Origin: Myxococcaceae bacterium
GTDB taxonomy: Bacteria; Myxococcota; Myxococcia; Myxococcales; Myxococcaceae
Assembly: GCA_016926755.1 (NCBI GenBank)
Contig: JAFGNZ010000289.1
Coordinates: 1 to 39,060 of the forward strand
Length of the DNA: 39,060 bases
Reading direction: 5' to 3'
Shown piece after piece: positions 1 to 39,060 of the stretch (position 1 is its first letter; each line of letters opens with the position of its first letter). Below the pieces are notes generated by a model. That model was not told the origin of the DNA and searched no databases. It saw nothing but the letters and a program-made list of their open reading frames with translations. Position numbers and translations under genes: made by a program.

Positions 1-472
1 CCCGCCCGTTCAGCACCACCCGCCCCTCCTCCAGCCGCGCCATCCCCCGCGTCGCCTTCGGATCCTCGCCGCGCTGGAGCCGGCCCAGCAGCTCGCGCAG
101 CAGGTGCTCGCCCTCTCCCACCGCCACCAGCTCGAAGCCCGCGCGCAGCGTCTGCTCCGTCTCGGCCGTGGCGTGCACCCCGCCCGCGATGCAGAGCACC
201 CGCCGGCCCTCCAGCCGCTCGCGGACCCAGGCCAGCTCCGCCGCCGCCGCGCCGAAGCTCGCCGAGTAGAACGACCAGGCCACCACCACCGCGTAGCCCT
301 CGTCCGCGCGCTGGCGCACCGTGGCCAGCAGCGTCTCGCGGTCCCGAGGGAAGTGCAGCGGCACGTCCGCCAGCGACGGGTCCGACTCGACGGCGCCAGC
401 CAGCACCGTGAAGGCGTACTTCCCCGGGTACTGGTAGCTCAGGACGAGCGCGACCTTCCCGTGAGTGCCCAT
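1..472 (-). CDS. B12-binding domain/radical SAM protein (N-terminal part, cut by window edge)
   Basis: The minus strand is open from ATG at 472 to the window edge, giving 157 residues of N-terminus. It begins MGTHGKVALVLSYQYPGKYA. It then shows a Rossmann-like cobalamin-binding pattern: a strand and helix (VVVAWSFYSASF), IAGGVHATAE, and GFELVAVGEGEHLLRELL. The GGxHAT and VxGEGE elements are typical of the B12-binding domain that precedes a radical SAM domain in this superfamily. The radical SAM CxxxCxxC motif would lie beyond the window, so the reaction cannot be named. The gene is divergent from the Uma2 gene across 92 bp. The family-level call is good; the substrate is unknown. Confidence 0.75.
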   Translation of the reverse strand, partial: MGTHGKVALVLSYQYPGKYAFTVLAGAVESDPSLADVPLHFPRDRETLLATVRQRADEGYAVVVAWSFYSASFGAAAAELAWVRERLEGRRVLCIAGGVHATAETEQTLRAGFELVAVGEGEHLLRELLGRLQRGEDPKATRGMARLEEGRVVLNGR

Positions 473-564
473 GCGCGCAAGATGATGCCACACCCGTCCT
501 CCGGCGACGATTCGTGGCGCAGGGTGGTTGACCGGAGGGGCCACACGCCGCACGCTTCCAAGGC

Positions 565-1377
565 ATGGCGCGAGAGTGGCAGGGCTTCAATGAGTTTCCT
601 CGGGCGCCCACCCAGCAGGAGTGGGAGGCGATGAGCCCACGGGAGCGCGAGCGGGCGGTGGCCTCGTTGCCTGGAGAGGTGACGTGGGAGGAGATGTCCC
701 CTCCGGAGGGGGATCGGCACTTCCAGGCCAAGGTGCGGGCGCTGGACTCGCTCAGGGGCTACTTCACCCGCCAGCGTCGCAAGGTGTACCTGGCGGCGGA
801 GCTGCCCGTGTACTACCCGGGAGAGCGGCGCTTCGCGCCGGACCTGCTGGCGGTGCTGGAGGTGGAGCCCCACGAGCGCCAGAAGTGGGTCGTGAGCGCC
901 GAGGGCAAGGGGCTCAACTTCGTGCTCGAGGTCCATGTTGGCGGCGACCGGAAGAAGGATGCCGAGGTGAACGTGGAGCGGTATGCGAGGCTGGGCATCC
1001 CCGAGTACTTCATCTATGACCGGGGCCGACAGTGGCTGGGGGGATATCGACTGCCGGAGCCCGGCGCGAAGGCCTATGCGCCCATCCTCCCGCAGCATGG
1101 CCGGTACACCTCGGAGCAGCTCGGGTTGGAGCTCCAGGTGGAGAACGAGCGGCTGCGCTTCTGGATCGGCCACGCTCCGTTGCTGGATTCAGAGGAGCTC
1201 ATCGTCCGGCTGGAGGATTTGACGGCAGGGCTGCAGCAACGTGCGGACGAGGAGGCCCGACGCGCCGAGGAGGAGGCCCGACGCCGGGAAGAGGCGGAGC
1301 AACGCCTCGCGGAGTCAGAGCGGCGCGTGGCGGAGCTCCAGGCCGAGTTGGAGCGGCTCAAGGGCAACAAAGGCTGA
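565..1377 (+). CDS. Uma2-family (DUF820) endonuclease-like protein with C-terminal coiled coil
   Basis: The 270-residue protein has the PD-(D/E)XK-like core of the Uma2/DUF820 family at about residues 60-165. The signs are YYPGERRFAPDLLAV (metal-site Asp), FVLEVHVGGDRKKDAEV (the Glu and Lys of the core) and ERYARLGIPEYFIYD, the family's signature end. The last 60 residues (about 210-270) are an uninterrupted charged coiled coil rich in Glu, Arg and Ala, with heptad-like EEARR repeats, ending in ERLKGNKG. Uma2 proteins are abundant in myxobacteria and cyanobacteria and their cellular role is unclear. No good Shine-Dalgarno sequence lies before the ATG at 565 (GGAGGGG is about 25 bp upstream), so the start is the least certain part. 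Membership is clear; nuclease activity is inferred from the fold. Confidence 0.82.
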   Translation: MAREWQGFNEFPRAPTQQEWEAMSPRERERAVASLPGEVTWEEMSPPEGDRHFQAKVRALDSLRGYFTRQRRKVYLAAELPVYYPGERRFAPDLLAVLEVEPHERQKWVVSAEGKGLNFVLEVHVGGDRKKDAEVNVERYARLGIPEYFIYDRGRQWLGGYRLPEPGAKAYAPILPQHGRYTSEQLGLELQVENERLRFWIGHAPLLDSEELIVRLEDLTAGLQQRADEEARRAEEEARRREEAEQRLAESERRVAELQAELERLKGNKG

Positions 1378-1518
1378 GCTCCGGGCCCGCGCTTGACGCG
1401 AGGAGTCGGAGGCACGCCAGGGGAGGGGACGGCGGATCGCAACTTCAGGGCTTCCTGGCCGATAATAAAGCGAGTGAGCCGAGCCAGGACCCAGCTCGGG
1501 CCTGCCTCCGGAGGAGCC

Positions 1519-1950
1519 ATGCACGTCAACAACCTGGGCGGCGCGCGGATGCCCGTCACCACCGCGGAGCGCACGACCCAGACCGCTCGCACCAGCTTCG
1601 GCACGCTCCTGCAGGGAGCCGCGAGCATCCCCACGACGAGCCCCGCGGCGATCCCCGGCTCCAGCATCGTCGCCACGGCGATCGCCAACAGCTCCGGCGG
1701 CACCCCTGGCTCCGGCTTCGGCGCACCCTATCTCCAGGGGACGCCCACGGGCGTGCCCGTACCGGGCCTCGGCGGTGCCACCCCCGCCGCTCCCGCCGGC
1801 TCGGAGTTCAACGGTGAGCTGACGGGCATGATGCAGGAGCAGCAGCAGAAGATGCTGGCGATCCGCGAGCTCGTGCAGATGTCCCTGATGTCGTTCATGC
1901 AGGGCATCTTCGCCATGGGCCAGAACCGCCCGCAGCCCTCGGCGGACTGA
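1519..1950 (+). CDS. Small protein of unknown function (low-complexity body, Met/Gln-rich C-terminal helix)
   Basis: ATG at 1519 follows a strong GGAGGAG ribosome-binding site at 1510-1516 and opens a 143-residue frame with the third-position G/C bias of its neighbours. The first 100 residues are rich in Gly, Ser, Thr, Ala and Pro and look disordered. Residues about 105-140 form a predicted amphipathic helix rich in Met and Gln (MMQEQQQKMLAIRELVQMSL). There is no signal peptide or membrane span. I do not recognise the family. The helical tail suggests self-association or partner binding, which is inference only. It lies 141 bp after the Uma2 gene on the same strand and converges on the decarboxylase. 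Confidence 0.65.
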   Translation: MHVNNLGGARMPVTTAERTTQTARTSFGTLLQGAASIPTTSPAAIPGSSIVATAIANSSGGTPGSGFGAPYLQGTPTGVPVPGLGGATPAAPAGSEFNGELTGMMQEQQQKMLAIRELVQMSLMSFMQGIFAMGQNRPQPSAD

Positions 1951-1983
1951 ACCTCTCCGCCCAAGAGGCGCGCACGGCCCCCC

Positions 1984-3498
1984 TCACTCTTCGATGAGCC
2001 GCTGCAGCGCCTCCCAGCACGCGCGCACGTGCTGCTCCTGCGTGCGGACGGCCCCAATGGCCATCCGCAGCACGTACCGCGCGGGCGCGCCATCCACCCC
2101 CGGCAGCACGGTGTGGGTGAGGAACACGCTCCCGGTGGCGTTCAGGCGATCCAGCAGCGCGCGGTTGCGCGCGTCCGTGGCCTCGGGCGGCTCCCCCGGA
2201 CGCGGCGCGAGGCGGAAGCACACCAGGCTCAGCGAGCGCGGCACCGCCAGCTCGAAGCGCGCATCCCCACGCACCCAGGACTCGAACAGCCCCGCCAGGC
2301 GCACGTGCTCGCGGATGTAGGCCCGCAGGCCGCGCGCGCCGTAGTGGCGCAGGACGAACCACAGCTTCAGCGCGCGGAAGCGACGGCCGAGCTCCACCTG
2401 CCAGTCGCGGTAGTCGATGACGGCGCCGCTGGCGCTGGCCGCGTTGCGCAGGTACTCGGGCGTCACGCTGAGCGCCTCCACCAGCGCGGCGCGATCCCGC
2501 GTGTAGAAGGCGTCGCAGTCGAAGTTGGTCAGCAGCCACTTGTGCGGGTTCATGGCGAACGAGTCCGCCGCCTCGATCCCCGCGGCGAGGCCCTGGTGCT
2601 CCGGGCAGATGAGCGCCGAGCCCGCCCACGCCGCGTCCACGTGCAGCCAGCCCCCCATGGCGCTCAGCCCCGTGCGTGCCATCACCTCACTCAGCCGACT
2701 CAGGGGATCCACCGCCCCCGAGGAGGTGGTACCGAGCGTGGCGCACACGAAGAAGGGCTGACGGCCCGCGGCCAGATCCTCGGCGATGGCGCGCTCCAGC
2801 GCCTCCGGGCTCAAGGCGTAGGAGGCATCCGTCTCCAGGAGGCGCACGTGCGTGGTGTCGCTCGCGTCGCGCGCCACCCCGCACAGCATGGCCGCCTTGA
2901 GCACGGAGGAGTGCGCCTGCGTGGAGGCGTAGGCGACCAGCGGCGCGTCCCCGGGGCGCTTGCGCCGCACACGCGCGCGGGCCGCCACCATCGCCACCAG
3001 CGTGGACTCGCTCGCGGTGCCCTGGATGACGCCGCCCCCGGTGCTGGAGGTGGAGCGGAAGGCCGCGGGCAGCCCCAGCAGCTCCGCCAACCAGTCCAAC
3101 ACGCGCGTCTCCAGCTCGGTGCAGGAGGGGCTCGTGGACCAGAGCATCCCCTGGACGCCCAGCCCCGCGGACAGCAGCTCCCCGAGCACCGACGGGCCCG
3201 AGACATTGGCCGGGAAGTAGGCGAAGAAGGAGGGAGACTGCCAGTGGGTGACGCCCGGCAGCACCACCGACTCCAGGTCCTCGAAGACGGCGCCCCAGCC
3301 CTCGCGCCCGCCGAGCCCCTCCTCGGGTGGGTGCAGCGGCAGCTTCGCCAGCACCTCGCCCGGCGCTACCTGCGCGCGCACTGGAAAGGACTCCATCCGC
3401 TCCCAGTAGTCGGCGATCCAGTCGACCATCTGGTGGCCCAGCCGCCGGAAGTCCTCGGCCTCCAGGTGGGGCACTGCCTCGTCGCGCTCCTCGCTCAT
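1984..3498 (-). CDS. PLP-dependent aromatic-L-amino-acid decarboxylase (group II)
   Basis: The 504-residue protein fits group II pyridoxal-phosphate decarboxylases (the tryptophan/tyrosine/DOPA decarboxylase branch). The PLP lysine is K320 in AMNPHKWLL. The cofactor-ring Asp is D288 in LHVDAAWAGSA, and the stacking His is H196 in STQAHSSV. PANVSGPSVLGELLSAGLG near residue 97 is the family's substrate-site region. Members remove the carboxyl group from an aromatic amino acid to give an arylalkylamine and CO2 in the cytoplasm; the exact substrate cannot be read from motifs. The ATG start at 3498 matches the usual family N-terminus (MVDWIADYW about 25 residues in). It is divergent from astA across 157 bp. 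Confidence 0.92.
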   Translation of the reverse strand: MSEERDEAVPHLEAEDFRRLGHQMVDWIADYWERMESFPVRAQVAPGEVLAKLPLHPPEEGLGGREGWGAVFEDLESVVLPGVTHWQSPSFFAYFPANVSGPSVLGELLSAGLGVQGMLWSTSPSCTELETRVLDWLAELLGLPAAFRSTSSTGGGVIQGTASESTLVAMVAARARVRRKRPGDAPLVAYASTQAHSSVLKAAMLCGVARDASDTTHVRLLETDASYALSPEALERAIAEDLAAGRQPFFVCATLGTTSSGAVDPLSRLSEVMARTGLSAMGGWLHVDAAWAGSALICPEHQGLAAGIEAADSFAMNPHKWLLTNFDCDAFYTRDRAALVEALSVTPEYLRNAASASGAVIDYRDWQVELGRRFRALKLWFVLRHYGARGLRAYIREHVRLAGLFESWVRGDARFELAVPRSLSLVCFRLAPRPGEPPEATDARNRALLDRLNATGSVFLTHTVLPGVDGAPARYVLRMAIGAVRTQEQHVRACWEALQRLIEE

Positions 3499-3655
3499 GC
3501 CAGGGGGCGAACCCTAGCCGAGGGGCGACGTACCGTCATCTACATGACGCACGGCGGCAATCCGGGCACGCAGACAAGGGGCTGACGGGCGGCAGGCGTG
3601 GTGTATGGTCCTCCCCCCTCCGCGGTGCCCTCCTGGCGGGTGCCCCAGGTGTCCC

Positions 3656-4681
3656 ATGCTCGTCCTGCGCGACGTCCAGAAGAGTGACCTCGCCGGCCTC
3701 AAGCGGCTCGCCGCCGTCCTCAACACCGTCAACCTGCCCAACAACGAGGAGACGCTCTCCGCCATCATCGACAAGTCGGTGCGGAGCTTCGCCGGCAAGC
3801 CGAAGAACCCGCTGGAGCGCGAGTACCTCTTCGTGCTCGAGGATCCGCGCAACCAGGCCATCATCGGCACGTCGATGATCATCGCCCAGCACGGCACGTA
3901 CGAGGCGCCTCACATCTACTACGAGGTCAGCGAGCGCGAGCATTACTCGGCCTCCATCAAGCAGCACCTGCGGCACAAGGTGCTCTCCATCGCCTACCAC
4001 TACGAGGGCCCCACGGAGGTGGGCGGGCTGGTGGTGGATCCGCCCTACCGCGCCACCCCGGACAAGCCGGGCAAGCAGCTGTCCTTCGTGCGCTTCCTCT
4101 TCATCGCCATGCACCGGCGCCTGTTCCGGCCCCGGGTGCTGGCGGAGCTGCTGCCGCCGCTGCTGCCGGATGGGCGCAGCCTGCTGTGGGAGGCGTGCGG
4201 CCGGAAGTTCACCGGCCTCACCTACCAGGAGGCGGACCGGCTCAGCCGGCAGAACAAGGAGTTCATCAAGGAGCTGTTCCCCGCCTCGGACATCTACGCC
4301 ACCCTCTTCCCCGCGCGGGTACAGAAGGTGCTGGGCGAGGTGGGCCCGCAGACGCGTGGCGTGCAGCGCATGCTGGAGCGCATCGGCTTCCGGTACGTGG
4401 AGCGCATCGATCCGTTCGACGGCGGGCCGCACTTCGAGGCCAACGTGGCGGACATCACCCTGGTGCGCCGCTACCGCACGGTGAAGCTCGCCGACGAGGA
4501 CTTCGAGCAGGAGGGCGATGAGCTGCTCGTCGCCTGCGAGCGCGAGTCGGGCCGCAACCGCTTCCGCGCCGTGCGTACCCAGGGGCGCGTGGAAGACCAG
4601 CTCCTCTACCTGCCCGCCCCCGCCAAGGAGGCGCTCGGCGTGGCCACCGGGGCGAAGCTGTCCCTCATCCCCTTCGAATAA
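3656..4681 (+). CDS. astA: Arginine N-succinyltransferase
   Basis: The 341-residue protein transfers succinyl from succinyl-CoA to L-arginine, the first step of the arginine succinyltransferase catabolic pathway. Recognisable family stretches are MLVLRDVQKSDLAGL at the N-terminus, FVLEDPRNQAIIGTSMI, GGLVVDPPYRATPDKPGKQL, ELLPPLLPDGRSLLWEACG and RMLERIGFRYVERIDPFDGG. Length is close to the roughly 340 residues of E. coli AstA. The frame is open from an earlier ATG at 3605, but those 17 extra residues are Pro/Cys-rich and unlike the family, so 3656 is chosen. No astB, astC, astD or astE gene is nearby, so the pathway is not completed here. It converges on the transglutaminase-like gene with a 10-bp gap. 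Confidence 0.93.
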   Translation: MLVLRDVQKSDLAGLKRLAAVLNTVNLPNNEETLSAIIDKSVRSFAGKPKNPLEREYLFVLEDPRNQAIIGTSMIIAQHGTYEAPHIYYEVSEREHYSASIKQHLRHKVLSIAYHYEGPTEVGGLVVDPPYRATPDKPGKQLSFVRFLFIAMHRRLFRPRVLAELLPPLLPDGRSLLWEACGRKFTGLTYQEADRLSRQNKEFIKELFPASDIYATLFPARVQKVLGEVGPQTRGVQRMLERIGFRYVERIDPFDGGPHFEANVADITLVRRYRTVKLADEDFEQEGDELLVACERESGRNRFRAVRTQGRVEDQLLYLPAPAKEALGVATGAKLSLIPFE

Positions 4682-4691
4682 GGGATGGCGC

Positions 4692-5789
4692 TCACGGCGC
4701 TCGCCGTACGACGCGGTGCCTCCCACGCAGCAGCTCCAGCCAGCGCTCGCCCGCCTGGTGGGGGGAGCCCCGGGAATCCACCAGCGCCAGGGGCAGGTGC
4801 GTCTCCGGGCGCACCGGATCCAGGGAGGTGGGATCCAGCTCCAGCACGCCCCCGCCCTTCAACGCCACGCGCACCCACGCGTGGGGGCGCGCGGGGCCCT
4901 CGTCCGCCGCGAGCAGGCCGTGCACCAGCGCCACCCGCTGGCCGAGCGCCGCCGCCTCCGCCGCGAAGCGCAGCGCGTGGGCCAGGCACCCTCCCGCCTC
5001 ACCCGCGCCCCCCTCGCGCCAGTCCGCCGCGCCCGGCCCCTTCTCCGGGAAGGCCGCATGCACCCGCGCCGCCAGGGCTCGCGCCGCGGCGGCCTCCCAC
5101 GGCGTCATCCCCTCCAGCCGCGCGGGCACCGGCCACGGCGGCTCGAACGCGAGCGCCCCCCGCGTGCCCTCCACGGGGACCCCCTGAGAGAAGAGCTCCG
5201 GCGGCGGGCGCAGCCGCTCCCCGGGCGCCGCCACGGTGAAGCGGGAGTCCCCCACCTCGAGCACCTCGAGCCGCCCGCCCGCGCCGTACCGGGCCCGAAA
5301 GGGTGTGCCCAGCAGCGAGCCCTCCACCTCGCGCCCCCGGACGGCCGTGACGCAGTGCGGCCCCTCGCGGCCCGTCAGCTCTTCACGCGCCGTCACACAG
5401 CCGGTGCGCGGCGGCCCCCGCCACAGCCACAGCGCCTGGGGCACGCTGCCCGAGCCCTCCACCCCCCCACGCGCATCCAGCTTCAGCTTCACCTCCCGTG
5501 TCAGCGCCCCCACCCGGCCCTCGCGCGTGTGCAGGTGGAGCGAGGCATAGGTGAAGCGCCCCGGCGCTCGCGTCAGCGTCACCATCCCCACCGGCACCCC
5601 CCGCCAGGCGAAGAGGTAACGGGCTGAGTCCTCTCCCCCCTGGGGCACGGAGGACCCGCCCCCCACCAGCCCTGTAGACGTAGCGGGTAGGACCAGGGCC
5701 AGGGCGGCGAGCAGGCCCCAGGAGGGGCCCGGGCGTGCACGGTTTTGAGGTACGGAGTGAAAAGGCAGGGTAGCGTCGCGGCTGCTCAT
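4692..5789 (-). CDS. Secreted transglutaminase-like (papain-fold) protein
   Basis: The 365-residue protein has a hydrophobic N-terminal segment (about residues 22-40, [17 protein letters not shown]) consistent with a signal peptide or anchor. An N-terminal beta-rich region (60-200) follows, then a transglutaminase-like core. The triad is visible: C268 in [14 protein letters not shown]303 in [10 protein letters not shown] and D319 in [10 protein letters not shown]. In bacteria such domains act as peptidases, amidases or cross-linkers in the envelope; the substrate is not evident. The first in-frame start inside the plausible range is ATG at 5789, which overlaps the divergent start of the next gene. 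No Shine-Dalgarno sequence precedes it. A further upstream GTG (5876) would run deep into the divergent gene and is rejected. Confidence 0.8.
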
Positions 5790-5790
5790 G
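5787..5790. promoter_or_regulatory. Overlapping divergent start codons (CATG)
   Basis: The palindrome CATG holds the predicted ATG of the plus-strand chemoreceptor-like gene (5788-5790) and the ATG of the minus-strand transglutaminase-like gene (5789-5787). Neither ATG has a convincing Shine-Dalgarno sequence. Each gene's promoter and any leader must therefore lie inside the other's coding sequence, unless transcripts are leaderless or a start is misplaced. Confidence 0.5.
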
Positions 5791-8700
5791 GGAGCCAAAC
5801 GGTACCTCTTCGGCTTTGGCCTCGTCGGGGGACTCGCGACCGCGCTGATCCTTGGCGGGCTGATGCGCGCGCTCACGGGAGAGCCGCGCTTCCTGGGCGG
5901 TTGGCTCCTGCTGCTCGTGGTGACGCCGCTGCTCTACCTGCTGGGTGGGTGGCTCACCTGGTTCGCCTGGGCCGGGCGGCGCGGGCGGACGCGCCGGCGC
6001 GTCATCACCCGGCTGGCCGAGGGAGATCTCTCCTTCTCCACGCGCGCCGAGTTCGAGGGGCGGGAGGACGTGCACCGCCTCATCGTGTCGCTGCGCCGGG
6101 CCATCTCCCAGGTGCAGCGGGTGACGGTGAACCTGCACCGCACCAGCACCAGCGTCTCCGAGCAGGCGCGCATGCTGCTGGAGGCCGCGCGGCGACAGGG
6201 CTCGGCGGTGGATCACTCGCTGACCGCGGTGGCCAGCATGGGCGAGAGCCTGAGCGCCACGGGCCAGCGCGTGGAGCAGATGGACAGCTTCGCCCACGAG
6301 ACGACGGACGCGCTGGTGGAGATGACGGAGCGGCTGCAGCAGGTGGGTCAGGCCCTCTCCATCCTGGACGAGTTCTCCCACCACACCAGCGAGCTGGTGC
6401 AGACCATGAGCGAGCGGCTGGCCCACATCGCCATGGCGGGCGACGAGCTGGCGCGCTTCGCCAACGAGGCGGAGAGCTTCGTCTCGCTGGTGAGCAACGG
6501 CATCGACGCCGTGCGCCGGCGCGCCAGCGAGACGAACCAGCTGGCCCTGGCGGTGACGGACACCGCCGAGCGCGGCGAGGAGCTGGTCAACGACAGCGTC
6601 AAGGGCATGTACCGCGTCGAGGAGACGGTGCGAAACGCCGCCGAGCTGGTGGACTCGCTCGGCGTGCGCTCGATGGCGATCGGCCGCATCGTGGACGTCA
6701 TCCAGGACATCGCGGATCAGACGAACCTGCTGGCGCTCAACGCCTCCATCATCGCCGCGCAGGCCGGCGAGCACGGGCGCCCCTTCGGCGTGGTGGCCAA
6801 CGAGATCCGCGGGCTGGCCGAGCGCACCGCGCGCTCCACGCGGGAGATCGCCTCCATGGTGACGAGCGTGCGCGAGGCGGTGGGCACCGCGGTGACGCTG
6901 GTGAAGGAGGGGCGGGAGCAGGCCACCGTGGGCGTGCAGCTGGGAGACAAGGCCGCGGCGGCGCTGGTGGAGATCCGCAACATCACCCAGCGCACCTTCG
7001 CGGCCGTGGAGTCCACGGTGGAGGAGACCAAGCGCCTGGAGCACCAGGGCTCCACGGTGTCGGAGGCCAGCCGCCGGGTGGCGCTCCAGGTGGACGACGT
7101 GACGCGGGCGGCCATCGAGCAGGTGGGGCAGGCGCGCGAGCTGGTGCGGCAGACGGGGGAGATGGCGCGGCTGGCGCGAGACGCCACGGACAAGGTGGAG
7201 GGCCAGGCCCGCACCGGCCACCAGCTCTCCGAGGCGGTGGTGCGGCTCACCGCGGCCATCGACGACATCCGCAAGGCTCACGGGGTGCTCACCCGCGGCG
7301 AGGGGGCCATCCGCGAGGAGGTCTCCCGCGTGCGCGAGGATGCCCGCCGCGTCATCCGCATCGGCGACGAGCTGAGCCGCACGGTGGATCAGCTCGGGCA
7401 CGAGACGGCGAGCCTGGAGTCGGAGGTGTTCCGCTTCCGCCTGCCCCGGCCGCGCCCCGGGGGCGAGCTGCGCGTCGGCATCCACCAGGCGGCGGCCCTG
7501 CGCTCGCGGCAGACGGTGGATCCCCTCTTCGCCGTGGAGAACCAGCTCTCGGAGCTGTGCGCGTGCGTCTTCTCCGGCCTGCTGCGGCTGGAGGATGGGG
7601 TGCTGGCGCCGGATCTGGCGGAGAACTGGGAGACGGACGCCTCGGCGCGCGTGTTCCGCTTCTTCCTGCGCCGCGGCGTCACCTTCCATGACGGCGCGAA
7701 GCTGACGGCGCACGACGTGAAGCGCCACTTCGAGCGGCTGCTCAACCCAGAGGTGCGCTCGCCGGACCGGACGCTGCTGGAGGACATCGCGGGCGTGCCC
7801 GACTACGTCAGCGGCACCGCGCGCGAGGTGAGCGGCATCAAGGTCATCGACGACACGACGCTGGAGATCCGGCTGAAGGAGCCCAAGGCCTTCTTCCTCC
7901 ACCTGCTGGCGCTGACGCCCACCACGATCGCCCGGGTGGATGCCACCGGGCAGCTGCTGGGCACCGGCCCCTACCGGCTGGAGCGCTTCGAGGCGGACCG
8001 CGTCGTCCTCGTCCGCAACGCCACCTACTTCCGCTCCGGGCAGCCCCTGCTGGACCGGCTCGAGTTCCGGCTGGTGGACTCGCGGCAGGCGGCGCTCGAG
8101 CAGCTCCAGGCGGGCCAGGTGGACTTCGTCTCCTTCCTCTACGCCCAGCAGGCGCAGTCCCCCGGCATGGAGATGTTCCAGGTCATCGCCAGCTCCACGC
8201 CCTCCACCGCCTTCGTGGGCCTCAACCTGCGTGAGCCCCTCTATGACGACGTGCGGGTGCGGCAGGCCATCCGGGCCGGGCTGGACGTCCCCAGCCTGGT
8301 GGAGCGGTTCCACCCAGGCGCGCGCGTGGCGCACACGCTCACCCCGCCGGAGCTGCTGCAGGACTCGGAGAGCGGCGCGATGGAGGGGCCGGACGTGGCG
8401 CGGGCCGAGCAGCTCTTGCGAGAGGCCGGCGTGCGCAAGGTGCCGCTGACGATCTACTACCCCGCGGGGCGCGACACCTCCGAGGAGGATCGGGTGCTGT
8501 TCCGGCCGCTCATCGAGGCGGGGCTGCTGGAGCTGCAGCACGTGGAGCTGCCCCCGCAGGACTACACGACGCGGCTGCGCGCCGGGCGCATCCCCGCCTT
8601 CCGGACGCTCTGGATCGCCGACTACCCGGATCCGGACAACTTCCTCTACTTCCTGCTGAACTCGAGCGCGCAGACCATCTACCCGCTCGGCTACAAGAAC

Positions 8701-8934
8701 CCGGAGCTGGACAAGCTGACGGCCGAGGCGCGCGCGTCCATTGATCCCGAGCTGCGCAACCAGCTCTACCGTCGCGCGGAGCACCTCTTCGAGCAGGACT
8801 GCCCGCTCATCCCCCTGTACCACGACCGCATCTACGCGGTCGCCACGCCCGCGGTGCAGGACCTGCGGCTGCACATGACGCCGCCCCAGGTGCGCTTCGA
8901 GGACCTCTGGGTGGACTCGGACTCGACGCCTTGA
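5788..8934 (+). CDS. Methyl-accepting signalling protein fused to a family-5 solute-binding domain
   Basis: The 1048-residue protein has two N-terminal membrane helices (about 8-28 and 37-60) joined by a short loop. A HAMP-like/linker region follows, then a long coiled coil with the chemoreceptor hairpin tip at about 300-350 ([40 protein letters not shown]). From about residue 558 to the end lies an SBP_bac_5 (OppA/DppA-like) domain: [50 protein letters not shown] and [11 protein letters not shown]. There is no membrane helix between the two domains, so both should be cytoplasmic; ordinary family-5 binding proteins are periplasmic. SgrR is a precedent for a cytoplasmic sensor using this fold. 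It likely reports a peptide-like or sugar-like ligand to a CheA/CheW array (inference). No che genes are adjacent. Confidence 0.9.
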
Positions 8935-8935
8935 A

Positions 8936-11080
8936 TCAGGGGCTCGCGCGCCGAGTCCCCTGGAGACCATGCCGCTGGGGCCAGCCCCGGGCCTCGGCGG
9001 TCCCCGCGGGCCCGAGCTCGAACGCCTCCAGCCGCCACGTGCCCTGCCGCTCGAGCACGACATAGAGGGTGCTCCCCACGTGCAGCGCGCCGGCGACGCG
9101 CGGCGTGTCCTCCAACGCGCAGATGGCGAGCCGCTCCCCCCGCGCGAAGAGCTGCACGTGGACCTTCGGCCCCCCATCCACCGCCACGTCGGTGAGCGTG
9201 CCCACCGCGCCCCCGCGCACCAGCGCGGCCTCGTAGAGCGTGCCCGGCGCGTCCACGGGGAGCACGGACACCTCCCAGCCGAGCTCCCCCGTCCGGGCAT
9301 CGAGGGCTCTCAGCACGAGCTGCTCCACCTCGGGCGTGCAGGGCGCGCCACCTGCGTCCGGGCACGCGCGCGCGAAGGCGTAGCCGACGTCATCCAGCAG
9401 CAGCGCCGGCTCGCCGAAGGGGACGAGGTGCTGCGCGCCTCCTTCCCAGGACACCCGCGCCAGGTTCCCTCCATCCGTGCTGGCGAAGCGCCGGGCTCCC
9501 GCGAAGAGCCGTCCTCCGGCCACCGCCAGCGACGCGCCCCCGTCCTCCTCCACGTCCACGAGGGGGATGGTGACGAAGCCGGTGCCCGCGTCCTCCGGCT
9601 CCGGCTCGGCGCGCGAGACGAGCCCGCCTCCCTCCGCGCACAGCAACACGGAGCCCTGTTCATCGAGCGCCACGCGAGCGCCCTCTCCGCCGAAGCCCTG
9701 CACCGAGCCACTCCTGAGGACTCCTCCGTCCGTGCCGCCGAGCACCATGAGCGTGGCGAGCGCCTCGGGAGTGCCTGCATCCTCGCCCCCATCGGGCGCG
9801 ACGCCGGCGTCTCCAGCGGCGCGCCACGACACGAGCGCCACCACATCCCCCTCCGTGGTCAGCGCCACGCGCCCCACGCCCGTCGAGGGCTCCAGCCCCG
9901 CATCGGGAGGGGCCTGCTCCGCCAGCGAGGCCAGCCACTGGAGTTCACCCGGGCTTGCGAGGGCATAGCTCTCCAGGGCCTGGGGCTCGCGCACCAGCAC
10001 GCCAGCGTCGGACACGGTCAGCAGCGAGCGCGGTCCACCATCGGGATACGGCGCCTCGAAGGCCAGGAGGCCGCTCTGGGTGAAGGCCACGAGCCGGCAG
10101 CCCGCGTCCTCCCCGCACACCGAGGTGTAGAGCGTCCCCTCGTGGAGGAGCAGCACCGGCCCCCCAGGCTCCGCCACGGGCACTCCGCCGAGCCGCTGAG
10201 AGAAGGTGTAGAGGAGGTCCCCCGCATCCGGGCGCACGCACTCGCCCTCCTTGCACTTGCCCTCCCCCTGGCACGGCGTGGCGGGAGCACACACGAAGTC
10301 CTCGGGCGTGGGCAGGGTGCGGCAGGTGCCGGAGATACACAGGTCGGCGGTCTTGCAGTCCACCGGTCCGCAGACGGTGAAGTCGGGGGCGTCCGCCTCG
10401 CCGCAGCCGCTCGAGCGCAGGCACACGCCGACGCGGCAGGGATTCGAGGGTCGGGGGCAAGCCACGGGGGTCCCCACACAGCCCTCCGTGAGCGAGCAGG
10501 AGTCCACCGTGCACGGGTTGTCGTCATCACACGTGCGCGGCGAGCCCTCACACACGCCCGCCTGGCAACGGCCTCGCTCCTGGCACTTGCTCTCGGGGAT
10601 GCAGCTCGTCCCGTCCGGCGCGAGCGACTCCACGCAGATGCCCGCATCCAGCACGAAGCGGGACTCGCGGCACTGGGGCGGGGGATCGCACACGGGGGGC
10701 CTCACACCTTCGCCCCGGAGCACCACGGTCTCGGTGCGGCGCCCGGAGCTGAGCTCCAGCGTCCCCTCCACCGGCTCGCTCCCCGCGGTGAAGGCGACCT
10801 CCAGCGTCGCGTTCCCTCCGCCCGGGACGGACACCGAGCCCTCCACCACGGAGAAGGGGCTCTCGGTGCTCGCCGTCACCGTCACTCCCGCGCGTCCGGT
10901 GCCCACCAGCGTCACCGTGCGGCGCGCCTGCTCGCCCTCCAGGACACGGCCGAAGTCCACCTCGGTCTCCTGGGGGCGGAAGTCCCCGCGCGCGCCGCCG
11001 GTCCCCGGATCATCACACCGGCAGGCACCGGCGAGCACGAGCGCCACGAGGAAAAGGAGCCAGGGCCGAGTGCGGAGCAT
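8936..11080 (-). CDS. Large secreted lipoprotein: ASH-like domain, Cys-rich region, propeller with DAG loops
   Basis: The 714-residue protein begins MLRTRPWLLFLVALVLAGAC, a lipoprotein signal with the lipidated Cys at about residue 20. Residues about 35-130 look like an ASH/choice-of-anchor-D immunoglobulin-like domain (VDFGRVLEGEQARRTVTL). Residues about 130-285 hold more than 20 Cys in CxxxxxC-type spacing, probably disulfide-bonded modules. The remainder resembles a PQQ-type beta-propeller (ALDARTGELGWEV) studded with a dozen or so PDAG, EDAG or DGG loops. Myxobacterial surface lipoproteins often show this DAG pattern. The function is unknown; a surface adhesin or scaffold is plausible. 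The stop codon is 1 bp from the convergent chemoreceptor-like gene's stop. Confidence 0.78.
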   Translation of the reverse strand: MLRTRPWLLFLVALVLAGACRCDDPGTGGARGDFRPQETEVDFGRVLEGEQARRTVTLVGTGRAGVTVTASTESPFSVVEGSVSVPGGGNATLEVAFTAGSEPVEGTLELSSGRRTETVVLRGEGVRPPVCDPPPQCRESRFVLDAGICVESLAPDGTSCIPESKCQERGRCQAGVCEGSPRTCDDDNPCTVDSCSLTEGCVGTPVACPRPSNPCRVGVCLRSSGCGEADAPDFTVCGPVDCKTADLCISGTCRTLPTPEDFVCAPATPCQGEGKCKEGECVRPDAGDLLYTFSQRLGGVPVAEPGGPVLLLHEGTLYTSVCGEDAGCRLVAFTQSGLLAFEAPYPDGGPRSLLTVSDAGVLVREPQALESYALASPGELQWLASLAEQAPPDAGLEPSTGVGRVALTTEGDVVALVSWRAAGDAGVAPDGGEDAGTPEALATLMVLGGTDGGVLRSGSVQGFGGEGARVALDEQGSVLLCAEGGGLVSRAEPEPEDAGTGFVTIPLVDVEEDGGASLAVAGGRLFAGARRFASTDGGNLARVSWEGGAQHLVPFGEPALLLDDVGYAFARACPDAGGAPCTPEVEQLVLRALDARTGELGWEVSVLPVDAPGTLYEAALVRGGAVGTLTDVAVDGGPKVHVQLFARGERLAICALEDTPRVAGALHVGSTLYVVLERQGTWRLEAFELGPAGTAEARGWPQRHGLQGTRRASP

Positions 11081-11203
11081 GAGCCGGACTTAACCAGCTT
11101 CGGGTGGGAGTCAGAAGACTCTTCCAGCGCGGGGTTGGATAGACTCCAGTACGCAATGGAGCCACTCCCGCTCACCTGGCTCCGAATGGCCCGTGTCCCA
11201 GAG

Positions 11204-11216
11204 GGAGGTTGAGGTG
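11204..11216 (+). promoter_or_regulatory. Ribosome-binding site deciding the GTG start of the first protease-like gene
   Basis: GGAGG at 11204-11208 lies 5 bp before GTG at 11214-11216. A frame-compatible GTG at 11193 has no such site and would add seven polar residues before the signal peptide. The later GTG is therefore preferred. Confidence 0.65.
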
Positions 11217-12212
11217 CGCTGTCCGCTGGCTCCCATTGGAGTGATCTTCCTGTACGCAGCCGGAGTGTCCCTGGCGGGGGGATGCAAGCAGAACAGCACG
11301 GATGCTCCAGCACACGCTCCACCCCCAAGCTCTTCGCATCACGCGGATCCAACCGACAGCGGTGCACTTCCAGAGGGCAGGGTGCCCGCCATTGCCGACA
11401 GATTCAGTGGCGGGCCGGCGGCAGGAACGATGGACATCAGCAACCGGTACGCCTCCACGGTCATGCTCACGGCGGATGGCGAGCGGGTCCATGCGAGCTG
11501 CAGTGGTATCCTCCTGAGCCGGCGGGTGGCCCTGACGGCAGCCAGCTGTGTGTGCCCACCGCGGCAAGCCACGGCGCATGGCGCTCCTGACAAGGGCCCC
11601 ATTGGCCCCTCCGCCTGTGCTGAGCGTGCGTTCATTCGGACGGTTCGCTATGGCCTGGTGAAGTACCCTGAGCTCAAGGAAGAGTCGGCGGCGAAGACCT
11701 TCCGAGGGTTCACGGGCGAGGTCCGAGTTCATCCTGCTTTCAAGCTTGAACTCGATGATCAGGGCAGCGTGCTGGCCACCCATGCTGACCTCGCCATCAT
11801 CGTCCTGGATACCCCTGTGCAGGATGAACTGCCGCACGTGTCACTCTCCGAGACCGAGGTTCAGGAGAATGAGGCCCTCGTCATGGTGGGCTATGGCGAC
11901 GATCCGCGCTTCCGAGGCGTCCCCGGGATCCGCTATTTCAGGCACAACAAAGTCACCCAGCTTCACGGAGCCGCGGATGGGAGGGTCCTTTATGAGCAGC
12001 AAGGCGCCTTCGTCTACAATGGGTATGCGGGCGGCCCCTGCTTTCGGGAAGACGAGACCCACCAGTGGCTGGTTGGAATCGCGAGCGTTGGCTCTGACCA
12101 GGAGTTGGCCTTCACCAGCACGTACTTCTTCAGGGACTGGCTACGCGCCGAACTCCAACGCGCGGCAGAATGGGACTCCAGCTCGGCACCTGCATCCAAG
12201 GGGCCTCGGTGA
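11214..12212 (+). CDS. Trypsin-fold lipoprotein lacking catalytic His and Ser (probable pseudoprotease)
   Basis: The 332-residue protein has a lipoprotein-type signal (VSLAGGC, Cys24) and a chymotrypsin/trypsin fold. The conserved landmarks are present but altered. Where trypsins have TAAHC this protein reads LTAASCVC (Ser111 in place of His). The Asp region is intact (HADLAIIVLD, Asp192). Where trypsins have GDSGGP it reads GYAGGPC (Tyr271-Ala272 for Asp-Ser). The substitutions were confirmed in the DNA: GCC AGC TGT and GGG TAT GCG GGC. It should be catalytically dead but able to bind substrate or a partner. It lies 6 bp upstream of an intact paralogue, so the two are probably co-transcribed. 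Base composition is visibly less G+C-rich than the flanking genes. Inactivity is inferred from residues. Confidence 0.85.
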   Translation: MRCPLAPIGVIFLYAAGVSLAGGCKQNSTDAPAHAPPPSSSHHADPTDSGALPEGRVPAIADRFSGGPAAGTMDISNRYASTVMLTADGERVHASCSGILLSRRVALTAASCVCPPRQATAHGAPDKGPIGPSACAERAFIRTVRYGLVKYPELKEESAAKTFRGFTGEVRVHPAFKLELDDQGSVLATHADLAIIVLDTPVQDELPHVSLSETEVQENEALVMVGYGDDPRFRGVPGIRYFRHNKVTQLHGAADGRVLYEQQGAFVYNGYAGGPCFREDETHQWLVGIASVGSDQELAFTSTYFFRDWLRAELQRAAEWDSSSAPASKGPR

Positions 12213-12218
12213 GAATTC

Positions 12219-13052
12219 ATGCGCGCTCAACTGAATAGCACCTTGAAGTCCCTCTTGGCCGCTCTCGTGGTTGTTGAGGGTGCGTGTGCATCAACTCCCG
12301 ATTCTCACTTTTCCGTTGCGAGAGGCATGAACGATTACGCCAACCGCTATCGGTCAACCGTCCTCGTGGCGACGCCCGCAGGCAGCTGCAGTGGTGTTCT
12401 CATTGCTCCGCGCCTGGTGCTCTCCTCAGCGCACTGCTTCTGCCTGCCAATGGATTTTGAGGCCCGAACCGGAACCAACGTCTATACGAATGCGAAGTGC
12501 GAGAAGCAGGCACTCGTTTGGGCCTATCGCTATCAGCAAGAGAACGGAGTGTGGGTGGACGTTCCGGACTTCTCCAAGGGCACCGTCATCGCGCACGAGA
12601 GCTTCAAGTCAGAGATCCAGGATGGGAAGGTCAAGAGCCACTTTGCGGACCTCGCCGTCATTCGGCTGGACGGGGCGATGGCGGGGGTCAATCCCGACGG
12701 CAACATGCCTGAGGTCGAGGTCAAGCCCAATGAGCAGTTGGTCGTGGTGGGGTACGGACCGAGCGTACAAGACGGCGCCGATCCCGGTGTGCGGCGCTTC
12801 GGCAGAAATCTGGTGACGGAAGTCATCACGACGCGCGAGACCAAGGAGTTCCGGTTCAGTATGGGCGGGGTCCACGTCGTAGCGGGCGACAGCGGCGGCC
12901 CCTGCTTCCGCGAAACGGCGGAGGGGCGTTGGCTCGTCGGCATCAGCGGGGGTTGGACCAAAGCCAGTGGAGGCCACGAGTCTTGGTTCACAAGCATCTT
13001 CTATTTCCGAGACTGGATTGAGCGCCAGAAGCGGGATCCAAGCGTCAACTGA
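12219..13052 (+). CDS. Secreted trypsin-like serine protease (intact triad)
   Basis: The 277-residue protein has an N-terminal signal (residues about 8-24, SLLAALVVVEGACAS). The trailing GAC could be a weak lipobox or a signal peptidase I site. The S1 family triad is complete: His72 in LSSAHCFC, Asp144 in HFADLAVIRL and Ser225 in VAGDSGGPCF. It shares RGMNDYANRYRSTV and FYFRDWIE with the preceding protein (there MDISNRYASTV and YFFRDWL), showing a tandem duplication. Its role is presumably extracytoplasmic proteolysis, either predatory or processing; no substrate can be inferred. The start ATG at 12219 is 6 bp after the upstream stop, suggesting an operon. It is the active member of the pair. 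Confidence 0.9.
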   Translation: MRAQLNSTLKSLLAALVVVEGACASTPDSHFSVARGMNDYANRYRSTVLVATPAGSCSGVLIAPRLVLSSAHCFCLPMDFEARTGTNVYTNAKCEKQALVWAYRYQQENGVWVDVPDFSKGTVIAHESFKSEIQDGKVKSHFADLAVIRLDGAMAGVNPDGNMPEVEVKPNEQLVVVGYGPSVQDGADPGVRRFGRNLVTEVITTRETKEFRFSMGGVHVVAGDSGGPCFRETAEGRWLVGISGGWTKASGGHESWFTSIFYFRDWIERQKRDPSVN

Positions 13053-13112
13053 TTATGAGATATGGATGCCATGCTACCCAATCTGGCACTCCCCCTGAGC
13101 GAATTCCTCGGT

Positions 13113-13724
13113 TCAGGTGGCCGGGGTACGCCGCGCCAGCGCCCGGACTATCACCGCCAGCACGCCGACGCAGACGAGCACCACCACCGCCAGCTGGTAC
13201 TTCATCACCAGGTCCTCCAGCTGCTCGAGGTTCCCGCCCACGGCCCGCCCCACGGCCAACACCAGCCCGTTGTGCGCCATGGCCGACAGCGCGCCCAGAA
13301 ACAGCGCGTTGCGCCGGGGCATGCGCGCCGCCCCCGCCGCGATGAAGATGATCCCGCGAATCCCCGGCAGGAAGCGGTTGACCAGCAGCAGCCACGGCCC
13401 GTTGCGCCGCATCCGCGCCTGGGTCTCCTCCAGCTTCGCGTGCGTGATGCCCAGGAAGGTCGCCTGCGGATTCGCCTCGAAGCGCCGCGCCAGCCACGTG
13501 CCGAACCAATAGTTGATGGCCGCCCCCGCCAGGCTGCCCACCGTCACCACCAGGAACACCAGCGGCCAGGGATGATCCCCACGCACCGCGTACACCCCGC
13601 CCAGCAAGGTGATGGTGTCCCCCGGAAAGGGCGGCACCACGTACTCCAGCATGGCCGCCAACCCGAGCACGAGCAGCCCCGCAAGCCCCAGCGCCATGAT
13701 GAGCTGATCGACGTACTCCACCAT
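13113..13724 (-). CDS. DedA-family (VTT domain) inner-membrane protein
   Basis: The 203-residue protein has four to five hydrophobic segments. It has the DedA signatures: LEYVVPPFPGDTITLLGG near residue 26 (the E...P.PGD/E motif) and NRFLPGIRGIIFIAAGAARM near 116. DedA/VTT proteins are linked to lipid (undecaprenyl-phosphate or phospholipid) translocation and membrane homeostasis. The ATG at 13724 follows a GAGAGG Shine-Dalgarno sequence 9 bp upstream and fits the family N-terminus. The frame remains open upstream to 14897, but that stretch lies antiparallel to nothing and out of frame with rlmN coding on the same strand, so it is not coding. It sits 200 bp downstream of rlmN; whether it shares that transcript is uncertain. 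Confidence 0.9.
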   Translation of the reverse strand: MVEYVDQLIMALGLAGLLVLGLAAMLEYVVPPFPGDTITLLGGVYAVRGDHPWPLVFLVVTVGSLAGAAINYWFGTWLARRFEANPQATFLGITHAKLEETQARMRRNGPWLLLVNRFLPGIRGIIFIAAGAARMPRRNALFLGALSAMAHNGLVLAVGRAVGGNLEQLEDLVMKYQLAVVVLVCVGVLAVIVRALARRTPAT

Positions 13725-13924
13725 CCGCGCTTCCCTCTCCTCGGAGCCCCGCTGGGCCCCTCCTTTATATGGCGCTCCAGCTCCGCCGCACCGTTCCCGC
13801 CGTGGGGCAGGCGCGCGGCCCCGGCAAACCGATTCCTCTCCAACACGGGCGACGCCGTAAGCTGCTGGACACCCACACTCCCCCGCTCCCCACCTCGCCC
13901 CACCCACGGGACGGAGAGCGGAGC

Positions 13925-15025
13925 TCACCCGGGCGTGGCGTGAGGACTCGCGGGGGCCTGCGCGGACTCCGGCGCGACGGGAGGCTGCAGGAGCGTGCCG
14001 CCGTACTGGCTCGCCTCCAGCGTGCCGCACGCCGCGCCGATGTCCTTCCCGCCCGAGTAGCGCCGGGCGATGGGGGACTTCAGCACCTGGAGGTGATCCC
14101 GGAACGCCTTCAGCTCCTCCTCCGTGGGCGGCTGGTACTTCCCCGTCGGATCCGTCACGTCGATCAGATCCACCTTGATGGGGATGCCCTCGAACGCCTC
14201 CTTCAGCGCCAGCGCGTCCTCCCGCCCCAGGTTGAACCCGGAGATCGCCACGTAGGCGATCATCGCCCGCTCGCGCCGCACCTGCGTGTACTCGCGGATG
14301 GCCTCCACCAGCTCCGGCATGGGGTGCGCCTTCTCGATGGGCAGCACCTTCAGCCGCTTCTCCGGGATGGCGCTCGTCACCGAGAAGGCCAGCCGGTACG
14401 GGTGCCCCTCCCGCGTGTAGCGCCGGATCGCGGGCACCATCCCCGCCGTGGAGAAGGTGATGGCCGTGCCGGAGATGGCCAGGCCCGCCGGGTTCGAGAG
14501 CACCTGCGCCGCCCGGATCGCCTCCGCGTAGTTGAGCAGCGGCTCCCCCATCCCCATGAACACCACCCCGCGCACCGGCCGATCCGCCTCCGCGCGCACC
14601 TGGAGCACCTGATCCAGGATCTCCCACGTCTTCAGGTTGCGCTGAAACCCCAGCTTCCCCGTCATGCAGAAGTCGCACGCCAGCGCGCAGCCCACCTGGC
14701 TGGACACGCAGACGATGTACTTCTCGTCGAAGATGGGGATGCGCACCGCCTCCACCCGGCCCCCCAGCGGCGAGGCGAACAGGTACTTCACGAAGCCGTC
14801 CTCGGCCTGGCGCCGCTCCACCACCTCCAGGCGCGGCAGCTGCGCGTGCGCCCGCAGGTGCTCGGCCACCCTCCGGGGCACCTGGGGCGCCTGGCACACC
14901 TGCTCCACCGTGCCGGCCCCATGCGCGAAGACGGCGGCGAACACCTTGCGGACCGCGGTGGGGGTGGGCGCCAGCGGCGCCAGCGCCTGCTCCAGCTCCG
15001 GGAGCGACAGTTGCTTCAGGTTCAC
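13925..15025 (-). CDS. rlmN: 23S rRNA (adenine-2503-C2)-methyltransferase, dual tRNA/rRNA type
   Basis: This 366-residue radical SAM enzyme methylates C2 of A2503 in 23S rRNA (and A37 of some tRNAs in E. coli). The radical SAM cluster motif is Cys113-Cys117-Cys120 in VGCALACDFC. The methyl-carrying and thiyl-radical cysteines are present: Cys106 in VCVSSQ and Cys333 in GAACGTLEAS. Other landmarks are FMGMGEPLLNY and STAGMVPAIRR. The C-terminus carries about 25 extra Pro/Ala-rich residues. The start chosen is GTG at 15025, whose GTGA overlaps the TGA of the anti-sigma gene, suggesting translational coupling. The frame is open further upstream but would overlap that gene entirely. The function is firm; the operon link to a sigma factor is notable. 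Confidence 0.95.
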   Translation of the reverse strand: MNLKQLSLPELEQALAPLAPTPTAVRKVFAAVFAHGAGTVEQVCQAPQVPRRVAEHLRAHAQLPRLEVVERRQAEDGFVKYLFASPLGGRVEAVRIPIFDEKYIVCVSSQVGCALACDFCMTGKLGFQRNLKTWEILDQVLQVRAEADRPVRGVVFMGMGEPLLNYAEAIRAAQVLSNPAGLAISGTAITFSTAGMVPAIRRYTREGHPYRLAFSVTSAIPEKRLKVLPIEKAHPMPELVEAIREYTQVRRERAMIAYVAISGFNLGREDALALKEAFEGIPIKVDLIDVTDPTGKYQPPTEEELKAFRDHLQVLKSPIARRYSGGKDIGAACGTLEASQYGGTLLQPPVAPESAQAPASPHATPG

Positions 15026-15261
15026 GAGGCGGACTTGATCTTGGACCGGAGGAACTCGGTCAGCTTCGAGGACAGCTCCTGGGGCATGCTCTTGGCCAGC
15101 GCCCGCTTGCACAGGCCCGGCGTCGCCCGGTACGTCCTCAGGAAGTCCACGCAGGGGGCGCACCCCTGGAGGTGCTCCTTGAGGTGTTGCGCGTCCTCCG
15201 GCGTCATCTCGCCGTCGAGGTAGTCCATCAGGAGGTTGATTGAGTCTTTGCAGGTATACAT
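15022..15261 (-). CDS. Zinc-finger (ZAS) anti-sigma factor
   Basis: The 79-residue soluble protein has the zinc-binding anti-sigma motif HxxxCxxC (His30-Cys34-Cys37, in HLQGCAPC) after a helix MDYLDGEMTPEDAQHLK. This is characteristic of the zf-HC2/ZAS domain that sequesters ECF sigma factors. It has no membrane helix, so it should act in the cytoplasm and could respond to redox or metal signals; that signal is inferred from the domain class. It lies 69 bp downstream of the ECF sigma gene on the same strand, and its stop overlaps the rlmN start by 4 bp. It is almost certainly the cognate regulator of the upstream sigma factor. Confidence 0.88.
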   Translation of the reverse strand: MYTCKDSINLLMDYLDGEMTPEDAQHLKEHLQGCAPCVDFLRTYRATPGLCKRALAKSMPQELSSKLTEFLRSKIKSAS

Positions 15262-15330
15262 CCGAACCTCGACTGCGGACTGCCTCGAACGACTACCCCA
15301 CTTCGGAGATGCCCGGGGCGCCCCAGGGTT

Positions 15331-15963
15331 TCACACTCTGGCGCTGCCCTGGTTGTAGAACTGATCAATCGCCTCTCGGAGGGCAAGCCTGGCCCGGTGC
15401 AGCCGGCTCTTGATGGCCGGAACGGAGTCCCCCGTCAGCTCGGAGATCTGTTCGTAACTGAGGCCCTCCACATCTTTCAAGAGAAAGACCTCCCGGTACC
15501 CCTCCGGCAGCCGATCCGTCGCCTGCTGGATCGCCAGCCCCAGCTCCGCGTCCAGGGCCTTGCCCTCCGCGTCCCGGCTCCAGTCCCGCTCGGGGTAGTC
15601 GGCCAGGGAGCCCCGCTCGGTGAACTCCGGGCCCTTGAGCTCGTCCTCGGCCGCCTGCACCACCCGGCGGTGCCGCAGCCGCATGAGCGCGTGGTTTGCC
15701 GCGATGCGGTGTACCCACGAACCAAAGGCCGCATCCCCACGAAACTCCTTGAGGTGCTGGTAGGCCGCCAGGAAGGTGTCCTGGGCGATCTCCGCCGCGT
15801 CCGCCTCCGAGCGCGTCATCCGCAGCGCCAGGCCGAACACCTTGTCCCGGTGCGCCTCGACCAGCGCTTCGAACGCAGACATGTCTCCCGCCTGCGCGAG
15901 CGCCAGCAGCCGCTGATCCTCCTGCTGCCGGTCCTCTTCTGGTGTGGCGACCTCTTGAGGCAT
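15331..15963 (-). CDS. ECF-type RNA polymerase sigma factor
   Basis: The protein is about 210 residues. Sigma region 2 is at about 40-105 (LVEAHRDKVFGLALRMTRSE, DAAEIAQDTFLAAY, WVHRIAANHALMRLRHRR). Region 4 is at about 150-200 (LPEGYREVFLLKDVEGLSY, ISELTGDSVPAIKSRLHRAR). Spacing fits the RpoE-like ECF group. Start choice is uncertain: ATG at 15963 has GGGAGG about 12 bp upstream, while ATG at 15987 (eight residues longer) has none. The frame is open far upstream, but that overlaps the glycosylase gene. It follows that gene by about 36 bp and precedes a ZAS anti-sigma gene, so it is probably autoregulated with it. The stimulus cannot be read from sequence. Confidence 0.93.
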   Translation of the reverse strand: MPQEVATPEEDRQQEDQRLLALAQAGDMSAFEALVEAHRDKVFGLALRMTRSEADAAEIAQDTFLAAYQHLKEFRGDAAFGSWVHRIAANHALMRLRHRRVVQAAEDELKGPEFTERGSLADYPERDWSRDAEGKALDAELGLAIQQATDRLPEGYREVFLLKDVEGLSYEQISELTGDSVPAIKSRLHRARLALREAIDQFYNQGSARV

Positions 15964-15998
15964 CTCCGCACGCACCCTCCCAGCCATGACGGCCGGCG

Positions 15999-16625
15999 TC
16001 AAGGTCGACGGCCCCCCCGGGAGGGGGCCTTGCTCACGTGGCGACTGTCCTTCACCCACAGCCGGAACGGCTCGTCCGCCCAGGGCCCCGCGTACTCCAC
16101 GCCGATCCGCGGGCCCCGCCCAACACGCGCCTCCGCGACCTCTTCCCCTGCCCTCACATAAAGAGGAGATGATTTGAGGTCCAACCGATTGTGCGCCAGG
16201 GTGATGCCGAAGGCCCGGCACAGGCGCCCCGGTCCGTCCGTGCGCACCCCGGGGGCCAGGCCCTCCACGGGCTCCACGGCCCGCACCAGCACCGCCGCGG
16301 CCACTCCCGGCGCCTCCGTCACCACGTTGAAGCAGTGGTGCATGCCATAGATGAGGTAGACGTAGGCGCGCCCGGGCGGCCCGAACATCACCTCGGTGCG
16401 CGGGGTGAGCCCCTTGGCGGCGTGGCAGGCCAGATCGTGCTCGCCGATGTAGGCCTCCGTCTCGACGATGCGGCCCACGCGGCGCTCCCGCCCCGCCTCC
16501 AGGACGAGGTGGGTGCCGAGCAGGGCTCGGGCGACGGTGAGCGCGGGGCGCGCGTAGAAGGATTCAGGGAGACGCACGGCGGGGAAGGTGTCCGGAGGTA
16601 CAACGCCCGTCAACGTCTCCGCCAT
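15999..16625 (-). CDS. Alkyladenine/3-methyladenine DNA glycosylase (AAG/MPG family)
   Basis: The 208-residue protein excises alkylated purines in base-excision repair. Family motifs are ARALLGTHLVLE, VGRIVETEAYIGEHDLACH (with the catalytic Glu in ETEAY), GPPGRAYVYLIYGMHHCFN and DGPGRLCRAFGI, followed by the C-terminal RIGVEYAG and PFRLWV. ATG at 16625 is preferred to an in-frame GTG at 16649; neither has a strong Shine-Dalgarno sequence. The stop lies about 36 bp before the ECF sigma start on the same strand. This raises the possibility that DNA-alkylation repair and the sigma factor are expressed together. It is divergent from malQ across 76 bp. Confidence 0.93.
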   Translation of the reverse strand: MAETLTGVVPPDTFPAVRLPESFYARPALTVARALLGTHLVLEAGRERRVGRIVETEAYIGEHDLACHAAKGLTPRTEVMFGPPGRAYVYLIYGMHHCFNVVTEAPGVAAAVLVRAVEPVEGLAPGVRTDGPGRLCRAFGITLAHNRLDLKSSPLYVRAGEEVAEARVGRGPRIGVEYAGPWADEPFRLWVKDSRHVSKAPSRGGRRP

Positions 16626-16701
16626 CCCCGAGACCGAGCATCCGAGCACCCAGGTGCGCCAGACAGTTCACAGGCGCGGTCGGCTGGGGCAGATTGCGCG
16701 C

Positions 16702-18252
16702 ATGCTCCCTACCGGCCGGCTCTCCGGTCTCCTCCTCCCTGTCTTCTCCCTCCGCTCCCGCACGGACTTCGGCATCGGCAACTTCGGCGCGATGGAAGGC
16801 CTCTTCCGCTGGATGAGCGAGGCCCGCCAGAAGTTGCTGATGGTGCTGCCGCTGCTGCCCACGGCGCCGGGGGACTCCAGCCCCTACGCCACGCGCTCGG
16901 CGTTCGGCCTCAACCCGCTCTTCATCGATCCGCACCAGCTGCCGGAGTTCCAGGCCACGGGCGGCGAGGCGGCCTTCTCCGACGAGCAGCGGCGCCAGCT
17001 GGCCGAGGCGCGCTCGGCCCACCGCATCCGCTACGAGCTGGTGTTCCCGCTCAAGGACGCCGCCTTCGACAGGGCCTTCTCCCACTTCGACACGCACGAG
17101 TGGGCCGCGAAGACGGCGCGCGCCAGGGACTTCCAGGCGTGGCGTGAGGCCCAGGGCGAGTGGCTGGAGAGCTATGCCCTGTTCACCGCCATCTCCGAGG
17201 AGCAGCAGCGCCGGGCGTGGTGGGAGTGGCCGCAGCCGCTGCGCGAGCGCCAGCCGGAGGCGCTGCGGACGGAGGGCGCGCGGCTCGAGCGCCGGGTGCG
17301 CTACCACGCGTGGCTGCAGTGGGTGGCCGAGCAGCAGTGGAACCAGGTGCGCGCCCAGGCCAGGGCGCGCGGCATCCTCCTGTGCGGCGATGAGCCCTTC
17401 ATCATCGGCCAGGACAGCGCGGACACGTGGGCGCACCCGGACATCCTCCGCCGGGACGCGCGCCTGGGCGTGCCGCCGGATGACTTCTCCGCCACCGGGC
17501 AGGACTGGGGCCTGCCCTACTTCGACTTCGCGGCGATGGAGCGGGAGGACTACCGCTGGCTCAAGGCGCGCGCGGCCAAGGCGGCCAGCTACTACGACTT
17601 GCGCCGGGTGGATCACGCGGTGGGCTACTTCCGCCAGTGGATCCGCGACGAGAAGACGCCCACCGGGCGCTTCGTCCCCCCGGACGAGGAGAGCCACAAG
17701 CGGCTGGGCGAGCGGCACTTCCGCCTGCTGTCGCAGGACGCGGGCATCATCGCCGAGGACCTGGGCGTCGTCCCGCCCTTCGTGCGGAGGATCCTCGCGG
17801 ACCTGAAGCTGCCCGGCTACCGGGTGATGCGCTGGGAGCGGGACGGGAACATGTACCGCGATCCGCGCCAGTACCCGGCCGTCTCGCTGGTCACCACGGG
17901 CACCCATGACACGGAGCCCATGGCGGACTGGTGGGAGGCCGCCAGCGACGAGGAGCGCGGCGCGGTGGCTCGCGCCTGGCCGGAGTTTCAGGGCGTCCCC
18001 GTCACCCGCGAGTTCACCCCCGAGGTGCACCGCGCCATGCTGGCCGCCTCGCTCAACGCCAACAGCAGCCTGTGCGTGCTGCCCTGGCAGGACATCCTCG
18101 GCACGCGCGAGCGCATCAACCTGCCGGGCACCATGAGCGACAGCAACTGGGCCTACCGCATCACCCAGGACGTGGACGCGCTGCTCACGGATCCGCAGTC
18201 CCGCGGCGCGGCCGAGCGGCTGGCCTGGCTCACGGCCTCCGCCATGCGCTGA
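16702..18252 (+). CDS. malQ: 4-alpha-glucanotransferase (amylomaltase, GH77)
   Basis: The 516-residue cytoplasmic enzyme transfers alpha-1,4-glucan segments during maltodextrin and glycogen metabolism. GH77 features visible are SLRSRTDFGIGNFG, LPLLPTAPGDSSPYATRSA, the nucleophile Asp304 in RRVDHAVGYFRQW, the acid/base Glu352 in IIAEDLGVVPPFV and the transition-state Asp403 in TTGTHDTEPMADWW. SNWAYRI occurs near the end. ATG at 16702 is where family similarity begins; the frame is open from 16588, but that stretch overlaps the divergent glycosylase gene. No Shine-Dalgarno sequence is obvious. No other glycogen genes are adjacent. A GC-rich hairpin follows the stop. Confidence 0.95.
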   Translation: MLPTGRLSGLLLPVFSLRSRTDFGIGNFGAMEGLFRWMSEARQKLLMVLPLLPTAPGDSSPYATRSAFGLNPLFIDPHQLPEFQATGGEAAFSDEQRRQLAEARSAHRIRYELVFPLKDAAFDRAFSHFDTHEWAAKTARARDFQAWREAQGEWLESYALFTAISEEQQRRAWWEWPQPLRERQPEALRTEGARLERRVRYHAWLQWVAEQQWNQVRAQARARGILLCGDEPFIIGQDSADTWAHPDILRRDARLGVPPDDFSATGQDWGLPYFDFAAMEREDYRWLKARAAKAASYYDLRRVDHAVGYFRQWIRDEKTPTGRFVPPDEESHKRLGERHFRLLSQDAGIIAEDLGVVPPFVRRILADLKLPGYRVMRWERDGNMYRDPRQYPAVSLVTTGTHDTEPMADWWEAASDEERGAVARAWPEFQGVPVTREFTPEVHRAMLAASLNANSSLCVLPWQDILGTRERINLPGTMSDSNWAYRITQDVDALLTDPQSRGAAERLAWLTASAMR

Positions 18253-18269
18253 GGGCGCGCCACCCAGGC

Positions 18270-18291
18270 CGGGCCCCGCTGCCGGGGCCCG
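18270..18291. terminator. GC-rich hairpin between convergent genes (possible bidirectional terminator)
   Basis: A perfect 9-bp inverted repeat CGGGCCCCG / CGGGGCCCG has a 4-nt loop (18279-18282). It lies between the malQ stop and the convergent small lipoprotein stop. No T-run follows on either side, so it is a terminator candidate by position and stem strength only. Confidence 0.5.
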
Positions 18292-18300
18292 CGCCGGGAG

Positions 18301-18606
18301 CTACTGCTTCATGCAGCGCAGCTGGAGGGGGATGCCGTCGAAGATGACGCACTTGCGCCCCGACTCCACGCACTCGAGCCGGTCGCAGATGTCTCTCGGC
18401 ACCACGCACAGCGGCGGCGAGCGCCCGTATTCGAAGAGCAGCTCCGTGCAGCGCTCATCGCTCCCCGCGCAGAGCAGGGCGGGGCACTCGGCGATGCCAT
18501 CCAGGCTGGAGCCCTCCCTGATCCTCACCGCCTCGGCGTCACTCGGCCCGCAGGAGAGCACTGCCGCCAGGGCCGCGCCGAGCAGCCCTCTCATTTTCCA
18601 TGTCAT
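18301..18606 (-). CDS. Small Cys-rich lipoprotein of unknown function
   Basis: The 101-residue protein has a typical lipoprotein signal (MRGLLGAALAAVLSCGPS, lipidated Cys about residue 19). The mature part is about 80 residues with eight further cysteines, in pairs such as ECPALLC, RCTELLF, LCVVPRDIC, RLECVESGRKC and LRCMKQ, probably a disulfide-knotted domain exposed outside the cytoplasm. I do not recognise the family. Start ATG 18606 or 18594 (MRGLLG) are both possible; neither has a clear Shine-Dalgarno sequence. It is convergent with malQ and divergent from the TamA-like gene across 166 bp. Confidence 0.7.
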   Translation of the reverse strand: MTWKMRGLLGAALAAVLSCGPSDAEAVRIREGSSLDGIAECPALLCAGSDERCTELLFEYGRSPPLCVVPRDICDRLECVESGRKCVIFDGIPLQLRCMKQ

Positions 18607-18772
18607 ACGCGTGCACTGTGGCGCAGGCCGGTCCGGCTTGCACGCCCCACGGTGAGAAGTGTCAGGGATCCGGCCTTCGGGGCCTGGGCGGGATCGCGAA
18701 ACGCGACAGACGGGGCGCTCCGGCGCATCTCGACCAAGTCAAAAGGTTGCCGAATGGATATGAACGGGTCCC

Positions 18773-20914
18773 GTGGACGTGGCCCTCCTCCGACCCAAGC
18801 TCAGCAGGCGCAGTGCCCCCCTCGTGCTCCTGGTCCTGGCCGGCGCGTGCGCCACCCCCAAGCCTCGCCCGGACGCGCTGAAGGTGGACGACCTGGAGAT
18901 CAAGGGCACCGAGCAGGTGGATGAGGGAGACATCAAGGCGAAGATCCTCACCACGGAGACGCCCTGGTGGGAGCCGATCTGGCCGTTCGACGAGGGCCCG
19001 TCCTGGTTTGATCCCAACGCCTGGCAGGCGGATCTGCGGCGCATCGAGCGCTACTACCAGGCGGAGGGCTACTACCAGGCCCAGGTCACCTCGAGCGCGG
19101 TGAAGCCCGCGGGCCCGGAGGCGGTGGCGCTGGAGGCCACGGTGAGCGAGGGCGAGCCCACCCGCATCGCCACCGTCGACATCTCCGGGCTGGAGGAGCT
19201 GCCGGAGGATCACCAGCGGCGCGTGCGGGCGAGCCTGCCCCTGACGCGGGGGGAGACCTTCCGCGAGGAGAACTGGGAGGGCGTGAAGGAGCTGCTCCAG
19301 GGACGGCTGCGCGAGCTGGGCTACGCAGAGGCGGAGGTGGTCGGCGAGGTGCGGGTGGACGTGGAGACGCACGAGGCCACGGTGGATCTGCGGATGAAGC
19401 CGGGCCAACGCTACAAGTTCGGCCCCATCTTCGTCGCCACGGATGCCAACCCGCACGTGGCGCCCCGGCGCATCATCGAGCAGGCGCAGGGGGCCATCCA
19501 CAAGGGGGCGTGGTACAGCGAGTCGGCGCTCGCCGAGGCCCAGGCGCGCGTCTTCGCCATGGGCGTGTTCGGCGCGGTGAAGGTGAACCGCGGCGCGCCG
19601 GATCAGAGCACCGCCACGGTGCCGGTGATCGTGGACGTGCAGGAGGCGCCGCTGCGCTCCGTGCGCCTGGGCGGCGGCCTGGGTGTGGACGCCACGCGCC
19701 AGGAGGGGCGCCTGCTGGCCGAGTGGACGAACCGGAACATCTTCGGCGGGCTGCGCCGGCTCACGGTGCAGGGGCGGCTCGGCTATGCCTTCCTGCCGTC
19801 GTTCTATGGCGTCAGCCAGGGCGAGCCGAACGCCAAGCACGGCCTCATCTTCGATGCCACCACCGAGTTCGAGCAGCCCCGCTTCCTCTTCCGGGACGTG
19901 CGCCTGCAGGCCTCGCTCTCGGGGGAGAAGGGCCTGGAGCAGGCGTATGACTTCATCGGCGGGCGGCTGCGCACCGGCCTCATCTGGCAGCCCCACCCGG
20001 ATCTGTCCGTCTTCCCCGCCTACAACCTCGAGGTGTACCAGCTGACCGGCCAGGTGGGCGCGGATGACCGGGGCATTCCCCCCATCACGCTCGGGTGCCC
20101 TGAGGAGGAGCCGCCGCCCGACTCGGGCGACACTCCGGGAGATGCCACGCCGTGCACCATCCAGCTCAGCTACCTGGAGTTCACCATCGCCTGGGACCGG
20201 CGGGACGAAACCCTCGAGCCGCGCAACGGCTACTACGCCGCGCTCTCCGTCCAGGGAGGGGGCGGGCCCCTGTTCGGAGATTTCACGTACATCCGCCTCC
20301 TGCCGGACCTGCGCTACTACCAGTCCTTCGGCGTGGAGCAGCGGCTCACCGTGGCGGGCAAGTTGCGGGTGGGCACGCTGATCCCCTACAAGAGCAAGGT
20401 GATGGTGGGGGACCGCGCGCAGAGCTCCATCGTCAACCGCTTCTTCTCCGGCGGCGGCTCCTCCATGCGCGGCTTCAACAACCAGCGCCTGTCTCCCCAG
20501 GTGCCGGTGAATGAGCTGGCTCCGGAGGAAGGCACCGTGCCCGTGGGTGGCAACAGCCTCTTCGAGACCTCACTGGAGGTGCGCTACCGGATGACCGAGA
20601 GTCTGGCGGTGGCCACCTTCTGGGACACGGGCTTCGTGGGGGTCGACCCGCTCTCACTGCGTGGCCCGAGCCCCTTCAACAACCGGCTCTACCACGCGGT
20701 AGGGCTGGGGCTGCGCTACCTCACCGTCGTGGGGCCCATCCGAGTGGACATTGCCCGGCGGCTGAACATCGGCGCCCCCTTGTTCGTCGACAGCCCCAGC
20801 TACACCTATCCTCCCTCCGGCACCTGTTTCGGCCTGGGGAGCGAGAAGACGAGCTACGCGGGAGCCCCGGACGGGCTCTGCACCTTCCAGTTGTCGGTTG
20901 GAGAGGCCTTTTGA
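18773..20914 (+). CDS. tamA: TamA-like Omp85 outer-membrane protein with a lipobox
   Basis: The 713-residue protein has POTRA-like repeats (about 35-110, 120-200 and 205-310: VDDLEIKGTEQVDEGDIKAK, IATVDISGLEELPEDHQRRV, KVNRGAPDQSTATVPVIVDV). A 16-strand Omp85 barrel follows, including the loop-6 motif MRGF in SSMRGFNNQRLSP. It ends with hydrophobic VGEAF. Its partner tamB follows with a 4-bp overlap, so a TamA role (envelope assembly/lipid transport with TamB) is inferred. The signal peptide ends LVLLVLAGAC with Cys26, a lipobox; classical TamA lacks this. Two Cys-bounded loops occur in the barrel (about residues 441-461, acidic/Pro-rich, and about 685-707). The start is GTG at 18773; GTG at 18779 is possible. 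Confidence 0.87.
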   Translation: MDVALLRPKLSRRSAPLVLLVLAGACATPKPRPDALKVDDLEIKGTEQVDEGDIKAKILTTETPWWEPIWPFDEGPSWFDPNAWQADLRRIERYYQAEGYYQAQVTSSAVKPAGPEAVALEATVSEGEPTRIATVDISGLEELPEDHQRRVRASLPLTRGETFREENWEGVKELLQGRLRELGYAEAEVVGEVRVDVETHEATVDLRMKPGQRYKFGPIFVATDANPHVAPRRIIEQAQGAIHKGAWYSESALAEAQARVFAMGVFGAVKVNRGAPDQSTATVPVIVDVQEAPLRSVRLGGGLGVDATRQEGRLLAEWTNRNIFGGLRRLTVQGRLGYAFLPSFYGVSQGEPNAKHGLIFDATTEFEQPRFLFRDVRLQASLSGEKGLEQAYDFIGGRLRTGLIWQPHPDLSVFPAYNLEVYQLTGQVGADDRGIPPITLGCPEEEPPPDSGDTPGDATPCTIQLSYLEFTIAWDRRDETLEPRNGYYAALSVQGGGGPLFGDFTYIRLLPDLRYYQSFGVEQRLTVAGKLRVGTLIPYKSKVMVGDRAQSSIVNRFFSGGGSSMRGFNNQRLSPQVPVNELAPEEGTVPVGGNSLFETSLEVRYRMTESLAVATFWDTGFVGVDPLSLRGPSPFNNRLYHAVGLGLRYLTVVGPIRVDIARRLNIGAPLFVDSPSYTYPPSGTCFGLGSEKTSYAGAPDGLCTFQLSVGEAF

Positions 20915-23900
20915 CTGAAGTCCCACCCGCAGCCCCGCCTCCGCCCGCCGCGCCCAGGTACGCGCCCTGGAGGCGCTGGGTGCGGCGCGTCGTCTGGGGC
21001 GTGCTGGGGCTGGTGGTGCTGGCGCTGGTGCTGGTGGGTGGCGCGCTGGGCTGGCTCACCTCTCCCGCGGGTGAGCGCTGGCTGCTCGGAGAGGCCTCGT
21101 CGCTGGCGAACGAGCAGCTCTCCGGCAGGCTGGAGGCTGGGGCGGTGGAGCTGAGCCTCTCGGGGCTGACGCTGCGGGACGTGAAGCTCTACACCCCCGA
21201 GGGCGAGCTGGTGGCCGAGGTGGCCCGGGTGGACGCGCGCGTCGTCCTGGCGCCCCTGGTGCGCCAGCATGTCGTCCTGAGGTCCGCGCGCCTCGAGCGC
21301 CCGCGCCTCTACCTCGTGCAGGACGAGCGGGGCCTCAACCTGAGCCGGGCGCTGGAGCCCCGGCAGCCCAAGCCCGAGGAGCCGGACGCGGGCCGGGGCT
21401 CGCTCCGACTCACGCTGCGGGACTTCCAGCTGGAGGATGGATACGTCGACTTCGAGGCAGAGACCGAGGAGGGCTCCCGGCAGGTCCGGCTGGAGGACTT
21501 CGACGCCCAGGGCGCGGCCAGCTATGGCGCGGCGAAGCGGGCCTTCAGCGTGCGGCTGGACGGCACCGGTGGCCTCTCCCGCCCCATCACCGGCCCGGTG
21601 AAGCTGATGCTCCGCGGCCAGGGCGAGGAGGAGAACCTCTCCAGCGACGTGGAGCTCACCGTGGCCGGGCTCGAGGTGCTGGCCCGCGGTGGAATGCGCG
21701 GGCTCGATGAGGCGTGGCTGGAGCTCAAGCACCTGTCGCTGGAGCCGGACACCGCGCGCGCCGTCGTCCCGGCCTGGCCGCTCCTGGTGCCCGTCTCCGT
21801 GGAGGGCAATGCCCAGAAGCAGGCAGACGTCGCCCAGCTCAACCTGGACGCACGCGCCGGGAGCGCCACGCTGGATCTGGACGGCGCCCTCGACATCGCC
21901 ACGCTGCGCACCGATGGCATCACCCTGAGGGCGAAGGACATCAACCTCGCGGAGTTGATGGAAAACGGGCCGCCCACCAACATCGTCGCCCACCTCACCG
22001 CGCGCGGCGGGGGCACGCGCCTGGAGACGCTGGACGGCGAGGTGGACCTCAACGTCTCTCCCTCGAAGTTCAAGGGACAACCGCTCGGGCCGGTGGAGCT
22101 GCGCGCGAGCGCGAAGGACGGCCACTATCAGCTCTCGCGCCTGCGGGTGCTGGTGCCGGGCGCCTCGCTGGACGCGCGCGGCGAGGGCACTGTGGACAAC
22201 ATCCAGGTGAAGGGCAGCCTGAGCGCCTCGGATCTCGCCGTGCTCGGGCAGACGGTGGGCAGGCTGGGCCCGGGCCCGGCGCTGCCGCTGTCCGGCGGTG
22301 GCGCGCTGGAATTCGAGCTGAAGGGGCCCCTTCGCACGCCTGGAGTGGAGCTCTCCGGCTCCTTCGCCTCCCTGGGCTACGCGGACACCACCCTCGAGGG
22401 CCTCAACCTGACGGCCGCGCTGCCGGACGTCACCCGGCCCCTCACCGCGGACACCACGCTCACGGTGGGCTCGCTGCGCACGGGCGGCCGCACCCTCCAG
22501 AACCTCTCCGCCACCCTCACCACGCGGGACCGCGCGCTGGAGGCCAACGTGCGCACGGCGGGGGATGTCGTGCTGAGCCTCTCGCTGGCCGGCACGGTGG
22601 ACGAGGACGAGGAAGGCCTCGCGGTGAGCGCCATGACGCTGGCCTGGCCGGAGGCCACCTGGACGCTCCAGGGCCGCACGCACGTCGGCTTTGCCGGGGG
22701 CCGCATGGAGGTGAAGCCCGCCCTCACGCTCATCTCCGAGCAGCAGCGCCTGGCCCTCACGCTGGTGAAGGAGGGCGAGCACGTGAACGGGCGCGTGGAG
22801 GTGGACACCCTGGACCTGACGAAGCTGCCCAGGGCCCTCGTGCCCGAGACGCTCGGGCTGGGCGGCAGGCTCTCCGCGCGGGTGAGCGCGCGCGGGCGCC
22901 TGCCTCGCCCGGACGCCGAGGTCTCCGCCACGCTCGAGGACGGCCGCTTCCAGCAGTACTCGGGCCTCGGCCTGGGCCTCCAGGGCACCTACGTGAAGGA
23001 TCGCGCCACCGGGACCCTCACCGCGGGCGTGCCAGCCGGCAACCTCACCGCGGACTTCGACGTGCCGGTGCAGGGCCTGCTGCGGCGCCGCAAGGATGAG
23101 CTGAGCCTTCGGGTGAACCTCTCCCGCCTGAGCCTCGGCGACACGCTGAAGATGCTAGGCCGCCCGGAGCCCCTCATCGGGGACATCACGGGCGTGCTGG
23201 AGGTGCGCGGCCCCGCGCAGAATCCCCGCCTCTCCCTCACGCTGCGCGGCGAGGGGATCGCCTACGAGCAGCTGCCGCTGTCCCTCCTGGAAGCCCCCCT
23301 CGGCTTCACGCTGAGCGCCACCTCCGACGCGGACGACGACACCCTGGACGCGCGCCTGGACGTGTCGGGGCTGGGCAGTGAGGCCTACGTGGCGCTCGAG
23401 ACGCCCTTCACGCTCGGCCAGCTCATGGCAAAGCCACCCTCGGCGGACGAGCTGGTGCGGGCCCAGGTGCGCGTGGAGGGGGCCGTGACCGAGCTGCCCT
23501 TCATCCTGCTCGCCCAGGCGGCCCTGGCCCCGCAGGTCAAGACGCCCGACGAAGCCAGGGAGCGCCTGAAGGCGGGAGGCTCCGTCTCCGCGCGCCTGGC
23601 CCTGTCCGGCTCCATGCTCGTGCCCGAGGCGAAGGTGGACGCGCAGGCCCGCGGCATCACCTTGCATGAGCTGCCCGCGCTGGATGGCCAGCTCTCGGTG
23701 CTCGGCGGCGGAGACGACATCCACGTGGAGCTCCGGGCGCTCCGGCGCGACGGGGACAGCACCACCCCGCTGGCGGAGGTGAGCGCCTCCCTCGACGCGC
23801 CCCTGGGCGCCCTCCAGGATCCGGACGTCATCGGCTGGGTGCCCTTCGAGCTGAAGGGGCGCCTCCACCCGACGCACTTCAGGGAGCTGCTGGCCCTGAC

Positions 23901-25668
23901 CCAGGCCGACCCGACGCTGCGCGAGCAGGGGCTGCAGGGCATCCTCTCCCTCGAGCTGTCCGCGCGGGGCACGCCCGACGCGCCCCAGGTGGTGCTCAAC
24001 GCCGGCCTCCAGCAGCTGGGCGTGGGGACGCTCGCGCTGGGCCAGGCCCACGTCCACTACAAGTACATGGACGCGCGCTCTGACCTGAACGCGCTCATCA
24101 CCGCGCCCGCGGGCGGCACCCTGTCCGTCCGCGCGGGAGTGCCGCTGGGGCTGTCCCTGCCCGCCGTGCAGCAGGGCTTGGAGGTGCAGCGGGTGCCGCT
24201 GGACGTGACGCTGCTGGCCCGGGGCTTCGACATGGCCTTCCTCTCCGGCGCGACCGAGATGGTGCGCAACCTGGGCGGCGTGCTCGAGGCGGACGCGCGC
24301 ATCGGCGGCACCGTGGGCGCCCCCACCTTGAAGGGCAGCGTGAACTGGAAGGAAGGCCGGCTCGGGTTGATGGGCTTCGGCGAGTACCGGGACATCCGCG
24401 TCGCCCTCGACGTGACCGAGGAGCGCATCCAGGTCGAGGAGCTGTTCGCGCGCGGCGGCAACGGTGAGCTGCGCTTCACCGCGAGCGCGGTGCGCGGCAA
24501 GAGCGGCGCCTACGAGCTCACCGGCAAGGGCACGCTCGCGGAGTTCCCCATTGTCTCGGAGGATCAGCTCCTGGCCGTGGTGTCCCTGCGCTCCACGCTG
24601 GAGGGGAGCCTGAGTCTGGACACCGTCAACATCCACAACCTCGCCATCCCCGAGGCCCACATCGAGCTGCCGGAGGTGCAGCGCAAGGATCTGCAGCCGC
24701 TCTCGCGGCCCACCGACGTCGTCCTGGTGCGCAACGGCGTCCCGGTGGAGAAGCGCCGCCGCAAGCGTGGCGAGCAGGCCCCGGGCAAGGGCGCTCCCTC
24801 CAGCGGCACGCCCGCCGGTGAGGCCTCGGCCAGCAGCACCACCCGCCCGGGCCCGGCGGGGACGGGCGGCGCGGGCGGCCCCCAGGCCCCGGTGGAGCCC
24901 GCGCCCGAAGAGGAAGAGGAGGAGATCCAGCGCACGTACCGGATCCTCGTGAATGCCCCGCGCAACCTCTGGGTCCGCGGCTCGGACGTGAACCTCGAGC
25001 TCGGGTTGTCGCCGGGCTTCGAGGTCTCCTACCGGGACGACCTGTTCCTGTCCGGCGAGGTCATCGTCCGGCGCGGCCGGGTGGACGCGCTGGGGCGCCG
25101 CGTGGACGTGCAGCGCGACAGCCGCGTCATCTTCACCGGTCCGCCGCTGTCGCCCTACCTCAACATCACCGCCGAGCACGTCAACGAGCGGGAGAACATC
25201 AAGGTCTTCATCCACATCCGCGGCCAGGGCAAGGACTTCACCATCGAGACGACGAGCCAGCCGTCCATGTCGGAGACGGAGATCTACACGCTGCTGGCCA
25301 CGGGCCGCTCCACGCTGGAGCGCAACTCGGGCACGTCGATGACGGGTGGCGCGCAGGCGGCCTCGGTGGTGGGCTCGCTGGTGGCCTCGCAGGCGCGCAA
25401 GGCCCTGGCGGCCGAGCTCCCGCTGGACGTGCTCTCCATCGAGGCCGGCGAGAGCGGGCTGGCCGGCACGCGGCTCGAGGTGGGCAAGTACCTCACGGAC
25501 AAGATCTACGTGGGGTACACCGCCCGGGTGGGGGCCACTGCGCAGGACCGCGAGAACGCCAACGCCGTCCGCTTCGAGTACCAGTTCAGCCCGCAGTGGA
25601 GCCTGGAGGCCAACTACGGAGACGCGCGCGCAGGCGGCCTCGACCTGATCTGGAGCAAGGACTACTAG
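20911..25668 (+). CDS. tamB: TamB-like translocation/assembly and lipid-transport protein
   Basis: The 1585-residue AsmA-superfamily protein has a single N-terminal membrane anchor (about 20-48, WGVLGLVVLALVLVGGALGWL). A very long periplasmic beta-strand repeat region follows (LSGLTLRDVKLYTPEGELVA and many similar repeats), then the C-terminal TamB/DUF490 domain from about 1350 (PRNLWVRGSDVNLELG, SGEVIVRRGRVDALGRR, TSQPSMSETEIYTLLATGRS). The rare TTG start at 20911 overlaps the tamA stop (TTGA) and has GGAGAGG 4 bp upstream, so coupled translation is likely. TamB bridges inner and outer membranes and is implicated in phospholipid transport. An unusual disordered linker (about 1285-1345), with a KRRRKR cluster at one end and six consecutive Glu at the other, interrupts the protein just before the C-terminal domain. 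Confidence 0.92.
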   Translation: MTEVPPAAPPPPAAPRYAPWRRWVRRVVWGVLGLVVLALVLVGGALGWLTSPAGERWLLGEASSLANEQLSGRLEAGAVELSLSGLTLRDVKLYTPEGELVAEVARVDARVVLAPLVRQHVVLRSARLERPRLYLVQDERGLNLSRALEPRQPKPEEPDAGRGSLRLTLRDFQLEDGYVDFEAETEEGSRQVRLEDFDAQGAASYGAAKRAFSVRLDGTGGLSRPITGPVKLMLRGQGEEENLSSDVELTVAGLEVLARGGMRGLDEAWLELKHLSLEPDTARAVVPAWPLLVPVSVEGNAQKQADVAQLNLDARAGSATLDLDGALDIATLRTDGITLRAKDINLAELMENGPPTNIVAHLTARGGGTRLETLDGEVDLNVSPSKFKGQPLGPVELRASAKDGHYQLSRLRVLVPGASLDARGEGTVDNIQVKGSLSASDLAVLGQTVGRLGPGPALPLSGGGALEFELKGPLRTPGVELSGSFASLGYADTTLEGLNLTAALPDVTRPLTADTTLTVGSLRTGGRTLQNLSATLTTRDRALEANVRTAGDVVLSLSLAGTVDEDEEGLAVSAMTLAWPEATWTLQGRTHVGFAGGRMEVKPALTLISEQQRLALTLVKEGEHVNGRVEVDTLDLTKLPRALVPETLGLGGRLSARVSARGRLPRPDAEVSATLEDGRFQQYSGLGLGLQGTYVKDRATGTLTAGVPAGNLTADFDVPVQGLLRRRKDELSLRVNLSRLSLGDTLKMLGRPEPLIGDITGVLEVRGPAQNPRLSLTLRGEGIAYEQLPLSLLEAPLGFTLSATSDADDDTLDARLDVSGLGSEAYVALETPFTLGQLMAKPPSADELVRAQVRVEGAVTELPFILLAQAALAPQVKTPDEARERLKAGGSVSARLALSGSMLVPEAKVDAQARGITLHELPALDGQLSVLGGGDDIHVELRALRRDGDSTTPLAEVSASLDAPLGALQDPDVIGWVPFELKGRLHPTHFRELLALTQADPTLREQGLQGILSLELSARGTPDAPQVVLNAGLQQLGVGTLALGQAHVHYKYMDARSDLNALITAPAGGTLSVRAGVPLGLSLPAVQQGLEVQRVPLDVTLLARGFDMAFLSGATEMVRNLGGVLEADARIGGTVGAPTLKGSVNWKEGRLGLMGFGEYRDIRVALDVTEERIQVEELFARGGNGELRFTASAVRGKSGAYELTGKGTLAEFPIVSEDQLLAVVSLRSTLEGSLSLDTVNIHNLAIPEAHIELPEVQRKDLQPLSRPTDVVLVRNGVPVEKRRRKRGEQAPGKGAPSSGTPAGEASASSTTRPGPAGTGGAGGPQAPVEPAPEEEEEEIQRTYRILVNAPRNLWVRGSDVNLELGLSPGFEVSYRDDLFLSGEVIVRRGRVDALGRRVDVQRDSRVIFTGPPLSPYLNITAEHVNERENIKVFIHIRGQGKDFTIETTSQPSMSETEIYTLLATGRSTLERNSGTSMTGGAQAASVVGSLVASQARKALAAELPLDVLSIEAGESGLAGTRLEVGKYLTDKIYVGYTARVGATAQDRENANAVRFEYQFSPQWSLEANYGDARAGGLDLIWSKDY

Positions 25669-25850
25669 CCTCTCCAGGGTTGGGAGGAGCCTGCGGCGAG
25701 TGAAGTTGCGGTCGCGGCGGAGCATTGCGGCGCGAGCGGAGCCTGAGGCCCAAGCAGGCAGCCGCGACGCGTGCGAAGGGGACACAAACGCGGCGGGGCC
25801 CGCTACGATCCAGCCCACCAGCGAGCGCCAGCTGGTGAAGGAGCCTGTTC

Positions 25851-26555
25851 ATGCGAGCCACTCCCCTCTTCTCCCTCCGCAAGTTCACCGTGGCCTGGAT
25901 GCTGGGCCTCGCAGCGTGCTCCTCGTCCAGCGAGGAGCTGATCGACGAGCTCGTCGCGCTGGAGGAGTTCCGGCCGGGCATCGCCACCTGGTACGAGGCG
26001 ACGGGCGCGGGGCACTGCGGCTACGACGCGAGCCCCGAGGACATGGACGTGGCGGCGATGAACGCCCCGCAGTTCGCCGACAGCGCGGTGTGCGGCGCGT
26101 GCGCGGAGGTGAAGGGGCCGCAGGGCACGGTGCGCGTGCGCATCGTCGACAGCTGCCCGGAGTGCCGCGAGGGGCACCTGGATCTGAGCGAGGAGGCCTT
26201 CGCGAAGATCGCCCCCGTCAGCGCCGGGAGGGTGGACACCGAGTGGCGCCTCGTCTCGTGCGCGGTGGCGGGCCCGGTGCGCTACCGCATCAAGGAGGGC
26301 AGCAGCGAGGACTGGACGGCCATCCAGGTGCGCAACCACCTGTGGCCCATCCTGAAGCTGGAGTGGCAGAAGAGCGGCGCCTGGGTGCAGGTGAAGCGCG
26401 AGCCCTACAACTACTTCGTGGAGCCCTCGGGCATGGGCGCCGGGCCCGTGCGCATCCGCATCACGTCCACCAACGGGCAGCAGCTCGAGGACACCCTGCC
26501 CGAGATCAAAGAGAACAAGATCTTCGACGGCGCTGCACAGTTCTCTCCGAGGTAG
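25851..26555 (+). CDS. Bacterial expansin-like lipoprotein (intact acidic residues)
   Basis: The 234-residue protein has a lipobox (LGLAAC, Cys23). It has the two-domain expansin layout: a double-psi beta-barrel (about 42-140; GIATWYEATGAGHCGYDA, VCGACAEV, VRIVDSCPEC, HLDLSEEAF) and a CBM63-like domain (about 142-234; YRIKEGSSEDWTAIQVRNH, YNYFVE). Compared with Bacillus subtilis EXLX1 it keeps the Thr (T46) and the two Asp residues (D100 and D111, equivalents of D71 and D82) needed for loosening activity. The binding aromatics W155 and Y186 are also kept. Expansins loosen polysaccharide networks without hydrolysis. The start ATG has GGAG 8 bp upstream. It is followed 61 bp later by a paralogue. 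Confidence 0.9.
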   Translation: MRATPLFSLRKFTVAWMLGLAACSSSSEELIDELVALEEFRPGIATWYEATGAGHCGYDASPEDMDVAAMNAPQFADSAVCGACAEVKGPQGTVRVRIVDSCPECREGHLDLSEEAFAKIAPVSAGRVDTEWRLVSCAVAGPVRYRIKEGSSEDWTAIQVRNHLWPILKLEWQKSGAWVQVKREPYNYFVEPSGMGAGPVRIRITSTNGQQLEDTLPEIKENKIFDGAAQFSPR

Positions 26556-26616
26556 ACGCCAGCACGGAGGTGGAGAGCCGCGCTATCATCCTCCTGTCTC
26601 GCAGGAGGATCCCCCC

Positions 26617-27324
26617 ATGCGCGTCGCGAACGTCGTCTCCTGTCTCGTACCCCTCTCGGTCGGGATGTTGGGCCTGGCGGCGTGCTCCGAGTCCTCCCCT
26701 CCCGTGAAGCTCCTCCCCACCTCGCCGCTCTCGGAGCACAAGGAAGGCGTGGCCGTCCGCTTCGAGACGGACGGCACGGGCAGCTGCTCCTTCAACGCGA
26801 GCCCGGAGGCCCTGAACGTGGCCGCGCTCAACCCCGCCGAGTTCGCCGAGGCCGCGAGGTGTGGCGCCTGCGCCGAGGTGGAGAGCTCCACGGGCTCGGT
26901 GCGCGTGCGCGTCGTCAGCAACTGCCAGGGGTGCGCGCCGAACCAGCTGGCCCTGAGCAAGGAGGCCTTCGCGACGATGGGCGGCGGGGACTTCTTCCAG
27001 ATGCAGGTCCGCTGGCGCTACACCACCTGCCCGCTGGAAGGCCCGGTGCGCTACTTCATCAAGGAAGACAGCAGCGCGTACTGGGTGGCCCTCCAGGTGC
27101 GCAACCACCTGCTGCCCATCCAGCAGCTGGCGTGGCAGAAGGACGGCGCCTGGGTGGCGGTGAAGCGCGAGCCCTACAACTACTTCATCGAGCCCCAGGG
27201 CATGGGCGCCGGGCCGGTGCGGCTGCGCGTGACGGCCTCCAACGGGCAGCAGCTCGAGGACACCCTCCCCGCAATCGCCCCGGGGGCCCTCGTCGATGGC
27301 GCGGCCCAGTTCTCCGCGGAATAA
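26617..27324 (+). CDS. Expansin paralogue with lost active-site residues (probable binding-only protein)
   Basis: This 235-residue lipoprotein (LGLAAC, Cys23) is clearly a tandem duplicate of the preceding expansin (shared KREPYNYF, EPxGMGAGPVR, NGQQLEDTLP). In the barrel domain the conserved residues are gone. GIATWYE became GVAVRFE, VDSC became VSNC (Ser101 for Asp) and HLDLS became QLALS (Ala112 for the essential Asp). The CBM63-like domain is retained (SSAYWVALQVRNH, PYNYF). It should still bind a wall or cellulose-like polymer but is unlikely to loosen it. This is inferred from EXLX1 mutational knowledge. AGGAGG precedes the ATG by 7 bp. Separate transcription is possible, since 61 bp lie between the two genes. 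Confidence 0.85.
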   Translation: MRVANVVSCLVPLSVGMLGLAACSESSPPVKLLPTSPLSEHKEGVAVRFETDGTGSCSFNASPEALNVAALNPAEFAEAARCGACAEVESSTGSVRVRVVSNCQGCAPNQLALSKEAFATMGGGDFFQMQVRWRYTTCPLEGPVRYFIKEDSSAYWVALQVRNHLLPIQQLAWQKDGAWVAVKREPYNYFIEPQGMGAGPVRLRVTASNGQQLEDTLPAIAPGALVDGAAQFSAE

Positions 27325-27356
27325 AAAACCCGAAAATCCCGCCAGCTGCCTCCATA

Positions 27357-27376
27357 CGGATCAAAATGTTGATCCG
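27357..27376. promoter_or_regulatory. Perfect 8-bp-arm palindrome upstream of the GH19 gene
   Basis: CGGATCAA, loop AATG, TTGATCCG. It lies in a locally AT-rich 228-bp intergenic region, 33 bp after the second expansin stop. It could be a regulator-binding site or the stem of a weak terminator. There is no T-run after it. Confidence 0.45.
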
Positions 27377-27494
27377 CCATGCCCACACTGTAGGCAAACG
27401 ACATACCTCCAAGCCCCAGGAAAGCCTTGGATCTCAACGCGGAGCGTCATCCCTCGCAAACATTCGAATTGGAATCTTTCCCGGGCCGCGCAAC

Positions 27495-27510
27495 TTGATT
27501 CTCGAATCAA
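27495..27510. promoter_or_regulatory. Near-perfect palindrome in the GH19 5' region
   Basis: TTGATTC, two-base spacer TC, GAATCAA, 43 bp before the ATG. It shares the TTGAT/ATCAA half-site with the palindrome at 27357-27376, suggesting a common DNA-binding protein. This is inference; no promoter boxes were identified with confidence. Confidence 0.4.
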
Positions 27511-27552
27511 ACGAAAACGCAGGCACGTCACTCTCAACTGGAGAGAATTTCC

Positions 27553-29262
27553 ATGGCTACCTACTCGGTACGCAGCGGCGACACGCTGAGCGCCATCGCG
27601 GCGCGCTTCAACACCTCGGTCTCGGCACTGGCCAAGGCCAACAACATCGCCAACCCCAACAAGATCCTCGCCGGGCAGCGGCTGCAGGTCCCCGGTCGGT
27701 CGGACGGGTTTGATCGCCCGGCGCCCCGGCCGGCCCCCCGCCCCGCGTCGCAGCCTGCGGCTCAGCCGGCGCCGTCCGCGGCGGCCCGAGGCCCGGTGCG
27801 TGATGACGACGGCCGCAAGTTCCCGACGTCCAAGGACGGCACGCCCCTCTACCGCCAGGGCGATCCGCAGTGGGGCAGCCGGCGCCTGGGCACCAGCTCG
27901 AGCCTGGCCGCGGCGGGCTGCGCCATGACGGCCACCGCCATGGCCGTCAGCAAGATCACCGGCAAGACGATCAACCCCGGAGAGATGGACGCGTGGCTGG
28001 ACAAGCACGGCGGCTACGCGGGCAACGGGTTGATCTGGGGCAAGGCGGCGCAGATGGGCGGCCTGGGCGCGGCCAAGGCCGGCTGGAACTTCAACACCCT
28101 CAACAAGCAGGTGGACGCGGGCCGCCCGGTGGTGATTGGCGTGGACTACAAGGCCGGCAGCAACGGCGGCGCCAACGGCACGGACCACTGGATCACCCTG
28201 ACGGGCCGCGGCCGGCAGAACGGGCAGAACGTCTACTTCGCCAATGATCCGGCCACCGGCAAGCAGATCACCCTGCGCCAGGTGGGCAGCCGGCTGGTGG
28301 GCGGTCCCCAGGGCTACAAGTCCACGGGCCAGCTGGTGACGTTCTCGGGCGGCAACCCGCGCCCGGGCACGGGCGGCGCGGCGCCGACCAGGCCTTCCAC
28401 GCCGAGCAAGCCGGCCCCCGCCCCCTCCACCTCGCTGAAGGGCGCCCCGCTGCCGGGCGGTGACCTGAAGCGCGGCGCGCAGGGCGCGGCGGTGAAGCAG
28501 CTCCAGGCGGCGCTGGTGAAGGCCGGCCACCTGACGCAGAAGGAGATGAACACGGGCCCCGGCATCTTCGGGCCTCGCACGGAGGACGCGCTCCAGGAGT
28601 TCCAGAAGAAGCACGGCGTGCCGGCCACGGGCTACTACGGGCCGAAGACGCGGGCGGCCTTCGAGAAGCTGGGCGCCAAGGTGGGTGGCTCCGGCGCCGC
28701 GGCGCCGGTGAAGCCGACCACGCCGGGCCCGGTGAAGGGCGGGGTGTCGCTGCAGCAGCTGAAGAAGATCATGCCGGCCCTGTCCGACTCCAAGGCCCGC
28801 CAGGTGCTGCCGCACCTGAACGCGGCGATGGCGGAGGCGAAGATCAACACGCCGAAGCGGCAGGCCGCGTTCCTGGCCCAGCTGGCGCACGAGAGCGGCC
28901 AGCTGCGCTACTTCGAGGAGATCGCCTCGGGCCGCGCCTACGAGGGCCGCCGGGATCTGGGCAACACGCAGCCGGGTGACGGCGTGCGCTTCAAGGGCCG
29001 CGGGCCCATCCAGCTCACGGGCCGGGCCAACTACCGCGCGGCGGGCAAGGCGCTGGGCATCGACCTGGAGCGCAACCCGAAGCGGGCCGCGGACATCGAC
29101 GTGGGCTTCCGCACGGCGGCGTGGTTCTGGAACAGCCGCGGGCTGAACAAGTACGCGGACGCGGGCAACTTCCGCGAGGTGACCCGCCGCATCAACGGCG
29201 GCTACAACGGCCTGGCCGACCGCGAGCAGTTCTACCGCCGCGCGCTGAACGTGCTGGGCTGA
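27553..29262 (+). CDS. Modular wall hydrolase: LysM, C39-like peptidase, peptidoglycan-binding, GH19
   Basis: The 569-residue protein begins directly with a LysM domain (3-47, YSVRSGDTLSAIAARFN). A Pro/Ala linker follows, then a C39-like cysteine peptidase domain (about 90-270; AAAGCAMTATAMAVSKI with the Cys, NGTDHWITLTG with the His, YFANDPATGK with the Asp). Next is a PG_binding_1 domain (about 305-375, KRGAQGAAVKQLQAAL). A GH19 chitinase/lysozyme-like domain completes it (about 395-569; AQLAHESGQLRYFEE with the catalytic Glu, GRGPIQLTGRANY). There is no signal peptide. GGAGAG precedes the ATG by 8 bp. It would cut both glycan and peptide parts of peptidoglycan; export must use another route such as a contractile injection system or lysis (inference). 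A strong terminator follows. Confidence 0.9.
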   Translation: MATYSVRSGDTLSAIAARFNTSVSALAKANNIANPNKILAGQRLQVPGRSDGFDRPAPRPAPRPASQPAAQPAPSAAARGPVRDDDGRKFPTSKDGTPLYRQGDPQWGSRRLGTSSSLAAAGCAMTATAMAVSKITGKTINPGEMDAWLDKHGGYAGNGLIWGKAAQMGGLGAAKAGWNFNTLNKQVDAGRPVVIGVDYKAGSNGGANGTDHWITLTGRGRQNGQNVYFANDPATGKQITLRQVGSRLVGGPQGYKSTGQLVTFSGGNPRPGTGGAAPTRPSTPSKPAPAPSTSLKGAPLPGGDLKRGAQGAAVKQLQAALVKAGHLTQKEMNTGPGIFGPRTEDALQEFQKKHGVPATGYYGPKTRAAFEKLGAKVGGSGAAAPVKPTTPGPVKGGVSLQQLKKIMPALSDSKARQVLPHLNAAMAEAKINTPKRQAAFLAQLAHESGQLRYFEEIASGRAYEGRRDLGNTQPGDGVRFKGRGPIQLTGRANYRAAGKALGIDLERNPKRAADIDVGFRTAAWFWNSRGLNKYADAGNFREVTRRINGGYNGLADREQFYRRALNVLG

Positions 29263-29296
29263 TCCCCACGCGAGCCACGAGCTGAAGCAGCCGCGC

Positions 29297-29323
29297 GGGG
29301 CCTGGAGGCGCACTCCAGGCCCC
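29297..29323 (+). terminator. Rho-independent-like terminator after the GH19 gene
   Basis: A perfect 11-bp stem GGGGCCTGGAG / CTCCAGGCCCC has a 5-nt loop GCGCA and is followed by GTTGCTCTT, a weak T-rich tail. It lies 34 bp after the stop codon. It may also serve the convergent TonB-receptor gene. Confidence 0.75.
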
Positions 29324-29451
29324 GTTGCTCTTGCGGGGCTCCGTCACTGGCTTTTCCCAGTGCCCGGAACGGAGATGGAAGCCCTCCCGCACCTGGCCCG
29401 CCGGCGCGACAGCTGTCAGCGCACCCGCGAGCCAGAGAGGGGTGACGGCGC

Positions 29452-32400
29452 CTAGAAGACGTACCGCGCGCCGACCTGGATCCGCCACCGCGACCGGGTG
29501 GGGCTCAAGACGACCGTCCGCACCTCGGAGGGCTCGGTGAAGCTGTAGACCGGCCGGTTGTTCGCGGCGTCGTAGCCCACGGCGCGGAGGAACTGCGCGG
29601 GGTGGTTCTCGAAGTTGGCCTCCTGCTCGAACAGCCCCCAGTCGGAGTTGATCAGGTTCAGGACGTTGAAGATGTCCCCCTGCAGCTCGAGGTGCTGCCC
29701 CTTGATCCACTCAGGGGAGTTCCAGCCCAGCCGCATGTCGAGGATGTTCTGCCACGGGTTCCGGCACGAGCCGCGCTGAACGAAGCCGCCCCGCGCGTTC
29801 CGGAGGCACTCCTGGCCCTCGACGAAGTTGTTCAGGGCCTCGTACTGCGAAGGATCCTGCAGCGTGATCTGCTCCGGATTGGCCGGGATGAACGCCAGGT
29901 CGTTCCCGCTGATCCCGTCCGCGTTGACGTCGCCGCTGACGGTCCAGGTGTACGGCAGCCCCGACTGGCCCACGTAGATGAGGCCGGCGTTGAAGCCGAA
30001 GGGCAGGGTGGCGGTCGCGGTGAGGGTGATGCGGTGCGTGCGGTCGAACGCCGACGGCCGGATGTTGCGGTTCTGGATGTCACCGTCGAGCGGCGCGAAC
30101 TGGAAGTTCGAGAGGGCCTGCGCGCTCGTCAGGGAGATCCGGTCCCTCGCGTTGGTGTAGGTATAGGCCACGCTGGCGTCCACGATGTCCGCGAGCTCCT
30201 TGCGCAGCTGCACGGTGCCGCTGAAGACGCGCCCGCCGTTCTTGTTGAACACCTTCACGGCCTGGCGGAGGTTGGTGTTGTCCACGCGCGCGGGGTTGGC
30301 GCGGAAGCCCGTCGCGTTGAACGTGCCGTAGAGCGCCCGGCCCTCGCCGCTGTCCGCCTCCTGGCGGACGAGGTTCTCGTCGGTCGTGTACCAGCCGTTG
30401 ATGTCCTGCGTGTAGAGCAGGTCGACGGTGCCCACGAGGTCCAACGGCAGCCGCCGGTCCGCGCCGAGCGCCACGCGGAAGTTCTGCGGATACTTCGTGT
30501 CCTTGTCGAAGTAGTCGATCTCGCCCTGGTTGGTGGGCGCCTCCGGCGGGGTGGTGCCGCCGGCACAGTCGAACGGCTGGGCGTTCGGGTCCACGGTGAA
30601 GCCCGGGACCTGGTTGCTGCCGCCGTCCCGCCGACAGGTCAGCTCCACCTGGGACAGGCCGTTGATGCTGTAGGCGTTGGCGACCCACACGTACGGCGGC
30701 CGGCCCGAGAAGACGCCCGTGCCGCCGCGCACGATGGTGTTTCCGCCGTCCACGTCCCAGTTCGCCCCGAGCCGCGGCGACCAGAGGATGTTGCCGCTCG
30801 GCACCTCGCCGGTGTTGATGGGGAACGCCTCGTTCTCCAACAGGCGCTGGTTGACGTTGGCCGCCGAAAGGAACGGCACGTCGATGCGCACGCCGGGGGT
30901 GACGGTCAGCCCCTTGAGCGGCGTCCAGTTGTCCTGGACGTACAGGCCCATCTGGAACACGTTGAAGGCGGCCGTGCCAGGCTCCTGGAGATCGCTGACG
31001 CCGAACCGGCGCTGGAACGCGCTCGCGTTCCCGGCCTCGAAGTCGTCCAGGCTGTCGAAGGTCCACACGCCGATGGCGGCCTGCAGGAAGGCGTTGCGGA
31101 TCCGCAGGTACTCGTTGCTGGTGCCCACGGTGATCGCGTGATCGCCCAGCTTGTAGGTGAGGCTGTCCTGCAGCTGGTAGATGTCCTGATCCAGCGAATT
31201 GAGCTGCGAGAACCGCTCCGCGCCCGCCGCGAGCCAGGAATCGGCCGTGCCGAGCTGGCCAGCCTGAACCAGGATCAGCGGGATGTCCTGGCCGGGGTCG
31301 CGCTCGTCGCGGAGGAAGGAGAAGCCCGCGAGCAGCTCGTTGGAGAGCTTACCGCCCAGCCAGCTGGAGACGAGCTTCGCCCGGCCGATGTGGCTGGTGG
31401 TGGCCTGGGCGTAGCCGCTGTTGGACAGCTGGTAGCCATCGCGCATGCGGCCTGGGATGGATGGGGCGGTGGGCGACCGCGTCAGCGAGTCCTGCTCGGC
31501 GTTCACGAAGTTGTAGGACAGCTCCAGGTAGCTGTCCGGGACGAGGCTGGTGCTGACCTTGGCGAAGACGTTGCGGTCCGGATTCCCCAGCTTCGGCGCC
31601 AGGGCATTGCCGGCGTTCTGGACGCCGTAGGTGTTGGCCAGAATCGAGGCGAACCGCTCGGCCTCGGCGTTGGTGAAGCCGGCGCGGGCCGCGTCCGCGG
31701 CCGGATCCACGCCGCCAATCTGGAACTGGTTTCCGAAGGCGGAGGTGCGCGACTGGAGGTCGGCGGTGACGAAGAAGTGCACCTTGTCCTTGAGGATCGG
31801 TCCACCGAGGCTGAGGCCGTACTGCCAGATGTTGTAACCGAGGAACGTTGGATCATCCTGGTTCCCGGCGAGCTCCTTGTTCTGAAAGTACCCGAAGACC
31901 GATCCGCGGAGATCGTTGGTGCCGCTCTTGGTGATCGCGTTCACCATGCCGCCGGCGAAGTTGCCGTAGCGCACGTCGAACGGGGAGACCTGCACGACGA
32001 AGGACTCGATCGCCTCGATCGAGAGGGCCTTGGCGTTGGCCTGACCACCCGGCGTCCCGCCGCTGGCGAGGCCGAAGAGGTCGTTGTAGGAGGCGCCGTC
32101 GATCTGGATGTTGTTGAAGCGGTTGTTCTGACCCGCCATGGAGGTGCCGCTCACCTGCGGCGCGGTCGAGATCAGGTCCGCGAAGTTACGTCCCTGGATC
32201 GGCAGATCGAGCATCTCCGCGCTGTCCAGCGTCTTGGACGGGCCGGTGCGGCCGCGATCCATGAGCTCGTCGACCTTGGCCACGACCGTCATCTCCTCCC
32301 CCATGGCCTCGAGCTTGCGCACCTGGACGTTGAGCCGGAGGCGGTTGCCGAGCACCAGCTGCATCCCGACGCGCTTGCTGTCGTAGTAGCCCTCAGCGCT

Positions 32401-32664
32401 GACGGTGAGGCTGTAGGGGCCACCCGGAGGGACGTTGTCGAACAGATATCCGCCGGACGCGTCGCTGACCGCGATGAAGTTCGCGCCCGTCGATTCGTTG
32501 CGGAGCTCGACCGCCGCGTCCGGGAGCGGCTGCCCCTCGGTGTCGGTGATCGTACCGGTGAGCGCTGAGCCGGTGACACCTTGGGCCAGCGATGTGGATG
32601 CGATGGCCAGGGCTCCGATGACGACAGCGAGCCTCAGGCGAAATGGACGAAACGAGTTGTCCAA
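29452..32664 (-). CDS. Oar-like TonB-dependent outer-membrane receptor
   Basis: The 1070-residue protein has a signal peptide (AVVIGALAIASTSLAQG, cleavage about 28). A carboxypeptidase-regulatory-like beta-sandwich follows (about 32-115; LTGTITDTEGQPLPDAAVEL), then a plug domain (about 130-250; LPIQGRNFADLISTAPQVSG, GGMVNAITKSGTNDLRGSVF). A long beta-barrel completes it, ending in RWRIQVGARYVF with the terminal aromatic. This layout matches the TonB-dependent Oar family, which in Myxococcus xanthus is needed for development and export of the PopC protease. The exact orthology here is not established. The start is TTG at 32664 with strong GGAGGGG 5 bp upstream. Direct repeats lie in its upstream region. 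Confidence 0.92.
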   Translation of the reverse strand: MDNSFRPFRLRLAVVIGALAIASTSLAQGVTGSALTGTITDTEGQPLPDAAVELRNESTGANFIAVSDASGGYLFDNVPPGGPYSLTVSAEGYYDSKRVGMQLVLGNRLRLNVQVRKLEAMGEEMTVVAKVDELMDRGRTGPSKTLDSAEMLDLPIQGRNFADLISTAPQVSGTSMAGQNNRFNNIQIDGASYNDLFGLASGGTPGGQANAKALSIEAIESFVVQVSPFDVRYGNFAGGMVNAITKSGTNDLRGSVFGYFQNKELAGNQDDPTFLGYNIWQYGLSLGGPILKDKVHFFVTADLQSRTSAFGNQFQIGGVDPAADAARAGFTNAEAERFASILANTYGVQNAGNALAPKLGNPDRNVFAKVSTSLVPDSYLELSYNFVNAEQDSLTRSPTAPSIPGRMRDGYQLSNSGYAQATTSHIGRAKLVSSWLGGKLSNELLAGFSFLRDERDPGQDIPLILVQAGQLGTADSWLAAGAERFSQLNSLDQDIYQLQDSLTYKLGDHAITVGTSNEYLRIRNAFLQAAIGVWTFDSLDDFEAGNASAFQRRFGVSDLQEPGTAAFNVFQMGLYVQDNWTPLKGLTVTPGVRIDVPFLSAANVNQRLLENEAFPINTGEVPSGNILWSPRLGANWDVDGGNTIVRGGTGVFSGRPPYVWVANAYSINGLSQVELTCRRDGGSNQVPGFTVDPNAQPFDCAGGTTPPEAPTNQGEIDYFDKDTKYPQNFRVALGADRRLPLDLVGTVDLLYTQDINGWYTTDENLVRQEADSGEGRALYGTFNATGFRANPARVDNTNLRQAVKVFNKNGGRVFSGTVQLRKELADIVDASVAYTYTNARDRISLTSAQALSNFQFAPLDGDIQNRNIRPSAFDRTHRITLTATATLPFGFNAGLIYVGQSGLPYTWTVSGDVNADGISGNDLAFIPANPEQITLQDPSQYEALNNFVEGQECLRNARGGFVQRGSCRNPWQNILDMRLGWNSPEWIKGQHLELQGDIFNVLNLINSDWGLFEQEANFENHPAQFLRAVGYDAANNRPVYSFTEPSEVRTVVLSPTRSRWRIQVGARYVF

Positions 32665-33136
32665 GTGACCCCTCCAAATGCACGAACGGTGGACTGCGTG
32701 GGTGCCAGGTTACGGCGAGCCCTCTAGTACCTTGAATGAGGTCGTGAAGGATCAAGTATGTGACAAATGCATCAAGTCGGCTTCCCCCCGCCGCAGGTCA
32801 TGGCGCTGGCGTGTGCCTGCACCTTCGGCCATGGGGTCACCCCACACCCAACCCAGCGATCACGGGAAAACCGGCACGGGCCACGCCGTCAACGCGTCCA
32901 CGGGCAGTGTCCGTGCTGCGCAACCTGGTGGTGAACCTGCTCAACAACACCGGACGTGAAGTTCGTGAACGCGCAGTTTCGGGGGAGCCGTTCCAGCCTC
33001 AGCGGACGAGCTCCCCTCTCGACGCAACTCCTCGCCCCGGTGTCCGACGATTTCTCGAACTTCAGGAGTATGCTCTCCCATCCTGGCCGAGCGTGCCGGA
33101 CCGGATGCTCGGGGCCGTGCGCCTCACGCTTTGGAC
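32665..33136. other. 472-bp intergenic region between TonB receptor and dusA
   Basis: The region holds the receptor's ribosome-binding site, an AT-richer stretch at about 32720-32790 with direct repeats (likely promoter/operator), and non-coding sequence beyond. At about 32890-32950 a plus-strand frame reads VLRNLVVNLL, vaguely like the end of an ISAs1/IS4-type transposase. Neighbouring frames give no coherent protein, so at most this is a worn remnant. Nothing else recognisable was seen. Confidence 0.5.
32751..32777. repeat. Direct repeat ATCAAGT x2, 20 bp apart (operator candidate)
   Basis: ATCAAGT occurs at 32751-32757 and again at 32771-32777, exactly 20 bp start to start (about two helical turns). 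The pair is 87-113 bp upstream of the TTG start of the TonB-dependent receptor. The spacing suits a regulator bound to one face of the DNA. No protein can be named. Confidence 0.4.
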
Positions 33137-34135
33137 TCAGGCCGCGGCTTCGGCCGAGGCTCCCCGCGGCACCATCGCGAGCGCGGCGGAGACGACCTCG
33201 GGGCCGGCGCCGGGCTTGTGCACGTTCTCGCTCAGGTACCTGCGCCAGGCCCGCGCCCCGGGCAGCCCCTGGAAGAGGCCCAGCATGTGCCGGGTGATGG
33301 CGTTGACCGGCGCCCCGCGCCGCCGGCAGTCCTCGATGTACGGCAGCATCGCCTCCACCACGGCATGGCGATCGCGCGGCGGCTCCGCGGCGCCGAAGAA
33401 GCGCTGATCGGCCTCTGCCAGGAGGTACGGGTTCTCGTAGGCGGCGCGGCCGATCATCACGCCATCCACGTGCCGCAAGTGCCCGGCCGCGGCGTCCAGG
33501 CTCTTGACGCCGCCGTTCAGGCTGATGTCGAGGTGCGGGAACTCGGCCTTGAGCCGGTAGACCAGCTCGTAGCGCAGCGGGGGGATGTCCCGGTTCTCCT
33601 TGGGGCTGAGCCCCTGCAGCCACGCCTTGCGCGCGTGCACGATGAAGCGCGTGCAGCCCGCGGCCGAGACGCGCCGGACGAAGTGCTCGATCGTCGGCCA
33701 CTCCTCCAGCTCGTCGATCGCCAGCCGCGACTTGACCGTGACCGGGATGCGCACGGCCTCGCGCATGGCGCCGACCAGCCGCGCGACGAGCTCGGGCTCG
33801 GCCATCAGGCACGCGCCGAAGCGGCCGGACTGCACGCGATCGCTCGGGCAGCCGACGTTGAGGTTGATCTCGTCGTAGCCCCACTCCTGGCCGATGCGCG
33901 CGGCCTCGGCGAGCTGGGCGGGCTCCGAGCCTCCCAGCTGGAGGGCCACCGGGTGCTCGGCGGGCGTGAAGCCCAGCAGCCGCTCACGGTCCCCGTGGAT
34001 GACGGCGCCCGTGGTCAGCATCTCCGTGTAGAGCAGCGTGTGCCGGCTGAGCTGGCGATGGAAGAACCGGCAGTGCCGGTCCGTCCAGTCCATCATCGGC
34101 GCCACACACAGCGGCATGGGATACGACGGCTTCAT
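33137..34135 (-). CDS. dusA: tRNA-dihydrouridine synthase A
   Basis: The 332-residue FMN enzyme reduces uridines in the tRNA D-loop (U20/U20a in the DusA class). Motifs are MPLCVAPMMDWTDRHCRFFH (the DusA-type N-terminus), NLNVGCPSDRVQSGRFGACL with the catalytic Cys96, VTVKSRLAID, FIVHARKAWLQGLSPKENR and SLNGGVKS. HVDGVMIGRAAYENPYL follows. HARKAWLxGLSPKENR is a DusA hallmark. ATG at 34135 gives the family-typical N-terminus; the frame is open further upstream but overlaps the P450 gene. Only 8 bp separate it from the P450 stop, so the two are likely co-transcribed, which is functionally unexpected. Confidence 0.95.
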   Translation of the reverse strand: MKPSYPMPLCVAPMMDWTDRHCRFFHRQLSRHTLLYTEMLTTGAVIHGDRERLLGFTPAEHPVALQLGGSEPAQLAEAARIGQEWGYDEINLNVGCPSDRVQSGRFGACLMAEPELVARLVGAMREAVRIPVTVKSRLAIDELEEWPTIEHFVRRVSAAGCTRFIVHARKAWLQGLSPKENRDIPPLRYELVYRLKAEFPHLDISLNGGVKSLDAAAGHLRHVDGVMIGRAAYENPYLLAEADQRFFGAAEPPRDRHAVVEAMLPYIEDCRRRGAPVNAITRHMLGLFQGLPGARAWRRYLSENVHKPGAGPEVVSAALAMVPRGASAEAAA

Positions 34136-34143
34136 GCGAGAAC

Positions 34144-35340
34144 TCAGGCCGGGTGTAGCACGATCGGCAGCGTCGCGGGGCCACGCACCACCAGCGTGCG
34201 GTGCCAGGTGATCGGCTCGGGCCCGCGCTCCAGCCGGCCACACCGGCTCAGGAGCGCCTCCAGGGCCAGCCGCCCCTCCATCCGCGCCAGCTGCGCCCCC
34301 AGACAGAAGTGAACACCGTGGCCGAAGGGGAGATTCTGGGGGCCGGGCCGCTCCGGGTCGAAGCGGTCGCCGTCCGGGAAGTGCGCCTCGTCTCGGCAGG
34401 CCGAGCCCATCAACACCAGGAGGGGCGCGCCCTTGGGCAGGCGGACGCCTCCCAGCTCGACCTCCTCGGTGGTGATGCGCGGCGCGGCCTGCGCGGGCGG
34501 CTCGTAGCGCAGCACCTCTTCGAGGAAGACAGGGATGCGCGAGCGGTCCGCGCGCAGCCGTTCCCACAGCTCCGGGTGCTCCAGCAGCACCACGAGCGAA
34601 GAGCCGAGCATGTTCACCGCGGTCTCGATCCCTCCCACCAGCAGCAGGGACATGAAGGCGATCAGCTCGTCCTGCGTCAGGGCCTCGCCCTCCATGCGGG
34701 CGCGCAGCAGCTCGCTCACCAGGTCGTCCCCCGGCTCGCGCCGGCGCTGCTCCAGCAGCTCACCGAAGTAGCGCCGCAGGTCCGCCACGGCGTCGCGCGC
34801 CAGCTGCTTGCGCTCGTGCTCGTCCGGCTTCACGGTGGTGACGCCACCGGTGATGAGGTCCGCCCACCGCTTGAGCCGCGAGTGCAGCGCGGGCTCCATC
34901 CCCATCAGGTCGCCGATGACGTAGGCGGGGATGCGCAGGGCATAGGGAGGCATGATGTCGAAGGGCTGCCCCAGCGGGAGCTCCGCCACGGCCTGCTCGG
35001 CGAACGCGCGCACGCGCCGCTCCATCCGGGCCATGGCGGAGACACCGAAGGCCCGCGAGACGAGCATCCGCAGCCGCCCGTGCTGCGGCGGATCCATGGT
35101 GAGCATCGACTCGGAGAAGGGGTTGCCACCGAGCCACGGTGGGTTGGTCGCCACCCGGAAGCCCTGCGAGGAGAAGAGCTGCGGGTTCTTCAGCACGTGC
35201 ATCACGTCGTCGTAGCGAGACACGGCCCACATCCCGCCCGGGTCCACCTGGCACACGGGGGCGCTCCGGCGCATCTCCGCGTACGCCGGATAGGGATTGG
35301 CCTTCACCTCGGGGGACAGCAGGTTGTAGCGAGCGCTCAT
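34144..35340 (-). CDS. Cytochrome P450
   Basis: This 398-residue soluble bacterial class I P450 has the heme-thiolate motif FGHGVHFCLGAQLARME with Cys346. The K-helix ExxR is in LEEVLRYEPPAQAAPR (Glu275-Arg278). The I-helix is LLLVGGIETAVNML with Thr240; the residue after Thr is Ala rather than the usual Thr/Ser. TMDPPQHGRLRMLVSRAF is the common C-helix region. It would hydroxylate or epoxidise a small hydrophobic compound using an external ferredoxin and reductase, none of which is encoded nearby. No biosynthetic cluster surrounds it. The start is ATG at 35340; a longer in-frame opening reaches 35712 but overlaps the divergent lipoprotein gene. Confidence 0.95.
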   Translation of the reverse strand: MSARYNLLSPEVKANPYPAYAEMRRSAPVCQVDPGGMWAVSRYDDVMHVLKNPQLFSSQGFRVATNPPWLGGNPFSESMLTMDPPQHGRLRMLVSRAFGVSAMARMERRVRAFAEQAVAELPLGQPFDIMPPYALRIPAYVIGDLMGMEPALHSRLKRWADLITGGVTTVKPDEHERKQLARDAVADLRRYFGELLEQRRREPGDDLVSELLRARMEGEALTQDELIAFMSLLLVGGIETAVNMLGSSLVVLLEHPELWERLRADRSRIPVFLEEVLRYEPPAQAAPRITTEEVELGGVRLPKGAPLLVLMGSACRDEAHFPDGDRFDPERPGPQNLPFGHGVHFCLGAQLARMEGRLALEALLSRCGRLERGPEPITWHRTLVVRGPATLPIVLHPA

Positions 35341-35494
35341 TCCACGACTATCGCGGATGGGCGGCGCCACAGCTACCGGGTTCACGTCCCCTCGATCGCT
35401 GTACATGCGCAGTGCATCCAGGCAGCCGGCAGCGCTACCCTGCGCGGGCACACCGCGCTCCGCGCGGAACTCAGGTGCCTCGTCCGGGTCGCCC

Positions 35495-36754
35495 ATGAAC
35501 CTCCGTCCCCTGCTGCCAGCCCTTGCCCTCGCGCTCGCGTGCACCCACTCCGCGCCGGTGCAGCGCTCCCCCACTCCCGAGTCCACCCCCGCCGCCGGGC
35601 CCGATGAGCTGATCCTGGTCGAGAGCAGCCCGGTGGAGACGACGCTGGACCACGAGGCCCTGCCGGACGCGTGGCGCGTGTGGCCGGAGATGATCGGCGC
35701 GGCCACGCGCACCCTGGAGATAGAGCAGTTCTACGTGAGCAATGCGCCGGGCAGCCGGCTGGAGCCCGTCATCCAGGCCATCGAGGCCGCGGCGGACCGA
35801 GGCGTGCGCGTGCGCCTGCTGGCCGAGGAGAAGTTCGCGAAGCAGTACCCGGAGACGCTGGAGCGGCTGGCCGCCCGGCGTGGCATCGAGGTGCGCCGGA
35901 TGGACACGGCGAAGTCCATGGGCGGGGTACAGCACGCCAAGTACTTCATCGTGGACGGGCGCGAGGCGTACCTGGGCAGCCAGAACTTCGACTGGCGCTC
36001 GCTCGAGCACATCCAGGAGCTGGGCCTGCGCGTGCGCGTGCCCGAGGTGGTGCGGGCGCTCGGCGCCGTCTTCGAGCTGGACTGGGCCCTGGCCAGCGGC
36101 GCCGCGCCTCCAGCGACCGGGGTGTCCCCGCGGGAGACCGCCCAGGAGGGCTCGTCCCCCGCGCGCGTCGCGGGCGAGCGGGTGCGGGTGACGCCGGTCT
36201 TCAGCCCGCGGGGCTTCCTGCCCGGCCAGGGCCAGTGGGATCTGCCGCGGCTGGTGGCGCTCATCAACGGAGCCAGGCGCTCCGTGCGCGTGCAGCTGCT
36301 CAACTACAAGGCCAAGGGGCGCGATGGGAGCGAGTTCCGCGAGCTGGAGGACGCGCTGCTCGGGGCCAGCGCGCGCGGCGTGAAGGTGGAGCTGCTGCTG
36401 GCGGACTGGAGCATGCGCCCGGGCACCATCGAGGGGCTGCAGGCGCTCCACCATCCGCCGGGGCTCACCGTGAAGCTGGCCACCATCCCCCGCTGGTCCG
36501 GTGGCTTCATCCCCTTCGCCCGGGTGGTGCACGCCAAGTACCTGGTGGTGGACGGCGAGGCCGCCTGGCTGGGCACCAGCAACTGGGACGGGGACTACTT
36601 CTTCAAGTCACGCAACGTGGGCGTCATCGTCGAGGGCGCGGCCTTCGCCGGCCAGCTCGAGCGCTTCTTCGCGGACACCTGGAACAGTCCCTATACCTTC
36701 GAGATCGATCCGAAGGCGACCTACACGCCGCCAGCCACCTCCAGCGAGAAGTAG
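35495..36754 (+). CDS. Phospholipase D-family lipoprotein (two HKD motifs)
   Basis: The 419-residue protein has a lipoprotein signal (MNLRPLLPALALALACTHS, Cys16). It has two complete HxKxxxxD motifs of the PLD superfamily: His147-Lys149-Asp154 in QHAKYFIVDGREAYLGSQNFD-type sequence and His346-Lys348-Asp353 in VHAKYLVVDGEAAWLGTSN. Both halves keep the following GS/GTxN. It should form a single-chain two-lobed active site, as in phospholipase D, cardiolipin synthase-like and PLD3/4-type enzymes. Lipidation places it on the envelope or outside the cell. The substrate could be phospholipid or nucleic acid and is not resolved. No good Shine-Dalgarno sequence precedes the ATG. It is followed 36 bp later by an esterase-type gene. 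Confidence 0.9.
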   Translation: MNLRPLLPALALALACTHSAPVQRSPTPESTPAAGPDELILVESSPVETTLDHEALPDAWRVWPEMIGAATRTLEIEQFYVSNAPGSRLEPVIQAIEAAADRGVRVRLLAEEKFAKQYPETLERLAARRGIEVRRMDTAKSMGGVQHAKYFIVDGREAYLGSQNFDWRSLEHIQELGLRVRVPEVVRALGAVFELDWALASGAAPPATGVSPRETAQEGSSPARVAGERVRVTPVFSPRGFLPGQGQWDLPRLVALINGARRSVRVQLLNYKAKGRDGSEFRELEDALLGASARGVKVELLLADWSMRPGTIEGLQALHHPPGLTVKLATIPRWSGGFIPFARVVHAKYLVVDGEAAWLGTSNWDGDYFFKSRNVGVIVEGAAFAGQLERFFADTWNSPYTFEIDPKATYTPPATSSEK

Positions 36755-36790
36755 CCTGCCTCGCGCGGCACGAACCCACCCGGAGTGACC

Positions 36791-37969
36791 ATGACCTGCA
36801 TGACTTCCCTGCTGCTGACGCTGACCCTCGCCGCGGGCGGGGCCACGACGGAGCTGGCCCCCAAGCGCACCGTCACGTTCATCATCACCAGCGTCCCCAA
36901 GGACACGCCGGCGGATGCTCCGGTGACGCTCGTGGGCGGCGTCAACGACTGGAACCTCGAGGCGCTGGGCTTCACCTTCACCCCCGCGCCGGATGGCACC
37001 CGCACGCTGAAGCTGGCGCTGCGGGAGGGCCTCGCCTTCGAGTACAGGCTCACCCGCGGCTCCTGGGACACGGCCGAGCGCAACGCGGACGGCTCGGAGC
37101 TTCGCGCCCGCACGCTGGAGGTCCGCGGGGATGCGCGCGTGGAGCTGCGCGTGGAGCGGTGGACGGACACGCCTGGGCGGGCGCTCGTGGCGCGCAGCAC
37201 CCTCACGGGCACCTTCGAGCAGGTGAAGGGCGTGAAGAGCCCCGAGCTCGGCAACACGCGGGACCTGCTCGTCTACCTGCCGCCCTCCTACCGCAAGGGA
37301 AACAAGCGCTACCCGGTGCTCTACCTGCATGACGGGCAGAACGTCTTCAACGAGCTCACCGCCTTCATCAAGCGCGAGTGGCGCGCGGACGAGGCCGCCG
37401 AGGCGCTCGCCGCCCGCGGCCATGAGGTCATCGTGGTGGCCATCTCGAACCTCGGCAGCAAGCGGGCCTCGGAGTACCTGCCGTTCAAGACGCGCGCGAA
37501 CAACTATGAGGCCCGCGGCGAGCAGTACGCGGCCTTCATCGTGAACACCGTCAAGCCGCTCGTCGACGCGCGCTACCGGACACTGACGGACGCCGCGCAC
37601 ACCGGAATCGCTGGCTCCTCCTTCGGCGGCATCATCAGCCTCTACATGGCGCTGAGCTACCCGGACGTGTTTGGCTTCGTGGGCTCCTTCTCTCCCTCGC
37701 TGTGGGTGGCGGACTACGCCATGCTCGACTGGGTGAAAGAGCATCCCGCGCCCAAAGGCATGCGGGTGTGGTTGGACATGGGAGACCACGAGGGCGACAT
37801 GCCCGGCGAGCGGCTCTTCAATCAGGAGGTGACAGAGCGCCTGGGGGACAAGCTGCGCGAGCAGGGGGCCCAGGTGCGCGTCCAGTTCGGCAAGGATGCC
37901 TGGCACAACGAGGACGCCTGGGCCCAGCGCTTCCCCACGGCGCTGGAGTGGTTCCTCACCGGGAAGTGA
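36791..37969 (+). CDS. Secreted esterase-D-type alpha/beta hydrolase with N-terminal starch-binding-like domain
   Basis: The 392-residue protein has a short signal peptide (SLLLTLTLAAGGATT). An N-terminal beta-sandwich (about 26-120) resembles CBM20/CBM48 glycan-binding modules (APVTLVGGVNDWNLEALGF, FEYRLTRGSWDTAE). A catalytic alpha/beta hydrolase domain of the esterase D/Fes-like family follows (about 140-392). It shows DLLVYLPPSYRKGNKRYPVLYLHDG, the nucleophile elbow GSSFGG with Ser277, and a late His in DAWHNEDAW. The class includes acetylxylan and feruloyl esterases and siderophore trilactone hydrolases; the glycan-binding module favours a polysaccharide ester (inference). ATG at 36791 has GGAG 5 bp upstream; ATG at 36800 is an alternative. 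Confidence 0.88.
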   Translation: MTCMTSLLLTLTLAAGGATTELAPKRTVTFIITSVPKDTPADAPVTLVGGVNDWNLEALGFTFTPAPDGTRTLKLALREGLAFEYRLTRGSWDTAERNADGSELRARTLEVRGDARVELRVERWTDTPGRALVARSTLTGTFEQVKGVKSPELGNTRDLLVYLPPSYRKGNKRYPVLYLHDGQNVFNELTAFIKREWRADEAAEALAARGHEVIVVAISNLGSKRASEYLPFKTRANNYEARGEQYAAFIVNTVKPLVDARYRTLTDAAHTGIAGSSFGGIISLYMALSYPDVFGFVGSFSPSLWVADYAMLDWVKEHPAPKGMRVWLDMGDHEGDMPGERLFNQEVTERLGDKLREQGAQVRVQFGKDAWHNEDAWAQRFPTALEWFLTGK

Positions 37970-38015
37970 CCTGGGTTGACTTCCCTGAGCCCATGCCTTC
38001 CGAATCCGGGCCTGA

Positions 38016-38579
38016 CTAGACCTCCTCGAACCTCGTGCCTGTGGCCCCCATGCGCTCCAAGGCGTCCTTGATCTCCCCGGAGACGATCAGCGGGCCCGTC
38101 CACCCCTCGCACCGGAACACCTGGGCGCTTCCCACCTTGGACTTGTCGATGCGCATGTCGCGCACGGAGAAATACTGACCGACCTTGTGAGGCACTCCGT
38201 CCTCATGCGTCCAGAGTTCGATCCGGGATGCCTGTTCGTCGATACAGCGGATGCGGCGTGTGGCCACAAGGATGAGGTACTGATCCGGTTGGCCCTCCAC
38301 CTCCACGGGGATCAGTTGCACATCATCTGGGGCCAGTTCCGCGAACATGGACGCGACCCGGACATGAACCACCGGGATCATGATGCCCGCCTCTGTGAAG
38401 TCCAGCGGCGTGCCCGCAATCTCGACGGGGATTCTCAATCGCTCCTTGAGGAGGACGGGGAAGCCAAGCCTGAACTGCCCGTCATCCACTTTGAGGCCCT
38501 GGCGGTCCCTGGGCATGGCCAGATGCCAGCGGTGCGGGACGTTCACATCGTCGGCGAGTCTGAAGAAACGCTGGGTCAT
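38016..38579 (-). CDS. Imm11-family (DUF1629) immunity-like protein
   Basis: The 187-residue soluble protein has the typical Imm11/DUF1629 C-terminus: KVGSAQVFRCEGWTGPLIVS, EIKDALERMGATGTRFEEV. Imm11 proteins are predicted immunity proteins of polymorphic toxin systems, and in myxobacteria they often follow an AHH-nuclease toxin gene. ATG at 38579 has GGAG 5 bp upstream. Base composition is less G+C-rich than the metabolic genes nearby, as is common for toxin-immunity cargo. Here the upstream position holds only a short hydrophobic remnant, so the protein may be an orphan immunity factor kept for protection against relatives (inference). There is no signal peptide or membrane span. Confidence 0.8.
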   Translation of the reverse strand: MTQRFFRLADDVNVPHRWHLAMPRDRQGLKVDDGQFRLGFPVLLKERLRIPVEIAGTPLDFTEAGIMIPVVHVRVASMFAELAPDDVQLIPVEVEGQPDQYLILVATRRIRCIDEQASRIELWTHEDGVPHKVGQYFSVRDMRIDKSKVGSAQVFRCEGWTGPLIVSGEIKDALERMGATGTRFEEV

Positions 38580-38640
38580 GGACTCCGTTTATCGCGGCGT
38601 AGCGCGGGTGACGAGTTGGTTCAGTTCTGTTCCCGGGGTG

Positions 38641-38817
38641 GTGGTGCCAGCCGTTCACGAGGTTGAGGAGCGTGTCAACGCCGACATACAGAATCAGCCC
38701 CAGGCCGACCACCGCCACCAGCGCCGGAGCCACGGGGTTGATCGCCATGATCAGCAGCATGGAACCCAACGTCCACGTAACAGGTGGCACCGTGCTTGCC
38801 CCAGAGGCGCTCTGCCG
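38641..38817 (-). pseudogene. Probable remnant of an AHH-type polymorphic toxin gene
   Basis: On the minus strand, just upstream of the immunity gene, one frame encodes VTWTLGSMLLIMAINPVAPA followed by a second hydrophobic stretch (VVGLGLILYVGVDTLLNLVNGW), then turns into low-quality sequence overlapping the immunity start. From memory, myxobacterial AHH toxins carry just such a double hydrophobic segment ahead of the nuclease domain. Neither the AHH motif nor a plausible N-terminus is present within reach. It is therefore read as a truncated gene with the toxic end deleted. A small membrane protein is the alternative (in-frame TTG at 38889). Confidence 0.5.
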
Positions 38818-38973
38818 CACGCTGGGTAGGATCGGGGGCTTACTTCCCGGCTGGCAGGTTACCCGCTGTGGCCTCCCACCCTCGGCCAACCCGGCGGCTT
38901 GACGGGTGTGCCCGCATTTCCGTGTAATTCCGGAGCGACGGCTTTCTGGTTGCGTCGATTCCGGAGATGCGCC

Positions 38974-39060
38974 GTGTCCATCCGTCTTCCTAGCGCTCCC
39001 CGTACGGGCGCGCGTCTGGGCTCCTGCTTTGGCGCCTGGGCCCTCATCGTCCTCTTTCAG
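38974..39060 (+). CDS. Start of a probable membrane sensor (chemoreceptor or histidine kinase), cut by window edge
   Basis: GTG at 38974 has GGAG at 38963-38966 and opens 29 codons to the window end. The encoded MSIRLPSAPRTGARLG is followed by a hydrophobic stretch CFGAWALIVLFQ. A short basic N-terminus followed at once by a membrane helix is common in chemoreceptors and sensor kinases. Too little is visible to name a family. Confidence 0.45.
   Translation, partial: MSIRLPSAPRTGARLGSCFGAWALIVLFQ

Follow-up and report, generated by a model that had tools for sequence, protein, structure and literature searches.

A McpK-like chemoreceptor of Myxococcaceae with a cytoplasmic OppA-like domain at its C-terminus

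OppA and DppA are exported transport proteins, and an SBP_bac_5-type domain also serves as the intracellular sensor of SgrR, a DNA-binding regulator thought to sense a cytoplasmic metabolite in sugar-phosphate stress. Methyl-accepting chemotaxis proteins (MCPs) can be stimulated by periplasmic solute-binding proteins (SBPs), for example those for maltose and AI-2 (works referenced in PMC9602780); the SBP fold is there coupled to chemoreceptor signalling by separate proteins that meet outside the membrane. TlpD of Helicobacter pylori, a soluble receptor, instead carries a cytoplasmic C-terminal sensing domain, which is a zinc-binding CZB domain rather than an SBP (PMC13001251). The ligands of such cytoplasmic chemoreceptors are often not known. 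The closest described protein is McpK of Myxococcus xanthus (MXAN_6456), which a table of 2014 lists among the orphan receptors, at 1048 aa and with an MCP signalling domain at residues 246-463, a solute-binding domain and no HAMP domain (PMC3945109). The Dif system is proposed there as its partner, McpK is absent from that text's lists of defect-free mutants and of S-motility mutants, and the accessible part of the paper does not discuss the location of its SBP domain or its ligand.

The window, that is, the whole stretch of 39,060 nucleotides analyzed here (contig JAFGNZ010000289.1 of a Myxococcaceae bacterium), contains an open reading frame with an ATG start that codes for 1048 aa and, in the ORF listing, spans exactly the interval given first in Table 1. 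It has in common with McpK its length, the MCP domain, the solute-binding domain, the missing HAMP match and its standing as an orphan gene. Neither a further MCP nor any gene with a CheW domain lies on the window contig. Judged by its architecture and length, with the same domain order and presence across the family, this protein is almost surely orthologous to McpK. The receptor itself is already known, having been tabulated under that name; this and the occurrence of the architecture in other phyla were absent from the initial annotation. A literature search, conducted mostly without subscription papers, found no MCP with a cytoplasmic SBP domain.

Table 1. Features of the receptor gene and its divergent neighbor, in window coordinates
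Feature	Position	Strand	Basis
mcpK orthologue (almost surely): MCP signalling domain and C-terminal SBP_bac_5, 1048 aa	5788..8934	+	Pfam, length, family matches
Membrane hairpin at the N-terminus (segments 7-25 and 35-53 with a nine-residue gap)	5806..5946	+	hydrophobicity; both termini predicted inside
HAMP-like 'GDL' stretch and coiled-coil N-arm, residues 63-240	5974..6507	+	HAMP-like is our own reading
Signalling hairpin of the MCP domain (PF00015, residues 252-429), including the tip (18 residues, letters not shown)	6541..7074	+	Pfam
Coiled-coil C-arm, residues 430-545	7075..7422	+	tip-to-SBP spacing constant across family
OppA-like SBP_bac_5 domain, residues 546-1040; PF00496 core 607-961	7423..8907	+	Pfam, relatives of known structure
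Asp945 codon (position of OppA Asp419)	8620..8622	+	alignment to OppA
Divergent neighbor gene, weakly transglutaminase-like (under Pfam cut-off); not part of the receptor	4692..5876	-	neighborhood comparison

Pfam matched MCPsignal (PF00015) at residues 252-429 with E 5.7e-32 and 111.4 bits, against a curated cut-off of 34.6, and SBP_bac_5 (PF00496) at residues 607-961 with E 2.2e-67 (228.2 bits for the protein). The latter match covers profile positions 3-365 of 368, bearing out the earlier description of a complete family-5 binding domain. The same scan returned no HAMP match and no DNA-binding N-terminal domain of the kind found in SgrR. Single two-domain matches were present in 85 of 195 Myxococcota genomes, and the SBP part is under purifying selection (dN/dS 0.06-0.37 in seven orthologue pairs); the fusion is therefore neither a chance event nor a misread frame. 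A frame or assembly artefact was likewise excluded by the single frame kept across the family together with this selection. At E<=1e-100 the count rises to 91 of the 195 genomes, the further six having partial or split matches only, several of which lie at contig starts or ends. A homologue of the divergent transglutaminase-like neighbor was found in 11 of 15 neighborhoods.

The initial annotation had proposed two N-terminal membrane helices and a binding domain left in the cytoplasm, a placement that a further span between residues 400 and 560 would contradict. Kyte-Doolittle profiles with 19-residue windows resolved both helices, at residues 7-25 (1.98) and 35-53 (2.09); since nothing past residue 90 exceeds 1.29, there is no span in residues 400-560. 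Across the family the two segments are detected in 27 of 55 members at a cut-off of 1.6, in 49 at 1.4 and in all 55 at 1.2, and basic residues follow the second segment in the 27 members that pass 1.6. By the positive-inside rule, the N-terminus and C-terminus are both predicted to be inside.

A point against this topology is that M. xanthus McpK is listed with three TM segments by TMHMM (Moine 2014, PMC3945109), a count that, read literally, places the SBP outside. A third segment at residues 353-371 or elsewhere would then carry the domain into the periplasm, and residues 353-372 do rise above 1.6 in 6 of 55 orthologues. However, the 353-371 stretch belongs to the MCP hairpin, where it directly follows the tip, and its maximum in the window protein is only 1.29, and relatives devoid of the membrane hairpin fall in the same SBP clade, leaving export as a very improbable reading.

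Fused relatives that lack membrane segments come from two groups. All 20 clostridial fused proteins inspected lack any 19-residue window at or above 1.6, and the N-terminal pair is missing from 4 of 20 acidobacterial fused proteins (L228, L232, L235 and L238). It counts against this evidence that L228 and L232 each have one window at 1.67-1.69 within the SBP domain and that the profile of L238 rises to 1.24 close to the N-terminus. Both domains were confirmed by Pfam in L232 and L238, as well as in L117 and L219. Moreover, an export-type segment, defined as a 12-residue stretch at or above 2.0 ahead of the SBP domain, occurs in none of 96 fused proteins versus 19 of 19 true stand-alone SBPs (the twentieth member of the stand-alone set is a fragment of a fused gene cut off by the end of its contig). 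A periplasmic SBP was accordingly rejected on the strength of the relatives without membrane segments and the lack of a later span. The cytoplasmic location of the binding domain is thus well supported, as the earlier reading held, and the receptor differs from the maltose and AI-2 systems in joining both functions in one polypeptide on the inner side.

Against NCBIfam models the SBP domain scored better with OppA-type profiles (E 7e-36 and 8.4e-34) than with SgrR (2.2e-9). The parallel with SgrR drawn in the initial annotation hence stands as an analogy, an intracellular SBP_bac_5-type sensor being common to both, and fails as closer kinship; SgrR is moreover a DNA-binding regulator and not a chemoreceptor. 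Asp945 of the window protein aligns with OppA Asp419, which binds the peptide amine and holds the peptide N-terminus (PMC5736914). All but one of the 96 fused proteins have an Asp here (55/56, 20/20 and 20/20), as do 11 of 20 members of the stand-alone set, the latter being the reason that it speaks for a working peptide-type pocket and not for one specific ligand. The receptor domain thus has in common with OppA/DppA the fold family and the Asp for the peptide N-terminus, while differing from these exported proteins in being fused, in lacking an export signal and in having no second SBP_bac_5 gene on its contig. An AlphaFold model of the domain, built with only four sequences in the alignment, had a mean pLDDT of 42.9.

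With the same topology, the receptor could instead read another cytoplasmic metabolite, the conserved Asp serving a different group. SBP_bac_5 matches of known structure do include binders of haem, nickel, agrocinopine and dipeptide, and the missing second SBP_bac_5 gene on the contig is compatible with such a ligand; nevertheless, the best relatives of solved structure are oligopeptide binders and the Asp is almost invariant in the fused proteins, making a non-peptide ligand rather unlikely.

The distance from the tip to the SBP domain is exactly 231 residues, or 33 heptads, in all 75 proteins compared (55/55 from Myxococcota and 20/20 from Acidobacteriota), and in the clostridial fused proteins a spacing of 180 residues, to another landmark, is kept in 20 of 20. 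Fixed spacing would equally suit a scaffold, in which the SBP binds nothing any more and has a purely structural or docking role, keeping receptors spaced or anchored. This we judge improbable, given that the ligand-site Asp is kept in two apparently separate fusions, that the SBP part is under purifying selection and that the domain model is matched over nearly its full length.

We consider it reasonably probable that the protein is an inner-membrane receptor that detects a peptide-like ligand inside the cell through a cytoplasmic OppA-like C-terminal sensor and signals to a CheA. Computed support for this proposal covers the architecture, the cytoplasmic side, the conservation of the ligand-site Asp, the fixed spacing and the purifying selection. 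The short hairpin would anchor the receptor in the inner membrane with essentially no periplasmic part, and the long antiparallel coiled coil would lead away from the membrane as far as the tip that binds CheA/CheW and then return, a course that would place the binding domain, the presumed sensor, next to the membrane. The two lobes would close on an intracellular ligand, which is most likely a peptide or some other molecule that carries a free amino group, and we infer that this movement would pass along the fixed-length C-arm to the tip and change CheA activity. As the sensor comes from a well understood ligand-binding family, direct ligand screening with the soluble domain is possible, and the fixed 33-heptad arm and the second, clostridial version of the fusion provide ready-made comparisons for testing how a sensor at the C-terminus may drive a receptor. 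If the ligand is a peptide, these bacteria would monitor their internal peptide pools through a chemosensory system, with a bearing on predation and starvation-induced development in myxobacteria.

The same MCP-SBP fusion was found in Clostridia and Acidobacteriota. In the SBP tree, the fused SBPs of Myxococcota and Acidobacteriota are set apart together by a branch with an SH-aLRT of 99, and a single fusion origin is not rejected (AU p 0.432), although the MCP tree, from which nine receptor rows shorter than 200 residues were left out, rejects it (AU p 0.012). The trees thereby favor at least two origins of the fusion in the three phyla. More tentatively, the fused proteins may form a class of chemoreceptors, spread over several phyla, that sense peptides inside the cell. 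In such a class a peptide-binding protein would have been internalized and joined to a chemoreceptor at least twice, each time with fixed spacing and the Asp kept, and a chemosensory system could be steered from within by proteolysis, by peptides imported from prey or by products of starvation. Two further phyla were sampled, with two candidates scored per genome: in that of a Geobacteraceae record, 1 of 345 genomes matched at 1e-55 (query 30-612, with 13 stops inside), and in that of Thermosporothrix, 86 of 350 genomes matched, with the SBP half only among the matches listed. None of eight single genomes outside the three groups matched at 1e-45.

The 'methyl-accepting' label of the initial annotation holds for the MCP hairpin and not for the methylation sites: the canonical methylation consensus has no match in the window protein or in 28 of 55 orthologues. 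Among the other receptor frames of the same genome, 8 of 11 also lack it, three of these being partial. At the tip, I and Q stand where E and R are usual (E385 and R388 of Tsr). Within the 24 receptor tips of this genome the I/Q form is common only to L067, yet it is not private to the family: in a genome scan with two short tip-region peptide patterns, whose listed matches were mostly ordinary MCPs, it was counted at 15 of 80 loci among the matches listed, against 58 with the canonical form. Taken with the missing methylation motif, the non-canonical tip suggests that adaptation may differ from that of a textbook receptor.

As to signalling partners, the Dif system proposed for McpK (PMC3945109) gained no support from the MCP tree, where a clade of the fused Myxococcota MCPs with L068 was rejected (AU p 0.006; window MCP row included), L068 being DifA-like by architecture only and on a long branch. 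The fused Myxococcota and Acidobacteriota MCP domains fall in a 28-row set, compiled without the window's own row, and among the plain receptors of this genome only L067 falls in it too. L067 resembles McpJ, by architecture only.

Pfam matches above the curated cut-offs place an MCPsignal domain at residues 252-429 (E 5.7e-32) and an SBP_bac_5 domain at residues 607-961 (E 2.2e-67) of the window receptor, with no HAMP domain among the matches. In its description the gene fits M. xanthus McpK (MXAN_6456), listed in Table 1 of Moine et al. (2014, PMC3945109) as a protein of 1048 aa that has an MCP domain at 246-463 and a solute-binding domain, lacks HAMP and scores 3 in the TMHMM count. The same paper describes McpK as an orphan receptor, places it in class 44H together with DifA, and suggests that it signals to Dif; its Table 1 and sections 7, 9 and 19 do not discuss the location of the solute-binding domain or its ligand. 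The solved structures closest to the C-terminal half of the window receptor are peptide-binding proteins, with 8upi at the top (E 2.9e-45) and OppA chains next (2.4e-38 to 4.4e-36).

The window receptor has two N-terminal hydrophobic segments, at residues 7-25 and 35-53. Past residue 90 the hydrophobicity never exceeds 1.29, and therefore the scan gives no membrane helix between residues 400 and 560; by the initial annotation, the presence of such a helix would have refuted its proposal of a cytoplasmic solute-binding sensor. Of 66 loci, 55 Myxococcota proteins were analyzed, the excluded loci being ten that duplicate a gene already included, plus L010 (start misread). The N-terminal pair is found in 27 of the 55 at a Kyte-Doolittle threshold of 1.6; lowering the threshold to 1.4 raises this to 49, and at 1.2 every one of the 55 has it. 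A further segment above 1.6 occurs in six of them; it always falls between residues 353 and 372, in the part of the MCP hairpin that follows the tip, and probably accounts for the third helix in the TMHMM count of the paper. The comparison that decides the membrane side is with relatives. None of 20 clostridial fused proteins has a 19-residue window at or above 1.6. The N-terminal pair is missing in four of 20 acidobacterial fused proteins (L228, L232, L235 and L238, in a stop-to-stop frame), where N-terminal maxima are 0.44 to 1.24, the remaining 16 reaching at least 2.16; L228 and L232 have a single window of 1.67-1.69, within the SBP domain. Both domains were verified by Pfam in L232 and L238, as well as in L117 and L219. 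By a 12-residue measure, an export-type stretch ahead of the SBP domain is present in 0/96 fused proteins (maximum 1.58) and in 19/20 stand-alone SBPs used as a control, the exception (L256) being a contig-end piece placed in the fused clade. Our verdict is an orphan chemoreceptor whose C-terminal sensor is OppA-like and lies in the cytoplasm.

The coiled-coil arm, counted from the residue after the tip LALN up to the F that opens the F.LP motif ahead of the SBP domain, is 231 residues, or 33 heptads, in 55/55 Myxococcota and 20/20 Acidobacteriota proteins (19 of the latter counted directly, L229 by inspection). Since this value is constant across proteins about 30% identical, arm length has been kept exactly. 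For clostridial proteins, where the endpoint taken is the SBP domain's first DP motif, the spacing is 180 residues in 20/20. The N-arm, measured from the GDL motif, is 240 residues in 43/55 Myxococcota proteins, similar in length to the C-arm, and on this geometry the SBP domain should lie beside the membrane.

In the HMMER alignment, the computed counterpart of Asp945 of the window receptor is residue 419 in OppA (chain 1b05); a paper on Borrelia OppA (PMC5736914) describes a hydrogen bond between this Asp and the amine group of the first residue in the bound peptide. This position is Asp in 55/56 Myxococcota fused proteins (Asn in one), 20/20 Acidobacteriota and 20/20 clostridial proteins, and in 11 of the 20 stand-alone SBPs, L256 among them, three others having a gap. 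In seven pairs, dN/dS was 0.06-0.37 for the SBP part and 0.00-0.32 for the MCP part.

The receptor is matched at E<=1e-100 in 91 of 195 genomes of the window's phylum, which by hand count are 88 of the 96 genomes of its family (f1) and one each in families f2, f9 and f10. A single match crosses both domains in 85 of the 91. Four large genomes of one genus (G102, G103, G104 and G105 of g8) have two receptor-matching places each, L066 being one copy; both places in G104 are partial (query 291 onward). Searching with the fused Caloramator protein L117 (Clostridia; both domains checked) gave matches at 1e-60 in 49 of the 225 genomes of its order (by hand, 45 single matches over both domains and four partial or broken), and at 1e-75 in 9 of 341 sampled genomes of its class, partly overlapping the order set. 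Of 396 genomes from the phylum to which the acidobacterial locus L119 belongs, 53 match at 1e-40, 29 of them by hand count in a single match across both domains. In L119 itself (3137-6270; seed genome G196) the MCP and SBP halves lie in two separate frames, owing either to a frameshift or to an error of assembly. No fusion was found in samples of 345 genomes from the phylum of Geobacteraceae and 350 from that of Thermosporothrix, with two candidates scored per genome, or in eight single genomes. The window receptor is built of known parts, and TlpD (PMC13001251) is an earlier example of a cytoplasmic sensor at the C-terminus; in the literature searched, we found no description of such a class spanning three phyla, of its placement in the cytoplasm, of the conserved Asp for the peptide amine or of the fixed arm length.

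Trees were built by quick searches with no bootstrap. In the SBP tree of 55 rows (14/56 Myxococcota, 10/20 clostridial, 11 acidobacterial and 20 stand-alone), a branch with SH-aLRT 99 separates the fused domains of Myxococcota and Acidobacteriota from the other rows, and clostridial fused domains are placed elsewhere with weak support; the AU test does not reject a single clade uniting every fused row (p 0.432). In the MCP tree (64 rows) such a clade is rejected (p 0.012), and support for the Myxococcota-Acidobacteriota link is only 86. The printed tips of clostridial fused proteins carry the canonical E and R, those of Myxococcota and Acidobacteriota I or L, and Q. On these sequence comparisons, we favor a reading in which the architecture would have arisen by two separate fusions.

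As to a candidate partner system, the tip variant IIAAQAGE is common to the window receptor and the McpJ-like L067 alone among 24 receptor tips of the genome, a count in which some genes broken by contig ends may figure twice. In the MCP tree, L067 lies within a 28-row set holding the fused Myxococcota and Acidobacteriota domains, and a clade of the fused Myxococcota domains with the DifA-like L068, whose branch is long, is rejected (p 0.006); both names rest on architecture. The hairpins of the three receptors align nearly gap-free, and thus length class does not single out Dif in this genome. IIAAQAGE-like tips, with I and Q replacing the usual E and R, occur in L074 and L067 and, among the matches listed, in 15/80 loci; the records that carry them are titled Myxococcota, Deltaproteobacteria, Desulfuromonadales, Acidobacteria and Nitrospirae.

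The window is the whole contig and holds no second MCP, no CheW-domain gene and no second SBP_bac_5 gene. Neighbor annotation covers the window to about 18 kb.

Annotated features around the receptor gene
Feature	Coordinates	Strand	Remark
AstA	3605-4681	+	annotated neighbor
Weakly transglutaminase-like gene	4692-5876	-	divergent from mcpK
mcpK-like receptor ORF	5788-8934	+	ATG start, 1048 residues
Large gene	8936-11080	-	annotated neighbor
Two adjacent trypsin-like genes	11193-13052	+	annotated neighbors
VTT-domain gene			annotated neighbor
Radical-SAM gene			annotated neighbor
Sigma factor			annotated neighbor
Glucanotransferase			annotated neighbor

Homologues of the transglutaminase-like gene occur in 11 of the 15 neighborhoods compared; the listed GTG start of the gene overlaps mcpK, and hence its real start is probably further in. 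The trypsin-like genes have no match in the 15 neighborhoods and are perhaps a local insertion. In 11 clostridial neighborhoods, no gene family apart from the receptor's own occurs in more than four. Two fused clostridial receptors stand in tandem in L266 (6293-8779 and 9195-11648, minus strand), likely a duplication, and in L261, L262 and L268 BLAST groups additional genes with the receptor.
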